Source: Bacteroidales bacterium
Lineage (GTDB): Bacteria > Bacteroidota > Bacteroidia > Bacteroidales > Bacteroidaceae
Length of the DNA: 64,000 nt
Direction: 5' to 3'
Assembly (NCBI GenBank): GCA_029218405.1
Contig: JAQXRG010000124.1
Location: 1 to 64,000, forward strand
Below, one piece after another: positions 1 through 64,000 of this stretch; the stretch's first letter is position 1, and every line of letters begins with the position of its first letter. The position numbers and the translations under genes were made by a program. The notes beneath the pieces were generated by a model. The model saw only the letters and a list, made by a program, of their open reading frames with translations, was not told the origin of the DNA and searched no databases.

Positions 1-1
1 G

Positions 2-2839
2 TCCATGATGGAGAAACTGGCCAACCAGACTGCCGCACTGGAGCTGCAGAAGACCGCTCTGGAGGAATACAAGGCCGAGATGGAGGCCGCTGACCTTGAC
101 CGTGACGGCAAGATCGGTGCAAACGCCGAGACCATCGCCGCCAACAAGGAGGCTGCTGACAAGGCTATCGCTGACCTGAACACCCTGCTGGAAACGGAAG
201 TGAAGGGCCTGAACGACAAGATTGACGCACTCGACGAACGTATCAAGGCTTTGGAGGCCGGCGTGAGCGAAGCCGACTGGCAGACCATCAAGAAGGAAAT
301 CGAGGACGCCAACAAGGAAGTGACCACCGCTTACGAAAAGGCTGACAAGGCGTTGGAAAAGAAGATTGATGACCTGCAGGAACTGCTTGAAAAGAACTTT
401 GGCAATGACCTGGTGACACTGACCTCTTCTGTCAACACCATGGTGACCAATGTTGCGTTCGCTTGGGAAATAAATAATGTTGTTCTTACTCAGAACTTCC
501 CGCTGATGACTGCTATCGAGAAGAGTGCTGTCTTCGGTGGCGAAGGCATCGAAAACTCCATCACCTTCACTGACGGTAATCAGTACCACGTAGGCAAGGA
601 TTTCTATATCCGTGTATCTCCTGCCAGTGCCACTATCACCAAAGAGATGATTTCTTTGGTCAACACCCAAGGTGGCAGTCTGGACGGCATTGTGAAGGTG
701 ACCAACGTTGAGCGTTACAACGGACTGCTTTCTGCCTCCCGTGCCGCTAATGTTCCCAACGGTATCTGGAAGGTTTCCGTAAAGGCTGAGAACTATAATG
801 CGGACGCATTCAAGGCCGCCACGAAAGATGGTAATAAGACTATCCTGTACGCCGTAGCTATTGACAGCAAGGCCGGCAGCAACGAGAACGAAAGCCGTGC
901 GGTTGTTTCTCCGTTCACACTCGGATTCGCACATGAGGCTTATCGGGCTCAGACAGAACTGAACTTCAACGTCAACAATGTGGCTGTTGCTGATATCCAG
1001 AACAGATACGATTCTCAAGACCTGGAAGACAGCAATACAAAGGAACTCAAGTGGTATACTACAGATAATGACCGTTACCCGATTCCTGCCGTTGTCGTTA
1101 CAAACAACAACACGGCTGATGACGCAAATGATAATCGTTCAGCATCACGAAATATACCGCTTCTGCCTGCCGTACAGGGAGAGAACATCACCATCAAGCT
1201 GGATGGGGCAGCCGACTATAGCAGCAATATCCGCGCCATGTATGTCACGTTGGATAAAGATTATACTACCGCCAACGATCCCTCTGAAATCGTGGCATGG
1301 GAAGCATACGAGTACACCAACCTGAACAAGGTGGTGGAAGGCAAGGAGATTAGTATCAAGGTGGACAGCAAGCGTTCCATCCGCGACATCATCGGTTTCC
1401 GTGTCTATGCCGTGAACTACGACGGTACTATGGTTGACCCGGACGGTAAGGCATTCTATGTGAAGATTGGTATGGACGGCGTGACTATCCCGGCTACAGC
1501 CACTGAAGTTGTCGCTACATATCCTGAGTATTCTATGAATCCGTGGTCTACGACCTATGAGTTCGCTGAAGATACCTTCAGCAGCATCCGTGGCATCAAG
1601 AGCATCACTTCCTTCGAATGGACAGCTGATGGTATCGGTTCTGAATGGCAGAATACTCCCAATATTAAACATTGGGATGCCAACGGCTTCAAGGTACAGT
1701 TGGTAGATAAGAATGACAATTCAGTTTGGACTTCTACTGAAACGGATGTAGTTGTAAGTGCAAATGGTAAGACACTGACCATCACTCCGCAAAGCCCTGT
1801 TGACCTCTCTGCGGTTGTGGGTATCAAGACCCAATTCAACCATGGCTTGAAGTATATCGTTGATAACAGATCACTCAAGGGTACATTGGTGATGAAGGAT
1901 GCTGACGGCTTCGCTATCGCAACGATGGAGGTAACTGCCAAGAAGGTATTGCCTGCTACAGCTCCTGCAAACTTCACCGTGAAGGCCGGTCAGATTGTTG
2001 GTGGCGTACACTATGCTTATCTGGAGCCTACACAAGTAGGTGGTGTTGTAGTAGGTCAGCAGAAGTTGACTCGTGTATTCAATAATTGGGTGGATTTCAA
2101 CTCAAGCAACACTTTGGCTAACTATTACAACGCCATCTTTGAGAATGCTCAATTGGATAGCAATAGCGGCGAATACACCCAGTCGTTGATGACGGGAGCT
2201 AACTATAGCATCCCCGCTGATTTGGTGGACAATACGACACAGCATGCCACTTCCATCCAGTACATCTATCCGGGTGTCAGCACGGCTTCGCCCACGAATA
2301 TGGCTAATGATAAAGCTGTTACCGTGAAGCAGTTCAATACCGTATTCTGTAGCATCTTCCACGAGAATGTAATGTCTTGGAGATGGGCTACAGGAACTGA
2401 ACTGGGATGGTATCAGAAACCAGAGAATGGTAAGTGGTACCGCGATGCAGCTTATACTACTGAGGCAATCCTTCCGAAGGAGCGTTTCGTTTACGGATGT
2501 GATGACTTCACAATCGGAGTAGAAGCTATTTTCGGTAACAATACCTTTAATGCTACCGATTACAGCAAGAGTCTCAAGGACTTGATTAGCAAATTGAATT
2601 GGAACGGTGCAAAAGCTGAGTTGATCAGTAAGGAAACAGGTACTGTAGACTACTTCAAGATTACTATTTCTGATTCTAATGGTAACAAGATTTTGAACAT
2701 TAAGAAGAAAGCCAATACTCAAAATCCTGTAGCTGATGTTCCGTCTGAATTGCGGTTGACAGTTAAGGATAAATTCGGAAAACCTGTTGTTATCAAGTTG
2801 GATGTAACAGTGTATAAGGATCGCGTTTCTAACAACTAA
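2..2839 (+). CDS. Large surface/cell-wall-like protein with N-terminal coiled coil, 5' truncated by window edge
   Basis: Open frame from window edge to TAA at 2839; N-terminus rich in A/E/K/D heptads (KIDALDERIKALEAG), C-terminal part beta-rich; no upstream stop visible. Confidence 0.75.
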   Translation, partial: SMMEKLANQTAALELQKTALEEYKAEMEAADLDRDGKIGANAETIAANKEAADKAIADLNTLLETEVKGLNDKIDALDERIKALEAGVSEADWQTIKKEIEDANKEVTTAYEKADKALEKKIDDLQELLEKNFGNDLVTLTSSVNTMVTNVAFAWEINNVVLTQNFPLMTAIEKSAVFGGEGIENSITFTDGNQYHVGKDFYIRVSPASATITKEMISLVNTQGGSLDGIVKVTNVERYNGLLSASRAANVPNGIWKVSVKAENYNADAFKAATKDGNKTILYAVAIDSKAGSNENESRAVVSPFTLGFAHEAYRAQTELNFNVNNVAVADIQNRYDSQDLEDSNTKELKWYTTDNDRYPIPAVVVTNNNTADDANDNRSASRNIPLLPAVQGENITIKLDGAADYSSNIRAMYVTLDKDYTTANDPSEIVAWEAYEYTNLNKVVEGKEISIKVDSKRSIRDIIGFRVYAVNYDGTMVDPDGKAFYVKIGMDGVTIPATATEVVATYPEYSMNPWSTTYEFAEDTFSSIRGIKSITSFEWTADGIGSEWQNTPNIKHWDANGFKVQLVDKNDNSVWTSTETDVVVSANGKTLTITPQSPVDLSAVVGIKTQFNHGLKYIVDNRSLKGTLVMKDADGFAIATMEVTAKKVLPATAPANFTVKAGQIVGGVHYAYLEPTQVGGVVVGQQKLTRVFNNWVDFNSSNTLANYYNAIFENAQLDSNSGEYTQSLMTGANYSIPADLVDNTTQHATSIQYIYPGVSTASPTNMANDKAVTVKQFNTVFCSIFHENVMSWRWATGTELGWYQKPENGKWYRDAAYTTEAILPKERFVYGCDDFTIGVEAIFGNNTFNATDYSKSLKDLISKLNWNGAKAELISKETGTVDYFKITISDSNGNKILNIKKKANTQNPVADVPSELRLTVKDKFGKPVVIKLDVTVYKDRVSNN

Positions 2840-2860
2840 TCAAAATCATCACTCTATTAG

Positions 2861-2901
2861 CAAGGCGGCTCTCTCCCCACAGGAGGCGGGCCGCCTTCTT
2901 G
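2861..2901 (+). terminator. Rho-independent-like hairpin after the surface protein gene
   Basis: gcaaggcggc...gccgcctt(c)ttgc inverted repeat just downstream of the stop codon. Confidence 0.5.
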
Positions 2902-2904
2902 CGG

Positions 2905-3247
2905 TACGCTCGGCATGAGCATTGTCTAACGGGTGCAAGTCCCGAAGCCACCCTAATAGCGGGAAGGCTATACCCCAAGGCAAGGGTGTCCATCGTGAGG
3001 CGGAATCTGAAGGGAGCCGTCGGCAAACATCTGGCATAACGAACAGAAACTTCATACAAGGCATTTGACCGTGGTTAACCGTATGGTGCAGCAAACCATC
3101 AACCAGGTATTGACTATCATCTACGAGCTTCAGTTCTTCAGCTTCCGCCCGAGAAGCGGATGTCTGAACGCACAGCGAGAGGTACAGAAGACGGTTGATG
3201 AAAGCTACAGGTCCGTCAACATGAAAGTAGGAGATGAACACCTATAA
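2905..3247 (+). pseudogene. Degenerate group II intron: 5' ribozyme (domain I) fragment fused to a fragment of its reverse transcriptase
   Basis: Group II intron domain I-like string ggcatgagcattgtctaacgggtgcaagtcccg...ggcaagggtgtccatcgtgaggcggaatctgaagggagccgtcggcaaacatctgg...gaacagaaac, followed by an RT-like peptide VNRMVQQTINQVLTIIYELQF..FRPRSGCLNAQREVQKTVDE (cf. RT motif FGFRPGRxxHDAL); no catalytic YADD, no domain V. Confidence 0.75.
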
Positions 3248-3320
3248 ATAGCGTTTACCTCCTACTCGTTCCAAAGAACCTGCTTTCGGGGTCAAGCCTT
3301 TATCATATCCGTCTTCTTGA

Positions 3321-4613
3321 CTACAGGGCATATAACACGGCGAACAGGGGGATGTTCTCCATCCACGTCTGGTCCCGGTAATCGGACATGGACAGTCGCA
3401 CGCCTTTCATCCCCTCATGGGCGGCTACAAAATGGCTGAGCGACTTCGCCTTCACGTTCTCCTCCGCCTTCACCTCGACAGGAAGTAGGCGGCCTCCCTT
3501 CTGCACGAGGAAGTCCAGCTCCCCGTCACTCCTTTCACTGCTCCAGTAATACACCTGCAGGTCCTCCCTTGCCACCATCTGCTGCAGCACATATTGTTCC
3601 GTGAACATTCCCTTGAGCTCCTCAAAGACCTGGTTGCCTATCAGCATCATGTCTGCGGGCGCTCCGCTCAGGGCGGCCAGCAGTCCCAGGTCCAGGAAGA
3701 ACAGCTTGAAGGCGGAGAGGTCCTCGTAGAACTTCAGGGGGACACCCGCTTTCCGGACCCGCGGCACCTTCGTCAGTATGCCACAGTCCATCAGCCACTG
3801 GATGGCTACCTCGAACTCGGCGGCACGGGCACCTTTCTTGAGCACGCCATAGATGAACTTCCTGTTCTCCTTCGCCAGCTGGGAGGGGATGGAGTTCAGC
3901 ACCATCAGTATCCGCTGCACGTCGGAGGTCGGAGCGTGCTTGGACACGTCATTCGCGTACGCGGTCAGTATGTTCTCCTGTATCCGCCGCACCTTCGCCA
4001 GGTTGCCTTCCTGCACATAGCTGAAGACGGCCTCCGGCATCCCACCCACATAGTAGTATTGCCGCAGGAGGTCTATGAACTTGGATTTCAGTATCTTCAG
4101 GAGCTGCCAGTCCGGACATGGCAACAGCCGTGCCAGCGGCTCGTTGCCCGTCGCCCACAGGAACTCCTCAAAGTCCAGCGGATGGATGTCCAGCATGTCT
4201 ACCTTCCCGACCGGAAACGAGGTGCCCGGATGGAGCGCTATGCCCAAGAGGGACCCTGCCACCATCACATGGTATTCGGGAGCGTTCTCACAGAAGTACT
4301 TGAGTACGCCCAGCCCCCTGTTTACCTCTTGTATCTCGTCCAGGATAATCAGTGTCTCGCCAGGCCGGGGGATAACCCCTGTCAGTGCCTGCAGGGCGGT
4401 GAGGATGCGTGGCACGTCATAATCGGTATCGAAAATGCCCCGCAACCGTTCGTCAATGTCAAAATTGGCGTAAAGTACACTGGCGTACTCCCTGCTGCCG
4501 AACTCTTTCATCAGCCAGGTTTTCCCTACCTGACGTGCTCCTTTGAGAATCAGCGGCTTCCTGTGCGGGTCCTGTTTCCATTCCAATAGTCGGGTATATG
4601 CTTTTCGTTTCAT
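3321..4613 (-). CDS. AAA family ATPase, AAA_14 + DUF4143 type
   Basis: Walker A LKGARQVGKTWL, Walker B LIILDEIQ, C-terminal DUF4143-like region with VEVKAEENVKAKSL; ATG at 4613. Confidence 0.85.
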   Translation of the reverse strand: MKRKAYTRLLEWKQDPHRKPLILKGARQVGKTWLMKEFGSREYASVLYANFDIDERLRGIFDTDYDVPRILTALQALTGVIPRPGETLIILDEIQEVNRGLGVLKYFCENAPEYHVMVAGSLLGIALHPGTSFPVGKVDMLDIHPLDFEEFLWATGNEPLARLLPCPDWQLLKILKSKFIDLLRQYYYVGGMPEAVFSYVQEGNLAKVRRIQENILTAYANDVSKHAPTSDVQRILMVLNSIPSQLAKENRKFIYGVLKKGARAAEFEVAIQWLMDCGILTKVPRVRKAGVPLKFYEDLSAFKLFFLDLGLLAALSGAPADMMLIGNQVFEELKGMFTEQYVLQQMVAREDLQVYYWSSERSDGELDFLVQKGGRLLPVEVKAEENVKAKSLSHFVAAHEGMKGVRLSMSDYRDQTWMENIPLFAVLYAL

Positions 4614-4617
4614 GACT

Positions 4618-4700
4618 ACACTTTTTCGGATGAATAATTGCCACAAAGATACACTTTTTCGGACGAATCATCACTATAACTGCCCACTTTTTCGGACGAA
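4618..4700. repeat. Three direct repeats (cactttttcggaYgaa) at exact 33-bp spacing upstream of the AAA_14 ATPase
   Basis: Copies aligned on 'cac' at 4619, 4652 and 4685. Confidence 0.8.
4644..4651 (-). promoter_or_regulatory. Bacteroidota -7 box (TATCTTTG) of the AAA_14 ATPase gene
   Basis: Minus strand TATCTTTG, matches TAnnTTTG, about 30 bp upstream of ATG. Confidence 0.5.
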
Positions 4701-4874
4701 CAGGGAATCAAGTGAAGATGCCCCGAATAGAACTCCAGCAGGGACTATACGTCACTTGGTGTCGAACTTGATGAGGCAGGTCATCCAATGCATTAATCGG
4801 AAAATGGTGTAGGTGACTGCAACTTGTACAAAAATCCTGGTAGAGAAGCAGCGGCGGGTAATTTGGCCGGGTCT

Positions 4875-5104
4875 GAGAATGCCTGTGCTGAGGTTACAAG
4901 AATGCCTGTCGTTACGGTACAACGACAGGCATTCTTGTTCTGTAACGACAGGCATCGTCAGGAGGTAACAACAGGCATTCTTCCACCGTAACAACCGCAG
5001 TTGTGACGGTCTCACGAACGAAGTCATGAGCTCCTCATGAACCCGTTCGTCAGCCCCTCACGAACCCGTTCATGAGGGAGTGACAAACCCAGTCGTGAGC
5101 AGGC
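4875..5104. repeat. 23-bp-period tandem array A (10 units), semi-palindromic degenerate units
   Basis: Units at 4875, 4898, 4921, 4944, 4967, 4990, 5013, 5036, 5059, 5082, all 23 bp; e.g. aagaatgcctgtcgttacggtac, aacgacaggcattcttgttctgt, cacgaacccgttcatgagggagt. Confidence 0.9.
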
Positions 5105-5914
5105 TTATTTCGGCAGGCCGAAGGCAACCGTCATCTCGTGCATCTGCTCGTCCGTCATGCCCTCCGGCTCGAAGCCCATGGTGCGGGCGTTCAGGTAAAT
5201 CTGGGCCGCCTTGGAGAGTACGTCAATCTGGTCGAAGGCATCCATCACATCGTCGCCTACGGCAAACACACCGTGCTTTTCCCACATCACTACATCGTAG
5301 TCATCGAGCTCGGCCAAGGTAGCTTCCGCCAGGTCCACCGAGCTGGGCATCTTGTAAGGTACGATGCCCACGCCGCGCGGACAGAAGGCCTTGGTTTCCG
5401 GAATCATGCTCCACAGCAGGTGGGTCATGGCGTCCTTCTCTAAGAACCGTTTGTTGTGCGTCATGGCCACTAGGTCGATGGGGTGCGTGTGCACGGTCGC
5501 CTTCTTGGCGCCACCCTGGCTGATGAGCCAGTTGTGGACAGACAGGTGTGCGGCCACTTCGGAAGTGGGCACCACGGTCTGGTCGGCGATGATGACATAG
5601 CTGGCGCAGTCGTCGCAGATGCGGATGATGGAGCCGTTCGCCATCGGCCAGCGGGCCAGGTCGCGCATGCGCTTGCCGGTGCCCTTGCAGTAGAAATAGC
5701 AGCCCTTCAGGTGGGGGAGGGTAGCGCCGATGGACTTCGGCTCGGTGAGGGCCGGCAGCTGGCGGATCTCGTCGTCCACAAATTCAGTCACGTTGATGGT
5801 AATGTTGCCGCCGTTGCGCTCGGCCCAACCTTTCTGCCACAGATAGCCGGCAACTTCGGCTACTTGGTTGATTTCATGGGCCAATGCGGGGCGTCCTTCA
5901 AGAATTGATTTCAT
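5105..5914 (-). CDS. rhaD: Rhamnulose-1-phosphate aldolase
   Basis: 269 aa class II aldolase fold, NGGNITINVTEF, HTHPIDLVAMTH, WEKHGVFAVG. Confidence 0.9.
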   Translation of the reverse strand: MKSILEGRPALAHEINQVAEVAGYLWQKGWAERNGGNITINVTEFVDDEIRQLPALTEPKSIGATLPHLKGCYFYCKGTGKRMRDLARWPMANGSIIRICDDCASYVIIADQTVVPTSEVAAHLSVHNWLISQGGAKKATVHTHPIDLVAMTHNKRFLEKDAMTHLLWSMIPETKAFCPRGVGIVPYKMPSSVDLAEATLAELDDYDVVMWEKHGVFAVGDDVMDAFDQIDVLSKAAQIYLNARTMGFEPEGMTDEQMHEMTVAFGLPK

Positions 5915-6018
5915 ATATTGTTGGTCATTTAAAGTTAATACTTTCCAAAGTTACAAAGAGTTTTGCTGAAACACAACGATTCACAGCGTTTTTTTTGCGC
6001 CGTGTGTCCCGGCGACGG

Positions 6019-7506
6019 TCATCGTCCGCCGATGCACTGCAGGTAGCGGCCGTAAGCGGCGTTCCAGCTGTCCGCGTCGGTGGGCAGGAACTCCATCGGC
6101 TGCACGTTGGCCGAGATGACCCGGCGCATGTCCGCCAAGGACGAGACGGCTCCCGCCGCCTTGGCCTGCAGCATGATGTTGCCGATGCTGGTGGCTTCGC
6201 TCGGACCGGCATAGACCGGCAGTCCGATGGCGTTGGCCGTGAACTGGTCGAGCAGCTGGTTGCGCGAGCCGCCGCCGATGATGTGGAGCTTGCGGAGCGG
6301 GTGGTCGGACAGCTGGTGGAACACGTCGAGGGTCTCGCGGTACTTCATGGCCAAGCTCTCGAAGATGACCCGGATGAACTCGCCGTGCGTCCGCGGGGCC
6401 CGTTCCTGGCCGGTGCGGGCGCAGTAGTCCAGGATGGCCTGGGGCATGTGGGCGGGATTGGTGAAGCAGGGGTCGGACGGGTTGATGAAGCAGCGGAAGG
6501 GTTCGGCCTCCTCGGCCAGCGCCACCATCTGCGGGTAGGAGTATTCGGTGCCCTCCTTGCGCCACTGCTTGAGGCATTGCTCCACGATCCAGAGGCCGGT
6601 GATGTTCTTCAGCAGCCGGATGGTGCCGTCCACGCCGCCTTCGTTCGTAATATTATAATGTGTGGTCTGCTCGTTGATGACCGGTCCCTGCGACTCGATG
6701 CCCATGAGCGACCAGGTGCCCGAGCTGAGGTAGGCGAAGTCGGGGTCGGAAGCGGGGATGGCGGCCACCGCCGATGCGGTGTCGTGTCCGGCCACCGCGA
6801 TGACGGGCACCGGGTCTATCTGCAGCTCCTCGCACAGTTCCTGGCGGAGCAGGCCGATGCGGTGTCCCGGCTCGACCATCGTGCCGAACAGCTCGGGACG
6901 GATGCCGGCGGCCTTCATCAGCTCCTCGTCCATCCGCCGGGTGGAGGGGTTGAGCAGCTGCGAGGTGGAGGCGATGGTGTATTCGGTCACCATCTCGCCG
7001 GTGAGCAGGTACGACAGGGCATCGGGCATGAAGAGCAGGCGCCGGGCGTGGCGCAGGTGGAAGTCGTCGCGGCGGGCCAGCGCGTAGAGCTGGAAGAGCG
7101 TGTTGAAGTCCATGTGCTGGAGGCCCGTGCGGGCGTAGAGCTGGTCGGCGGGCATCACCTGTTCGAAGAAGACCTCCTTCTGTCCCACGGTCTGCTGCGG
7201 GTCACGGTAGGCGTAGGGCAGTCCGATGAGGTTGCCGTCGGCGTTGAAGCAGGCCACGTCCACCCCCCAGGTGTCGATGCCGATGGAGGTGATGGGCAGT
7301 TTCTTTTTCGCCACTTCCGCGAGTCCCTTCTTCAGGTGCTCGTACAGCGAGTAGATGTTCCAGTAGAAGTGCCCGTTGAGCGGGAGCATCTGGTTGGGGA
7401 AGCGGGTCACCTCCTCCAGGGTCAGCTGCGTGCCCTGCAGGGTGCCCAGTATGGTCCGGCCGCTGGTGGCGCCGAGGTCGAATGCGATGAAATGTTGAGT
7501 GTCCAT
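6019..7506 (-). CDS. rhaB: Rhamnulokinase
   Basis: FGGY kinase; FIAFDLGATSGRTILG, GIDTWGVDVA, VAGHDTASAVAAIP, HIIGGGSRNQLLDQFTANA. Confidence 0.92.
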   Translation of the reverse strand: MDTQHFIAFDLGATSGRTILGTLQGTQLTLEEVTRFPNQMLPLNGHFYWNIYSLYEHLKKGLAEVAKKKLPITSIGIDTWGVDVACFNADGNLIGLPYAYRDPQQTVGQKEVFFEQVMPADQLYARTGLQHMDFNTLFQLYALARRDDFHLRHARRLLFMPDALSYLLTGEMVTEYTIASTSQLLNPSTRRMDEELMKAAGIRPELFGTMVEPGHRIGLLRQELCEELQIDPVPVIAVAGHDTASAVAAIPASDPDFAYLSSGTWSLMGIESQGPVINEQTTHYNITNEGGVDGTIRLLKNITGLWIVEQCLKQWRKEGTEYSYPQMVALAEEAEPFRCFINPSDPCFTNPAHMPQAILDYCARTGQERAPRTHGEFIRVIFESLAMKYRETLDVFHQLSDHPLRKLHIIGGGSRNQLLDQFTANAIGLPVYAGPSEATSIGNIMLQAKAAGAVSSLADMRRVISANVQPMEFLPTDADSWNAAYGRYLQCIGGR

Positions 7507-7649
7507 ATCTGAATTATTAATAGGGTTAACTGTTGCTACAAAGGTAGGAGGTTTTTGGCATTTTCACGCCATTATTTTGGTTTTTTTCTTGGATTTATGC
7601 GTACATTTTTTTATTGACGCTCTGCGGATGCCCGGCCTTGCTGGGCGCG

Positions 7650-7785
7650 CAGACGAAGTTTGTCTCGCAGCAGACATTCCCGGCGAAGATGGAGATGTGG
7701 CGTCGTGGAGCCGGGGGACTTCAAGGTCTGCATCGGCAGCAGTTCGGAGGATATCCGGTTGGAAAAAGGATTCAGGCTGGACTGA
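7650..7785 (+). pseudogene. Relic of the C-terminal fibronectin-III-like domain of a GH3 beta-glucosidase/xylosidase
   Basis: Translation KFVSQQTFPAKMEM (frame of 7656), frameshift, then VEPGDFKVCIGSSSEDIRLEKGFRLD* (7705-7785); matches the typical GH3 Fn3-like C-terminus (PGxFxVxVGxSSxDIRL). Confidence 0.7.
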
Positions 7786-7802
7786 TTAGGTGAAAAGACT
7801 GG

Positions 7803-7845
7803 AAAAGGGGTGAAAGGGAACGGCGATTCCCCTTCACCCCTTTTT
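7803..7845. terminator. Bidirectional terminator hairpin
   Basis: aaaaggggtgaaagggaa cggcga ttccccttcacccctttt. Confidence 0.65.
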
Positions 7846-7858
7846 CAGGTACAGGGGG

Positions 7859-9355
7859 TTACTGAACGAACTTCCCCCATTGGGTGAGGCGCATGTCGCC
7901 TTCCGAGAGGAACACCTGGTGCATGCCGAGTGCGGCCGACAGGCAGTGGGAGGTCTGGCCTTTGGTCGCAATCTTCAGATAGTCCCACAACAATTGCTTG
8001 TAGTCGGGGTGCGCGCAGTTCTCGATGATGGTCTTGGCGCGTTCCATCGGGCTCTTGCCCCGCAGGTCGGCCACACCCTGTTCGGTGATGATGACGTTGA
8101 CAGAGTGCTCGCTGTGGTCCTGGTGCGACACCATGGGGACGATGGAGCTGATGCAGCCTCCCTTGGCCACCGAAGGACAGGTAAAGATGGAGATGTAGGC
8201 CGACCGGGTGAAGTCGCCGGAGCCACCGATGCCGTTCATCATTTTCGTGCCGCAGATGTGCGTGGAGTTGACATTGCCGTAGATGTCGGCCTCGATGGCC
8301 GTGTTCATGGAGATGACACCGATGCGGCGCACCACCTCCGGGCAGTTGGAGATTTCCGACGGACGGAGCACCAGCTTGTCGCGGAAGAAGTCCATGTCTT
8401 CGTAAATCTCCTGCAGGCAGTCGTTGGTGACGGTGAGCGAGCAGGTGCTGCCGAACTTGATGCGTCCTTCCTTGATGAGCTTGATGACCGAGTTCTGGAT
8501 GACCTCGGTGTACATCTCGAAGGGCGGGATGCTCTTGTCGCGTCCCAGGGCACCGAGTACGGCGTTGGCGATGTTGCCGACTCCCGACTGCAGGGGCAGG
8601 AACGTGGAGGGGATGATGCCGCGCTTCAGGTCTGCGGCCAGGAAGTCCGCCACGTTCTGTCCGATGCGGTCGGTCACCGGGTCGGGGTCCTGGAAGGAAC
8701 GGGCCTCGTCGGGCAGGTTCACTTCGACCACCCCGACAATCTTGGCCGGGTCAATCTGGATATGGTCTTGCCCGATACGGTCGCTGGGACGGAGAATGGG
8801 CAACGGGCGGCGGAACGGCGGGCGCTCCATCTCGTACACGTCGTGCATGCCGATCATCCGCTTGCTGTGCGCGGCGTTCAGCTCGATGATGACGCGGTCG
8901 GCCAGGCGGGCGATGGTCGGCGAGATGCCGCCGGCGGTCGTCAGGTAGATACGTCCGTCATCGGTCAGTTCGCAGGCCTCGATGATGGCCGTGCTGATGT
9001 GGCCCAGAAAGCTGGAACGGATGCGTTGTGCCACCTGCGAGAGATGGATGTCCGTATAATGGATCTTGCCGGCGTTCACCGCCTTGCGGAAGTCCGTATT
9101 GGTGGTGTAGGGAGCGCGGAAATAGATGCTGTCGGTACGTGCCAGCGCGCCGTCGCACGAGTCGCCGGTAGAGGCACCGGTGATGATGCTGACCTGGAAA
9201 TGCTCCCCCCGCTCGTGACGCTCTTGCGCGAGCTTGGCCAAGGCGGCGGTCACGCCTTTCGGGGTGCCGGCGGGTGTGAATCCGCTGAGACCCAATATCT
9301 CTCCGTCTTTGATGAGGCTTGCCGCTTCGGCGGCAGTCATTCGGGTATAGTTCAT
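7859..9355 (-). CDS. Acetyl-CoA hydrolase/transferase family (succinate/propionyl/acetate CoA-transferase)
   Basis: MNYTRMTAAEAASLIKDGEILGLSGFTPAGTPKGV..., GGSGDFTRSAYISIFTCPS, ITEQGVADLRGKSPMERA; ATG at 9355, shorter than the 668-aa ORF. Confidence 0.88.
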   Translation of the reverse strand: MNYTRMTAAEAASLIKDGEILGLSGFTPAGTPKGVTAALAKLAQERHERGEHFQVSIITGASTGDSCDGALARTDSIYFRAPYTTNTDFRKAVNAGKIHYTDIHLSQVAQRIRSSFLGHISTAIIEACELTDDGRIYLTTAGGISPTIARLADRVIIELNAAHSKRMIGMHDVYEMERPPFRRPLPILRPSDRIGQDHIQIDPAKIVGVVEVNLPDEARSFQDPDPVTDRIGQNVADFLAADLKRGIIPSTFLPLQSGVGNIANAVLGALGRDKSIPPFEMYTEVIQNSVIKLIKEGRIKFGSTCSLTVTNDCLQEIYEDMDFFRDKLVLRPSEISNCPEVVRRIGVISMNTAIEADIYGNVNSTHICGTKMMNGIGGSGDFTRSAYISIFTCPSVAKGGCISSIVPMVSHQDHSEHSVNVIITEQGVADLRGKSPMERAKTIIENCAHPDYKQLLWDYLKIATKGQTSHCLSAALGMHQVFLSEGDMRLTQWGKFVQ

Positions 9356-9402
9356 GATGCTGTGTTTTTTTAGAAAGTTGTATAAATAGGGTTGTTCTGT
9401 TT

Positions 9403-9792
9403 TCAGTATTTCCGATGGAAGATTTCGCCATAGAGGAAGGCCTGGCGGGCTGTCTGGGGCGAATCGATGCGGATGCGCGGCACCGCTTCCGTCCGTTCTG
9501 TCAGGGTCTCCCGCTCCACAGGTGCCGGTGCTGTCGTTTCCGCCGTTCCTTTCCGCTTCCGTCTTTTCGGGCGGCCGGGCTGCGGGTCGGCCGGCATCGG
9601 TGCCCGGTCGGCTGTTTCCGGTGCCATCAGTTCCTGGACTTCCGGTAGAGAGAAACTCTCCGGTACGGGTAGGGCCTCCGGTGCCGGCGCCCGGCCGGGT
9701 ACCGTCTTCTCCTTTTTCCCACCCAGCTGCTGTGCAGTGACGCGGAAAAGGAGAATGGCCAAAACTATCAGTATGGGCACAATACTTTCCAT
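9403..9792 (-). CDS. Small hypothetical protein with N-terminal membrane anchor and Pro/Arg-rich tail
   Basis: MESIVPILIVLAILLFRV hydrophobic start, then charged/Pro-rich region; ATG at 9792. Confidence 0.55.
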   Translation of the reverse strand: MESIVPILIVLAILLFRVTAQQLGGKKEKTVPGRAPAPEALPVPESFSLPEVQELMAPETADRAPMPADPQPGRPKRRKRKGTAETTAPAPVERETLTERTEAVPRIRIDSPQTARQAFLYGEIFHRKY

Positions 9793-9874
9793 GGTTGTCG
9801 TTTCGAGTTTGTTCAAAGGTACTAAAATATTTTATATCTCCACATCTTTTTATGGAAGTTAACACAGAAAACGG

Positions 9875-9882
9875 TATCTTTG
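9875..9882 (+). promoter_or_regulatory. Bacteroidota -7 box TATCTTTG upstream of miaB
   Basis: acggTATCTTTGcc 30 bp upstream of ATG. Confidence 0.55.
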
Positions 9883-9911
9883 CCCCGTTTTATTATTAAT
9901 ATTCGTAGATT

Positions 9912-11285
9912 ATGACAACAAATGCAACGGGAGCGGACTTTAAATCCGCGACTGAAACCCATCCGAAAAAACTGTTTATCGAGACGTACGGCTGCCAGAT
10001 GAACGTGGCAGACAGTGAGGTCATTGCCTCCATCCTGCAGATGGCGGGCTACACACCCTGCGACACGCTGGAAGAGGCGGATGCGGTCCTGCTGAACACC
10101 TGCTCCATCCGCGACAACGCCGAGCAGAAAATCCTGAACCGTCTGGAGTTCTTTCATTCGTTGCGCGGCAAGAAGCGCCGCCGGCTGATTGTCGGTGTGG
10201 TGGGCTGTATGGCCGAACGGGTGAAGAACGACCTGATTGAGCACCACCATGTGGACTTAGTGGCTGGTCCGGACGCTTACCTGAGCCTGCCGGACCTGTT
10301 CGCGGCGGTGGAGGCCGGCCAAAAGGCCATCAATGTGGAACTCTCGACCACGGAGACCTACCGGGATGTCATCCCCTCACGCATCTGTGGCAACCACATC
10401 TCCGGCTTTGTGTCCATCATGAGGGGCTGCAACAACTTCTGCCACTATTGCATTGTGCCTTACACGCGTGGTCGGGAACGCAGCCGCGACATCGAAAGCA
10501 TCCTGAACGAGGTGCGCGACCTGGAGAAGAAAGGATACAAGGAGGTCACACTGCTGGGACAGAATGTCAATTCCTACCGCTTCGAGCAGGAAGGGGTGAC
10601 CATCACCTTCCCCCAACTGCTCCGCCGTGTGGCCGAGACCGTCCCGGGCATGCGTGTCCGTTTTACCACCTCGCACCCGAAAGACATGAGCGACGAGACC
10701 TTGCACGTGATTGCCGAGGTGCCCAATGTCTGCAAGCACATCCACCTGCCGGTGCAGAGCGGCAGTTCGCGCATCCTGCAACTGATGAACCGCAAGTACA
10801 CGCGCGAATGGTACTTGGAACGGGTGGCCGCCATCCGGCGCATCATTCCCGATTGTGGCTTGTCCACCGACATCTTCTCCGGATTCCACAGCGAGACGGA
10901 GGAGGACCACCAGCTGAGCCTGTCGCTGATGCGTGAATGTGGTTACGACTCCGCGTTCATGTTCAAGTATTCGGAGCGTCCCGGCACGTATGCCTCCAAG
11001 CACTTGCCCGATGACGTGCCCGAAGAAGTCAAGATTCGCCGTCTCAACGAACTGATAGAACTGCAGAACCAGTTGTCGGCCGAAAGCAATGCCAAGGATG
11101 TGGGAAAGACCTTCGAAGTATTGGTGGAGGGGGTCTCGAAGCGTTCGAAAGAGCAATTGTATGGACGCACGGAACAAAACAAGGTCGTGGTGTTCGACCG
11201 GGGAACCCACCGCATCGGCGACCGGGTCCGTGTCACCATCACAGCGTCTAGTTCCGCCACCTTGAAAGGAAAGGAAGAGGTCTGA
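9912..11285 (+). CDS. miaB: tRNA-2-methylthio-N6-dimethylallyladenosine synthase
   Basis: FIETYGCQMNVADSE, radical SAM MRGCNNFCHYCIVPYTRGRERSR, TRAM domain C-terminus. Confidence 0.95.
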   Translation: MTTNATGADFKSATETHPKKLFIETYGCQMNVADSEVIASILQMAGYTPCDTLEEADAVLLNTCSIRDNAEQKILNRLEFFHSLRGKKRRRLIVGVVGCMAERVKNDLIEHHHVDLVAGPDAYLSLPDLFAAVEAGQKAINVELSTTETYRDVIPSRICGNHISGFVSIMRGCNNFCHYCIVPYTRGRERSRDIESILNEVRDLEKKGYKEVTLLGQNVNSYRFEQEGVTITFPQLLRRVAETVPGMRVRFTTSHPKDMSDETLHVIAEVPNVCKHIHLPVQSGSSRILQLMNRKYTREWYLERVAAIRRIIPDCGLSTDIFSGFHSETEEDHQLSLSLMRECGYDSAFMFKYSERPGTYASKHLPDDVPEEVKIRRLNELIELQNQLSAESNAKDVGKTFEVLVEGVSKRSKEQLYGRTEQNKVVVFDRGTHRIGDRVRVTITASSSATLKGKEEV

Positions 11286-11372
11286 CAAAAGCAAGAAGGA
11301 AATCCAAGGAGCCGGAATCGTCGGTCCCCCGGTATCGGGCGGCGACGGTACCGGTTCCTTGGATTTTCCTGC

Positions 11373-11561
11373 TTACTGCTTCTGGGGCATGACAATCCAC
11401 ATCACCAAGTAGAGGATTACGCCGCAGAACGCGGTCAGCAGAGTGGCCAGCGCATAAACGATGCGCACCAGCGTTACATCCCAACCGAAATACTCTGCGA
11501 TTCCTGCGCAGACTCCGGCAATCATCTTATTGCTCGAACGAGCCAGTTTTTTAGTATCCAT
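11373..11561 (-). CDS. PspC domain-containing protein
   Basis: 62 aa, MIAGVCAGIAEYFGWDVTLVRIVYALATLLTAFCGVILYLVMWIVMP. Confidence 0.88.
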   Translation of the reverse strand: MDTKKLARSSNKMIAGVCAGIAEYFGWDVTLVRIVYALATLLTAFCGVILYLVMWIVMPQKQ

Positions 11562-11665
11562 ATTATCATTATTAGTTTATCGGGCGCAAAGGTAGTTAAA
11601 TTCATTTAAAGAAATAGCATGCCTATCCAATTTATTTGTTATTTTGCAGCAAATTAGGGAAGAAA

Positions 11666-12565
11666 GTGAACGTACTCAAGATAGACCAATGCCCGCTTTG
11701 CGGAAAAAGCCATTTTGAGAAGGCGATGCAATGTACCGACCACTACGCCACCGGCGAAGCGTTCGACATTTACCGTTGCCGGGATTGTGGCTTTTTGTTT
11801 ACACAGGGAGTACCTGTGGAAGCTGAAATAGGACGTTATTACGAAAGTCCGGATTATATTTCACACAGCGATACCCGCCAAGGTTGGACCTACCGGGTAT
11901 ATCACTGGGTGCGTCGTTTCATGCTGGGACGTAAGGTGCGCTTGGTCAAACGAAGCAGTGGCTTGCCGAAAGGTGCCTTGCTGGACATAGGTACGGGTAC
12001 GGGTTATTTCCCGGATGCCTCGCGGAAGGCGGGTTGGACCGTGACCGCAATCGAGAAGAGTCCGGCGGCGCGGGCCTTTGCGAAGGAGCATTTTCACTTA
12101 GAGGTGCTGGCGCCTGAAGCGTTGGCGGAGCTGCCGTCCGCTTCGTTCGATGCCATTACCCTCTGGCACGTGATGGAGCATCTGGAAGACCTCAACGGGA
12201 CCTGGGAGCAACTGTTCCGGTTGTTGAAGCCGGATGGGGTGGTGGTGATTGCTGTACCGAACCCCAACTCCTACGATGCCGCCTATTACCGGGAACGGTG
12301 GGCGGCCTATGACGTGCCCCGTCATTTGTGGCACTTCGTCCCCTCCGTCATGCAGCAGTTGGGTGCCAAGCACGGATTCATATTGGCCGAGAGGCATCCG
12401 ATGCCGTTTGACGCTTTTTACATCGCCATGATGACAGAGCGGTATTATCACCATCGCCTGCCCTTCTTGCGCGGTCTGTGGATAGGTGCCAAGGCGTGGG
12501 TGGCCACGCTCGGGCGGAAGGAGCGGAGCAGCTCGATGATGTATGTATTCCGCAAAAAGAAATGA
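11666..12565 (+). CDS. Class I SAM-dependent methyltransferase
   Basis: Zn-ribbon CPLCGKSHF..YRCRDCGFLF, GALLDIGTGTGYFPDASRKAGW, WHVMEHLEDL; GTG start at 11666 preferred over TTG at 11636. Confidence 0.8.
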   Translation: MNVLKIDQCPLCGKSHFEKAMQCTDHYATGEAFDIYRCRDCGFLFTQGVPVEAEIGRYYESPDYISHSDTRQGWTYRVYHWVRRFMLGRKVRLVKRSSGLPKGALLDIGTGTGYFPDASRKAGWTVTAIEKSPAARAFAKEHFHLEVLAPEALAELPSASFDAITLWHVMEHLEDLNGTWEQLFRLLKPDGVVVIAVPNPNSYDAAYYRERWAAYDVPRHLWHFVPSVMQQLGAKHGFILAERHPMPFDAFYIAMMTERYYHHRLPFLRGLWIGAKAWVATLGRKERSSSMMYVFRKKK

Positions 12566-12592
12566 ATGACAACGATTGGATAGAGAAAGGAT

Positions 12593-13459
12593 ATGGGAAA
12601 GAAACGGGGACTCTTTGACATGCAGTTCGTGACTTCCAGCATCAGTACCATGCTGGTATTGTTGTTGTTGGGAATGGTGGTGTTCTTCGGGATGACCGCC
12701 AACAACCTTTCTGTGTATGTGCGCGAGAACATCGCTTTCACCATCCAGCTGGACGAGAACGCGCGGGAGAGGGACATCCTGGCCTTCCAGCAAGAACTGA
12801 ACCAACAACCGTACATCAAGCAGACCACCTATATCTCCAAGGAACAGGCCCTGAAGGAACAGACACTGGCCATGGGAACCGACCCCACCGAGTTCTTGGG
12901 CTACAACCCCTTCACGCCGTCCATCGAGGTGAGGCTGCATGCTGCCTACGCCAACAGTGACAGCCTGCGCTGGATCAAGGAGGAGGTCAAGGTTCACAAG
13001 CAGGTGACCGAGATAGATTATCCGCAGGAACTGATGGATGCTGTCAACAGCAATATCCGGAGGATCAGCTTTGTCCTGCTGGGACTGGCGGCACTGCTCA
13101 CCCTCATCTCCTTCGCGCTCATCAACAACACGGTGCGGCTGACCATCTACTCGCAGCGTTTCCTGTTGCATACGATGAAGCTGGTGGGTGCCAGCTGGGG
13201 CTTTATCCGGCGCCCGTTCGTGGTGCGCAACCTGTGGGTAGGCATGCTGGCGGCTGCGATGGCGAATGCCTTGCTGATGGGAATGGCCTGTCTGCTGATA
13301 CGCTATGAGCCTGACTTGCTGTCGGTGGTGACTCCCCAGGTGATGGGAGTGGTCATGCTGACGGTTTTTGTGGCAGGAATAGGAATAACGACCCTTTGCG
13401 CCTATATTTCCATCAACAAGTATTTGCGGATGAGGGTCTCGGAATTATATTATAAATAA
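12593..13459 (+). CDS. ftsX: Cell division protein FtsX-like permease
   Basis: 288 aa, 4 TM, large extracellular loop, SINKYLRMRVSELYYK C-terminus. Confidence 0.88.
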   Translation: MGKKRGLFDMQFVTSSISTMLVLLLLGMVVFFGMTANNLSVYVRENIAFTIQLDENARERDILAFQQELNQQPYIKQTTYISKEQALKEQTLAMGTDPTEFLGYNPFTPSIEVRLHAAYANSDSLRWIKEEVKVHKQVTEIDYPQELMDAVNSNIRRISFVLLGLAALLTLISFALINNTVRLTIYSQRFLLHTMKLVGASWGFIRRPFVVRNLWVGMLAAAMANALLMGMACLLIRYEPDLLSVVTPQVMGVVMLTVFVAGIGITTLCAYISINKYLRMRVSELYYK

Positions 13460-13465
13460 GAGGTA

Positions 13466-13714
13466 ATGAACAAGAACAATTTTGCCTTCGACAAGACCAA
13501 CTTCCTCCTGTTAGGCATAGGAATGGTGGTCATCCTCATCGGCTTTTTGCTGATGACGGGTCCCGGCTCGACCGAAACGGCTTTTGAACCGGACATTTTT
13601 AGTGTACGCCGCATCCAAGTGGCGCCTGTAACCTGTTTCCTGGGCTTCGTGTTTATGATGTACGGGATTCTCCGCAAGCCGAAAGATGCCGGAAAGGAGG
13701 GGGCTGAGTCATGA
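13466..13714 (+). CDS. DUF3098 domain membrane protein
   Basis: 82 aa, [30 protein letters not shown], between ftsX and uppP. Confidence 0.85.
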
Positions 13715-14514
13715 GTTGGATAGAAGCATTGGTGTTAGGCCTCCTGCAGGGACTGACAGAATACCTGCCGGTCAGCAGCAGCGGCCATCTGGCCATCGGA
13801 TCGGCCTTGTTCGGGATTGAAGGAGAGGAGAACCTGACCTTCACCATCGTGGTGCATGTGGCGACTGTCCTCAGTACGTTGGTCATCCTGTGGAAGGAAA
13901 TCAGTTGGATTTTCAAGGGATTGTTCCAGTGCCGGATGAACGACGAGACCCGGTATGTCGGGAATATCCTTGTCTCGATGATTCCCATCGGCATCGTAGG
14001 GGTGTTTTTTAAGGATACCGTGGAGGCCATCTTCGGTTCAGGCTTGTTCATTGTAGGCTGCATGCTTTTAGTGACAGCGGCCTTGCTGGTTTACTCTTAC
14101 TATGCCAAGCCGCGTGTCAAGGAGCGCATCGGATGGAAGGACGCCTTTGTGATTGGGCTGGCGCAGGCTTGTGCCGTCCTGCCGGGCTTGTCCCGTTCAG
14201 GCTCCACCATTGCCACCGGTCTGATTCTGGGCAACAAGAAGGAGACATTGGCGCAGTTCTCGTTCCTGATGGTCATTCCGCCCATCCTGGGCGAGGCGTT
14301 GCTGGATGGCCTGAAAATCGTGAAGGACGCTTCTGCGGCCGGTGCGGAGATTCCCATCGTTTCCCTCTGTGTGGGTTTCCTGGCCGCTTTCCTCTCGGGT
14401 TGCATCGCCTGCAAATGGATGATCAGCCTTGTCCGACGCGGTAAGTTGGTGTATTTTGGTATCTATTGTGCCATCGCGGGTGCCGTGACGATGCTGTGTA
14501 GTGTGTTGTCCTAA
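13711..14514 (+). CDS. uppP: Undecaprenyl-diphosphatase
   Basis: [37 protein letters not shown]. Confidence 0.95.
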
Positions 14515-14531
14515 CTCCTAAAGTCAAGCGG

Positions 14532-15236
14532 ATGAATTTTAAAGAAGGAGAAGTGTTGTGTTTTGACAAGCCGTTGCGATGGACTTCGTTTGCGGTTGTC
14601 AACAAGATTCGGTACCATTTGTGCCGGAAGCTGAAGGTGAAGAAACTGAAGGTCGGACATGCCGGTACCCTGGACCCGTTGGCGACGGGAGTGATGATTG
14701 TCTGTACGGGTAAGGCGACCAAACGCATCGAGGAGTTCCAGTATCACACCAAGGAATATGTAGCCACCCTGCAGCTGGGAGCTACCACGCCCTCTTATGA
14801 CTTGGAGAAGGAGATAGACGCCACCTACCCGACGGACCACATTACCCGTGAGATGGTCGAGACAACCCTACAGCGGTTTGTCGGAACCATCGAGCAGGTA
14901 CCGCCGGCTTTCTCGGCCTGCAAGGTCAACGGCAGCCGTGCCTACGAGCTGGCCCGTAATGGTGACGAGGTGGAACTGAAAGCCAAGACGCTGGTCATTG
15001 ACGAGATAGAGCTGCTGGAATGTCAGTTGCCCGAAATCAAGATTCGGGTGGTCTGCAGCAAAGGAACCTATATCCGGGCACTGGCCCGCGACATCGGCGA
15101 GGCGCTCCAAAGCGGGGCACATCTTACCGCACTGGTCCGCACCCGTGTGGGCAGTGTCACCCTGGCCGATTGTATGAATGTAGAGCAATTCCCCGAATGG
15201 CTCGACCAACAAGAAATAGAAGTAACAACAGTATAA
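14532..15236 (+). CDS. truB: tRNA pseudouridine(55) synthase
   Basis: [43 protein letters not shown]. Confidence 0.95.
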
Positions 15237-15255
15237 GGAAAGAAAGGAAAGAAAG

Positions 15256-16314
15256 ATGAAGTTGTCACAATTCAAATTCAAATTGCCGGAAGAGCAGATA
15301 GCGTTGTATCCGGCCAAGTATCGCGACGAGTCTCGGTTGATGGTGGTGCATAAATCGACCGGCGAGATTGAGCACGTCCAGTTTAAGGATGTCCTGAACT
15401 ATTTTGATGATAAGGATGTGTTTGTCTTTAATGACACCAAGGTCTTTCCTGCCCGTCTGTACGGCAATAAGGAAAAGACGGGTGCCCGTATTGAAGTGTT
15501 CCTGCTGCGTGAGCTGAACGAGGACCTCCATTTGTGGGATGTGCTGGTGGATCCTGCCCGTAAGATCCGTATCGGCAACAAGCTGTATTTCGGCGAGGAT
15601 GACTCGATGGTGGCGGAGGTGATTGACAATACGACCTCACGCGGGCGCACCCTTCGTTTCTTGTACGATGACGGTCCTCACGACGAGTTCAAGAAAGCGC
15701 TGTACGCATTGGGCGAACCCCCTCTTCCGCCTTTCATCCATCGGGCGGCGGAACCGGAGGACACAGAGCGCTTCCAGACCATCTTCGCCAAGAACGAGGG
15801 AGCGGTCACTGTGCCTGCCGCAGGCTTGCACTTCAGCCGTGAGCTGATGAAGCGGATGGAAATCAAGGGCATTGAATCCGCGTTCATCACCATGCATTGT
15901 GGCTTGGGGAACTTCCGCGACATTGATGTGGAAGACCTGACCAAGCACAAGATGGATTCCGAGCAGATGTTTGTCGATGCGGAGGTTTGCCGTATCGTGA
16001 ACGCGGCCAAGGACGGCGGCCACAAAGTATGTGCGGTGGGCACCTCTGTGATGCGGACGGTGGAGACAGCCGTAGGTACCGACTGCCGCCTGAAAGAGTT
16101 TGAGGGATGGACCAACAAATTCATCTTCCCGCCCTATGAGTTCTCATTGGCCGACTGCATGATCAGTAATTTCCACATGCCGCTTTCGACCATGCTGATG
16201 CTGGTCTGCTCCTTCGGTGGCTATGAGCTGGTGATGGAAGCCTACCATACTGCCTTGAAGGAAGGGTATCGCTTTGGTACCTATGGTGATGCCATGCTGA
16301 TTCTGGACAAATAA
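15256..16314 (+). CDS. queA: S-adenosylmethionine:tRNA ribosyltransferase-isomerase
   Basis: [37 protein letters not shown]. Confidence 0.95.
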
Positions 16315-16317
16315 GCC

Positions 16318-16785
16318 ATGGCGAAAGTATATCTCAGTCTGGGAACGAACCTGGGGGACAAGCCGGCGAATCTGCAGGCGGCTGTCGCCCGACTGCAAGC
16401 GAAGATAGGGAACGTGGTTTCCCTATCTTCTTTTTATGAGACACAGCCGTGGGGATTTGTTTCCCAACACTCTTTCCTCAACGCGGCCGTTTGCGTGGAG
16501 ACCGCATTGTCGCCCGTGGAGGTGCTGCAGGCCACCCAAGCGATAGAGCGTGAGTTGGGCCGTACCCACAAATCGGTGGACGGCGTCTATGCGGACCGTC
16601 TGATAGATCTTGATCTGTTGCTGTATGATGACTATGTGCTGCAGACCGATGAACTGACAGTACCTCATCCGCTGATGACCGAGCGTGCTTTCGTCATGGA
16701 CCCGCTGTGCGAGATTGCTGCGGACGTGGTTCATCCGGTCTTTCATCGTACGTTGGCGGAACTAAAAGGTACGGAAGGGACATAA
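16318..16785 (+). CDS. folK: 2-amino-4-hydroxy-6-hydroxymethyldihydropteridine diphosphokinase
   Basis: YLSLGTNLGDKPANLQAAV, FLNAAVCVET, DRLIDLDLLLYDD. Confidence 0.93.
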   Translation: MAKVYLSLGTNLGDKPANLQAAVARLQAKIGNVVSLSSFYETQPWGFVSQHSFLNAAVCVETALSPVEVLQATQAIERELGRTHKSVDGVYADRLIDLDLLLYDDYVLQTDELTVPHPLMTERAFVMDPLCEIAADVVHPVFHRTLAELKGTEGT

Positions 16786-16830
16786 AAAAAGCGACTGACC
16801 TGCCTCGCGCAGCCCATCCGCCGGAATCGG

Positions 16831-16857
16831 AAAGAACCCCCATATAGGGTTCTTTTC
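16831..16857 (+). terminator. Rho-independent terminator after folK
   Basis: aaagaaccc ccatata gggttctttt. Confidence 0.7.
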
Positions 16858-17081
16858 TCATCTTCGTTTAGTTCGTGTTATCCTTTCATTTGCTCTTATA
16901 CCTTACAATCTTAAGGCTATTACCTATTGAAAAATCCTAACCTGAAAACATTACTAATAATAATCTAATACCTTTTCTAATGAATGGTTTCACAACCACG
17001 ATGCAAAGGTACGGATTCCTGGGAAATCCGCAATAGTCCGAAACGGTTTTTTGCGCAATCCCTCTGTTTTCATGATGTAAA

Positions 17082-17564
17082 TCAAGAAACCCGTATCCGA
17101 CCGCCTTTTAACGGCAGAATCCGCTGGTTGCTGCTCCCTCGAAACTCCAGGTAAGGGGAATAGAGCATTTTGTCAAACTTTCCGTCCACCAGCACGTCGA
17201 TGTAGGGCAGGATGGGGGCACGCAACGGGTCGGCGGACAGCTGCTCGTAAGTATAGCCCGTGTAGCACCAGACGTTGAGGCCTGTCTGCTCCTTTACCTG
17301 ACGGATGACCGGCAGGAAGTCCTGGGGAGAAAAGAAAGGGTCGCCTCCGGAGAAGGTCACCCCGTCGAGCAGCGGGTTGGCGTTGATTTCGCGGATGATG
17401 GACGCCAGTCTTTCGTCGGTCAGCTCCGAGCCTGCCGCGGGGTCCCACGATTCGGGATTGTGGCACCCCTTGCAGCGGTGGCGGCATCCGGCCAGGTAAA
17501 TGGAATACCGGATGCCGTCACCATCTACAATGGTTTCGGGGTAAGTATATAATAAATGTATCAT
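17082..17564 (-). CDS. nrdG: Anaerobic ribonucleoside-triphosphate reductase activating protein
   Basis: GIRYSIYLAGCRHRCKGCHNPESW, VTFSGGDPFF. Confidence 0.93.
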   Translation of the reverse strand: MIHLLYTYPETIVDGDGIRYSIYLAGCRHRCKGCHNPESWDPAAGSELTDERLASIIREINANPLLDGVTFSGGDPFFSPQDFLPVIRQVKEQTGLNVWCYTGYTYEQLSADPLRAPILPYIDVLVDGKFDKMLYSPYLEFRGSSNQRILPLKGGRIRVS

Positions 17565-17574
17565 GAGAAGTGCC

Positions 17575-19962
17575 TTATCCGTGCTTCACCCGGTCGCGCT
17601 CTTCCGCCCGCTTGGCCGAGTTCCAGCTGTTCAGGTCGCCGGTCAGATAGCCTGTGATGCGGCGCATCCGCAGGATGTTCTCACTGTTGCAGATGGGGCA
17701 TTTGTCGTAGATGACGCCCTTGTAGCCGCAGTTGTGGCAGGTGTCCACCGGGTGGTTGATGGAACCGTAGCCGATGCCTTCGTCGTGCATTACCTTCACG
17801 ATTTTCGCGATGGCCCGCACGTTCTTCTGTGCCTCGCCGTCCAGTTCCACGTAGGTGATGTGTCCGCCGCGGGTCAGCGCGTGGAAGGGAGCCTCGCGCT
17901 TGATCTTTTCGACGATGCTGATTGGTTCCTTCACGTCAACGTGGAAGGAATTGACGTAGTAGTCGCGGTCGTTTACGCCGGGGATGACACCGTACTTGCG
18001 CCGGTCCATGCGTGTGAAACGGCCCGAAAGGCCTTCTGCCGGGGTGGCAAGGACGGAGAAGTTCAGGTGGTACTTGGCCTTGTACTCTTCGGCCACCTTG
18101 TTCATCTCCTGCACGGCTTCGTAGAGCGTGTCCCATGCCTGCTGGTGATGGCCGTGCCCTTCACCGTAGAGGGCTACCATGGCGTTGTGGCCGCCGATGA
18201 AGCCGATGCCGAGGGTACCTTGCTTCAGCACGTCGCCTACTTCTTCGTTCGGCGCCAGTGCCGCTCCACCCTTCCATACGTTGTTGCTCATCATGAAGGG
18301 GAACTGGCGGGCCAGGGCAGTGCGCTGGTACTGGTAGCGGGTGTAGAGCTGGTCGGCCACGAGGCCGGCCATCGTGTGGACAGACTGTAGGAACAGCTCC
18401 TTGGCTTGTCGCTCCACGGTCTCGCGACAACCGTCTCCGGCGTTCTGTTCGGCTTTCCGGCGGGCCTCGATGGCCAGTCGGGGCATGTTGAGGGTGGTGA
18501 ACGACAGGTTGCCACGTCCCAGTGAGGTCTTTTCACCGTTCAGGTTCTCGAACACGCGTGTGCGGCAGCCCATCGTGGCCAGCTCGTAGCGGTAACGCTT
18601 CGGGTCGTTGGCATCCCACTTCTCGTGCCGGTTGAAGGGCGTGTCAAGGAACATGAAGTTGGGGAACAGGGCCTTGGCGGTGGTGCGGCAGGCCTTCAGG
18701 AAAAGGTCGAAGTTGGGAGCCTCGAAAGTCATCTTGCCGTCCATGGCGGCCTCGAAGTCGGCCATAGCCCGCTGGTAGTCGGCCTCGGAATAGGAGACAC
18801 CGTCCTTCACCTTGAATATCTGGATGGGGAAGACGGGTACCTCACCCCGGGTGCCCAGTCCCTCTACGGTGGCTTTCAGCAGTTCGTCGATGACCATGCG
18901 CCCTTCTGCGGAGGTGTCGGTGCCGTAGTTGATGGAGCTGAACACCACTTGGTTGCCCCCGCGCGAGTGCATGGTGTTGAGGTTGTGGATGAAGCCTTCC
19001 ATGGCCTGGTGCGTGTCCTTTCGCGTGCGTTCGTAAGCGCGTTGCAGGATGTGGCACAGCTCATCGTCGTTCAGGCAGATGCCTTTCACGTGGAGAGCGG
19101 TGTGGAGAGCCTGCCGGGTCTTCTCGTCGGTGTGGATGCTGCCCAGCTGGTTCCGGACAAGTTCCGCCACTTTTTTTTCGGGGAGCTGGATGCCTTTCAT
19201 TTCCATGCAGAAGGAGAGGGTATCCGCCACGGCCTTCTGGAACGACTTCAGCACCCCCTTCGCCATGAAGAAGTCGAAGGCCGGGATAGCCTGTCCGCCG
19301 TGCTGCTCGTTCTGGTTGGTCTGGAAGATAATGGTGGCCAGCGTAGCATAGCTCTGGATGGACTGGGGGGTGCGTATGCTGCCGTTCTTGGTGTGGAAAC
19401 CCCGCTCGAAGAGGTCGTCCAGGTCGTACTGGATGCACGTGGTGGTCTTGGTGGGGTAGTAGTCGAGGTCATGGATGTGGATGTCGCCCAGCTGGTGCGC
19501 CTCGGCGAAGCGTTTCGGCAGGAGGTATTTGTAGGTATAGTCCTTGGTCACTTCGGAAGCGAAGGTCATCATCTGTCCGGCGGGCGTATGGCTGGACATG
19601 TTGGCGTTGCTGAGGTTCACGTCGTTCTTGTCGATGGCCACGATGCCGTCCATGATGTGCTTCATCTGGGTCTTGCGGTCGCGCTCGGTGTTGCGCCACT
19701 GGCGGTAGATGATATATTTCTTCGCCACTTCCGGCTGTTCTTTCATCAGTTCGTTCTCTACGATGTCTTGAATTTCCTCCACGCCCATGGTGGGGTTCGT
19801 CAGTCGGGTGACCACATTCCGTGTAATCCGGTCAATGAGCGTCTCCTGATGTTCCATGCCAGTGGCTACGAACGCTTTCCCGATCGCATTGAAAATCTTG
19901 GCTTGGGAAAACTGCTCCTGTTTTCCGTCGCGCTTGATGATACAGATAGTTGTAGGACTCAT
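17575..19962 (-). CDS. nrdD: Anaerobic ribonucleoside-triphosphate reductase
   Basis: ATP-cone N-terminus, CxxC zinc site CHNCGYKGVIYDKCPICNSENILRMRRITGYLTG, glycyl-radical-type C-terminus. Confidence 0.95.
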   Translation of the reverse strand: MSPTTICIIKRDGKQEQFSQAKIFNAIGKAFVATGMEHQETLIDRITRNVVTRLTNPTMGVEEIQDIVENELMKEQPEVAKKYIIYRQWRNTERDRKTQMKHIMDGIVAIDKNDVNLSNANMSSHTPAGQMMTFASEVTKDYTYKYLLPKRFAEAHQLGDIHIHDLDYYPTKTTTCIQYDLDDLFERGFHTKNGSIRTPQSIQSYATLATIIFQTNQNEQHGGQAIPAFDFFMAKGVLKSFQKAVADTLSFCMEMKGIQLPEKKVAELVRNQLGSIHTDEKTRQALHTALHVKGICLNDDELCHILQRAYERTRKDTHQAMEGFIHNLNTMHSRGGNQVVFSSINYGTDTSAEGRMVIDELLKATVEGLGTRGEVPVFPIQIFKVKDGVSYSEADYQRAMADFEAAMDGKMTFEAPNFDLFLKACRTTAKALFPNFMFLDTPFNRHEKWDANDPKRYRYELATMGCRTRVFENLNGEKTSLGRGNLSFTTLNMPRLAIEARRKAEQNAGDGCRETVERQAKELFLQSVHTMAGLVADQLYTRYQYQRTALARQFPFMMSNNVWKGGAALAPNEEVGDVLKQGTLGIGFIGGHNAMVALYGEGHGHHQQAWDTLYEAVQEMNKVAEEYKAKYHLNFSVLATPAEGLSGRFTRMDRRKYGVIPGVNDRDYYVNSFHVDVKEPISIVEKIKREAPFHALTRGGHITYVELDGEAQKNVRAIAKIVKVMHDEGIGYGSINHPVDTCHNCGYKGVIYDKCPICNSENILRMRRITGYLTGDLNSWNSAKRAEERDRVKHG

Positions 19963-20196
19963 AAGGTGGATATGTGTTTAATTAAGTAATTCAATTTACG
20001 GCTCCCTGTCGGAAGACAGTGCAAATATAGGCTTTTTGGAACAGACGGAAAAGGTGAAATTGTGTTATCTGTCTAAATATGGACAACAATTCACCGTTGG
20101 ATGTGCCCTACAGGTATCTGTAGCAGGGGGAAATGGAAAACTTCAATTTAAATCAGTTTTTTGTGTTGTAAATTCGGCCGAGATTGCTTATATTGG

Positions 20197-21081
20197 TCAC
20201 ATCCGGCTGTCCAGCCCCCACATCATCTTCTCGCGCAGGGTATTGAAGAAGGTGTGGCCGGGACGTTTCACGATACGGATGTCGTGCGGGGCACGGCTTA
20301 CGTGCAGGCGGGTGCCCTCATGGAGGGTCTCGCTGCGTCCGTCGATGGCCACGAGGAAGTTGTGGCTACGGCTCTCCACATCGAGGGTGATGTCCCAGTC
20401 ATCGCGCAGCACGATGGGACGCATGTTCAGCGTATGGGGAGCGACGGCGGTCAGTGTGATCGTGCCGCTTTGGGGCACCAGAATGGGGCCGCCGACGCTG
20501 AGTGAATAGCCCGTAGAACCGGTGGGCGTGGCAATGATGAGGCCGTCGGCCTGATAGGAGTTGAGCAGGCTGCCGTTCACATAGGCATGGATGGTGATCA
20601 TGGACGAGCTGTCGCGCTTGAGCACCGCTATCTCGTTCAGTCCGTAGGGACATCCTTTCAGCGTTTGTCCTTCGCACGAGAGCTGGAGCACCCGCCGTGC
20701 CTCCGCCTGATAGTGGCCTTGGTAAATCTCTTCGAAAGCCTCTTCCATCTGGTCGGGCGAGATGTCGGCCAGGAAGCCTAACCGCCCTGTGTTGATGCCA
20801 AGGATGGGGATTCCCTTGCCGCCTACCCGGCTGGCGGCCTTCAGGAAGGTGCCGTCGCCGCCGATGCTCAGTACCATGTCGGCGGTGAAATCGCTGCCCT
20901 CGAAGATGTCGAGTCCGCAGAGGTTGGCGCGGGAGTGGTGGAGCAGGAAGCTGTAAAACTCGCTGCTGATGCAGATTTCCGCCTGCCGGGCCCGCAGGAT
21001 TTCCAGCAAGTGGGTCACATGAGCGGACTTATGTTCCTGATAGGTGTTGCCAAAGAGGGCGAATTTCATCGTTTGTTCCAT
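20197..21081 (-). CDS. nadK: NAD kinase
   Basis: [48 protein letters not shown]. Confidence 0.93.
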
Positions 21082-21183
21082 GACAAATGGTATTTTTTAA
21101 CGGGTTATCATAACAGGTATATCGTAAAACCTGCTAACTTTGCAAAGTTTTGTAGATGCAAAGATATAAAAATTCACGCAATT

Positions 21184-21900
21184 ATGACGAAATTAAGTGT
21201 AAATATAAACAAGGTAGCTACCTTGCGGAATGCACGAGGGGGGAATAACCCCAATGTAGAGAAGGTTGCATTGGACTGTGAAGCGTTTGGTGCAGAGGGG
21301 ATTACGGTTCATCCGCGTCCGGATGAACGCCATATTCGCTATGCGGATGTGTACGCGCTCCGTCCGTTGTTGAAGACCGAGTTCAATATCGAAGGCTATC
21401 CTTCGAAAGAGTTTATCGACCTGGTGTTGCGGGTGAAACCCCACCAGGTGACCCTGGTGCCCGACGCGCCAGACCAGATTACCTCGAACGCGGGATGGGA
21501 TACGAAGAAGAACCTGGAGTTGCTGACGGAACTGATGGACACGTTCGGCAATGCCGGCGTGCGTACTTCCATCTTCGTGGGTACTGACCTGGAGATGATT
21601 GAGTATGCCGCCAAGGCAGGAGCTGACCGGGTGGAACTGTACACTGAGCCTTATGCCACCCTATACCCCAAGAATCCTGAAGCGGCTATCGCTCCGTTTG
21701 TGGAGGCGGCCCGGCGGGTGCGCCACCTTGGCATGGGACTGAACGCCGGACATGACCTGAGTCTGGTCAACCTGGCGTACTTCCACCAGCGCATTCCTTG
21801 GGTGGACGAGGTGTCCATCGGCCATGCGCTGATTTGCGACGCTCTTTATCTGGGACTGAAGAAAACCATTGAAGAATATAAAAACTGCCTGTTGAAATAA
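21184..21900 (+). CDS. pdxJ: Pyridoxine 5'-phosphate synthase
   Basis: [47 protein letters not shown]; true ATG at 21184. Confidence 0.95.
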
Positions 21901-21914
21901 TATAGAATAAGAGT

Positions 21915-22634
21915 ATGATGACATTGTTGCTGCAGGCCGCTTTGACGGCGGCCGATACGCTGGCCGGAGTGAATCCGGTGCTGACTCCCGTGGCTTCGGG
22001 GGAACCTGAGATGAACCTGCTGGAGATGGCCTGTAAGGGCGGATGGATTATGGTGCTGCTGGCCCTGATGTCGGTGGTGGCCTTCTACATCTTCTTCGAG
22101 CGTACTGTGGCCATCCGCAAGGCGGGCAAGGAAGACCCGCTGTTCATGGACCGCATCCGCGACTATATCCGTACGGGCGAGGTGAAGTCGGCCATCAACT
22201 ATTGCCGCATTACGAATACGCCGTCGGCACGGATGATTGAGAAGGGCATCGCCCGCATGGACCGGCCTACCGCCGACGTGCAGGCTGCTATCGAGAACAC
22301 CGGCAACATTGAGGTGGCGAAGCTGGAGAACGGCTTGTCCATCATGGCCACCATCTCCAGCGGGGCACCCATGCTGGGCTTCCTCGGTACGGTGACCGGT
22401 ATGGTCCGTGCGTTCTGGAACATGGCGAACGCCGGGAACAACATCGACATCACCCTGCTCTCCAGCGGTATCTACGAGGCCATGATTACGACCGTGGGCG
22501 GGCTGGTGGTGGGCATCGCCGTGATGTTCGCCTACAATCATTTGGTCTATCGGGTGGATAAGGTGGTGAGCCAGATGGAGGCCCGTACCATTGCCTTCAT
22601 GGACTTGCTGAACGAAGAACCGGTTCAAAAATAA
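21915..22634 (+). CDS. exbB: MotA/TolQ/ExbB proton channel family protein
   Basis: APMLGFLGTVTGMVRAFWNMANAGNNIDITLLSSGIYEAMITTVGGLVVGI. Confidence 0.9.
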   Translation: MMTLLLQAALTAADTLAGVNPVLTPVASGEPEMNLLEMACKGGWIMVLLALMSVVAFYIFFERTVAIRKAGKEDPLFMDRIRDYIRTGEVKSAINYCRITNTPSARMIEKGIARMDRPTADVQAAIENTGNIEVAKLENGLSIMATISSGAPMLGFLGTVTGMVRAFWNMANAGNNIDITLLSSGIYEAMITTVGGLVVGIAVMFAYNHLVYRVDKVVSQMEARTIAFMDLLNEEPVQK

Positions 22635-22640
22635 CGGCGT

Positions 22641-23057
22641 ATGGCACTGAAGAGAAGACAGAAGATATCACCCAGCTTCAGCATGTCGTCGATGACCGAC
22701 CTCATCTTCCTGCTGCTGATATTTTTCATGATTACCTCTACCATGGTCTCGCCGAACGCCATCAAGGTGCTCCTGCCACAAGGTTCCGAGCAGACATCGG
22801 CCAAGCCTATGGCACGGGTCATCATCGACAAGGACCTGAACTACTACGGAGCGTTCGGCAATGAGGATGAGATGCCGCTGGCCCTCGACGAGGTGCCTGC
22901 CTTCCTGCAGGAGTGTGCGGCCAAGGAGCCGGAGATGTACGTCGCCCTGTATGCCGACGAGTCCATCCCCTACCGTGAAATCGTGCAGATTCTGAACATT
23001 GCGAACGAGAATCATTTTAAGATGGTGCTGGCTACGCGCCGTCCTGACAAGAAGTAA
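22641..23057 (+). CDS. exbD: ExbD/TolR family protein
   Basis: SMSSMTDLIFLLLIFFMITSTMV, ADESIPYREIVQILNI. Confidence 0.9.
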   Translation: MALKRRQKISPSFSMSSMTDLIFLLLIFFMITSTMVSPNAIKVLLPQGSEQTSAKPMARVIIDKDLNYYGAFGNEDEMPLALDEVPAFLQECAAKEPEMYVALYADESIPYREIVQILNIANENHFKMVLATRRPDKK

Positions 23058-23068
23058 CGAGTGTGCGC

Positions 23069-23980
23069 ATGAAACGAAGTAAAGTAACCGGAATCATCGG
23101 AACCGCCGTCCTTCACGTATTGCTGCTCCTGCTCCTGCTGCTCTGCGGACTGGCCCGGCCGGAGCTGCAGGAAGAGGGAGGTGTGCCGGTACTGCTGGGA
23201 GACGCTGTACAGGCCAAGGGAGACGCTGATTCTTATACGCTGACGGAAGTGGATGTGCTGGCGGCACCTGAACCGGCCCAACCGGCTCCCGCTCCGGTGC
23301 CTGCCGTGCCCGAGCCGAAAGTGGAACAGCCCTTGATGACCCAGGCGGACGAACCTTCGCTGCAGGTGAAGAAGGAGCAACCTCAGCCGGAACAGCCGAA
23401 AAAGAAGAAGGAGGTGAAGCCTGTCAAACCTGTTGAGAAGCCCGTAGAGAAGCCTGCCGTGAAACCGGTGGAAAAGCCGGCGAAGAAACCGGTGGAGCAG
23501 CCGGCCGACCAGCCGGCGGAGAAGACGGAGGCGGAAAAACGGGCGGAAGCTGAACGGGCTGCCGCACAGGCCGCCGCCAACAAGATAGCCGGTGCGTTTG
23601 GCAAAGGCTCGAAGATGGGCGACAAGGGAACTTCGGCAGCCGGGACAGGCATCGAAGGCAGTCCGACGGGCAACAGTGACAGTGGCAGTCCGACCGGTAC
23701 GGGGGGATATGGCACTTTTGACCTGAACGGACGTTCGTTAGGCCCCGGCGGCTTGCCCAAGCCGGTCTATAACGTGCAGGACGAAGGCCGCGTGGTGGTG
23801 ACCATTGTAGTGAACCCTGCCGGACAGGTCATCAGCACGAGCATCAACAAACGTACCAATACCGTGAACCCGGCGTTGCGGAAGGCAGCCGAGGAGGCGG
23901 CCCGCAAGGCACGGTTCAACACGGTGTCGGGGGTGAACAACCAGAGTGGAACCATTACGTATTATTTTAAACTGAAATAA
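23069..23980 (+). CDS. tonB: TonB-family energy transducer
   Basis: N-terminal TM, KPVEKP-rich linker, C-terminal GRVVVTIVVNPAGQVISTSINKRT...ARKARFN. Confidence 0.85.
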   Translation: MKRSKVTGIIGTAVLHVLLLLLLLLCGLARPELQEEGGVPVLLGDAVQAKGDADSYTLTEVDVLAAPEPAQPAPAPVPAVPEPKVEQPLMTQADEPSLQVKKEQPQPEQPKKKKEVKPVKPVEKPVEKPAVKPVEKPAKKPVEQPADQPAEKTEAEKRAEAERAAAQAAANKIAGAFGKGSKMGDKGTSAAGTGIEGSPTGNSDSGSPTGTGGYGTFDLNGRSLGPGGLPKPVYNVQDEGRVVVTIVVNPAGQVISTSINKRTNTVNPALRKAAEEAARKARFNTVSGVNNQSGTITYYFKLK

Positions 23981-23990
23981 CTGACATTCG

Positions 23991-24542
23991 ATGAAAGCGA
24001 TTTGTTTCTTTTTGGCCGAGGGCTTCGAGGAAGTGGAAGCTCTGTTGCCGTTGGATATCCTGCGTCGCGGCGGACTGGACGTCCGCACTGTGTCTGTCAC
24101 AGGCGACCGCATTGTGAAAGGGGCGCATCAAGTGCCTGTCGTGGCTGACCTGTTGTTTGAGGATTTGGCTGCCGACGAAGTGGAAATGATTGTCCTTCCC
24201 GGAGGAATGCCGGGTGCCGTCAACCTCGACGCGCATGCGGGACTGGACGCACTGGTCCGTTCGGCGGCTGCTGCCGGACAGCCGATGGCCGCCATCTGCG
24301 CCGCTCCGTTGGTCTATGGCAAGCGTGGCTTGCTGAACGGAAAGAAGGCTACTTGCTATCCGGGCTTCGAATCGTATCTGGAAGGGGCGGACTGCACCGG
24401 AAGGATGGTGGAGACCGACGGTAACTTCGTAACGGGCAAAGGCCCGGGTGCTGCCGCTGAGTTCGGCTTTACGTTGCTGCAGCGGTTGGCCGGGGCGGAC
24501 AAGGCCGCTGAAGTGAAACAAGGTATGCTGTGGGCGGAATGA
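23991..24542 (+). CDS. DJ-1/PfpI family protein (YajL-like)
   Basis: [54 protein letters not shown]. Confidence 0.9.
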
Positions 24543-25213
24543 AGCAATACGTCATTGTGGTGGCAGGCGGAAAAGGGACACGCATGGGAGGCAGTATTCC
24601 CAAGCAGTTCGTCCCTGTCCAGGGGAAGCCGGTGCTGATGCGTACCCTGGAGGCCTTCAAGGCGTACCATCCCGACATGGAACTGGTGGTGGTACTGCCT
24701 GCCGACCAGCAAGCCTATTGGCGGCAACTCTGCGCCGATTACGACTTTACGCTGCCCCACCGTGTCGCGTCCGGCGGCGAGACCCGTTTCCACTCTGTGC
24801 GGAACGGGTTGGCATTGGTCCCTGATGCGGAGGGAGTGGTTGGTGTGCACGATGGGGTACGGCCCTTCGTGGCAAAAGAGGTCATTGCCCGCTGTTACGC
24901 CGAGGCCGCTCAGGGCCGGTGCGTGGTGCCGGTCACTGATGTGGTGGAGACTGTCCGCCGCCTGACGGACGAGACCGGCAGTGTGACCGTTCCCCGCGAC
25001 CATTATAAGCTGGTGCAGACCCCCCAAGTGTTCCCCGCCGCCTTGCTCAAACGGGCGTATGCGCAGGATTATTCGTCACGGTTCACCGATGATGCCTCCG
25101 TGGTGGAGGCCCTGGGGGAGCGAATTGTATTGGTGCCGGGGAACCGGGAGAACATCAAACTGACCACCCCCTTCGACCTGCGGGTGGCGGAGGTGCTGGC
25201 GGCGGACGTATGA
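24539..25213 (+). CDS. ispD: 2-C-methyl-D-erythritol 4-phosphate cytidylyltransferase
   Basis: [58 protein letters not shown]. Confidence 0.93.
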
Positions 25214-27309
25214 TTGACCTCTCCGTCCGTGACATCAAGTACCTGGCAGGTGTCGGTCCTCAGCGCGCCGACTTATTAGAGAAGGAGCTGGGCATCCGTT
25301 CCTTCAAGGACCTGCTGTACTATTTCCCTTATAAATACGTGGACCGCAGCCGTATCTACACCATCAACGAGATAGACGGCAACATGCCCTACATCCAGCT
25401 GCGGGGGGAGGTGCTCAGCTTCGATTTTCAGGGAGAAGGGGCGAAGCGACGGCTGGTCGGGCATTTCTCCGATGGGACAGGGGTCATCGACCTGGTCTGG
25501 TTCCAAGGACTGAAGTTCGTGACCAACCGTTATAAGGCACACGAGGAGTACCTTGTCTTCGGCAAGCCGACAGTGTTCGGCCAGCGTGTCAGCATTGTCC
25601 ATCCCGACCTTGACAAGGTAGATGAGCCGACCCTCTCTTCTCTGGGGCTGCGCCCCTATTACAACACGACCGAACGGATGAAACGGAGCATGCTGACCTC
25701 GAACGCTGTCGAGAAGCTGATGGGGAACTTGTTCCAAGCCCTGCACAACGAGCCGCTTGACGAGACCCTCAGTCCGGCACTGTTGGACCGCTATCACCTC
25801 ATGCCCCTGGCCGATGCGCTCTACCACATCCATTTTCCCAAAAATCCGGAACTGCTGCGGAAGGCCCAGTATCGGCTGAAGTTCGAGGAGTTGTTCTATA
25901 TCCAGCTCAATATCCTGCGCTACACCAAGGAGCGCAGGTTCAAGTACCGTGGCATTGTTTTCAACAAGGTAGGAGAAGTTTTCAACAGCTTCTATTCACA
26001 ACACCTGCCCTTCCCGTTGACCGGCGCGCAGAAACGGGTCATCAAGGAAATGCGGCGCGATATGGGCAGCGGACGGCAGATGAACCGACTGCTGCAAGGC
26101 GATGTAGGCAGTGGCAAGACTTTGGTGGCCTTGATGACCATGCTGATAGCTTTGGATAATGGTTATCAGGCTTGTATGATGGCTCCAACGGAAATTCTTG
26201 CCACCCAGCACTACGAAACCCTTTGTCGTTTTCTGCAAGGAATGAACGTGCGCGTGGAACTGCTGACCGGCAGTATCAAGGGCAAGCGGCGTGAGGGCAT
26301 CCTTCGCGACTTATTAACAGGTGATGTTCATATCCTGATAGGAACACACGCTGTGATTGAGGACACGGTGCACTTCTCGTCGTTGGGCTTAGTGGTCATT
26401 GACGAGCAGCATCGCTTCGGGGTGGCGCAGCGGGCCAAGCTCTGGGCGAAAAATACTTGTCCACCTCATGTGCTGGTGATGACCGCCACGCCTATCCCCC
26501 GTACGCTGGCCATGACGCTTTACGGTGACCTGGACGTATCGGTCATCGACGAGCTGCCACCCGGCCGGAAACCGGTGAAAACCGTTCATCAGTTTGACAA
26601 CCGCCGTCCGTCGCTCTATGCTTTTCTGCGCACGCAGATGCAGGAAGGGCGGCAGGTCTATATTGTCTATCCCCTCATTCAGGAGAGTGAAAAGATGGAC
26701 ATCAAGAACCTGGAGGAAGGCTACCTGCACATTTGCGAGGCCTTTCCCGAATACAAGGTCAGCAAAGTACACGGGAAGATGAAACCTGCCGAGAAAGAAG
26801 AGGAGATGCAGCGGTTCTTGCGGAACGAGACCCAGCTCATGGTGGCGACCACGGTCATCGAGGTAGGCGTGAACGTGCCGAACGCTTCGGTGATGGTCAT
26901 CGAGAACGCCGAACGTTTCGGCCTGTCCCAACTGCACCAGCTGCGGGGACGGGTAGGGCGGGGGGCCGACCAGTCGTACTGCGTGCTGGTGACAGGTTAT
27001 AAGCTGACAGAAGACACGCGTCGCCGCATTGAAATCATGGTGCAGACCAATGATGGGTTCGAGATTGCGGAGGCCGACCTGAAATTGCGGGGGCCGGGAG
27101 ACCTGGAAGGCACCCAGCAAAGCGGCATTGCCTTCGACTTGAAGATTGCCGACATCGCCCGCGACGGGCAGTTGCTACAGTTGGTGCGTGGCATCGCCGA
27201 GCAGCTGTTGGACGAGGATCCCAACGCAGAACGTCCGGAGAACGCCGTCGTGTGGAAACACCTGCTGGAGATGCGGAAGGAGCAGGTCAACTGGTCGGTC
27301 ATCTCCTGA
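25210..27309 (+). CDS. recG: ATP-dependent DNA helicase RecG
   Basis: [61 protein letters not shown]. Confidence 0.96.
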
Positions 27310-27321
27310 CCTTCTCGCCGC

Positions 27322-28398
27322 TCAGATGACCATCAGGGCGATGGCGGCGGCAACGGGCAGGGCCAGCAGGAGGAACCATACCAGGCTGCAGGTGAACATG
27401 AGCAGGGTGTAGCCGCAGCTTCTCCAACAGCCGATGCGGTAGAGCTGCCAGTTGTTGTAACAAAACAACAGGAAGATGCAGAAAGTCGGCAGGTCATACA
27501 GGTCGTCCACCTCTGCCTTCCCGTTGATGGGGACCGCCAGGATGCTGAGCAACAGTACCTGGCAGGCCATGAAGATTTGGATGAACACATGCTCCGTCAG
27601 GTTGTACCGCCGCCGGATGCTCCGTCCCCGGAACACGCACCAGGAAGCCAGGGCGAACAGCGGAACGGTGAGCAGGATGCTGAAGGCCTTGTTCCCTTTT
27701 ACCCAGCTTTCCAGTAGGTTCCAGACACGGGTCAGGTAAGGAGAGTGCTGGCAGTAGTCCCGGCATTTCTGCAGCCAGAAGGCGGAGGATGAGACAGTGG
27801 CTTTCTTCCGGAGGGTCGTGGAGTCGTTTGCTTCCTCCGCTTCCACTTTCCGGTCGATGACGGACAGCGTGTGCTGTAGCAGTTTCCGTTCAGTGTCCGT
27901 TTCGGCTTTGTCCAATTCCTCCTGCAGGTTCTTCCGCATCGTTTTCCATTCGATGGAGTCCTGGCCGGTCATGGGGCTCTCCTGTCGTTGCAAGGAGGAA
28001 GGGTCCACCAACTGTACGGTCATGAGATAAAGCGCCGCCAGCACGAAGAGCAGCTGGAACGGGCGGAAGTAGGTGGCGCGTTTCCCACGCAGGTAATCAT
28101 CGATGAAGTAACCGGGCCGGTAGAGGAGCTCCAGCAAAGTGCGGCCGAAGCCTTGGTCGATGTTGAAGAACCCGGAGGCGAAATTACGCAATACACTGGT
28201 GAAATGGTAGCGTTCTGTCTTCCGGTGCTGTCCGCACAGCGGGCAGTAGTTGCCCGTGAACACTGTTCCGCAGTTCAGACATCTACAGGCTGCTTCGGGA
28301 CCGGCGGCCGGACGTTGTCCCCGCACGAGCCGCACGCGGAACCGTCGGAGTGTCCTTCGGCAGACGGGGAACTTCTCTTCCTTCTTGTTGGCAGACAT
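27322..28398 (-). CDS. DUF3667 domain-containing membrane protein
   Basis: CLNCGTVFTGNYCPLCGQHRKTERYHFTSVLRNFASGFFNIDQGFGRTLLELLYRPGYFIDDYLRGKRATYFRPFQLLFVLAALY; ATG 28398. Confidence 0.8.
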   Translation of the reverse strand: MSANKKEEKFPVCRRTLRRFRVRLVRGQRPAAGPEAACRCLNCGTVFTGNYCPLCGQHRKTERYHFTSVLRNFASGFFNIDQGFGRTLLELLYRPGYFIDDYLRGKRATYFRPFQLLFVLAALYLMTVQLVDPSSLQRQESPMTGQDSIEWKTMRKNLQEELDKAETDTERKLLQHTLSVIDRKVEAEEANDSTTLRKKATVSSSAFWLQKCRDYCQHSPYLTRVWNLLESWVKGNKAFSILLTVPLFALASWCVFRGRSIRRRYNLTEHVFIQIFMACQVLLLSILAVPINGKAEVDDLYDLPTFCIFLLFCYNNWQLYRIGCWRSCGYTLLMFTCSLVWFLLLALPVAAAIALMVI

Positions 28399-28523
28399 AA
28401 TCGTTCTTTTTGGGCGCAAATGTAACGGATTACAACAGCTTCTGCAAATAAATGACGTGTTTATTGGGTGCATTGGTAGAGTTTTATTACTTTTGCGCCC
28501 TCAATCAGCAACAAACAGAAAAT

Positions 28524-29420
28524 ATGAGTCCATTTGATTATACACATATCCTGACTTCAGCAGTGGAAGAGCTCTCCGACAGCCAGTCGTTCCGTGGGTT
28601 GTTCCACCGGCACAAGGAGGGCGTGTCCCTGCCTTCGGGGAAATCGTTACAGCGCATTGTGGAACTGTCGCGCGCCATCCTGTTCCCGGGTTATTTCGGC
28701 AACTCGACGGTCAACAACCAGACCATCGGCTACCATATCGGTGTGAATGTGGAAGAACTGTTCGGCCTTTTGACGGAGCAGATTCAAGCCGGGCTGTGTT
28801 TCGGTGCGGAGAACGCCGAGGACCGCGCGGACGAAGCGTTGCCTTGCCGTGATGAGGCGGCGCAGTTGGCGGCCCGTTTTGTGGCGGCCTTGCCGGAAAT
28901 GCGTCAGGTGCTGGCGACGGATGTGGAAGCCGCCTACTACGGCGATCCTGCCGCTACCTGTTTCGGGGAAATCATTTGCTGTTATCCCGTCATCCGGGCG
29001 GTGACCAACTACCGCATCGCCCACCAGCTGTATGAGCTGGACGTGCCGCTGATTCCGCGCATCATTACGGAGATGGCCCATTCGGAAGTGGGTATCGACA
29101 TCCATCCGGGTGCGAAGATTGGCCATCATTTCACCATCGACCATGGTACGGGTGTGGTGATTGGTGCTACCTGTATCATTGGTAATCATGTGAAACTGTA
29201 TCAGGGGGTGACCCTGGGCGCGAAGAGCTTCCCCTTAGACGATGAAGGAAACCCCATCAAGGGCATTCCCCGGCATCCCATCCTGGAGGATGACGTGATT
29301 GTCTATTCCAACGCCACCATCCTGGGACGCATCACCATCGGGAAGGGGGCGACCATCGGCGGCAACATCTGGGTGACCGAGAGCGTGCCTGCCGGTGCCC
29401 GCATCGTACAGCGGAAATAA
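28524..29420 (+). CDS. cysE: Serine O-acetyltransferase
   Basis: AHSEVGIDIHPGAKIGHHFTIDHGTGVVIGATCIIGNHVKLYQGVTLGAKSF hexapeptide repeats. Confidence 0.9.
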   Translation: MSPFDYTHILTSAVEELSDSQSFRGLFHRHKEGVSLPSGKSLQRIVELSRAILFPGYFGNSTVNNQTIGYHIGVNVEELFGLLTEQIQAGLCFGAENAEDRADEALPCRDEAAQLAARFVAALPEMRQVLATDVEAAYYGDPAATCFGEIICCYPVIRAVTNYRIAHQLYELDVPLIPRIITEMAHSEVGIDIHPGAKIGHHFTIDHGTGVVIGATCIIGNHVKLYQGVTLGAKSFPLDDEGNPIKGIPRHPILEDDVIVYSNATILGRITIGKGATIGGNIWVTESVPAGARIVQRK

Positions 29421-29424
29421 GCGG

Positions 29425-30234
29425 TCACCGCTCGATACACGTGAGGGGGTGGCGGTTCCCTTTGATGGAGGTGAGGAATGCTTTGGCAGAGCCGAAGTTC
29501 AGGTACATGTCCAAGCGTACGGGCAGGTGGTTCTGGTCATCCGTCACGTAGAACGTGATGACTTCTTCCTCCTTGTCGTGCTTGTATTCGACCAGCGAGA
29601 ACACCAGGCAGCGGTATTTCACGCCGTCCTCCGCCTTGTAGGTCTTCTTCCCCCGGTAGATGAGGGTCTGTTTCTCCACCGCCCGTCCGGTAGCCATGGA
29701 GAAGCGGATTTGGGTGCCAGGCTGGTAATGGGTAGGGTCGTACGAACGGGCCTGCAGCAGGATGCTCAGCATGTCATAGACACATGTGGGGCTTTCATCG
29801 TGATAGGTCTTGGTCTCTCCGTTAACGGTCCGCTGCTGGTCCACGATGCATTTCCCGCCCTGGTAGCCGAAGCTCACCTCGTCAATGCTGTACCGTTTCC
29901 CTTCCTCGGCGCTCTTGCGGAAGAACAGAGGCTCCAGGTCGCGGGTCGTGATGCAGGTCAGCGTGTCCCGCATCTTGAAGAAACGGTCGGCCTTCCGGTT
30001 GGTGTACGACTGCAGGTTGGTCTGGAAACACGGCCGGCCATTGTACGTCGTGGTGTCCACCGTCATCCGTGCCCATCCTACATTCACCCAGATAAACTTC
30101 CAGTTGAACTTGAGCTGGTAGTTCAGTTCCTCACCCGCCTGGAGGGCAGAGTTGTCCGCACCGCATTGCGCCCGCAAGGCCGTGCCTGCGAAGAGCAGGC
30201 ACAGGCAAACGAATAGCTTGTTGATGATGGTCAT
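29425..30234 (-). CDS. DUF3108 domain-containing secreted protein
   Basis: Signal peptide MTIINKLFVCLCLLFAGTALRAQ; DUF3108-like core; overlaps the upstream gene's stop by 4 bp. Confidence 0.8.
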   Translation of the reverse strand: MTIINKLFVCLCLLFAGTALRAQCGADNSALQAGEELNYQLKFNWKFIWVNVGWARMTVDTTTYNGRPCFQTNLQSYTNRKADRFFKMRDTLTCITTRDLEPLFFRKSAEEGKRYSIDEVSFGYQGGKCIVDQQRTVNGETKTYHDESPTCVYDMLSILLQARSYDPTHYQPGTQIRFSMATGRAVEKQTLIYRGKKTYKAEDGVKYRCLVFSLVEYKHDKEEEVITFYVTDDQNHLPVRLDMYLNFGSAKAFLTSIKGNRHPLTCIER

Positions 30235-32171
30235 TGGTCTGTTGTTTTCTTTCCCAACTTCTTGGCCCGTTCTTTGTTGCGGTCTTTCACCTTCTTGGCC
30301 TCGTCGGGTTTTTGTTTTTTCAGTTCGTCCAGCTTTTGCCGGTCCACAGGCAGGGCGTGCACGTCCCAGTCTTCCTCGAACTCGAAGTTCGCTTTCATCT
30401 CCCATACTTTATTATAATAGAAGACTTCCTCCGGCTGGCGTTTCTCTGCGTAACTGCCAGTGTCCCACTTGCCGTTGTTGTTCGTGTCGTTGAACAATCG
30501 GATGTAGTACTTGGTGCCTGCCTGTAGGAAGTAGAAGTCGCAGGTGCCGTCCGCTTTTACAGGTTCCTGACGCACTGTCGCGTCACTGCCGTTCAGCAGT
30601 TGCACAATGGCATGTTCGCCGGCTCCCCGGATATTCAGATACAGGGTGCCATAGTCTTCCAGTGTCTTGACCTTGACGGTGTGCTCCGCCTTGTTGCTGG
30701 AGAGCCCGTAGATGCCTTGGAACGCCAGCGAGTCAATGCGCAGGCGGTATTCCTGTCCGGGTTTCCAAGCGGCCAGCACTTGGTAGCTGCGGTGCGCCGT
30801 CGAGTCTGCCTGGAACAAGAAGGGAATTTCGTTCCAAAGACTGTCGGCCTTCACTTCCATGTGGAGTGCTGCGGTATCTATCTGTGCCAAAGGCTCGTCG
30901 AACTGCAGCACGATGTTCTTCCCCAAATCGAGGGCGGACGGAGCATCTACCTTCATGGCGAGGTAGCGGGGCTCCGCTACTGCCAGGGTGTCGCCCTTCT
31001 TCTGCCGCTTCTTGCGCTCTTTTTCCTTTTTCTTCAGTTCCTCTTGCGCCAGTGCTAACCTCCGCTCCCGGGACACCTTGTTGATTAGGTCTAAGGTATC
31101 GGTCCGGGGGACCCGTTGTCCCAGCGAGTCAGTGGCTAAATAGGTCAGCTGGAACGAGAGCGTGTCCCGTTCGGCCAGGACAGTGTCCTTGACCCAATAC
31201 AGGATGCTGTCGTTGCGCAGGCTCGGCTCGACAATGAAGGCGTCCCGTTCGTCGAAGTTCAGTCCCTTCAGTAACGGCAGCGAATCGGCCTTGGCAGAAA
31301 AGCACAGCAAGAACTGGTTGGTTTTGGGGCGCTCGCTCTTGGTTAGGTACTGGTAGTCGTTCTCCTCCTTGAAAGCACGCAGCAGCAGGTCATCGGGCAG
31401 GAAACGGGTATAGTTCACGGTGATGATGGTGTCTATCTTTGTTGTGTCCAGTGCCGACCATACGGTGTCCTGGCGTACGGCTCCGGTCATCGAAGGAACC
31501 ACCAGCGAGTCCATCCAGGCGATGACTTCTGTCTTCGAGTCGAACAAGAAGTTCTGGTTGCCGTCCTTGAGCGCGTACAGCCGGTAGCTGCCCGGCGCAA
31601 TGCCCCGGATGGTAAACTTCCCCCGGCTGTCGGTGCGTGAGATACGCTCGAAAGGCAGACGGGTGAAGGCCGTGTCGTTCAGATTGCTGTGCAGTCCCAC
31701 CTGGATACCTTTGATGGGTTCCAGGTTCTCGGCGCTCAGTACGGTGCCCGACACTTCCATCGTGTCGATGTGCGAACCGGTCGAGAAGGAGTAAGTGAAC
31801 TGTCCCAACGGGTTGCCTTCGTTGTTGTCAACGATGGCATCCCCGAAATCGATGGTGTAGGTGGCGTCGGCTTTCAGCGAGTCCTCGAACGTGACCTGCA
31901 CGCGCCTGCCCACCGCCTTCACCTCGGGCGATACCATTTGTGGAGGCGAGATAATCACCTTTTCCGAAGGATTCTCCAGCTTGATGAACTCATCGAACTC
32001 GATGCTCACTTTCTTCCGTCGCACGTTGGTAGCTTGGGGCGAGGGTTCCGCCCGTACAAATCGTGGAGGGGTCTCGTCATACGGCCCTCCGTCAGGATTG
32101 CCGATGCTGGCGCAGGCATAAAGGCCGGCGATGATGATCAGGAGAAGCAGCAGTCTGGGTAGATATTTCAT
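30231..32171 (-). CDS. Ig-like (Big_5/SbsA-type) domain lipoprotein
   Basis: LLLLIIIAGLYACASIGNPDGGPYDETPPRFVRAEPSPQATNVRRKKVSIEFDEFIKLENP; ATG 32171. Confidence 0.82.
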   Translation of the reverse strand: MKYLPRLLLLLIIIAGLYACASIGNPDGGPYDETPPRFVRAEPSPQATNVRRKKVSIEFDEFIKLENPSEKVIISPPQMVSPEVKAVGRRVQVTFEDSLKADATYTIDFGDAIVDNNEGNPLGQFTYSFSTGSHIDTMEVSGTVLSAENLEPIKGIQVGLHSNLNDTAFTRLPFERISRTDSRGKFTIRGIAPGSYRLYALKDGNQNFLFDSKTEVIAWMDSLVVPSMTGAVRQDTVWSALDTTKIDTIITVNYTRFLPDDLLLRAFKEENDYQYLTKSERPKTNQFLLCFSAKADSLPLLKGLNFDERDAFIVEPSLRNDSILYWVKDTVLAERDTLSFQLTYLATDSLGQRVPRTDTLDLINKVSRERRLALAQEELKKKEKERKKRQKKGDTLAVAEPRYLAMKVDAPSALDLGKNIVLQFDEPLAQIDTAALHMEVKADSLWNEIPFLFQADSTAHRSYQVLAAWKPGQEYRLRIDSLAFQGIYGLSSNKAEHTVKVKTLEDYGTLYLNIRGAGEHAIVQLLNGSDATVRQEPVKADGTCDFYFLQAGTKYYIRLFNDTNNNGKWDTGSYAEKRQPEEVFYYNKVWEMKANFEFEEDWDVHALPVDRQKLDELKKQKPDEAKKVKDRNKERAKKLGKKTTDQ

Positions 32172-32182
32172 GGCTCTTGGGT

Positions 32183-33688
32183 TCACTTGTTCAGTTTCAG
32201 CATTTCCTCTATCAAGTCACGGTTGTTGCTCAGGCGGGGCACTTTGTGCTGCCCGCCCAGCTTACCTTTCTGCTTGAGCCAGTCGTGGAACAGGTTCGGA
32301 CGGGCCACCACGATTTCCAGTTGCTGTAGCGTGATGTCCTTGTGGCGCTTGGCTTCGTAGTCGGAGTTGATGGACTGTAGGGCGGTGTCGAGCACTTGGC
32401 GGAACTTCTCCAGGTCATCGGGTGGGGTGCTGAATTCGATGAGCCACTGGTGCCGGCACTTGGCGTTCGCATCCATGAATACCGGAGCGGCGGAATAGTC
32501 GAGCACCTGCGCGCCTGTGGCGGCACAAGCCTGTGCCAGTCCCTTGTCCGCATTGTCCACCATCAGTTCCTCGCCGAAGGCATTGATGAACGACTTGGTG
32601 CGGCCGCTGATGATGAACTTGTAAGGATGCTTTTGGGTGAACTTCACCGTGTCGCCGATGATGTAGCGCCACAGTCCGCAGGAAGTGCTGATGACCAAGG
32701 CGTAATTGCGTCCCACTTCCACTCCCGTAAGGGGGACGATGTGCGGTTCGGGATGGTCCAGTTCTTCCAGCGGAATGAACTCGTAGAACACATCGTAGTC
32801 AATCATCAGTTCCATGGCCGGGTCCGTCAGGTCGTTCTGCAAGCCGAAAAAGCCTTCGCTGGCGTTGTAGGTCTCCATGTAGTGCATGTTCGGACTCTTG
32901 ATGAGCTGACGGTATTGCTCGCGGTAGGGGGTGAAGCAGACCCCTCCATGAAAGAACACCTCCAGGTGCGGCCACACTTCGTCGAGGGTCTTCGCTCCCG
33001 TCTTCTCCAGGATACGCTTGATGACGGCCAGCATCCAGGACGGCACGCCCGAAAGATTGGTTACTTTCTGACGGATGGTGGTGTCGGCGATGCGTTCCAC
33101 TTTCTCCTCGAACTCGCTGAGCAGGGCGATTTCCTTGCTGGGCACCCGTATCAGGTTGGCCAAGGGGTTGATGTTCTGGATAAGGATGGCGGACAGGTCG
33201 CCCACCAAGCTGTCCTTCACGTTGTAGTTGGGGCTGTGGCTGCCACCGAGAATGAGGGCCTTGCCCGAAAACAGGCGGCTGTCCGGGTTGGAGCGCAGGT
33301 AGAGAGCGACCGCGTCGGTGCCACCTTTGTAATGGATGTTCTTCAGGCCTTCCCGGCTCACCGGGATGAACTTGCTCTTGTCGTTGGTGGTCCCCGAGGA
33401 CTTGGCGTACCAGTTGACTTTTCCGGGCCACAATACATCGGCTTCTCCATGGCGCATGCGGTCCACATAGCCTTTGATGTCTTCGTATGTCTGGACAGGA
33501 ACCCTCCGGAAATCGCTGTACGATTTCATGGCTCCGTAATTATGCTGTTTGCCCCATTCGGTAGCGGCTGCACGTTGAATCAGCCGGTGGAAAACTTGTT
33601 CCTGGATTTCCTCCGCACGGGTGTCGTACAAATCGACCGCCTTCTGGCGGGGAACGAACAGTTTTCCGATGAGCTTTGTTGATACCAT
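32183..33688 (-). CDS. GH3 auxin-responsive-promoter family protein (acyl-acid-amido synthetase-like)
   Basis: YAKSSGTTNDKSKFIPVSREGLKN, NASEGFFGLQND, LWRYIIGDTVKF, SGRTKSFINAFGEELM. Confidence 0.9.
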   Translation of the reverse strand: MVSTKLIGKLFVPRQKAVDLYDTRAEEIQEQVFHRLIQRAAATEWGKQHNYGAMKSYSDFRRVPVQTYEDIKGYVDRMRHGEADVLWPGKVNWYAKSSGTTNDKSKFIPVSREGLKNIHYKGGTDAVALYLRSNPDSRLFSGKALILGGSHSPNYNVKDSLVGDLSAILIQNINPLANLIRVPSKEIALLSEFEEKVERIADTTIRQKVTNLSGVPSWMLAVIKRILEKTGAKTLDEVWPHLEVFFHGGVCFTPYREQYRQLIKSPNMHYMETYNASEGFFGLQNDLTDPAMELMIDYDVFYEFIPLEELDHPEPHIVPLTGVEVGRNYALVISTSCGLWRYIIGDTVKFTQKHPYKFIISGRTKSFINAFGEELMVDNADKGLAQACAATGAQVLDYSAAPVFMDANAKCRHQWLIEFSTPPDDLEKFRQVLDTALQSINSDYEAKRHKDITLQQLEIVVARPNLFHDWLKQKGKLGGQHKVPRLSNNRDLIEEMLKLNK

Positions 33689-33835
33689 TTTCTTTCTTGT
33701 TTTAGATTTTTAGCGCACAAAGGTAGGCTATTTATCGGTGAAAACGGGAGGGAAGCAATTATTTTTTTGCAGATTTCACAAATCTACGCTTTTTTCTTAT
33801 AACTTTACCACGTCTTGCAAAAACAGGAGGTAATC

Positions 33836-34849
33836 ATGAGAATAGGAATATTGACATCGGGTGGCGATTGCCCAGGCATCAATGCCACCATCAGGGGCGT
33901 ATGCAAAACGGCCATCAACCATTATGGAATGGAAGTGTATGGCATCCACAGCGGCTTCAGGGGACTGTTGGATGATGATATTGTTCCCTTGACAGAAGCA
34001 GACCTGACCGGACTGCTGAACATGGGAGGAACCATTTTGGGGACTTCCCGCGAGAAGCCTTTCAAGAAACGGGGCAACCCGGCATTGGCGAACGACAAGC
34101 CGTCCATGATGCTGAAGACCATTGAGCGGCATCAGCTGGACTGCATCGTGACCATCGGCGGCAATGGCACGCAGAAGACGGCCGCCAAGCTGGCGGATAT
34201 TGGGGTGAACGTGGTCAGTGTGCCCAAGACCATCGACAACGATGTGTGGGGCACTGACATCTCATTCGGTTTTGATTCGGCTGTCACCATCGCAACGGAC
34301 GCCATCGACCGCTTGCATTCGACCGCCAGTGCCCACCAGCGTGTCATGGTCATTGAAGTCATGGGGCACAAGGCCGGCTGGATTGCCTTGTATTCGGGCA
34401 TGGCCGGAGGAGGTGACATCATCCTGCTGCCGGAAATCCCTTTCGATATCCACCGTATCGGCGATACCATCATCAACCGGTTGAAGAAAGGCAAGCCTTA
34501 CTCGATTGTCGTAGTGGCGGAAGGCATTCCGACCCTGAACGGGAAGAAGGCGGCGCAATTCATCGCGGAAGAGATTGAGTATGAAACAGGGTTCGAGACC
34601 CGTGAGACCGTGTTAGGCTATATCCAGCGCGGTGGAAGCCCGACGGCGTATGACCGTAACCTGGCTACCCGTATGGGTGGGTATGCGACGGAACTGATCG
34701 CTACCGGCCAGTTCGGACGGATGGTGTCGTTGCAGGGCAACTCCATCACTTCCGTACCGCTGCAGGACGTGGCGGGTAAGCTGAAACTGGTGACGGAAGA
34801 ACATGACCTGATTATTCAGGGACGCCGCATGGGGGTCTGCTTCGGATGA
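33836..34849 (+). CDS. pfkA: 6-phosphofructokinase
   Basis: MRIGILTSGGDCPGINATIRG, GGNGTQKTA, VPKTIDNDVWGTDISFGFDSA. Confidence 0.93.
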   Translation: MRIGILTSGGDCPGINATIRGVCKTAINHYGMEVYGIHSGFRGLLDDDIVPLTEADLTGLLNMGGTILGTSREKPFKKRGNPALANDKPSMMLKTIERHQLDCIVTIGGNGTQKTAAKLADIGVNVVSVPKTIDNDVWGTDISFGFDSAVTIATDAIDRLHSTASAHQRVMVIEVMGHKAGWIALYSGMAGGGDIILLPEIPFDIHRIGDTIINRLKKGKPYSIVVVAEGIPTLNGKKAAQFIAEEIEYETGFETRETVLGYIQRGGSPTAYDRNLATRMGGYATELIATGQFGRMVSLQGNSITSVPLQDVAGKLKLVTEEHDLIIQGRRMGVCFG

Positions 34850-34883
34850 CCGGGGAAGGACGATGGTCGCCCATTCCTACACA

Positions 34884-34928
34884 AATGACCACAGGCCCCT
34901 TTTTCTCTGAAGGGGGCCTGTGGTCATT
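34884..34928. terminator. Strong bidirectional terminator between pfkA and the M3 peptidase gene
   Basis: aatgaccacaggcccc ttttt...ggggcctgtggtcatt, 16-bp perfect stem. Confidence 0.85.
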
Positions 34929-34972
34929 GTGTGGAGTCGGCAAGCGTCCGTGCGCTGCTTGTGAGTGGGCTT

Positions 34973-37117
34973 TTACTCCTTCTGTTTCTTCAGCGACTTG
35001 GGTGCGTCCAGCCCTCTGTTCTGCAACAAGTACTTGATGTCGGGGGTCTTGCCACGGAAATCCGTGTACATCTTCAGGGCATCGTTGATGCCGCCCGGCG
35101 ACAGGACGTGCTTGCGGAACTTCGCGGCCACTTCCTGGTTGAAGATGTCACCACTCTCGGTATAAGCACCGTAGGCGTCGCAGTCGAGCACTTCTGCCCA
35201 GATATAGCTGTAGTAACCGGCGGTATAGCCGCCTCCCATGGTATGGTTGAAGTAGGTGGTGCGGTAGCGCGAGGGAATCTGCTTCAGCAGGCCGCGCTTG
35301 CCCAGTACTTTTTCTTCGAACTTCATCACGTCAAGGTCGGCAGGCACTTCTTTCAGGGTGTGGAAATCCATGTCGAGCAACGAAGCGGCGAGGTATTCTA
35401 CAGTGGCGAATCCTTGTCCGTATTTGCCGCTCTTGTCCAGTTTCTCAATCAGGGAAGCGGGCATAACCTCGCCCGTCTTGTAGTGGCGGGCATATACTTT
35501 CAGCACTTCCGGCTCGAAGGCCCAATGTTCGTCCACCTGAGAAGGCAGCTCGACGAAGTCGCGGGGCACACCACTGACACCCGAGTAGTGAACATCGCGG
35601 AACAGGCCGTGCAGGCCGTGCCCGAACTCGTGGAATAAGGTGTTGGTCTCATCGGCACTCAGCAGGGCAGGCTCGCCAGCGGCTGGCTTGGTGAAGTTGC
35701 AGACAATCGTCACGATGGGCACCACCTTGTTCCCGTGCGCGTCGTAGTTTTGCGGACGGTAGCTGCCGCACCAGGCGCCTCCTCGCTTGCTTTCGCGCGG
35801 GAAGAAGTCGAAATAGACAATGCCAAGCAGCTTGCCGTCATTGTCCGTGCATTCGAATACCTGTGCGTCGGGATGTGGCTTGGGCATATAGCTCAAGGCA
35901 CGGAAATGAATGCCGTACAGGCGGTTGGCTACGTAGAACACACCGCCCAGCACGTTGTTCAGTTCCAGGTAAGGACGTACCTCATTCTCGTCGATGTTGA
36001 AGCGGGCCTTCTTGGCTTTTTCGAAGTAATAGCGCCAGTCCCAGCCTTGCGGATCGAACTTCTTGCCGTCCTTCTTGATTTCGGCCTTGATGTCTGCCAG
36101 CTCCTCTTTGGCCTTGGCCAGGGCAGGTGCCCACAGTTGGTCGAGCAGGTTGTAAACATTCTCTTCGTTCTGGGCCATACGGTCTTCGAGGGCCATGGAG
36201 GCATAATCGGGGAATCCCATCAGTTTCGCCTTCTCCAGCCGCGCGGCCACCAGGTCGCGTACTACCTGCTTGTTGTCGGCATCGTTGCCGTTGTTGCCCC
36301 GGTTGGTATAGGCCTTGAAGATGCGTTCACGCAGTTCCCGGTTGTCGGCATACTGCAGGAACGGCATGATGCTGGGGTTCTGCAGGGTGAAGACCCATTT
36401 GCCTTCCATCCCGTTCGCCTTCGCGGTTTCGGCGGCGCCTGCGACCAGAGAGGCGGGCAGTCCGGCAAGGTCGGCCTCATTGTCAATGACCAATTTGAAA
36501 GCGTTGGTCTCCTTCAGCATATTTTGTCCGAAGGTCAGCTGCAGCATGGATATCTGGCTGTTCAGTTCCCGCAGCTTCTGCTGGTCGGCTTCGCTCAGGT
36601 TCGCGCCGTTACGGGCAAAGCTCTTGTACGTGTTCTCCAGCAGCTTGCTGTCCTCGGCGTTGAGGTGCAGTTGCTCGCGTTGGTCATAGACGGCCTTCAC
36701 ACGGGCGAACAAACGAGTGTTCAGCGAGATGTCATCGCGGTGGGCGGAGAGCTTGGGGGTCATCTCCTTGCTCAATGCCTGCAGCTCAGCACTGGTATTG
36801 GCGCTGTTCAGTCCTCCGAATACCAGTTGTACACGACTCAGCAGTCGGCCGCATTGGTCGAGTGCCACGATGGTATTCTCGAAGGTGGGTGCCGCGGGGT
36901 TGTTGACGATGGCGTCAATTTCTTTTTTCTGTTCTTCCATTCCCTTCAGCATTCCTTCGCGGTAATCCTGAATGGTGATTTCCTCAAAGGGCGGTACACT
37001 GTACGGGGTTTTGTACTCCGTGAAGAAGGGGTTGACACGTGTCGCTGCCGGCTGGGCGAACAGGACCGTGGAGGCACTGAGTGCCGCTGTCATGAATAGG
37101 GTTCTTGTTACATTCAT
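34973..37117 (-). CDS. dcp: M3 family peptidyl-dipeptidase (Dcp-like), exported
   Basis: Signal peptide, zinc motif LFHEFGHGLHGLF. Confidence 0.92.
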   Translation of the reverse strand: MNVTRTLFMTAALSASTVLFAQPAATRVNPFFTEYKTPYSVPPFEEITIQDYREGMLKGMEEQKKEIDAIVNNPAAPTFENTIVALDQCGRLLSRVQLVFGGLNSANTSAELQALSKEMTPKLSAHRDDISLNTRLFARVKAVYDQREQLHLNAEDSKLLENTYKSFARNGANLSEADQQKLRELNSQISMLQLTFGQNMLKETNAFKLVIDNEADLAGLPASLVAGAAETAKANGMEGKWVFTLQNPSIMPFLQYADNRELRERIFKAYTNRGNNGNDADNKQVVRDLVAARLEKAKLMGFPDYASMALEDRMAQNEENVYNLLDQLWAPALAKAKEELADIKAEIKKDGKKFDPQGWDWRYYFEKAKKARFNIDENEVRPYLELNNVLGGVFYVANRLYGIHFRALSYMPKPHPDAQVFECTDNDGKLLGIVYFDFFPRESKRGGAWCGSYRPQNYDAHGNKVVPIVTIVCNFTKPAAGEPALLSADETNTLFHEFGHGLHGLFRDVHYSGVSGVPRDFVELPSQVDEHWAFEPEVLKVYARHYKTGEVMPASLIEKLDKSGKYGQGFATVEYLAASLLDMDFHTLKEVPADLDVMKFEEKVLGKRGLLKQIPSRYRTTYFNHTMGGGYTAGYYSYIWAEVLDCDAYGAYTESGDIFNQEVAAKFRKHVLSPGGINDALKMYTDFRGKTPDIKYLLQNRGLDAPKSLKKQKE

Positions 37118-37147
37118 AGGTGGTTTAGATTCATTAATGATGGTTTC

Positions 37148-38119
37148 TTAGTTGGCAAAAGCCGCTTCTTCCGCTTCCGAGATGATACGTTCCATATCCT
37201 CGTAGTGCTGCGAAGCGGACAGGTCTTCCTCTGTGTCCTGCGTTGTCGCGGTGGGTTTCAGCTCTTGTCGTTTTACTTCCTGCAGCGTCTTGGCGATGGG
37301 CTTTGTCGCTTCGGCCGGCGGTTGTTCCGCAGGTGAAGCCGCCTGTTCCCGCTCTGCCTTGACCGCGAAAATAGCGTCGATGAATTTGGGGTCGTTCTTG
37401 ATTTTGGCCAGTGTCTCCCGGGCAGCCTCCTGTTGCGACTCTTTCTTGGAATAGCCTGTCCCGTGGCCGGCCGGTACGTCCTCCACCCGTATCACGGTGT
37501 CGAAAATCGGGTTCTGGTCTTCGTCCACCGACTGTCCTGTCAGCTCGAAGGTGACCTGGAACTTGTTCTTCTGGCTCCATTCAATCAGCTTCGACTTGAA
37601 ATTCACTTCCTTGCGTGACACCTTTTCCAGGTTCAGGTACGGGGCAATGATGCGTTCTTCCATGAATGTCATGCAAGCATCGTACCCACGGTCCAGGTAG
37701 ATGGCTCCTACCAACGCCTCGAACGCGTTGCCGCAGAGATAGCTGTTGTGTGAAGACTGGCGGGGCGCTGATTTAATCAGCTTGTCAAGGCCGATCTTGA
37801 CGGCGATATGGTTCAGCGTCTCACGCTGGACAATCTTCGAGCGGGTATTGGTCAGAAACCCCTCGCGTTTCCCCTCAAAGCGTTTGTAAACAATATCCGC
37901 CACGACCGCGTCCAGGATGGCATCGCCCAAGAACTCCAGCCGCTCGTTGTTCAGGGGACGTCCCTTTTCTGACTTGACAGCCGATGACTTGTGCAACAGG
38001 GCCTGCTGATAGACCTCAATATTGCGGGGATAGAACCCCAGTATCTTATAAAAACAAAGATAAGGCTCCTTATCCTTTCGGAAGAGGAGTCTTATCCTAT
38101 CAGTTATATTGTCAAACAC
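37148..38119 (-). CDS. rnc: Ribonuclease III with long C-terminal extension
   Basis: NERLEFLGDAILDAVVADIVY, NAFEALVGAIYLDRGYDA, dsRBD; about 75 aa charged tail. Confidence 0.93.
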   Translation of the reverse strand: MFDNITDRIRLLFRKDKEPYLCFYKILGFYPRNIEVYQQALLHKSSAVKSEKGRPLNNERLEFLGDAILDAVVADIVYKRFEGKREGFLTNTRSKIVQRETLNHIAVKIGLDKLIKSAPRQSSHNSYLCGNAFEALVGAIYLDRGYDACMTFMEERIIAPYLNLEKVSRKEVNFKSKLIEWSQKNKFQVTFELTGQSVDEDQNPIFDTVIRVEDVPAGHGTGYSKKESQQEAARETLAKIKNDPKFIDAIFAVKAEREQAASPAEQPPAEATKPIAKTLQEVKRQELKPTATTQDTEEDLSASQHYEDMERIISEAEEAAFAN

Positions 38120-38122
38120 AGT

Positions 38123-39388
38123 TTATTCAGTGTATTTTTTAACGATTACACATGCATTATGCCCACCGAAACCAAATGTGTTGCTCAAGGCGGCGCGGAC
38201 CGTCCGCTGCTGTGCCTTGTTGAACGTGAAGTTCAGGTTGTAGTCGATGTTCTCATCGTTGTCCCCTTCTTCATGGTTGATAGTGGGTGGAACAATATCA
38301 TTCAATACAGACAGTGTGCAAGCAATGGCTTCAACAGCTCCCGTAGCTCCCAGCAGGTGGCCGGTCATTGACTTGGTGGAGCTGATGTTCAGACGATATG
38401 CATGTTCACCGAACACTTCCTTGATGGCCTTCACCTCGGAGATATCACCTACCGGAGTAGAAGTGCCGTGTACATTGATATAGTCAATGTCCTCGGGCTG
38501 CATGCCGGCATCCTCCAGGGCGTTCTGCATCACGAGCTTGGCTCCCAAGCCTTCCGGATGGGAAGCGGTGAGGTGGTGGGCGTCTGCCGACGCGCCGGTA
38601 CCTGCCAGTTCGGCGTAAATCTTCGCGCCGCGTGCCTTGGCATGCTCCAGCTCTTCCAGAATCAGACAGCCTGCGCCTTCGCCCATGATGAAGCCATCAC
38701 GGCTGGCACTGAACGGACGGGAAGCCCGCGTGGGGTCGTCATTACGGGTGGAAAGTGCGTGCATCGCATTGAAACCGCCTACGCCAGCAGGGAAAATCGC
38801 CGCTTCGGCACCTCCTGTGACAATCACGTTCGCCTTACCCAGACGGATATAGTTGAAAGCGTCACAGATAGCGTTGGACGAAGAGGCACAGGCTGAAGTC
38901 GTAGTGAAGTTCGGTCCATGGAAGCCATACTTGATGGAAATCTGACCTGAAGCGATATCAGCAATCATCTTCGGGATGAAGAACGGATTGAATTTCGGGC
39001 CGAGGGTGTCCTTGGTCTTCTCGTAACCAGCCACTTCTTCCTCGAAAGTGTGGATACCGCCGATACCTACACCCAAAATCACGCCGATACGGTTCAAGTC
39101 TTCTGTTTCGAGGTCCATGCCCGAGTCGTTCACGGCTTCCTGAGCGGCTACCATGGCGTATTGGGTGTACAAGTCCATCTTGCGGACTTCCTTGCGGTCA
39201 ATGAATTGAGCGGCATTGAAGTTCTTCAATTCACAAGCGAACTGTGTCTTGAACTTGGACGCGTCGAAATGAGTAATAGGCCCTGCCCCACTTACTCCGT
39301 TCACCAGGTTTTCCCAAAATTCAGGAACCGTGTTGCCGACCGGTGTAAGTGCGCCAAGACCTGTTACTACTACTCTTTTTAACTCCAT
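38123..39388 (-). CDS. fabF: 3-oxoacyl-[acyl-carrier-protein] synthase II
   Basis: MELKRVVVTGLGALTPVGN, TTSACASSSNAI, INVHGTSTPVGD, FGFGGHNACVIVKKY. Confidence 0.96.
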   Translation of the reverse strand: MELKRVVVTGLGALTPVGNTVPEFWENLVNGVSGAGPITHFDASKFKTQFACELKNFNAAQFIDRKEVRKMDLYTQYAMVAAQEAVNDSGMDLETEDLNRIGVILGVGIGGIHTFEEEVAGYEKTKDTLGPKFNPFFIPKMIADIASGQISIKYGFHGPNFTTTSACASSSNAICDAFNYIRLGKANVIVTGGAEAAIFPAGVGGFNAMHALSTRNDDPTRASRPFSASRDGFIMGEGAGCLILEELEHAKARGAKIYAELAGTGASADAHHLTASHPEGLGAKLVMQNALEDAGMQPEDIDYINVHGTSTPVGDISEVKAIKEVFGEHAYRLNISSTKSMTGHLLGATGAVEAIACTLSVLNDIVPPTINHEEGDNDENIDYNLNFTFNKAQQRTVRAALSNTFGFGGHNACVIVKKYTE

Positions 39389-39400
39389 AGGGGGCAATGC

Positions 39401-39637
39401 TTATTTTGCGTTAGCTTCGATATAAGCGATTGCGTCACCTACCGTCTGGATCTTTTCTGCCTGGTCGTCAGGAATAGAGATTCCGAATTCCTTTTCGAAT
39501 TCCATAATCAGTTCAACGGTATCCAAAGAGTCAGCACCCAGGTCGTTAGTGAAGCTAGCTGCCGGAGTAACTTCTGATTCTTCAACGCCCAGTTTGTCAA
39601 CGATAATCTTCTGTACTTTTGATGCGATTTCAGACAT
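39401..39637 (-). CDS. acpP: Acyl carrier protein
   Basis: [43 protein letters not shown]. Confidence 0.97.
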
Positions 39638-39815
39638 AATTTTCAAAATTTAGTTTATAAATAGAGTATTTTTGTTTTTTCCGCTGCAAAGGAACAACTA
39701 TTTCTGCTTTTATACAAATAATCGGGCAAATAAATGCATGTTCTTTGCACATTTTTAGCAATTATGTGCATCAAAACGGCCGAAACGGGGCGAAAATGAC
39801 GGTCTCAGGACGGTT

Positions 39816-40829
39816 TCAGCACTCCCGGCGCAAGGGATAGTCTCCCCGCAATTGCTCGAACTGGTCGGGGCAGGCACGCAGCCTGTCGCAGTCACGACGG
39901 GGGTCGTAACTTTGCAATTGACGGGGGACGGCATCTTCGGAAAGGAAGGAGGGGGACACCTGCGGAAGCTCGATGCGGAAGTCGGTCCGTAGGCCGAAGT
40001 GACGGCAGAAAGCGTCCAGTACCATACGGGTGGCATTGGCCTTTCCGTCGGCGGAATAGCCGGCAATGTGCGGAGTCCCGATATAGACTTTGTCCAGCAG
40101 TTCCCGGCTGATGTTTGGTTCGTTCTCCCATACGTCCAGCACGGTGCCTGCCACTTTTCCCTGGTCGAGAGCGCCGAGCAGGGCGGCTGTGTCCACCACT
40201 TCTCCGCGGGCGGTATTGATTAGGTAAGGCCTGCGGCGCAGAGCGTCGAAGAAGGTGGTGTCTGCCAGGTGGAAGGTCGGATAGTCCCCTTCCTTCACCA
40301 AGGGGGTATGGATGGTCAGAACATCGCATTCATGGGCCAGTACGGGCAAGTCGGTAAAGCCCGGCTCGCCTTGGCAGGCTTTGGGAGGGTCGTTGCGGAG
40401 GACCCGCATCCCTAACCGCTCGGCCATGGCGGCTACGCGGCTGCCCACGTGTCCCACGCCAATCACACCCAGACAGGCTTTTGACAGGGTGATGCCCTTT
40501 TCCTGTTGCAGCAGTAGCAGGACAGAGTGCAGGTATTGTTCGACAGCGCCAGCGTTGCATCCCGGACAGTTGCTCCACGCAATGCCGGCTTTCTGGCAGT
40601 AGTCGGTATCGATATGGTCGAAACCGATGGTAGCCGTCCCGATGAAGCGCACCCGGCTGCCTTCCAGCAAGGAGCGGTCGCATCGCGTCCGCGTGCGGAT
40701 GAGAAGGGCATCGGCATCCTGAACGACATCGCGGGTGATGGACTTGCCTGGCAAGTACACGACTTCGTCTGCCAGCGTTTCGATCGCCTCTTTCAGATAG
40801 GGAATCTTGTTGTCAACGATTACTTTCAT
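39816..40829 (-). CDS. pdxB: 4-phosphoerythronate dehydrogenase
   Basis: MKVIVDNKIPYLKEAIETLADEVVYLPG, GVIGVGHVGSRVAAMAERLGM, NTARGEVVDTAALL. Confidence 0.93.
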   Translation of the reverse strand: MKVIVDNKIPYLKEAIETLADEVVYLPGKSITRDVVQDADALLIRTRTRCDRSLLEGSRVRFIGTATIGFDHIDTDYCQKAGIAWSNCPGCNAGAVEQYLHSVLLLLQQEKGITLSKACLGVIGVGHVGSRVAAMAERLGMRVLRNDPPKACQGEPGFTDLPVLAHECDVLTIHTPLVKEGDYPTFHLADTTFFDALRRRPYLINTARGEVVDTAALLGALDQGKVAGTVLDVWENEPNISRELLDKVYIGTPHIAGYSADGKANATRMVLDAFCRHFGLRTDFRIELPQVSPSFLSEDAVPRQLQSYDPRRDCDRLRACPDQFEQLRGDYPLRREC

Positions 40830-40967
40830 GGCTTTTTTCTGTTATGTGCGTGCAAAGTTACGATTTTTATGACAGATTAATTGGCCAAACGGAAATCTTT
40901 GTATAGTTTTGGGCAATAATATAGAATAAGTAACGATAAACAACGTTGAGAAGCAATTTCGAGAACC

Positions 40968-41684
40968 ATGAATAGTCTGCATATCATAACTCCCGTGAAA
41001 GACTCCATTGACTTCACGATCGAGACGGCGAAGGCGATTCTTTCGTCGGACCTGAGCGTGCCTTTCACCTATACCATCTATAACGACTTCAGTACGCCTG
41101 AGAATACCCGCCGTCTGGAAGAAGCCTCCCGGCTGCTGGGGTTCCGGCTGGTCCACCTTGCCGACCTGACCGACCATCCGTCGCCCAATTACCTGTTGGT
41201 GCTGAAGAAGACACGGCGGGAGGCCATCGAGGCAAATGCCGGACTCTTGATTGTGGAGTCCGATGTGGTCGTGCGGAAGAATACCCTCCAGGACCTGTAC
41301 GACGGGGCGCTGGCCCGTACCGACTGTGCCATTGCGGCAGCGGTGACCGTGGATGAGAAAGGGGAGGTGAACTATCCTTACCTGCATGCCAAAGGACACG
41401 AGGGACGGGTGTATCCCGAAAAGAAGCATTGCAGCTTCTGCTGTTCGCTGCTCACCCCCGGTTTTCTCCGGGCGTTTGATTTCGAGGAACTGGACGCTTC
41501 CAAGAACTGGTTTGATGTCACCATCTCGCACGAAGCGTTGAAGAAAGGATTCCGCAACTACCTGTTCACCACCTTGCCTGTCTGGCACCGTCCGCATGGC
41601 AGCCGTCCGTGGAAGCAGCTGAAGTACACGAATCCCTTGAAATATTATTGGCTGAAGTTCACCAAAGGACTGGATAAAATCTGA
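40968..41684 (+). CDS. Glycosyltransferase family 2-like protein
   Basis: HIITPVKDSIDFTIETAKAILSSDLSVPFTYTIYNDFS, LLIVESDVVV; first gene of glycan cluster. Confidence 0.8.
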   Translation: MNSLHIITPVKDSIDFTIETAKAILSSDLSVPFTYTIYNDFSTPENTRRLEEASRLLGFRLVHLADLTDHPSPNYLLVLKKTRREAIEANAGLLIVESDVVVRKNTLQDLYDGALARTDCAIAAAVTVDEKGEVNYPYLHAKGHEGRVYPEKKHCSFCCSLLTPGFLRAFDFEELDASKNWFDVTISHEALKKGFRNYLFTTLPVWHRPHGSRPWKQLKYTNPLKYYWLKFTKGLDKI

Positions 41685-42436
41685 TGACGATGGGAAGCGT
41701 ATGGAACCATTGCACCTTGGTGCTGCATCCCTCGTTTCAGGGGTTGGAAGCGTTCATGCAAAGTCTGCCGGAACGTTTCGAGCGAGGCGAGGGTATCTTG
41801 ATTCATGACGGCCGTAACCAGTTGCGCCGCATCCCTTATCAAGGGACAGAATATGTCGTAAAATCGTTCCGCCGGCCGATTTTCATCAACCGGTGGGTCT
41901 ATGGCACTCTGCGTCCCTCAAAAGCGTTGCGGTCGTATCAGAACGCATTGGCGTTGCAGCGTATCGGGGTGGGGACTCCACAGCCGGTAGGCTATATGAA
42001 CCTGCGGAGTGGCGTGTTGTTTGACCGTAGTTATTTTGTGACCGTTGCGTCTGCCTGCCCGTACCGGTACGAGGACCTGTTCACACAGGAGTTTCTCTAT
42101 CAGGAAGAGGTGCTTCGTGCCATTGCCCGTACGACGGCCCGTTTGCACGAGCACGGTATGGCGCACAAGGATTACGGACGTGCCAATATCCTCTTCCGGC
42201 AGTTGCCGGACGGGCCTGTCCAGATAGAGATTGTTGACCTGAACCGCATGGCATTGGGGCCGCTCGATGTCAAGGCGGGTTGCAAGAACTTCGAGCGCCT
42301 GCCTGCTACTCCTGAGATGCACCGTGTGCTGGCCGATGAGTACGCCAAGGCCCGGGGATTCGACGCGCGGCAATGCTATGAACTGATGCAGGCCTACCGT
42401 AGTGTGCAGCCTGGAAAGATTGATAACCTTTATTGA
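41684..42436 (+). CDS. Lipopolysaccharide core kinase (InaA/WaaP-like)
   Basis: Kinase-like HEHGMAHKDYGRANILFRQLPDGPVQIEIVDLNRM. Confidence 0.82.
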   Translation: MTMGSVWNHCTLVLHPSFQGLEAFMQSLPERFERGEGILIHDGRNQLRRIPYQGTEYVVKSFRRPIFINRWVYGTLRPSKALRSYQNALALQRIGVGTPQPVGYMNLRSGVLFDRSYFVTVASACPYRYEDLFTQEFLYQEEVLRAIARTTARLHEHGMAHKDYGRANILFRQLPDGPVQIEIVDLNRMALGPLDVKAGCKNFERLPATPEMHRVLADEYAKARGFDARQCYELMQAYRSVQPGKIDNLY

Positions 42437-42445
42437 GTGTGCTGT

Positions 42446-43381
42446 ATGGGAAAAAAGAAGATTATCGCCGTGGTGGTCACCTACAACCGTCTGCCTTTGT
42501 TGCAACGGAACATCGAGTGCTTGCGGAAGAACCGCCCGGTGGACCGTATTCTGGTCATTAATAATGGCAGTACCGATGGTACCGCCGAATGGTTGGCCGG
42601 ACAGGATTCGGCTGCCTTGACAGTCATTACCCAACCCAATGTGGGGGGATCCGGCGGCTTTTATCGGGGCATCCAGGAAGCTTGCCGGCTGGGGGCTGAC
42701 TGGATATGGTGCATGGACGATGATGTGTTTCCCCGCCCGGACTGCTTAGAGTGTCTGCTCCCTTACACGGAACACCCGGAGGTGGGCATTTTGGCTCCCC
42801 GCCGGCTGATGGAAGGGCAGGTATATACGAACGATTTCCTGGACTATGATTTCCGTCATCCGTTCTCGTCGTTGTACAAAGGCAAACTGAAGAAACGGCC
42901 TGTGACAGCTCCGGTAGAAATAGCGGGTACGGCCTTCGAAGGCCCGTTCATCCGCCGCGATGTGGTGGAGGATATCGGGTTGCCCAACAAGGAGCTGTTC
43001 ATTTTTTGCGATGATACCGACTATTGCATCCGTACCCGCAGGGCAGGCTATAAGATAGTGTATGTGCCCGATGCCCTGATGGACAAAGAGAAGTTCTTCT
43101 CTTCGGACACCTGGGCGGAACGGAACCGGAAGAAGAAGTGGAAGCGTTACTACCAAGTGCGCAACTCCACCTACCTGAACCATAGGTATGGAGAGAACTG
43201 GCCGGTGCGTCATCTGCGGGGCTTCGTCGGGGTCATGGGGTACATCCTGACGGCCGCTGTTACCGCTCCTTTCGCTGACGCTTACCGTTGGGGAGACATT
43301 CCAAAGCTGTGGAAGGCCTATCGGGACGGTATCCACGAACGGCTGGGGAAAATGGATGAATGGAACACCAAAAAGAGTTGA
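42446..43381 (+). CDS. Glycosyltransferase family 2 (GlfT2/rhamnosyltransferase-like)
   Basis: IIAVVVTYNRLPLLQRNIECLR, NNGSTDGTAEWL, GADWIWCMDDDVFP, KELFIFCDDTDYCIRTRRAGY. Confidence 0.88.
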   Translation: MGKKKIIAVVVTYNRLPLLQRNIECLRKNRPVDRILVINNGSTDGTAEWLAGQDSAALTVITQPNVGGSGGFYRGIQEACRLGADWIWCMDDDVFPRPDCLECLLPYTEHPEVGILAPRRLMEGQVYTNDFLDYDFRHPFSSLYKGKLKKRPVTAPVEIAGTAFEGPFIRRDVVEDIGLPNKELFIFCDDTDYCIRTRRAGYKIVYVPDALMDKEKFFSSDTWAERNRKKKWKRYYQVRNSTYLNHRYGENWPVRHLRGFVGVMGYILTAAVTAPFADAYRWGDIPKLWKAYRDGIHERLGKMDEWNTKKS

Positions 43382-43384
43382 GTC

Positions 43385-44227
43385 ATGAGATTGATTAAAG
43401 TAACAGGAGGACTGGGCAACCAGATGTTCATTTATGCCATGTACCTCCGCATGAAGAAACGTTTTCCCGATACACGGTTGGACTTGTCGGACATGATGCA
43501 CTACAACGTGCATTACGGGTACGAGATGCACCGGGTGTTCGGTCTCCCGAAGATAGAGTTCTGCCTGCCGCAGCCGCTCAAGAAAGTGTTGGAGTTCCTG
43601 TTCTTCCGCACCATCATCGAGCGGAAGCAGAAAGGTTCCTTGCTTCCGTACACCCGTCGCTACAGATGGCCTTTCGTTTATTTCAAGGGCTTCTACCAGT
43701 CCGAGAAGTATTTTGACGACATCCGTGACGAAGTGCGTCGCGCGTTTACGTTCCGTCTGGACGCGGCTGGCCCGAAGACGGTGTCCCTGCTGCGTGTCAT
43801 GGACGCGGACGATTGTTCCGTGTCGTTGCATGTCCGTCGGGGGGACTACCTGTCGCCCCAGCATTGGGAAGCCATCGGTTGCATTTGTCAGTTGCCGTAT
43901 TATCAGAACGCGTTGCGGAAGCTGGAGGAGCAAGTCCCGTCGCCGCATTATTATGTCTTCTCGGACGACCTGGAGTGGGTGAGGCAGCAGCTTCCTTTGC
44001 CCGGTGCTGTCTATGTGGACTGGAATACGGGAGAGGACAGCTGGCAGGACATGCTGCTGATGAGCCATTGTCGTCATCACATCATCTGCAACAGTACGTT
44101 CAGCTGGTGGGGCGCCTGGCTGGGCAACCATCCGGACAAGGTGGTGGTGGCTCCCGAACAGTGGACCCGTCATGAGGACAGCCGCGTGATTCTTCCTCCC
44201 GAATGGTTGAGAGTTCCTATCCGATAA
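43385..44227 (+). CDS. Alpha-1,2-fucosyltransferase-like (GT11)
   Basis: GGLGNQMFIYAMYLRMKKRFP, VSLHVRRGDYL, CNSTFSWWGAWL. Confidence 0.9.
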   Translation: MRLIKVTGGLGNQMFIYAMYLRMKKRFPDTRLDLSDMMHYNVHYGYEMHRVFGLPKIEFCLPQPLKKVLEFLFFRTIIERKQKGSLLPYTRRYRWPFVYFKGFYQSEKYFDDIRDEVRRAFTFRLDAAGPKTVSLLRVMDADDCSVSLHVRRGDYLSPQHWEAIGCICQLPYYQNALRKLEEQVPSPHYYVFSDDLEWVRQQLPLPGAVYVDWNTGEDSWQDMLLMSHCRHHIICNSTFSWWGAWLGNHPDKVVVAPEQWTRHEDSRVILPPEWLRVPIR

Positions 44228-44238
44228 TTTGTAAGTAT

Positions 44239-45147
44239 ATGAGTCTGTATTTTCTGAAAAAGGCCCTGCTTGCCTTGGGGCAGCTATACAAGGCAGGACG
44301 TAAGACCTCTTCTCCCTGCCTGATTATGACCTTGTTGGTGAAGAACGAGGAGATGATGTTGGAAAAGAACTTGCTTTTTCACAAGGCGATGGGGGTGGAC
44401 GGGTTCATCATTACCGATAATAACTCAACGGATGCCACACCCCGTATCATCGAGAAATACCGTCAGTTGGGATGGGTGAAGGAGGTCATCTCCGAGACGG
44501 CCACCGATTACGAGCAGAAGGCTTGGGTGGACCGGATGATTTGGAAGGCCAAAACGCTTTATCACGCCGATTGGGTCATCAATGCCGATGCGGATGAGCT
44601 GTGGTACGCGCCTTCGGGGAACCTGAAGGACGAGATGGCCGCTACATCCGCCAATGTGCTGAACTGCGAGATGCGCAGTGTTTATCCCGAGGAGGGGAAG
44701 CCTTTCTGGACCTGGAGCCGGACAGTGGGGTATGTCGCCGATTATGAGCAATACGGGTTGTCGCTCTATTCCATCTTTGAGCGCCAGAACAAGAAGGTGA
44801 TGCACCGTACCGACGGCTATCTGCAAATCTCCATGGGTAACCACAAAGTGAGGCTGTTCCCCCAGCGGACACAGGACAGCGCGGTGCGGGTCTATCATTA
44901 CAACATCCGTGGCAAACGCCAGTTCCTGGAAAAGATGATTAACGGCGGCCAGCAGCTGGAGCGGCACAAAGGACGGCACGGTGGCCGTCATTGGCGGTAT
45001 TTTTACCGGTTGTACAAGGAAGGCAAACTGGAAGAAGAATACGACCGTGTGATAGGGACGGCTGTGCTGCCGCAGCTGGAGCGGGAAGGATACGTCCGGA
45101 CCGATACCACGATTCCCGACTTCTTTGCCCGCCTTGCCAGAGGTTGA
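44239..45147 (+). CDS. Glycosyltransferase family 2/GT92-like
   Basis: LIMTLLVKNEEMMLEKNLLFHKAMGVDGFIITDNNSTDATPRIIEKYRQLG, NADADELW. Confidence 0.82.
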   Translation: MSLYFLKKALLALGQLYKAGRKTSSPCLIMTLLVKNEEMMLEKNLLFHKAMGVDGFIITDNNSTDATPRIIEKYRQLGWVKEVISETATDYEQKAWVDRMIWKAKTLYHADWVINADADELWYAPSGNLKDEMAATSANVLNCEMRSVYPEEGKPFWTWSRTVGYVADYEQYGLSLYSIFERQNKKVMHRTDGYLQISMGNHKVRLFPQRTQDSAVRVYHYNIRGKRQFLEKMINGGQQLERHKGRHGGRHWRYFYRLYKEGKLEEEYDRVIGTAVLPQLEREGYVRTDTTIPDFFARLARG

Positions 45148-45194
45148 CACACCGTAAGGGCAGGAGGCTTGTGAGGCAGGGGCCGTTAACGAAA

Positions 45195-45226
45195 GTAGGA
45201 GGAAAACCCAGCGGTTTTCCTCCTAC
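45195..45226. terminator. Bidirectional terminator between the glycan cluster and tsf
   Basis: gtaggaggaaaacc cagc ggttttcctcctac, 14-bp perfect stem. Confidence 0.85.
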
Positions 45227-45251
45227 CCGGTAGAATAATTATGCGTATGAA

Positions 45252-46244
45252 TTACTCAGCACGCAGGGTGAAACGCTTGAAAGCGGTCACCTTCAGTTCA
45301 GGATCGGAAGCCTTCAGCACATCAGCTACGGTCTTCTTCGGATCCATGATGTCTTCCTGCTTCAGCAGGCAGACTTCCTTGAGGAACTTGCCCAGACGGC
45401 CCTTGGCGATGTTCTCAATCATGGCAGCCGGCAGGTTAGCGGCCTTTTCCTCAGATACCTTGGCGATGATTTCCTTTGCCTTGGCAACATCTTCAGCAGT
45501 GATCCAGCCCTTTGCCATGTTGCTTTCCATGTGGTCTTCGCTGTCCACGTGAGCCGGGTTGATGCCCGCCTTCTTCAGGGCCACTTCGACAGCCTTCTGA
45601 ACCTGTTCAGCCTTGGTCTTGTCGATAGCTACCTGGATTTCGCGCTGCTTGATTTCCTCTGATACGCCGTCTTCGTCAATGGCGATGGGGTTCATGGCAG
45701 CGATCTGCATGACGATTTCGTGAGCTACCGTCTCATCGGCCACCTTGTTGAAGGCAGCGATGGTGCAGAGCGCGTTCTTGCCCTGGTGGTTGTAGATAGC
45801 TGTGTAAGCGCCTTCGATGAAGTTGTAGCCATCGAGCTCCATCTTCTCACCGGTGATACCGCTGCGGTCCACCACAGCGTCCTGCACGGTGCCGTTGCCC
45901 ATCGGCAAGGCCTTCACCTCGTCCAAGGTCTGGCACTTGTTGGCCACAGCGGCGTCCAGGATAGCCTGGGTCAACGCTACGAAATCAGCGTTCTTGGCCA
46001 CGAAGTCCGTTTCGCACTTCAGGGCGATGATAGCGGCGAATGTGCCGTCGGTCTTTGCCAATACGCAACCTTCAGCAGCTTCACGGTCAGAGCGCTTTGC
46101 AGCGACTGCCTGTCCCTTCTTGCGGATAATTTCCATTGCTTTGTCGATATCGCCATTGGCTTCGGTCAAAGCGTTCTTACAGTCCATCATACCAGCGCCG
46201 GAAATCTTGCGGAGCTTGGTAATTTCAGCCATAGTTACAGCCAT
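45252..46244 (-). CDS. tsf: Elongation factor Ts
   Basis: ITKLRKISGAGMMDCKNALTEANGDIDKAMEIIRKKG. Confidence 0.97.
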   Translation of the reverse strand: MAVTMAEITKLRKISGAGMMDCKNALTEANGDIDKAMEIIRKKGQAVAAKRSDREAAEGCVLAKTDGTFAAIIALKCETDFVAKNADFVALTQAILDAAVANKCQTLDEVKALPMGNGTVQDAVVDRSGITGEKMELDGYNFIEGAYTAIYNHQGKNALCTIAAFNKVADETVAHEIVMQIAAMNPIAIDEDGVSEEIKQREIQVAIDKTKAEQVQKAVEVALKKAGINPAHVDSEDHMESNMAKGWITAEDVAKAKEIIAKVSEEKAANLPAAMIENIAKGRLGKFLKEVCLLKQEDIMDPKKTVADVLKASDPELKVTAFKRFTLRAE

Positions 46245-46361
46245 AATAGTATCTTTTCTTGTTTTAAGTGGTTAATAATCATTTTTGGAAGCGCGTTTTC
46301 TTGTCCGCGCGTCGTTGGAACAAGCGCTGTCCGGCTCGTCGGGCCGACCGAAAACGTGCGA

Positions 46362-46452
46362 AAAACAAAAGTGAGAATTGAGAATTGAGAACCGAGAAGC
46401 CGGCAGTGCCTGTACCTCTCCATCGTCAATTTTCAATTCTCACTTGTTTTTA
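46362..46452. repeat. Heptad microsatellite hairpin in the rpsB-tsf spacer
   Basis: aaaacaaaagtgagaattgagaattga...tcaattttcaattctcacttgttttt arms of an imperfect stem. Confidence 0.7.
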
Positions 46453-46474
46453 TGGGTAAATCCGTACAGACGGA

Positions 46475-47311
46475 TTAGGCTTCTTCGTCCTTGCCCATGA
46501 AAGCGGCAGCCTTGGATGCGTTGATGGCATCCTCTTCAGCCTTGTCCATGCGGGCCTTCGAAGTCTTCTTCTTGGTAGCCTTCGGTGCGTTCTCACCGGC
46601 AGCTTCCATATCTACCTTCTCAGCCTTTCTTTCTTCCAGGCCTTCTGCCATGGCACCGCAGCAAGCGTCGAGGATTACTTCGATGCTCTTGGTGGCGTCA
46701 TCGTTGGCAGGGATGACAAAGTCAACGTTGTTCGGGTCAGAGTTCGTGTCAACGATAGCGAACACAGGAATACCCAGACGGTTAGCTTCGCGGACAGCGA
46801 TATTCTCTTTCAGTACGTCCACTACGAACAATGCAGACGGCAGACGGGTCAGGTCGGCGATAGAACCGAGGTTCTTCTCCAGCTTGGCGCGCTGACGGGT
46901 AATCTGCAGGATTTCGCGCTTGGACAGGTTGGAATAGGTACCATCGTTGGTCAGCTTGTCGATGGTGGCCATCTTCTTCACCGCCTTGCGGATGGTCGGG
47001 AAGTTGGTCAGCATACCGCCCGGCCAACGTTCGATGACATAAGGCATATTTACAGCAGCAGCTTTCTCAGCCACTACCTGCTTGGCTTGTTTCTTAGTAG
47101 CAACAAACAGGACTTTCTTTCCTGATTTGGCGATTTGCTTCAAAGCTTCAGCAGCTTCGTCCACTTTGGCAACGGTCTTGTTCAGGTCGATGATATGGAT
47201 TCCGTTGCGTTCCATGAAAATATAAGGAGCCATAGCGGGGTTCCACTTTCTCTTAAGGTGTCCGAAGTGGCAACCGGCTTCCAATAACGTATCAAAATTT
47301 ACTCTTGACAT
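46475..47311 (-). CDS. rpsB: 30S ribosomal protein S2
   Basis: LLEAGCHFGHLKRKWNPAMAPYIFMERNGIHIIDLNKT. Confidence 0.97.
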   Translation of the reverse strand: MSRVNFDTLLEAGCHFGHLKRKWNPAMAPYIFMERNGIHIIDLNKTVAKVDEAAEALKQIAKSGKKVLFVATKKQAKQVVAEKAAAVNMPYVIERWPGGMLTNFPTIRKAVKKMATIDKLTNDGTYSNLSKREILQITRQRAKLEKNLGSIADLTRLPSALFVVDVLKENIAVREANRLGIPVFAIVDTNSDPNNVDFVIPANDDATKSIEVILDACCGAMAEGLEERKAEKVDMEAAGENAPKATKKKTSKARMDKAEEDAINASKAAAFMGKDEEA

Positions 47312-47484
47312 GGTTTTTTAATCTTTAATCGTTTACTTTCTTTTTTGTTTTTGTCTTGAACCAACTGGCGGGTAGTCTTCCTACAAGCACTTGCAGCAAG
47401 AATCCTGCCGGTTTAGATACTAAACGCTTCTTTAAGTTTTTGAGTTTTCAAGTATAAAAACTGCCAACTATTAAAAACTCAAAA

Positions 47485-47871
47485 TTAACGTTTACTGAAC
47501 TGGAATCTGCGACGTGCCTTGGGACGTCCCGGCTTCTTACGTTCAACAGCACGCGGGTCGCGGGTCATGAAGCCTTCCGCACGCAATGCCTTCTTGTCTT
47601 CCGGGTTGATCTTCACCAAAGCGCGGGAAATCGCCAGGCGCAGTGCCTGAGACTGGCCGGTGAAACCACCACCGTTCAGGTTGACCTTAATGTCATATTT
47701 GCCTGCCACTTCCAGCTTGTTCAGCGGCTGGAGGACCACATACTGCAGAATGGTGGAAGGAAAGTACTGTGCGAGGTCTCTCTTGTTAATCGTAATCTTT
47801 CCGTTACCTTCGCTGACGTACACGCGAGCTACTGCGCTCTTACGTCTGCCAATTGCATTTACTACTTCCAT
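47485..47871 (-). CDS. rpsI: 30S ribosomal protein S9
   Basis: AIGRRKSAVARVYV, KKPGRPKARRRFQFSKR. Confidence 0.97.
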   Translation of the reverse strand: MEVVNAIGRRKSAVARVYVSEGNGKITINKRDLAQYFPSTILQYVVLQPLNKLEVAGKYDIKVNLNGGGFTGQSQALRLAISRALVKINPEDKKALRAEGFMTRDPRAVERKKPGRPKARRRFQFSKR

Positions 47872-47877
47872 GCTGTA

Positions 47878-48339
47878 TTATTTAAGTGTATTAATATCAA
47901 TTACTTTCGGAGTCTGAGCCTCGTGCTTGTGCTCGCCGCCGGCGTACACGTACAGGTTACCCAGTAACTTGGCTCCCAGACGGTTCTTGGGAAGCATGCC
48001 CTTCACTACTTTCTTCATCAGCTTCTCTGCACCGTTGGGCTTTGCCAGGATGGCAGCCGGGGTGGTTTCGCGCTGGCCACCGGGATAACCGGTATAACGC
48101 AGGTAGATCTTGTCGGTCATCTTGTTACCTGTAAATCTCACCTTGTCTGCGTTGATGATAATCACGTTGTCACCGCAATCTACGTGAGGGGTGAAGTTGG
48201 GTTTGTACTTACCTCTCAACAGTTTTGCAACTTTCGCACCGAGACGGCCTACGACCTGGTCGGTAGCATCCACAACGACCCATTCTTTGTTCGCTGTTTC
48301 CTTGTTTGCAGAAATGGTCTTGTAACTTAAAGTGTCCAC
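47878..48339 (-). CDS. rplM: 50S ribosomal protein L13
   Basis: WVVVDATDQVVGRLGAKVAKLLRGKYKPNFTPHVDCGDNVIIINADKV. Confidence 0.97.
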   Translation of the reverse strand: MDTLSYKTISANKETANKEWVVVDATDQVVGRLGAKVAKLLRGKYKPNFTPHVDCGDNVIIINADKVRFTGNKMTDKIYLRYTGYPGGQRETTPAAILAKPNGAEKLMKKVVKGMLPKNRLGAKLLGNLYVYAGGEHKHEAQTPKVIDINTLK

Positions 48340-48537
48340 TCTTGAAAAAATTTAATTTGTTAACTACTAAAAAACAATGTCCTCACACCTTGTCCTTCCC
48401 GGACAAAGAAGAGCAAAGTGCTCAGAACTATAAAATTATCTCTTGTTGATAATAATCGGCTTGCAAAGGTACGGCTTTTCTTTCAATCCACAAACATTTT
48501 AAGTATTTTTTTGGCCTTCTGCGTGTAAACACAAAAA

Positions 48538-48576
48538 GCACAAGGGAACGACGGTGCCTCCGTCACTCCCTTGTGC
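48538..48576. terminator. Terminator hairpin between rplM and the DUF4488 gene
   Basis: gcacaaggga acgacggtgcctccgtcac tcccttgtgc, nested stem. Confidence 0.7.
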
Positions 48577-48603
48577 CTGGTGGGATTCCGGCCGGGCCGC
48601 ACC

Positions 48604-49095
48604 TTAGCGGACCAGGTTCTCCGGCATCTTGCTGGGCATCTCCACGCGCTTCCAGATTTCGTGTACCCACGAGTCAATCTGGTTGCCGTCCTGGTCGTTC
48701 TTGACGAAGAACTTCAGGTACATGATGCTCTTGTCATCGCTGAACTCGTAGAACAGCTCGTTCTCCTGACCTTCCAGCTGCGGAAGATGGATGTTCTTCT
48801 TGATGATTTCTGTATAGGACTTCTCGGAGTTGATGCGGTAGGTGCCGTAGCCAATCATGATGGCGCCTTGGTTCATCATCACGAGGTTGATGAAGCGGCC
48901 GTCGTCAGACAGAATCTTCAGCGAGTTGCCGGTCTTCAGCTCACCGGGAACATCGGGGGAGCTGGAACGGTAGAAGCACATCTGCCATACGCCATTGAGC
49001 TGTGACGGCATCTTTTCTTTGACTTCTTGTGCCAGTGCGACTGACAGACTCATAGCCAACAAGGCTATACAGGTAAGGAAATAACGTGTTTTCAT
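48604..49095 (-). CDS. DUF4488 domain-containing secreted protein
   Basis: Signal peptide; QLNGVWQMCFYRSSSPDVPGELKTGNSLKILSDDGRFINLVM. Confidence 0.75.
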   Translation of the reverse strand: MKTRYFLTCIALLAMSLSVALAQEVKEKMPSQLNGVWQMCFYRSSSPDVPGELKTGNSLKILSDDGRFINLVMMNQGAIMIGYGTYRINSEKSYTEIIKKNIHLPQLEGQENELFYEFSDDKSIMYLKFFVKNDQDGNQIDSWVHEIWKRVEMPSKMPENLVR

Positions 49096-49325
49096 AATTT
49101 GTATGGTTTAGCTGTGAATACTCTTTTCGCTTATCAAGCACCACAAATATACTGATTTATTTCAAAAGGTGTACTTTTTTCTTCCTTTTTTTCATCCAAA
49201 AGCACAGAAAAAACACGAACTCACACAGAACCTGTTCTGCGATTATGTCGCAGAGCATACCTTTGGGGAGGTAGGCCTGGTTCAGGTGTGAGTTCGTGGC
49301 GGACCACCGTCGTCGCGGCGGTGGT

Positions 49326-50729
49326 TTAGAAGTCGGCGTTGCGCGGTGTACGCGGGAACGGAATGACGTCACGGATGTTGGCCATGCCGGTCACGAACAG
49401 CAGCAGGCGTTCGAAGCCCAGGCCGAAACCGGCGTGCGGGCAGGTGCCGTACTTGCGGGTGTCGAGGTACCACCACATGTCCTTCATCGGGATGTTCAGC
49501 TCGGTGATGCGGGCCATGAGCTTGTCGTAGCTTTCCTCACGCACGCTTCCGCCGATAATCTCGCCAATCTGCGGGAAGAGCACGTCGGTGCCCTGCACGG
49601 TCTTGCCGTCGGCGTTCTGCTTCATGTAGAAAGCCTTGATTTCTTTGGGATAGTCGGTCATGATGACCGGCTTCTGGAAATGATGCTCCACCAAGTACCG
49701 CTCGTGCTCGCTGGCCAGGTCGCAGCCCCAGTAAACAGGGAACTCGAACTTGTGGCCCTGAGCGACGGCTTCTTCCAGGATCTTGATGCCTTCGGTGTAG
49801 GGCAGCCGGACAAAGTCCGTGGCCACTACCTTCTGCAGGCGCTCGATCAGTCCTTTGTCCACCATCTTGTTGAGGAACTCCAGGTCGTCCTTGCAGTGGT
49901 CCAATGCCCACTGCACGCAGTACTTGATGAACTCTTCCTCCAGGTCCATCAGTTCCTGCAGGTCGGCGAAGGCCACTTCCGGCTCTACCATCCAGAACTC
50001 GGCCAGGTGGCGGGGAGTATTCGAGTTCTCGGCGCGGAACGTGGGGCCGAACGTATAGATGGCTCCCAGCGCGGTGGCGGCCAGCTCGCCCTCCAGCTGT
50101 CCGGAGACAGTCAGGCTGGCCTGCTTGCCGAAGAAGTCACTGTCGTAGATGATGGAGCCGTTCTCGTCCTTCTTCAGGTCGTAGAGGTTCATCGTGGTGA
50201 CCTGGAACATCTGGCCGGCTCCTTCACAGTCGGAGGCGGTGATGATCGGGGTATGGAAATAGAAGAAGCCATGCTCGTGGAAGAAGCGGTGGATGGCGAT
50301 GGCCATGTTGTGGCGGATGCGGAACACGGCCCCGAACGTGTTGGTGCGCGGGCGCAGGTGAGCGATCTCGCGCAGGAACTCCATCGTGTGTCCTTTCTTC
50401 TGCAGGGGATAGGTGTTGTCGCAAGCACCCAGTACCTCTATCTCGCGGGCCTGGATCTCGCAAGCCTGGCCGGAGCCGATGGAGGCCGCCAGCTCACCGT
50501 TCACGCTCAGGCAGGCACCCGTGGTGACCTGCTTCAACAGTTCTTCGTCAAAGTGGGCCAAATCGACTACGATTTGCACATTATTAATAGTAGAACCGTC
50601 GTTCAAGGCAATGAAACTGACCTGTTTGCTACCACGGCGGGTACGTACCCACCCTTTCACGTTGACCATTGCCCCGAAGTCGCGGCGCTGCAGGAGGTCA
50701 ACTACTTTTGTTCTACGGATAGTTTCCAT
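49326..50729 (-). CDS. asnS: Asparagine--tRNA ligase
   Basis: Class II core; [56 protein letters not shown]. Confidence 0.96.
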
Positions 50730-50769
50730 GAATCTTTCTGTTTTGTAGGTTATTCTCGCTTAGTGTCTC

Positions 50770-52107
50770 TTATTCGAAGGAGCCCATGCGCAGCATGTTC
50801 ACTTCCTGCTCCGTGAGGAAGCGCCAGTCGCCCCGGCGCAGGCCCTTCTTGGTCAGTCCGGCAAAGTACACGCGGTCCAGCTTGGTGACACGGTAGCCCA
50901 GTGACTCGAAGATACGGCGCACGATGCGGTTCTTCCCCGAATGAATCTCAATGCCCACCTGCGACTTGTCGGTGTCCGAGGCGTAGCTGATGGAGTCGGC
51001 GTGGATGTCGCCGTCGTCCAGCGTGATGCCGGCGGCAATCTGGTCCAGGTCCGACTTGGCTACGTTCTTGTCGCAATACACATGGTAGATTTTCTTCTTC
51101 AGGAACTTGGGGTGCGTCAGCTTCGAGGCCAGGTCTCCGTCGTTGGTCAGCAGCAGCACGCCCGTGGTGTTGCGGTCCAGACGGCCTACCGGATAGATGC
51201 GCTCCTTGCAGGCATCCTTGACGAGGTCCATCACCGTCTTGCGTTCCTGCGGGTCGTCGGAGGTGGTGACACAGTCCTTCGGCTTGTTCAGCAGCACATA
51301 GACCTTGCGCTCGATGTTCACCGGCTGGTCGTGGAACTTGATCTCGTCGGAGCGTTTCACCTTCGTGCCCAGTTCGGTCACCACTTCGCCGTTGACCGAC
51401 ACGACACCGGCGGTGATGAACTCGTCCGCCTCACGGCGTGAGCAGATGCCGGCGTTGGCCAGGAACTTGTTCAGACGGATGGGCTCGTTGGGGTCCGCCA
51501 GGATTTCCTTGTACTCCATCTGTTTCTTGTGGCTGTACTTGGCATGGGGGTTGTAGTCGGCTGTGCGCGGACGGAACCCACCTTTGTTGGCACCGTAGCC
51601 TCCGCCAGACTGTCCCGGACGGCGGTTGTTGCCGTAGGGACGCTGCTGTCCTCCCTCGCCGTTGTTGAACCGGGGACGGTAGGAGCGTTGCTCGCCGCTC
51701 TCATTGTTGTAAGAGGGACGGTTGCCGTACGGGCGCTGCGGACGCTCGCTTCCTTCGTTCCGGTAGTTCGGGTTGTACGGGCGGCGCGGGCGGTCGCTGC
51801 CGCCTTCGTTGCTGTTGAACCGGGGACGGTAGGAGCGTTGCTCGCCGTTCTCGTTGTTGTAAGAGGGACGGTTGCCGTAGGGACGCTGCGGACGTTCGCC
51901 TCCTTCGTTCCGGAAGTTCGGGTTGTACGAACGGCGCGGGCGGTCGTTGCTGTCACCGTTGCTGTTGAAGCGGGGACGGCGGTTCCCGTACGAACTGCCG
52001 CCTTCGTATTTGTTGTATCTGTTCGCTCCTTCTCTGTTGTACGATTTGTAACCTTCGCGGCCAGACTGGCTGTATTCGCCATCAAGTCTGTTTTCGTTTT
52101 CTGCCAT
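50770..52107 (-). CDS. RluB/RsuA-type rRNA pseudouridine synthase with repetitive Arg/Asn/Tyr-rich N-terminal domain
   Basis: S4 domain (IRLNKFLANAGICSRREADEFI), PVGRLDRNTTGVLLLTNDGDLASKLTHPKF; N-terminal GERPQRPYGNRPSYNN repeats. Confidence 0.9.
   Translation of the reverse strand: MAENENRLDGEYSQSGREGYKSYNREGANRYNKYEGGSSYGNRRPRFNSNGDSNDRPRRSYNPNFRNEGGERPQRPYGNRPSYNNENGEQRSYRPRFNSNEGGSDRPRRPYNPNYRNEGSERPQRPYGNRPSYNNESGEQRSYRPRFNNGEGGQQRPYGNNRRPGQSGGGYGANKGGFRPRTADYNPHAKYSHKKQMEYKEILADPNEPIRLNKFLANAGICSRREADEFITAGVVSVNGEVVTELGTKVKRSDEIKFHDQPVNIERKVYVLLNKPKDCVTTSDDPQERKTVMDLVKDACKERIYPVGRLDRNTTGVLLLTNDGDLASKLTHPKFLKKKIYHVYCDKNVAKSDLDQIAAGITLDDGDIHADSISYASDTDKSQVGIEIHSGKNRIVRRIFESLGYRVTKLDRVYFAGLTKKGLRRGDWRFLTEQEVNMLRMGSFE
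51671..52000 (-). repeat. 150-bp (50-aa) in-frame tandem repeat within the pseudouridine synthase gene
   Basis: cggggacgg anchors at 51671, 51821 and 51971; protein repeat RPRFNSN..RPRRPYNPNYRNEGSERPQRPYGNRPSYNNE.GEQRSY. Confidence 0.85.
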
Positions 52108-52177
52108 AATTCTGTTCAGTTTTTATAAGATTAATAATACCCCTCGCGGGCAATTTATATAATGTACTAAGTTGGTT

Positions 52178-53527
52178 TTATACACCGGTATAGTTGTGCG
52201 GAGTGATGGCACGCAGTTCCTCCTTCACCGCTTCGCTGACATTCAGGGTCTCAATGAACTCCTTGATGGAGGCTTCGTTGATGGCCTGGTTGGTGCGGGT
52301 CAGCGCCTTCAGCGCCTCGTACGGATGCGGGTAAGCCTCGCGGCGCAGGATGGTCTGCACGGCCTCTGCCACCACGCTCCAGCAGTTGTCCAGGTCGGCG
52401 GCGATCTTCGGTTCGTTCAGGAGCAGCTTGCCCAGTCCTTTCAGCGAGCTTTGGATGGCGATGACCGTATGGCCGAACGGCACGCCGATGTTGCGGAGCA
52501 CGGTCGAGTCGGTCAGGTCGCGCTGCAGTCGTGATACGGGCAGCTTACCCGACAGGTGTTCCAGTATGGCGTTGGCCATGCCGAGGTTGCCTTCGGCGTT
52601 CTCGAAGTCGATGGGGTTCACCTTGTGGGGCATGGCACTGGAGCCGACCTCGCCCGCCTTGATCTTCTGCTTGAAGTACTCCATGGAGATGTACTGCCAG
52701 AAGTCGCGGTTCATGTCAATCATGATGGTGTTGATGCGCTTCATGGCGTCGAAGATGGCGCCCAGGTTGTCGTAGTTGGAAATCTGGGTAGTGTATTCCT
52801 CCCGCTCCAGTCCCAGCTTCTCGGCCACGAAACAGTTGCCGAACGCCTTCCAGTCGTAGGCCGGATACGCCACATGATGGGCGTTGTAGTTGCCCGTAGC
52901 TCCGCCGAACTTGGCGGTGATGGGGCAGGCCTTCAGCAGGGCTAACTGCCGGTTCAGGCGGTAGGCGAACACCTGGATTTCCTTGCCCAGCCGGGTGGGG
53001 GAAGCCGGCTGTCCGTGGGTCTTGGCCAGCATGGGGATGTCCTTCCATTCCTCCGCATACGCCGTCAGCTGGTCGATGAGCCGCTGCAGCTGCGGGTAAT
53101 AGACCTCCTCCAGCGCGTCCTTGATGGACAAGGGGACGGAAGTGTTGTTGATGTCCTGCGAGGTCAGGCCGAAGTGGATGAACTCCTTGTAGGCGTCCAG
53201 GCCGCCCATTCGGTCAAACTGTTCCTTGATGAAATACTCCACGGCCTTCACGTCGTGGTTGGTCACGCTCTCAATTTCCTTGATGCGTGCGGCGTCCGCT
53301 TCGGAGAAGTTGCGGTAGATGTCGCGCAACGGCTCGAAGAGTTGATGGTCGAAGGCCGCCAGCTGAGGCAGGGGCAGTTCGCACAGGGTAATGAAATATT
53401 CAATTTCCACTCGCACCCGATATTTCATCAGGGCATATTCGGAGAAGTAAGCCGCCAAAGCTCCCGCTTTGCTTCTGTACCGGCCGTCGATGGGGGATAC
53501 GGCCGTCAGTAAATCAAGCTCCATCAT
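52178..53527 (-). CDS. purB: Adenylosuccinate lyase
   Basis: SPIDGRYRSKAGALAAYFSEYALMKYRVRVE, GEVGSSAMPHKVNPIDFENAEGNL. Confidence 0.95.
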   Translation of the reverse strand: MMELDLLTAVSPIDGRYRSKAGALAAYFSEYALMKYRVRVEIEYFITLCELPLPQLAAFDHQLFEPLRDIYRNFSEADAARIKEIESVTNHDVKAVEYFIKEQFDRMGGLDAYKEFIHFGLTSQDINNTSVPLSIKDALEEVYYPQLQRLIDQLTAYAEEWKDIPMLAKTHGQPASPTRLGKEIQVFAYRLNRQLALLKACPITAKFGGATGNYNAHHVAYPAYDWKAFGNCFVAEKLGLEREEYTTQISNYDNLGAIFDAMKRINTIMIDMNRDFWQYISMEYFKQKIKAGEVGSSAMPHKVNPIDFENAEGNLGMANAILEHLSGKLPVSRLQRDLTDSTVLRNIGVPFGHTVIAIQSSLKGLGKLLLNEPKIAADLDNCWSVVAEAVQTILRREAYPHPYEALKALTRTNQAINEASIKEFIETLNVSEAVKEELRAITPHNYTGV

Positions 53528-53709
53528 GTTGTTGATTCCTTATTTTTAAAATGTAAATGATATCATTTGTTTCAGGCCGCAAAATTAATGCTTTTTTCGT
53601 TGCCAACGGGTCTATTACAGAAAAGATTAGTATTTATTTTCGTTAAATCCGCTTGCGGTGTCCTTCCCTTGCGCTAACTTTGCGGCGTAAATCATAAGAA
53701 CCTACTGAC

Positions 53710-53886
53710 ATGGAATTACCCAATGACCCGATGATGCTTTTCAGCGTCATCAACATGAAACTGCGTGACTGCTATCCTTCCCTCGATGCCCTGTGCGATG
53801 ACCTGGGCGTCAGCCGCCAAGACATCGAAAGCCGGCTGCAGGCAGCCGGCTTCGAGTACAATCCCGAACAGAACAAGTTCTGGTGA
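53710..53886 (+). CDS. Small DUF4250 domain protein (58 aa), absent from the supplied ORF track
   Basis: ATG 53710 to TGA 53886: MELPNDPMMLFSVINMKLRDCYPSLDALCDDLGVSRQDIESRLQAAGFEYNPEQNKFW. Confidence 0.8.
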   Translation: MELPNDPMMLFSVINMKLRDCYPSLDALCDDLGVSRQDIESRLQAAGFEYNPEQNKFW

Positions 53887-53903
53887 GCCTGTCCGCACGG
53901 GCC

Positions 53904-54989
53904 TTATTCTTCCCGGACAAAGTAGTCGTAGTGCACTAAGGGGCGTTGTCCGTGCTGGCCCATCTGCCGACGGGCCTCTTCGGACGAGCACGCCACACGG
54001 CCCACTCCCATGCGACGTCCCTGCTCGTCCACTACCCGTACGATGTCATCCTTCTCGAATTCACCTTCGACACGGGTCACGCCCACCGGCAGCAGGCTGG
54101 CGGCTTTCCGGCTCCGCAGGATATCCGCCGCTTCCGCGTTCAGGTGCAGCTCGCCCTTGGCGAACCCCTCGCTGTGCGCAATCCACTTCTTCACGCTCGA
54201 CACCTCCTGAGGCCGGGGGACGAAGCGGGTGCAGACGGTCTCGTCGGGACGCTCCAGCAGGTCGGTCAGGATGTTCTCCCGCTTGCCGTTGGCGATGATG
54301 ACGGCGATGCCCTCGTCGGCCACCTTGCGGGCAATGGTGGTCTTGGTCAGCATGCCGCCCCGGCCGAAGCCCGACTTCTCCGTCTGGATATAGTCCGTCA
54401 GGTCCTTGCCGGGCTCCACCTGCCGTATCACTTCCGCACCGGGGTCGGAGGGAGAGCCGTTGTAGATGCCGTCGATGTTGCTCAGGATAATCAGCGCCTG
54501 CATGTCCATCATCGAGGCCACCAGGCCGGACAGCTCGTCGTTGTCGGTAAACATCAGCTCCGTGACAGACACGGTATCGTTCTCGTTGACGATGGGAATC
54601 ACCCCGTTGTCCAGCATCACCCGCATGCAGTTGCGCTGGGTGAGGTAATGCCGTCGGGTGCCGAAGCTTTCCTTGGTGGCCAGCACCTGCCCCACCGTAA
54701 TCCCGTGCTCGCGGAACAGCTCGTAGTAGCGGTTGATGAGCTTGGCCTGTCCGATGGCCGAGTACAACTGCCGCTGGTCCACGCTGTCCAGCTTGCGCGA
54801 CACCTTTATCTCGCTGCGTCCCGACGCTACCGCGCCCGAGGACACCAGCACCACTTCCACGCCTGCCTTGTGCAGCTCGGCCAGCTGGTCAACCAATGCC
54901 GATACCCGGGTCACGTCCAGTGTCCCGTCCTTGCGGGTCAGCACGTTGCTGCCCACCTTCACCGCTATTCGTGTGTATTGATAGTCCAT
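53904..54989 (-). CDS. proB: Glutamate 5-kinase
   Basis: RIAVKVGSNVLT, VLVSSGAVASG, FGRGGMLTKTTIARKVADEGI, C-terminal PUA domain. Confidence 0.95.
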   Translation of the reverse strand: MDYQYTRIAVKVGSNVLTRKDGTLDVTRVSALVDQLAELHKAGVEVVLVSSGAVASGRSEIKVSRKLDSVDQRQLYSAIGQAKLINRYYELFREHGITVGQVLATKESFGTRRHYLTQRNCMRVMLDNGVIPIVNENDTVSVTELMFTDNDELSGLVASMMDMQALIILSNIDGIYNGSPSDPGAEVIRQVEPGKDLTDYIQTEKSGFGRGGMLTKTTIARKVADEGIAVIIANGKRENILTDLLERPDETVCTRFVPRPQEVSSVKKWIAHSEGFAKGELHLNAEAADILRSRKAASLLPVGVTRVEGEFEKDDIVRVVDEQGRRMGVGRVACSSEEARRQMGQHGQRPLVHYDYFVREE

Positions 54990-55056
54990 GGTTATTGTTG
55001 TTGGTTCATTCGGCCGCAAAAGTACTGCTTTTTTTCCATATATCCCCATGATGGGC

Positions 55057-57168
55057 TTAGCGGATGCTGATGGCCACTCCGCCGCTGGGCGCCAGGCGTT
55101 GCCGGAGCACGGTCTTTGCCGTCACCTTCTTCCGGGTGATGACGTACGCCTTGGGGTTGGTCTGCCAGTGCGCGTCCTTCGCGTCGGCATAGAGGGTCGC
55201 CTCGAAGGTGCGTCCGGCCGGCAGGAAGCTGAGGTCGATGACCGCCGTGCGGGCGTTCTCGTCGGTGATGCCGCCCACATACCATTCTTCCTTCCCTTTG
55301 GCCTTGCGGGCGATGGTGATGTAGTCACCGGGTTCCGCTTCCAGCACCTTCGTGTCGTCCCAGTCCACCGCCACGTCCTTGATGAACTGGAAGGCATCGG
55401 GGTAGCGCTCGTAGTTGGGATAGAGGTCCGCCGCCATCTGCAGGGGACTGTACATCGTGACGTAGAGGGCCAGCTGCTTCGCCAGCGTGGTGCTGAGCCG
55501 GGCCGGGTTGGAACCATAGACGGAGAGGTCGCCCTCGAAGATGCCGGGCGTATAGTCCATCGGTCCTCCCATCAGGCGGGTAAAGGGCAGGATGGTGGTG
55601 TGGTCGGGCCGGTTGCCGTTGAACGACTCGAACTCCGTGCCGCGGGCCGACTCCTGGGCAATCCAGTTGGGATAAGTGCGGCAGAGCCCTGTGGGACGTA
55701 CCGCCTCGTGCGAGTTGACCATGATGCGGTGGCGCGCCGCCTCTTTCGCCACATGGAGATAGTGGTTCACCATCCACTGTCCGTCGTGGTGCTCGCTGCG
55801 CGGGATGAGCGGACCCACATAACCGGTCTTCACCGCGTCGTAGCCGTGGGCGTTCATGAAGCGGAAGGCATCCGCCAGCTGCCGCTCGTAGTCAAGGGCG
55901 GACGAGGTGGTCTCGTGGTGCATGATAATCTTCACCCCTTTCGCCTTGGCGTAGCGGTGCAGCTCCTCGACATCAAAGTCGGGATAGGCGCGGGTGAAGC
56001 TGTAGATGCGTTCTTTGGCGTAGGCCCAGTTGTCTTCCCATCCTTCGTTCCATCCTTCCACCAGTACGGCGTCGAAGCCGTGCCGGGCGGCGAAGTCGAT
56101 GTATTCTTTCACGTGGGCCGTGTTCGCGCCGTGGTGCCCGTTGGGCGGCAGCTGGCTGTAGTCAGTCTCGCCGATGCGGATGTCCTGCGTGTCGGTGTAG
56201 GCCCAGGTGGAGCCGCCGCCGGTGAAGTATTCCCACCATACGCCCACGTACTTGGTGGGATGAATCCACGAAGTGTCCTCCAGAGCGCAAGGCTCGTTCA
56301 GGTTGAGGATGAGGGAGGAGGCCAGCAGGTCGCGCGCGTCGTCACTGACGATGAGGGTGCGCCAGGGCGATACGCTGCCGGTCTGCAGGTAGCCCTTCAC
56401 ACCGTTCTTGTCGGGCGTGAGGTGGGTGCTCAGCACAAACCGGCGGTCGTCTAAGTTGAGGTGCATGGCGGGATAGTCCACCAGTGCCGCCTCGTGCAGG
56501 CTGATGTAGAGTCCCTCGGCCGTCTTCAGCAGCAGCGGCGTCTGTACGGCGAGGGTGGGAGAGGGCGACTTGCAAGCCAGCCCTTCCTCGCGCACGGCAG
56601 GCATCCGTTCCGCCACTTCCGACAGGCGGGAGGTGGTGGTGGGGAATTCGTTGGTGTCATAGTCGGCGGGCAGCCAGAAGGCGGTATGGTCGCCGGTCAG
56701 CCGGAACTCGGTCAGCTCTTCGGCCAGATTGAAGTGGCGCAGATGAGGCTGGGTGGGAAACTCGTAGCGGAATCCCAGTCCGTCGTCGAAGAGGCGGAAC
56801 CGGAGGTGGAGGCGGCGTTGGCTTTTCTCCTGCTCCAGCTCTACGGACAGCTCGTTGTGGTGGTCGCGGATGCGGCTGTACTGTCCCCATACGGGGGTCC
56901 ATTCGGTGTCGGAAGTACGCTCCGTGTGGGACAGGATGCGGAACCCACTGCTGTAGTCGATGTTGGGGAGGATGCGGAAGCCCATGCGGCTTTCTTCCAC
57001 CACCGCCTGTCCTTTATAGAATAAGGAATAGGCGGGCGTGCGGTCTTCCGTCAGGCGGAACCGCAGTTCGAACTGTCCGTTGGGGGAACGGAGGGTTTGG
57101 GCGACGGTCGGCAATGCCGTCAGCAGCCCTACGAGGAGGGCGAGTAAGGGTCTGTTCAAGTGTCTCAT
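55057..57168 (-). CDS. Glycoside hydrolase family 97 (SusB-like alpha-glucosidase/galactosidase)
   Basis: Signal peptide, LRSPNGQFELRFRL, YVGVWWEYFTGGGSTW, MVNSHEAVRPTGLCRTYPNWIAQESARGTEF. Confidence 0.93.
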   Translation of the reverse strand: MRHLNRPLLALLVGLLTALPTVAQTLRSPNGQFELRFRLTEDRTPAYSLFYKGQAVVEESRMGFRILPNIDYSSGFRILSHTERTSDTEWTPVWGQYSRIRDHHNELSVELEQEKSQRRLHLRFRLFDDGLGFRYEFPTQPHLRHFNLAEELTEFRLTGDHTAFWLPADYDTNEFPTTTSRLSEVAERMPAVREEGLACKSPSPTLAVQTPLLLKTAEGLYISLHEAALVDYPAMHLNLDDRRFVLSTHLTPDKNGVKGYLQTGSVSPWRTLIVSDDARDLLASSLILNLNEPCALEDTSWIHPTKYVGVWWEYFTGGGSTWAYTDTQDIRIGETDYSQLPPNGHHGANTAHVKEYIDFAARHGFDAVLVEGWNEGWEDNWAYAKERIYSFTRAYPDFDVEELHRYAKAKGVKIIMHHETTSSALDYERQLADAFRFMNAHGYDAVKTGYVGPLIPRSEHHDGQWMVNHYLHVAKEAARHRIMVNSHEAVRPTGLCRTYPNWIAQESARGTEFESFNGNRPDHTTILPFTRLMGGPMDYTPGIFEGDLSVYGSNPARLSTTLAKQLALYVTMYSPLQMAADLYPNYERYPDAFQFIKDVAVDWDDTKVLEAEPGDYITIARKAKGKEEWYVGGITDENARTAVIDLSFLPAGRTFEATLYADAKDAHWQTNPKAYVITRKKVTAKTVLRQRLAPSGGVAISIR

Positions 57169-57275
57169 AGTTTCGTAAAATGCTTGGTAGGCAAAAGTAG
57201 TGTTTTTTTCTCCAAGATGCAAGCGAAAAAACGAGGAAGAAGATTTTGTTTTACAAAAAACGAGGGTCGCACCCT

Positions 57276-57505
57276 TACGACTGCGTTCGTTACCTCCTCA
57301 CGACTTCGTTGGTGGCCCTCTGACGAACGCGTTCGTGACAACCTCACGAACGCAGTCGTCAGACCGTCACGACTGCGGTTGTTACGGTACAAGAATGCCT
57401 GTCGTGACCTTGCAAGAATGCCTGTCGTTAGGAGGTAAGAATGCCTGTTATAAGGAGGTCACAATGGGCAGTCTCGTCCCCTCGAAACAGGCATGTTGCT
57501 ACTCC
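57276..57505. repeat. 23-bp-period tandem array B (8 clear units plus 2 decayed), homologous to array A in inverted orientation
   Basis: Units at 57276, 57299, 57322, 57345, 57368, 57391, 57414, 57437, 57460, 57483; e.g. cacgaacgcagtcgtcagaccgt, cacgactgcggttgttacggtac, aagaatgcctgtcgttaggaggt. Confidence 0.88.
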
Positions 57506-57526
57506 CTATACCCGTGTTTTTGGTGA

Positions 57527-57617
57527 TTTTGCTGTCACCTACACCTTTTTTCTTTTATTCGATTGGTACATAACAAGATAGGTAGGTAGCAGAAGGGTGA
57601 CAGAGGTGACAGCAAAA
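57527..57617. repeat. 14-bp perfect inverted repeat flanking a T-rich loop beside array B
   Basis: ttttgctgtcacct (57527-57540) / aggtgacagcaaaa (57604-57617). Confidence 0.8.
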
Positions 57618-58003
57618 GTATGAAATATACATTATTTAACTAAAAAAATAGCCAAAAAACTTCTAATTCGTCAGAGTTTCATGTCACGCTTTGGAACCTG
57701 AATTATGAACGGTTCCAAAAAGAGTTCACCAAAGAGGGAAACGAGTTCCTAAAACCACAAAGGAAAAAGCTATGAGACAGAGACACCGTTCACGGTTATC
57801 GTTGTGAATCTGTCACCAGTGTATATGCGAAGTCTTTCATCTGAATCTCATATATTTCCTGCTTCAGCATCCATTCTCTGACGCTCTCACTTTCCGTATG
57901 GATGTGTACATCGTAAAAGCGAGGGAGAGCACGCCGCTCTCGCCTCGCTTGTCCGGACAGGCCCTCTTTTCGGAATGCTGTCACAGGCCGGTTAGATAAG
58001 AGA

Positions 58004-58816
58004 TTAAAATTGGAATACCTGTGCGCCTATCTGGAAGAAGGCTCTGTCCATCACCGGATTGAATACAGCGGTTGCAAAGACGGGAAGTGAATAATCGTGC
58101 GTGAGTCGCAACCGGCGTTCGGCACGAAGTTCGAGGTGTATCAATCCGGGTTTGTCACTATAGAACGTACTCCGGTCGCCTGCTTTGCTGGCCAGTGTAA
58201 AGGCACCGCCTGCGGAGGCATCGAACCGCCAGTCGGCATCTTGGTACAAGGTGTATCCGGCCATCAGGTAGCAGGAGTAGCGGTTGGCACTATTGTCGCT
58301 CCAGCGGTCGCGTCCGAAGAGGATGGTTGACCAGCTCAGTGTCAGCGGAAAGCGTGGGGCGGATTCGGCGAACCGATAGGTAAGGATGCAATCCAAGAAG
58401 CGTCCGGTGGTGCGGGCGGAGTAGTTGAAGAACTGGTGATTGTTGTAGTCGGCTCCGGGTGAGAAATTGTAGGTGTCCCAGAGGGCCAGCTGCCAGCCAC
58501 CAGCCTTGAACTCACCGAAGAAGTTGAACTCTTTGTACTGGCCCGAGCTGTTGGTGCCGTTCCAGAAACCGAGTCGTACGTGGTCGTTTTGGTCGTGAAC
58601 GGCCAGGCTGGTACACATCACCAGACCGTCGCTCACCTCAATGCCTCGCCACAGGTGGTTATTGGCGACTTGAAGGCTGAAGTCCACATGGCGGCGTACG
58701 GAGGACAGCTCCTGCGCCTTGGCGGTAGCATGAAAGCCAGCTACCGCCAAGGCAACAGTAACAACCTTAAATAAAAACCTACCTATGTGTTCTGCATAAC
58801 TATGATTGATTGTCAT
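58004..58816 (-). CDS. Outer-membrane beta-barrel/porin-like protein
   Basis: Signal peptide ending ATAKAQ; alternating beta strands, C-terminal ...RAFFQIGAQVFQF. Confidence 0.65.
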   Translation of the reverse strand: MTINHSYAEHIGRFLFKVVTVALAVAGFHATAKAQELSSVRRHVDFSLQVANNHLWRGIEVSDGLVMCTSLAVHDQNDHVRLGFWNGTNSSGQYKEFNFFGEFKAGGWQLALWDTYNFSPGADYNNHQFFNYSARTTGRFLDCILTYRFAESAPRFPLTLSWSTILFGRDRWSDNSANRYSCYLMAGYTLYQDADWRFDASAGGAFTLASKAGDRSTFYSDKPGLIHLELRAERRLRLTHDYSLPVFATAVFNPVMDRAFFQIGAQVFQF

Positions 58817-58843
58817 TCTGATTATCGTTTATGGGTTTGTCGG

Positions 58844-59875
58844 TTATTTCTCCAGGTCAATGATCACCTTCATGGTCGTGGCTCTGTTCTGGTCGATGTA
58901 TTGATAGGCCTCGTCGTATTGCTCGAAGGAAAAGCGGTTGGAAATCAGCGGTTCAAGATTCACAAGGCCACGGCTCACGAAGTCCACGGCGGTCAGGTAG
59001 TCCTCGTGGCGGTACATCATTGTACCGATTAGACGGAGCTCGTGTTCGCCCAGGTAGAACATGCTGAGCGCCGGATCCTTGGCAAATACCGCTACAATGA
59101 CGATGTCGCTTCCCTTTTCTATGGTCTCCATCAGCGAGCGTACACTCGACTCGACACCGGCTACCTCGAAGCCCACCTGGTAGCCTTCGTCGCCGAACAC
59201 CTCTTGGACGGCTTCCTTTAGGGGCTTGTGGAGTACGTTGGCCGTATATTGGATGCCGCAATCGTTGGCTTTGGCCAAGCGCAGGTCGCTGACATCGGTA
59301 ATCAATACCTTCTTGGCGCCACGTGCCTTGCAGAACTGGGCCACCAGGTTGCCGATGGCTCCGGCACCACTCACTACCACGTTCTTTCCCTTGACATCGG
59401 TGCGCTGGGTGGCGTGGGCACCTACGGCGGAGGGCTCAATCATCGCACCGTAATCTAAACTCATGCCTTCGGGAAGCACCACTACGCGGTCGTCGGTCGT
59501 CACGAAATAGTCCTGTGCCACTCCATCAGCCTGGAAGGCCTCCACGCGGAGATGTTCGCACACGTTGTATTGGCCGCGTTTGCAGGGGCCGCATTCGCCA
59601 CAGACCAGCTGCGGACGTGCGGTAATCGCGTCGCCTGGCTTGCAGACGGTCACATCCGTGCCTACGGCTACTACGATGGCCGAATATTCATGGCCTTGCA
59701 CTACGGGATAGAACGTGGCAGGGTGCAGGCCATGGTAGGAGTGAATCTCGCTGCCACAGATACCGATGCGCTTCACGTTGATCAATACCTGGTGGGGCTG
59801 CAACTGCTCGGCCTTGGGGGCTTCCAACTCTCTGAACTCAATATGCTTTGGGGATACTAAAACTGCTTGTCTCAT
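58844..59875 (-). CDS. Zinc-dependent medium-chain alcohol/polyol dehydrogenase
   Basis: GICGSEIHSYHG, GHEYSAIVVAVGTDV, CGECGPCKRGQYNVC, VVSGAGAIGNLVAQFCKA. Confidence 0.88.
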   Translation of the reverse strand: MRQAVLVSPKHIEFRELEAPKAEQLQPHQVLINVKRIGICGSEIHSYHGLHPATFYPVVQGHEYSAIVVAVGTDVTVCKPGDAITARPQLVCGECGPCKRGQYNVCEHLRVEAFQADGVAQDYFVTTDDRVVVLPEGMSLDYGAMIEPSAVGAHATQRTDVKGKNVVVSGAGAIGNLVAQFCKARGAKKVLITDVSDLRLAKANDCGIQYTANVLHKPLKEAVQEVFGDEGYQVGFEVAGVESSVRSLMETIEKGSDIVIVAVFAKDPALSMFYLGEHELRLIGTMMYRHEDYLTAVDFVSRGLVNLEPLISNRFSFEQYDEAYQYIDQNRATTMKVIIDLEK

Positions 59876-59910
59876 AATTCAATAATTTTTAAATGGATGA
59901 ATAGAATGGG

Positions 59911-61290
59911 TTATTGTTTTCTGTTTTGAAGTTCGTTGATAATCTGGTTATACTCCTGGCGGCTGAGGCGGTAGAAGAGCAGGATGCCTGCGGTGATGAC
60001 CCACAAGACGCCAGGGATGGTGCTGAAAGCATGATGGATGACCTCTTTCACGGCCTCTGACTGTTCCGCGTTGGCCTCATAGCCTGCCCAGCCCATGACT
60101 AATGCCAGCAGCGAAGTGCCCAGCGCCATGCCAATCTTGTTGGCCAATGAGATGAAGGAGTACTGGAAACCATCGTTACGGATGCCGGTCTTCCACTCTC
60201 CATACTCCACACAGTCGGGGATAATGGCGTAGATGGCAGTGTTGAAGCCCGAGAAGAAGAATTGGGCCAAAGCGGCAAAGAGGTAGAACAGCACCGGGTT
60301 CTGGGTGGGCGAGAAGAAGTAAAGCGCCACCATGCTGACCCCCATCAGGAGGCTGAAGACGCTCGCTGCCCATCCTTTGTTTCCTGTCCACTTGAAGACC
60401 CAAGGGAAGAGGGCCGCTCCGATGATGGACGGGAGGATGATGACTCCCGAGAAGAAGGAGAAGAGGTTCTCGTTGCCCTCCACATACTTGAAGTAGTAGA
60501 TGAGGTCAGCGTTGCGGCCATAGAGGATGAACCCGAAGAGCAACTGGCCGACAACGGCCATCAGGAAGGGCTTGTTCTGGACAACGGCCTTCAGCTGTCT
60601 TCCGATGGGAATGGCCTTTTGGGCCATGGGTATCTCGACCACTTCCTGGGTCTTGGCAAAGCAGAACCAATGGGAGAAGGTGAATATCAATCCATAGAGG
60701 GCAGCTACACAGAGAAAGCCTTGTGCGCTGCTCAGGGTGCCGTCACCGCAGTGCTTCACCAGCGGCACGGTGATGATGTTGATGATGCCAATGGCAATCA
60801 TGGCCGCTACCGAGCGGTAGGTGTTGATTTGGGCACGTTCGTCGATGTTTTGCGTAATAGCACCGCACAGCGTGCCATAAGGCAGGTTGACGCAGGTGTA
60901 GCCCAAGACCAAAAGACCGTAGGTCACGCTCATATAAACAATTTTGCCTGCATACCCCATGTCCGGGTGTGCCCAGAAGCAGAGGACCAAGACCAGCGCT
61001 GTCAGCGGAGATCCGAAGAGGAGCCAGGGACGGTAACGCCCCCAGCGCGACTTGGTACGGTCGCTCAGACTGCCGATGAGGGGGTCGTTGAACGCATCCC
61101 AAATGCGGGAAACGAGCATCAATGTGGCGACAGCCGCCATGGAGATGCCAAACACGTCGGTATAGAAGATCATCAGGAAGGAGACAACAAACGACCAACT
61201 GAAGTTGCATCCCACGTCGCCAAATCCGTAGGCGAGCTTACTGATGAAAGGCACTTTCCCGTTCGGGGAACAAGTGGTTTGATTTTTCAT
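59911..61290 (-). CDS. MFS/GPH-family sugar:cation symporter
   Basis: KLAYGFGDVGCNFSW, SRIWDAFNDPLIGSLSDRTKSRWGRYRPWLLFG. Confidence 0.9.
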   Translation of the reverse strand: MKNQTTCSPNGKVPFISKLAYGFGDVGCNFSWSFVVSFLMIFYTDVFGISMAAVATLMLVSRIWDAFNDPLIGSLSDRTKSRWGRYRPWLLFGSPLTALVLVLCFWAHPDMGYAGKIVYMSVTYGLLVLGYTCVNLPYGTLCGAITQNIDERAQINTYRSVAAMIAIGIINIITVPLVKHCGDGTLSSAQGFLCVAALYGLIFTFSHWFCFAKTQEVVEIPMAQKAIPIGRQLKAVVQNKPFLMAVVGQLLFGFILYGRNADLIYYFKYVEGNENLFSFFSGVIILPSIIGAALFPWVFKWTGNKGWAASVFSLLMGVSMVALYFFSPTQNPVLFYLFAALAQFFFSGFNTAIYAIIPDCVEYGEWKTGIRNDGFQYSFISLANKIGMALGTSLLALVMGWAGYEANAEQSEAVKEVIHHAFSTIPGVLWVITAGILLFYRLSRQEYNQIINELQNRKQ

Positions 61291-61433
61291 GATATTTTCT
61301 GTTTCTAAAATGAATACTATGTTTTTCTTTTGTACTTAACAAAGATGCTTGCCGGCTGTCAATCTTTCGTTTCGACGTTGCGAAGATAGAACGTTTCTCG
61401 CTGTCAATCAAATGTTTTTCTCTTGTTTTTTCT

Positions 61434-61477
61434 CGCAACCGTTCCCGCAACCGTTCCCTTTTTTCGCAACCGTTCCC
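61434..61477. promoter_or_regulatory. Three direct copies of cGCAACCGTTCCC, candidate LacI-family operators
   Basis: Copies at 61434-61446, 61446-61458 and 61465-61477 in the divergent MFS/LacI promoter region; central AACCGTT resembles the LacI-family CG-centred operator core. Confidence 0.65.
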
Positions 61478-61519
61478 ATTATTCGTCCCGGTTTGTCTTG
61501 TCTTTTCCCGGAAAGGCCT

Positions 61520-61527
61520 TATCTTTG
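61520..61527 (+). promoter_or_regulatory. Bacteroidota -7 box TATCTTTG of the lacI-family gene
   Basis: ccttatctttgcag, 32 bp upstream of the ATG at 61559. Confidence 0.55.
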
Positions 61528-61558
61528 CAGAAACGAAAATCTATATTATGAAATCTGT

Positions 61559-62569
61559 ATGATGAAGTACGTTACGATTATCGACATCGCCAAGGCATTG
61601 GGCATCTCGAAGAGCACGGTCTCTCGGGCTTTGTCGGGTGACACGCACAATGTGAAGCCCGAGACCATGAAGCTGATTTGTGAGACGGCCGACCGTATGG
61701 GGTACCGGCGCAACGAGATGGCGGTCAACCTGCGCCGCCAAAGCACCCGCAACATCGGTATCGTCATTCCCGAAGTGGTGACCTCGTTTTTCATGAATTT
61801 CATCCAGCAGGCTCAGAAGGAGCTGCGCGCCTGCGGGTACCGCACCATCATAGCGGTGTCCAATGAGGACTGTGACCAGGAAGCGGATAACATCCGGATG
61901 CTGGAGCAATGCCGCGTGGAAGGCATCCTGATTAGCGTATGCCATAAGAGCCGGAATGTAGAGCTCTATAAAAAGGTGATGGACAGCGGTATCCCGATGT
62001 TGTTTTTTGACAGGCAGGTGGCGGGCATCGAGGCTCCGCAGGTGCGGATTGACGATTACATCATGGCTTTTTTCATGGTCGAGGCGTTGATACGTAGCGG
62101 ATGCCGGAAGATTGTGCACTTGTCTGGACCTGAGCATATCAGCAATGGGTACGACCGTCACCGGGGGTATAGGGACGCGCTGGAGAAGTTTGGCGTTCCT
62201 TACGACAAGCGTTATGTCATCCGGGGCGGACTGTCGGCCGAAGAGGGTGGCGCGGCCATTGAGGACTTTTTGAAGTTGGGGCTGGAGCTGGATGCGGTCT
62301 TTGGCTTTACCGAGACTTCCACGTTGGGAGCGAAGAGCGTGCTCCAGAAGCTGCGGTACCGCATCCCCGATGATGTGGCGGTGTGCTGCATCTCGGGTAC
62401 GGCACTCTGTACCCTCGTTCACCCTACCATCACGGCGGTGGAACAGCCTGTCCTCGAAATGGCTTCCTTGTCGTGCAAGTTATTGCTCCATCAGATTGCC
62501 CAGCCTACCGCCCCCAAGGAGTGTGTCATCTTGCGGGGCAACATGACCCTCCGGGAATCGACCCGGTAG
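61559..62569 (+). CDS. LacI family transcriptional regulator
   Basis: VTIIDIAKALGISKSTVSRALSGDTHNVKPETMKLICETADRMGYRRNEMAVNLRRQ; periplasmic-binding-like C-terminus. Confidence 0.93.
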   Translation: MMKYVTIIDIAKALGISKSTVSRALSGDTHNVKPETMKLICETADRMGYRRNEMAVNLRRQSTRNIGIVIPEVVTSFFMNFIQQAQKELRACGYRTIIAVSNEDCDQEADNIRMLEQCRVEGILISVCHKSRNVELYKKVMDSGIPMLFFDRQVAGIEAPQVRIDDYIMAFFMVEALIRSGCRKIVHLSGPEHISNGYDRHRGYRDALEKFGVPYDKRYVIRGGLSAEEGGAAIEDFLKLGLELDAVFGFTETSTLGAKSVLQKLRYRIPDDVAVCCISGTALCTLVHPTITAVEQPVLEMASLSCKLLLHQIAQPTAPKECVILRGNMTLRESTR

Positions 62570-62588
62570 GGCGATAGCAAAATAAAAC

Positions 62589-62624
62589 AGGAGGCCAATG
62601 CCTGTCATTGGGCATTGGCCTCCT
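62589..62624. terminator. Bidirectional terminator between the lacI-family gene and susD
   Basis: aggaggccaatgcc tgtcattg ggcattggcctcct, 14-bp perfect stem. Confidence 0.85.
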
Positions 62625-62647
62625 GTCAGGTTCAAGGCCCTAAGGCC

Positions 62648-64000
62648 TTACGGGTTCTGGTCCTTGACAGGGTCCATGGATGGGTTGGCGTCGAACTCTG
62701 ACATGGGCAGCATCATGATGGGATACCACGAGTCGGGCTCCAGGCTGAACTGGGCGTAGTAGGTATGGTTGCTGACGGGCGTGGTGTAGTCGCGAATCAT
62801 GGGAATCTTCAGGCGGTTGATGTCGAGGATGCGGAAGCCTTCGCCCCACAGTTCAATGCGGCGCTGGAGAAGGATTTCGTCCAGCAGCGTCTTCACCTCC
62901 ATGCTTTCGGTCGATTCCAGGGTCTGCTCGTCGCTGTCGGTCACCTTGGCCAGACGGAGGGCAAAGTTCCCCTCCTTGTAACGGTCGGCGCAGAGGTCGG
63001 TCAGCACCTGACGGGCCTCAGCGTACCGCTTCAGGCGGCAGAGGGCCTCGGCGCGGTTGAGGTACATCTCGGCGGCACGCATGTACAGGTAGTCTGCCGT
63101 CCACGAAGCGGAAGACTTCACCTTGTACTTGTGCTGGCAGTAGCTCACGTGCGAGCCCAGCTCTTCTTCCTCCTCGGCGGGAATGGCCGGCTCGAACCAC
63201 GACTTGCGCACATCGTCATCGTCCATCATGGCATAGAGCCAGCTGCCGCAGCACATGCGGGCGTAGGAGGCATAGCCTTCCGCGTCGGCGTCCATCAGGC
63301 AGAAGAAGGAGGACCAGCTGGTGCCTTGCGACTCGATGATTTCCGAACCCCACATCCATTCGGAGTTGGCGCAGCTGTTGAAGCCCGACAGGAGGTCCTT
63401 GGTGCTCATGAGTGACAGGCCCGGCTTGCCCAGCGCGGCTTCTGCCGCATTGGCGGCCTTCTGCCAGTCCTGCTGGACGAGGGCCACGCGCGACTGGATG
63501 CCGTAGGCTACGTAGAGGTCAACGTGCGAGATGTGCTCCTGGGCGAGGTTGGACTGCTGGAAGAGCTGGATGGCCTCATCCAGGTCCTTGTTGATCTGGT
63601 CGTACACCTGCTGCACGGTGCCGCGCGGCTTGCCCTCGGTCTCGGCAGTGGTCGGTTCGAGGTAGAGGGGCACGCCGGGGTCTTGCTCGTGGCCCACGTA
63701 GGTGCGCTGGTAGTAGCAGATGAGGCGGGAGTAGCAGAACGCGCGCACGGTGAGGGCCTGGGCCTTGATGTTGGCACGGCGGTCATCGTCGCCTTCAGCG
63801 GTATCGATGGAGGCCAGCACGTTATTGGCGTTGTTGATCATCTGGTAGTAGAAGTTCCACAGGTTGTGCGGACGGTCGCTCGTGTTGTTGATTTCCGTGC
63901 GCACCCAGTAGTAATAGTCGTAGGTGAACCAGTAGGAGCCCGGTTCGTTCTGCACAAAGTCCTCGCCCATCAGCTCGTTCATCAGGTGGTGGGCGCAGAG
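62648..64000 (-). CDS. RagB/SusD family nutrient-uptake outer membrane protein, N-terminus beyond window
   Basis: LTVRAFCYSRLICYYQRTYVGHEQDPGVPLYLEPT, YLYMRAAEMYLNRAEALCRLKRYAEARQVLTDL, LLDEILLQRRIELWGEGFRILDINR; frame open to window edge. Confidence 0.9.
   Translation of the reverse strand, partial: LCAHHLMNELMGEDFVQNEPGSYWFTYDYYYWVRTEINNTSDRPHNLWNFYYQMINNANNVLASIDTAEGDDDRRANIKAQALTVRAFCYSRLICYYQRTYVGHEQDPGVPLYLEPTTAETEGKPRGTVQQVYDQINKDLDEAIQLFQQSNLAQEHISHVDLYVAYGIQSRVALVQQDWQKAANAAEAALGKPGLSLMSTKDLLSGFNSCANSEWMWGSEIIESQGTSWSSFFCLMDADAEGYASYARMCCGSWLYAMMDDDDVRKSWFEPAIPAEEEEELGSHVSYCQHKYKVKSSASWTADYLYMRAAEMYLNRAEALCRLKRYAEARQVLTDLCADRYKEGNFALRLAKVTDSDEQTLESTESMEVKTLLDEILLQRRIELWGEGFRILDINRLKIPMIRDYTTPVSNHTYYAQFSLEPDSWYPIMMLPMSEFDANPSMDPVKDQNP

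Follow-up and report, generated by a model that had tools for sequence, protein, structure and literature searches.

The window considered here is a stretch of 64,000 nucleotides (64 kb) from the MAG of a gut Phocaeicola. It hosts two arrays of short tandem units belonging to one family, called A and B, and the features relevant to them are the following (for array A the minus strand reflects the family orientation adopted, from E-type to M-type units):

3321..4646, minus strand: AAA_14/DUF4143 ATPase gene, on the opposite side of array A from rhaD
4785..4852, minus strand: partial copy of the tail, a sequence found after the M end of several arrays of this genome (flank BLAST, alignment and own-genome search)
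4875..5104, minus strand: array A, ten 23-bp units
5105..5914, minus strand: rhaD-like class II aldolase gene, its stop codon abutting array A
55057..57222, minus strand: GH97 glycosidase gene, on the 5' side of array B
57276..57505, plus strand: array B, nine scored units plus a degenerate one, same family as A, E-type then M-type
57506..57652, plus strand: array B tail, about 150 bp, common to at least four other arrays

The first-pass annotation had described array A as ten 23-bp blocks covering 230 bp without indels, the last unit ending at 5104 and the rhaD stop starting at 5105. Both statements hold: the units tile 4875-5104 exactly, and base 5105 opens the minus-strand rhaD stop codon. 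The autocorrelation proposed as a check gives an identity of 0.594 at lag 23, 0.495 at lag 46 and 0.435 at lag 69, well over the background (mean 0.249, sd 0.070, lags 5-59). Units 4898-4920 and 4921-4943, singled out as reverse complements of each other, are mutually inverted indeed. E-type units (CACGAACGNNTTCGTG-like) lie by rhaD, and M-type units (AAGAATGCCTGTCGTT and its complement) at the far side. Between array A and the AAA_14/DUF4143 gene, just upstream of the latter, CACTTTTTCGGAYGAA occurs in three direct copies (4629-4702). No named repeat family matched array A, as had to be checked, and an Rfam scan gave no hit at the array; the sole match in the window is a group II intron (RF02001, D1-D4) at 2989-3212, with an E of 1e-6. 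A further tandem repeat, with a period of 150 bp, 2.1 copies and 91% matches, resides at 51663-51979.

The array unit consists of a 16-bp dyad core and a 7-bp spacer, set at a rigid pitch of 23 bp, about 2.2 helical turns. The core had been estimated at roughly 17 bp and the spacer at 5-6 bp; both figures are corrected here, the dyad being even-centred. Each half-site reads A-B-R-A inwards from either side of the core. In 96 units of the source genome found by BLAST, positions A2, A5, T12 and T15 deviate from the consensus in 1.6% of cases, vs 47% at the other core positions, and such near-invariance among variable neighbours sustains the early suggestion of selection on spacing or symmetry. 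The own-genome figure is the least biased; the pattern used to search GTDB representatives required A/A/T/T, and the invariance in non-Phocaeicola groups is thus partly ascertained. Adjacent units are directly similar to each other, more so than pairs drawn at random within a genome (z 4.2-7.2), as tandem duplication predicts, which is in keeping with the copying mechanism with a fixed step that had also been envisaged. The orientation of neighbouring units is random in Parabacteroides. Stray units within 140 bp outside arrays, only four in all, are invariably in the 23-bp phase. Half-site shuffling in five groups revealed no covariation between core halves (z from +1.2 to -5.1), nor was there a clear signal of covariation across spacers. 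Selection for hairpins is therefore not supported, and the lack of covariation, together with the similarity of neighbours, is better explained by tandemly duplicated dyad sites at which a protein would contact double-stranded DNA. Arrays share regular spacing with CRISPR loci, but lack near-identical repeats and unique spacers; cores are variable and spacers measure about 5-7 nt, which supports the initial exclusion of CRISPR.

Array B and its tail belong to a larger set. The source genome contains at least 15 arrays of paired half-sites at the 23-bp pitch, and the further genomic copies that were looked for are thus present; BLAST with array A or B retrieves arrays on more than 12 other contigs of the 2.71-Mb draft, and one further array follows a DUF4248 gene on contig C70. 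Many share the same order, E-type units (CACGAACG-NN-TTCGTG-like) followed by M-type units (AAGAATGCCTGTCGTT or its complement). The tail found at the M end is complete in five arrays (B and four others) and partial in two more, including A, and all strong tail matches in the own-genome search adjoin an array. The tail of array B holds an imperfect inverted repeat, GCTGTCACCTACACC ... GGGTGACAGAGGTGACAGC. The genome-wide family, its relatives in other genera, its location at gene 3' ends and its link to DUF4248, all dealt with below, had escaped the first-pass annotation.

The distribution of the arrays is uneven. Clear arrays have been identified in two of 62 Phocaeicola genomes, the source genome and P. 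plebeius SUG230, with a weak match in one more. An array at rhaD is absent in nine of ten orthologues from other Phocaeicola, and the P. plebeius locus may retain a one-unit relic; array A at rhaD is specific to the source lineage. A 2.3-kb contig of the source MAG (L071, L100) shows approximately 99% identity to P. plebeius SUG230 across a large part of the contig, unlike rhaD, only 86% identical; either recent transfer or binning contamination may account for the contig. A pattern of 3.2 units matched 94 times in the source genome, and never in 394 other broadly drawn Bacteroidales genomes. The same pattern at a 24-bp pitch, taken as control, had no matches in the 395 genomes, source genome included, and the architecture of the arrays therefore exceeds chance. 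The pattern search was preferred to a CM search of the 395 genomes, in which few candidates per genome were scored, and which was thus insensitive. The scan of GTDB representatives identified at least 109 stretches, a lower bound of prevalence; among the matches listed, most reside in Segatella, Parabacteroides, Bacteroides, Mediterranea, Phocaeicola and Tannerellaceae, and some of those in other phyla are probably chance matches or unrelated repeats. Core sequences are genus-specific, and the skeleton is common to these genera. A phage origin was rejected, the pattern giving one single match in 2.9 million viral contigs. P. plebeius carries about nine copies with common flanks, which include DUF4248 and HU-HIG relics. 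Parabacteroides arrays have no common flanks, except for a few pairs resembling one locus in different species, and orthologous arrays are kept between Parabacteroides species while the flanking sequence diverges. Neither the array family nor its link to DUF4248 was found described in the open-access literature.

Outside Phocaeicola, dispersed arrays mostly reside no more than some tens of bases from a stop codon, the intergenic contexts being convergent in 20 cases, tandem in 23 and divergent in 6 (greedy ORF calls; the set includes a few P. plebeius loci). Similarly, in the PGAP-annotated records of P. distasonis TSDC17.2-1.1, six of 11 arrays are in convergent, four in tandem and one in divergent context; the dispersed arrays of this species resemble its cassette array. 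Many large records of this strain set labelled as plasmids (NZ_OY7257xx-OY7259xx) carry housekeeping genes (rplS, hisS, topA), and resemble chromosome pieces. Neither BLASTP clustering nor Pfam revealed a neighbour gene common to dispersed arrays. In two genomes, a single gap separates a Parabacteroides array from a Cas12a gene (L171 1-3377; L203 2803-6590, where the gene is broken into two reading frames); both cases represent one locus, and Cas12a is judged a chance neighbour.

A gene recurrently associated with the arrays is the one encoding DUF4248 (PF14053). In all five DUF4248 loci of the source genome and P. plebeius, an array is interposed between DUF4248 and an HU-HIG gene, and the repeated four-unit element of P. 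plebeius has the DUF4248 3' end at one side and an HU-HIG gene, or a relic of it, at the other. Burroughs and colleagues are said to have devoted a paper to HU-HIG domains. Upstream of DUF4248 in the cassettes of these two genomes reside primase/helicase genes of three types, DnaB/Toprim, PriCT_2-DUF3987 and BT4734-VapE; the cassette on C78 showed no intact primase. The annotated cassette reads BT4734/BF3469 - DUF3987 - DUF4248 - HU - smalltalk - amidase, and some neighbour genes vary between cassettes; a search for the function of this cassette, recurrent in gut Bacteroidales, returned none. In Parabacteroides ZJ-118 (L340) and P. distasonis (L345, L364), as well as in Bacteroides Lapin-019 and Ca. 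B. merdavium (Bacteroides loci L344, L350, L352), an array built of the unit type of the respective genome starts at the DUF4248 stop or close to it; in Parabacteroides and Bacteroides, this applies to one or two of the DUF4248 genes in each genome. At an identity threshold of 0.59, repeats at lags 19-26 are enriched downstream of DUF4248 (12 of 35 genes vs 21 of 812 control windows, p = 7e-10), the 35-gene set overlapping the genomes from which the link was found. Plasmid and phage records supplied 11 further DUF4248 genes, of which five have a downstream signal at lags 21-23; in one of the five, L369, the signal resembles a simple short repeat. Unrelated DUF4248 genes are often followed by different 21-24-bp arrays. 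Behind that of B. finegoldii (L371 2705-2795), TAAAGCnnnGCTTTA dyads are arrayed at a 22-bp pitch from the stop onwards; this array differs in sequence, has the same architecture, and showed no dispersed copies in the records searched. Further unrelated arrays, of 22-24 bp, come after other DUF4248 genes in Parabacteroides STD2_99 (L347 363-470, L339 1400-1500). The array-linked DUF4248 proteins of Bacteroidaceae form one clade with Mediterranea L360 (support 100/99), those of Parabacteroides being separate (few columns).

Exceptions have been encountered as well. In six other Phocaeicola genomes, no array of this kind accompanies the DUF4248 genes examined. The drafts of S. copri iAQ1173, Parabacteroides STD2_99 and CASFXH contain dispersed arrays, and the array-linked DUF4248 subtype was not found in them; Mediterranea L360 has no evident array of this type, though a member of the clade, and about one unit is all that accompanies S. 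hominis L351. The cases of S. copri iAQ1173, STD2_99, CASFXH, Mediterranea L360 and S. hominis L351 either weaken the link or reflect the draft state of genomes. Sequence and fold searches of the PDB with DUF4248 gave nothing convincing, and the AlphaFold model has a pLDDT of 80.8, confident in the core. Because no PDB fold was matched, DNA binding by DUF4248 is predicted from its charge, ranging from +4 to +6, and from gene context.

The arrays found behind DUF4248 genes suggest that the family may have its own candidate binding sites scattered over the chromosome. We give about even chances to the notion that the arrays are a dispersed system of predicted binding sites for DUF4248, and perhaps HU, of which array A is one member. 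The DUF4248 protein, small and basic, is encoded in a cassette of the order primase - DUF4248 - array - HU-HIG, and would bind the sites cooperatively as a dimer, perhaps along with the HU-HIG protein; the lack of covariation between halves speaks against hairpins, and is compatible with half-sites independent of each other. The array of the cassette would be the home site, involved in autoregulation, or serving as origin or partition site of the cassette, and dispersed arrays would be secondary sites, generated by duplication and tandem growth, and plausibly surviving mainly just past stop codons. At gene ends, a bound filament may serve as a boundary for chromatin or transcription, or the array may simply be tolerated. 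Alternatively, the binder could be encoded by a different gene in tight linkage, HU-HIG for instance.

The nearest described element is BrickBuilt, a 23-nt minisatellite MITE of Porphyromonas gingivalis (PMC4596501). Both are made of 23-nt tandem units without spacers, reside at dispersed intergenic loci in Bacteroidales, and undergo turnover in unit number; the tail of own-genome arrays resembles the leader/tail idea of BrickBuilt. It may be hypothesized that the arrays are MITE-like selfish repeats carrying a minisatellite, moved by an unlinked transposase, the 23-bp pitch being a mere product of slippage. The multi-copy, patchy occurrence, the tail common to several arrays, the flanks and relics shared by the P. 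plebeius copies and the lack of array A at rhaD in most other Phocaeicola speak for this hypothesis. Yet, the BrickBuilt consensus AGAYCATARTATCCTCTCRTRTG lacks the A..A......T..T skeleton on both strands, and has no matches in the window with up to three mismatches; no link to DUF4248 has been reported for BrickBuilt; and the IS5-type TIR GAGACCTTTGCA, absent beside arrays A and B, has one chance-level match elsewhere in the window. Identity with BrickBuilt is thereby dismissed. No target-site duplication was seen by eye, four invariant positions are not expected from neutral slippage, Parabacteroides arrays mostly lack common flanks, and orthologous arrays outlast the divergence of flanking sequence. 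Altogether, a selfish origin of this kind seems rather unlikely.

The arrays are also reminiscent of REP/BIME sequences and RAYTs, as they are short palindromic intergenic repeats, numerous in a genome, lineage-specific and close to gene 3' ends, and a gene, here DUF4248, bears its own copy of the repeat; they differ in being rigidly tandem, with no hairpin covariation. The GTAG/CGTC tag is absent from the unit position profile, and Y1 (TnpA_REP) transposases (PF01797) are missing in six of six Phocaeicola genomes, including the source (83% complete), with positive controls; a RAYT/Y1 transposase was accordingly rejected. For all their likeness to REP/RAYT and BrickBuilt, the arrays are members of neither. 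A role at the RNA level, in which REP-like hairpins after stop codons end transcription or shield mRNA 3' ends, would agree with the location of the arrays, and the folding of array B plus tail beats that of shuffled sequences (z -6.4). In contrast, paired positions do not covary, neighbouring units are randomly oriented in Parabacteroides, and array A has no T-tract terminator; a hairpin or terminator function was rejected for the lack of covariation and of a terminator-like site, and the RNA scenario is very improbable. Somewhat less remote, still improbable, is the view that arrays are iteron-like origins or parS-like centromeres of the primase cassette, solo arrays being scars of integrated or decayed cassettes. 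Tandem protein-binding sites of about 22-23 bp, and cassettes with primase/helicase and HU genes, are traits shared with plasmid iterons and ParB-parS systems; several cassettes have primase/helicase, HU and array side by side, and the 21-23-bp tandem sites match iteron spacing, that of R6K and RK2 iterons being compatible. The units are dyads spread over the chromosome, rather than asymmetric iterons, and no Rep or ParB homologue was identified. Moreover, Parabacteroides solo arrays sit between ordinary genes, with no cassette relics, and the cassettes examined look chromosomal, the 'plasmid' records being non-mobilizable and possibly chromosome pieces.

A broader extension of the binding-site reading is tentative, and somewhat less probable than the reading itself. 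DUF4248 might be a large family of Bacteroidales array-binding proteins, each with its own tandem dyad array directly behind the gene; in some lineages the cognate arrays may have colonised the whole chromosome as a protein-specific gene-end network, which would organise or insulate the genome, or mark self for the primase-HU cassette. If so, DUF4248 and its cassette would gain a first testable role, and the arrays would be a second gene-linked system of dispersed palindromes besides REP/RAYT, made of tandem double-stranded DNA sites instead of hairpins. According to this extension, the array behind each DUF4248 gene should be bound by the protein which that gene encodes.

Follow-up and report, generated by a model that had tools for sequence, protein, structure and literature searches.

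Related Repeat Systems

The closest known system is BrickBuilt, the MITE/minisatellite of P. gingivalis, which consists of head-to-tail 23-nt units with no spacers between them and occupies 19 sites in ATCC 33277 (PMC4596501). Its copies are intergenic, carry flanking leader and tail segments, vary in unit number at conserved loci and have a narrow host range; the terminal inverted repeats are GAGACCTTTGCA and TGCAAAGGTCTC, the unit sequence is published as a figure logo, and one copy (BrickBuilt_14) abuts the gene of a PF00216 DNA-binding protein (PMC4596501). The REP/BIME elements are short palindromes outside genes that form mosaic clusters, frequently at the ends of genes, and have been proposed as binding sites of chromosome proteins (PMC2817692, PMC3733652, PMC12306157). 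For intergenic minisatellites such as BrickBuilt, the functions suggested so far are proposals only. Tandem operators of the phage type are 17–18-bp dyads with a step of ~23–24 bp, whose conserved positions lie in symmetric half-sites ~10 bp apart. In our search of the literature, no papers on palindromic repeats of Phocaeicola or on 23-bp intergenic repeats of Bacteroidetes were found.

Array B and Its Inverted Homolog

The window, that is, the whole stretch of 64,000 nt analyzed here, belongs to a Phocaeicola genome (a 2.7 Mb MAG, 83% complete). It contains a 23-bp-period array of head-to-tail units (array B, 57275–57499) and an inverted homologous copy (array A). The features of the two loci are the following:

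3321..4646, minus strand: AAA_14-DUF4143 ATPase gene on the tail side of array A (Pfam)
4785..4845, minus strand: partial tail of array A, 72% identical to the tail of array B
4874..5098, minus strand: array A, inverted homologous copy of array B (block 2, 4874–4983; junction dyad, 4989–5006; block 1, 5012–5098)
5105..5914, minus strand: class II aldolase gene (rhaD-like, Aldolase_II; Pfam), ending 6 bp from array A
55057..57222, minus strand: GH97 glycoside hydrolase gene (Pfam), 5′ end toward array B; longest ORF, with the TTG start of the ORF list
57275..57366, plus strand: block 1 of array B, four 23-bp units, each an 18-bp dyad (TNACGANNN and NNNTCGTNA) plus a 5-bp spacer
57367..57384, plus strand: junction dyad of array B (TCACGACTG and CGGTTGTTA) with flanks gaccg and cggta, common to array A and other copies
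57390..57458, plus strand: block 2 of array B, three units of the AAGAATGCCTGTCGTTA type
57459..57499, plus strand: two terminal decayed units of array B
~57509..57640, plus strand: tail of array B, common to the copies on contigs C138, C99, C122 and C155 and partly to array A and the C18 copy
57527..57540, plus strand: left arm of the tail inverted repeat, TTTTGCTGTCACCT
57604..57617, minus strand: right arm of the tail inverted repeat, AGGTGACAGCAAAA

In a single register, the units of array B start at 57275, 57298, 57321, 57344, 57367 (the junction dyad), 57390, 57413 and 57436. The two decayed units start at 57459 and 57482, and a further unit at 57252 is doubtful. This matches the eight clear plus two decayed units counted in the initial annotation, whose junction sequence (gaccgTCACRACTGCGGTTGTTAcggt, followed by AAGAATGCCTGT) was also correct. 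Read on the minus strand, array A has the same order of blocks as array B. A similarity search of the window's own genome aligned the reverse complement of array A to array B with 74% identity over 175 bp (E 1.7e-24), in agreement with the homology first proposed. The local alignment score of the pair was 129, a value reached in none of 300 trials in which the unit columns of array A were permuted (mean 16.8, maximum 28) and in none of 300 in which the order of its units was shuffled (mean 71.9, maximum 124). Being above both nulls, this score indicates that the arrays share sequence as well as unit order, as had been claimed, and that they resemble each other more than random tandem arrays do.

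A coding repeat was rejected as an explanation of the arrays, the period of 23 not being a multiple of 3 and stop codons occurring inside the units. Elsewhere in the window, a 150-bp tandem repeat of two copies with 91% matches (51663–51979) seems to be repetitive coding sequence.

Composite Architecture and Distribution

Full copies are ordered as block 1, junction dyad, block 2 and a tail of ~130 bp, and only short or variable sequence is found on their leader side. In array B, the tail contains a 14-bp inverted repeat followed by a conserved AT-rich stretch. The ~130-bp tail is present in five copies (array B, C138, C99, C122 and C155) and partially in three others (array A, C18 and contig C106 of P. 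plebeius). In the window's genome it was found beside arrays only, weak matches aside. Genes of the BT4734-like_N (VirE) type were considered as a source of the tail and rejected; the two such genes of the same genome gave no significant match to it. Rfam covariance models returned only a sub-threshold match on the tail of array B (20.4 of 78 bits), and tRNAs at other loci.

At least 14 array sites exist in the window's genome. Twelve were found by DNA similarity, including those on contigs C138, C99, C16, C18, C122, C142, C144, C155, C27 and C181, and two additional ones (C31 and C70) upstream of HU-like genes; unit counts were taken from similarity searches and sampled stretches of the genome. 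On the basis of sequence comparison, a dispersed composite repeat that does not code for protein is established, and array B is one of its copies. The initial annotation had proposed a dispersed two-block element; the dispersal is borne out by at least 14 sites with unrelated neighbors, and the description in two blocks has to be extended, as at least five copies also carry the tail. Additions to that annotation are the tail (~57509–57640), genomic copies three to fourteen and, as described below, the four positions that are invariant in each unit.

A P. plebeius MAG (G013) has nine array sites. In a survey of the genus, the repeat family was found in 2 of 62 Phocaeicola genomes, namely the window's own and the P. 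plebeius MAG. A stricter two-unit pattern, scanned across genomes of the taxonomic family, matched only the window's own among 400, a list that did not include the P. plebeius MAG, and the exact array sequence is therefore rare. Since most Phocaeicola species are without the repeat family, any function of the arrays is dispensable. One Prevotella MAG (L107, genome G078) has related arrays, with units similar to block 2 that adjoin a 21-bp palindromic block. A pattern scan of viral contigs gave no match.

The comparison with P. plebeius shows that at orthologous loci the pattern is kept, while the lengths of the arrays and their blocks have changed. At a tRNA locus, for instance, the own copy (C142) and that of P. 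plebeius (C106) have the junction unit in common; in C142, block 1 is longer than in C106, and most of block 2 and the tail are absent. Blocks at the same locus thus differ in length between species. The same tRNA locus in 28 other Phocaeicola is without an array, but the upstream sequence itself is different. For the pair C70 and C4 (the latter from P. plebeius), the HU gene is 88% identical as against 66% for the array region. The HU-like gene and upstream array of C31 (L264) are 98–99% identical to those of P. plebeius C92 (L082), compared with differences of 10–20% at other orthologous loci, which suggests a recent transfer or the contamination of one of the MAGs. From the dispersal of the copies, we infer that they are mobile.

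Unit Structure and Four Near-Invariant Positions

In all arrays, placed in one register, every unit is composed of an 18-bp dyad and a 5-bp spacer, and successive unit starts are exactly 23 bp apart in 101 of 108 cases. The consensus half-sites of the dyad are YNANRANNS and SNNTYNTNR. The half-sites of both blocks (TCACGAACG, TCACGACTG, CAAGAATGC and TAACGACAG) can be aligned without gaps, and blocks 1 and 2 are therefore probably related. A CRISPR array was rejected, as the units are contiguous and variable at most positions, and the 5-bp spacers recur instead of being unique.

Within the variable units, four positions stay nearly unchanged, that is, A3, A6, T13 and T16. In the window's genome they showed 4 differences in 288 comparisons of adjacent units, against 642 in 1368 for the other 19 columns. 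Per column, over 72 pairs of adjacent units, there were two differences at A3, none at A6 and one each at T13 and T16, whereas the other 19 columns had a mean of 33.8 and a minimum of 17. The column-permuted null was exceeded by all 12 own arrays tested (p ≤ 0.008 each), which are the arrays that first drew attention to the pattern. Chains of five units with the four-base pattern numbered 22 at a spacing of 23 and one at all remaining spacings from 19 to 28 combined. In P. plebeius the pattern is present in a weaker form, partly because array edges were counted in, and in the Prevotella arrays, taken singly, it is mostly not significant.

The four positions are symmetric about the dyad (A3 with T16 and A6 with T13), so that A.T base pairs are held fixed 3.5 and 6.5 bp to each side of its center. 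A3 and T13, as well as A6 and T16, are 10 bp apart, which would place each pair on the same face of the helix, as for the contacts of a dimeric protein. Compensatory Watson–Crick pairing across the arms was no better than expected from column independence at positions 1–7, a result which argues against RNA hairpins and fits DNA half-sites. As judged from these substitution patterns, purifying selection on four positions per unit is well supported in the window's genome.

Gene Context

Pfam assigned the neighbor of array A to Aldolase_II and that of array B to GH97, as had been read from the sequence initially. Five arrays (A, C122, C138, C16 and C142) begin no more than some tens of bases from a stop codon. 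By inspection, accessory genes border 6 of the 14 own sites: AAA_14-DUF4143 at array A, ATPase_2 at C99, PDDEXK_2 at C16 and C155, and HU-like genes at C31 and C70. Such genes look enriched beside arrays, given that the whole genome has few matches to PDDEXK_2 (12), DUF4143 (6) and HU-HIG (6).

DUF4248 and HU-like genes flank the arrays at C70 and C31 of the own genome and at C4 and C92 of P. plebeius, and a DUF3987/PriCT_2 or DnaB_C gene adjoins the array at C4 and C70. Of the nine P. plebeius arrays, five have an HU-like gene, or what is left of one, downstream. An obligate HU partner was rejected, as seven HU-HIG loci of genome G047 and three of G007 were examined and had no arrays. Two short arrays of P. 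plebeius (L203:11216–11419 and L211:234–437) are paralogous, with 79% identity including their flanks; the former precedes a broken HU-like gene and the latter a remnant of an HU promoter.

The lack of a conserved context agrees with the earlier view that the element is not a regulator specific to one gene. The strict conservation of A3, A6, T13 and T16 in every unit nevertheless speaks for binding of the units by a protein, so that a regulatory or chromosome-organizing role is conceivable.

Comparison with the Known Systems

BrickBuilt was compared by architecture and terminal repeats. In common with it, the Phocaeicola arrays have 23-bp tandem units without spacers between repeats (101/108 starts at 23), a dispersed intergenic location, length changes at conserved loci and a narrow distribution. 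Tail segments, which five copies have in full and three in part, may be a further parallel. On the other hand, the terminal inverted repeats of BrickBuilt are absent, the best matches in six copies having 3–5 mismatches of 12. Two unit blocks, a junction dyad and a distinct inverted-repeat tail also set the Phocaeicola arrays apart, and the four-position constraint is not described for BrickBuilt.

Mosaic clusters of palindromic units, often at gene ends, recall the REP/BIME elements. Compared with these, which exceed 100 copies per genome, ~14 sites are few for a high-copy family. The palindromes are 20–40 bp long in that system; here they are imperfect 18-bp dyads, mostly between genes. The strict head-to-tail step of 23 bp and the stems that do not covary are points of difference. 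No RAYT or transposase was found among the array neighbors classified by Pfam. Tandem phage operators resemble the arrays in dyad size, in the step of ~23–24 bp and in symmetric half-site positions ~10 bp apart; they differ in that the arrays are placed at many unrelated loci, with 4–10 units each and only four invariant bases. The Phocaeicola arrays are thus of the BrickBuilt/BIME kind and not a demonstrated member of either. The new feature is the unit itself, an 18-bp dyad and 5-bp spacer with near-invariant A3, A6, T13 and T16.

Possible Role of the Arrays

The most likely reading, which we hold with about even confidence, is that an array would serve as a multi-site landing pad for a putative DNA-binding protein. 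A symmetric (dimeric) protein would bind weakly to the double-stranded DNA of each unit, and the constant step of 23 bp would let neighboring proteins sit side by side along the array, by analogy with phage operators. Such arrays could act in regulation, insulation or nucleoid organization at gene ends. As a non-autonomous element similar to MITEs or BIMEs, the repeat would spread to new sites, and slippage or unequal recombination would alter the length of its copies. One candidate binder may be the HU-like proteins encoded beside several arrays. The four fixed columns and the absence of covariation between the arms favor a double-stranded, dyad-symmetric protein site over RNA hairpins or neutral drift.

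The arrays could instead be a neutral minisatellite of the BrickBuilt type within a non-autonomous transposable element, the units being functionless and alike through slippage and copying only. The dispersal of 23-bp arrays with a tail, their patchy presence (2 of 62 genomes of the genus), the rapid turnover of length and the precedent of BrickBuilt (PMC4596501) all agree with this explanation. We nevertheless consider it unlikely, as slippage or copying would not freeze exactly four symmetric columns amid variable neighbors. A REP-like element acting as RNA, with transcribed hairpins at gene ends that stabilize or attenuate mRNA, seems distinctly improbable. The arrays have a strong predicted folding (z −5.5 on one strand and −6.6 on the other) and, as noted, five of them begin close to a stop codon, but good folding is expected of any palindromic array, the arms have no compensatory excess at positions 1–7 and no Rfam match reached its threshold.

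The gene neighborhoods bring in a further possibility, namely an iteron-like origin or operator of an HU-like/DUF4248/DUF3987-primase cassette, the scattered arrays being remnants of past cassette insertions. The arrays between DUF4248 and HU-like genes at four loci point in this direction, as do three more P. plebeius arrays upstream of HU-like genes or remnants and the DUF3987/PriCT_2 or DnaB_C gene beside C4 and C70. A cassette is missing from the surroundings of most arrays, A and B among them, most of the HU-like loci examined are without arrays and no replication initiator is adjacent, all of which makes this origin very improbable.

If the landing-pad reading is extended beyond Phocaeicola, a dimeric protein that reads only four A.T pairs (A3, A6, T13 and T16) per 23 bp might allow the unrelated units of Phocaeicola, Prevotella and possibly Porphyromonas (BrickBuilt) to serve one protein class, so that the 23-bp step and not the sequence would be conserved across Bacteroidales. 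We put this forward tentatively and with more doubt than belief. A DNA-binding system that reads four A.T pairs per 23 bp was absent from the literature searched. If true, a new layer of gene-end or nucleoid organization would be present in common gut bacteria. With the four-position constraint, what was a vague repeat becomes a model of binding sites that can be tested, since a probe of defined sequence with defined changes could lead to the protein. Furthermore, the arrays mark rapidly changing loci, which are of use in strain discrimination.

Other Repeats of Similar Period

In the Prevotella genome G078, more 23-bp arrays (L173–L176 and L188) are made of the private units CCATGACAGTCATGATGA, TTAGGATAGTTATCATCA and TAAGAATGGCTGTTGTGA, and most of them adjoin the 21-bp palindromic block TTCGCAGTGGCGAACGTACG. 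Intergenic 23-bp repeats of the type CACAGGCAAGAATGCCTGTG are located at several acidobacterial loci of Bryobacterales/Solibacteraceae (L108 and L112–L115). The 23-bp repeats of Bryobacterales and Rhizobium which have an 11-mer in common with block 2 were put down to chance, since the copies within a tandem array are not independent of each other. Finally, Phocaeicola G047, a species without the 23-bp family, has a dyad array with a 22-bp period and units of the TTTCACTTTAGTGATGAAG type (L153:7504–7598).
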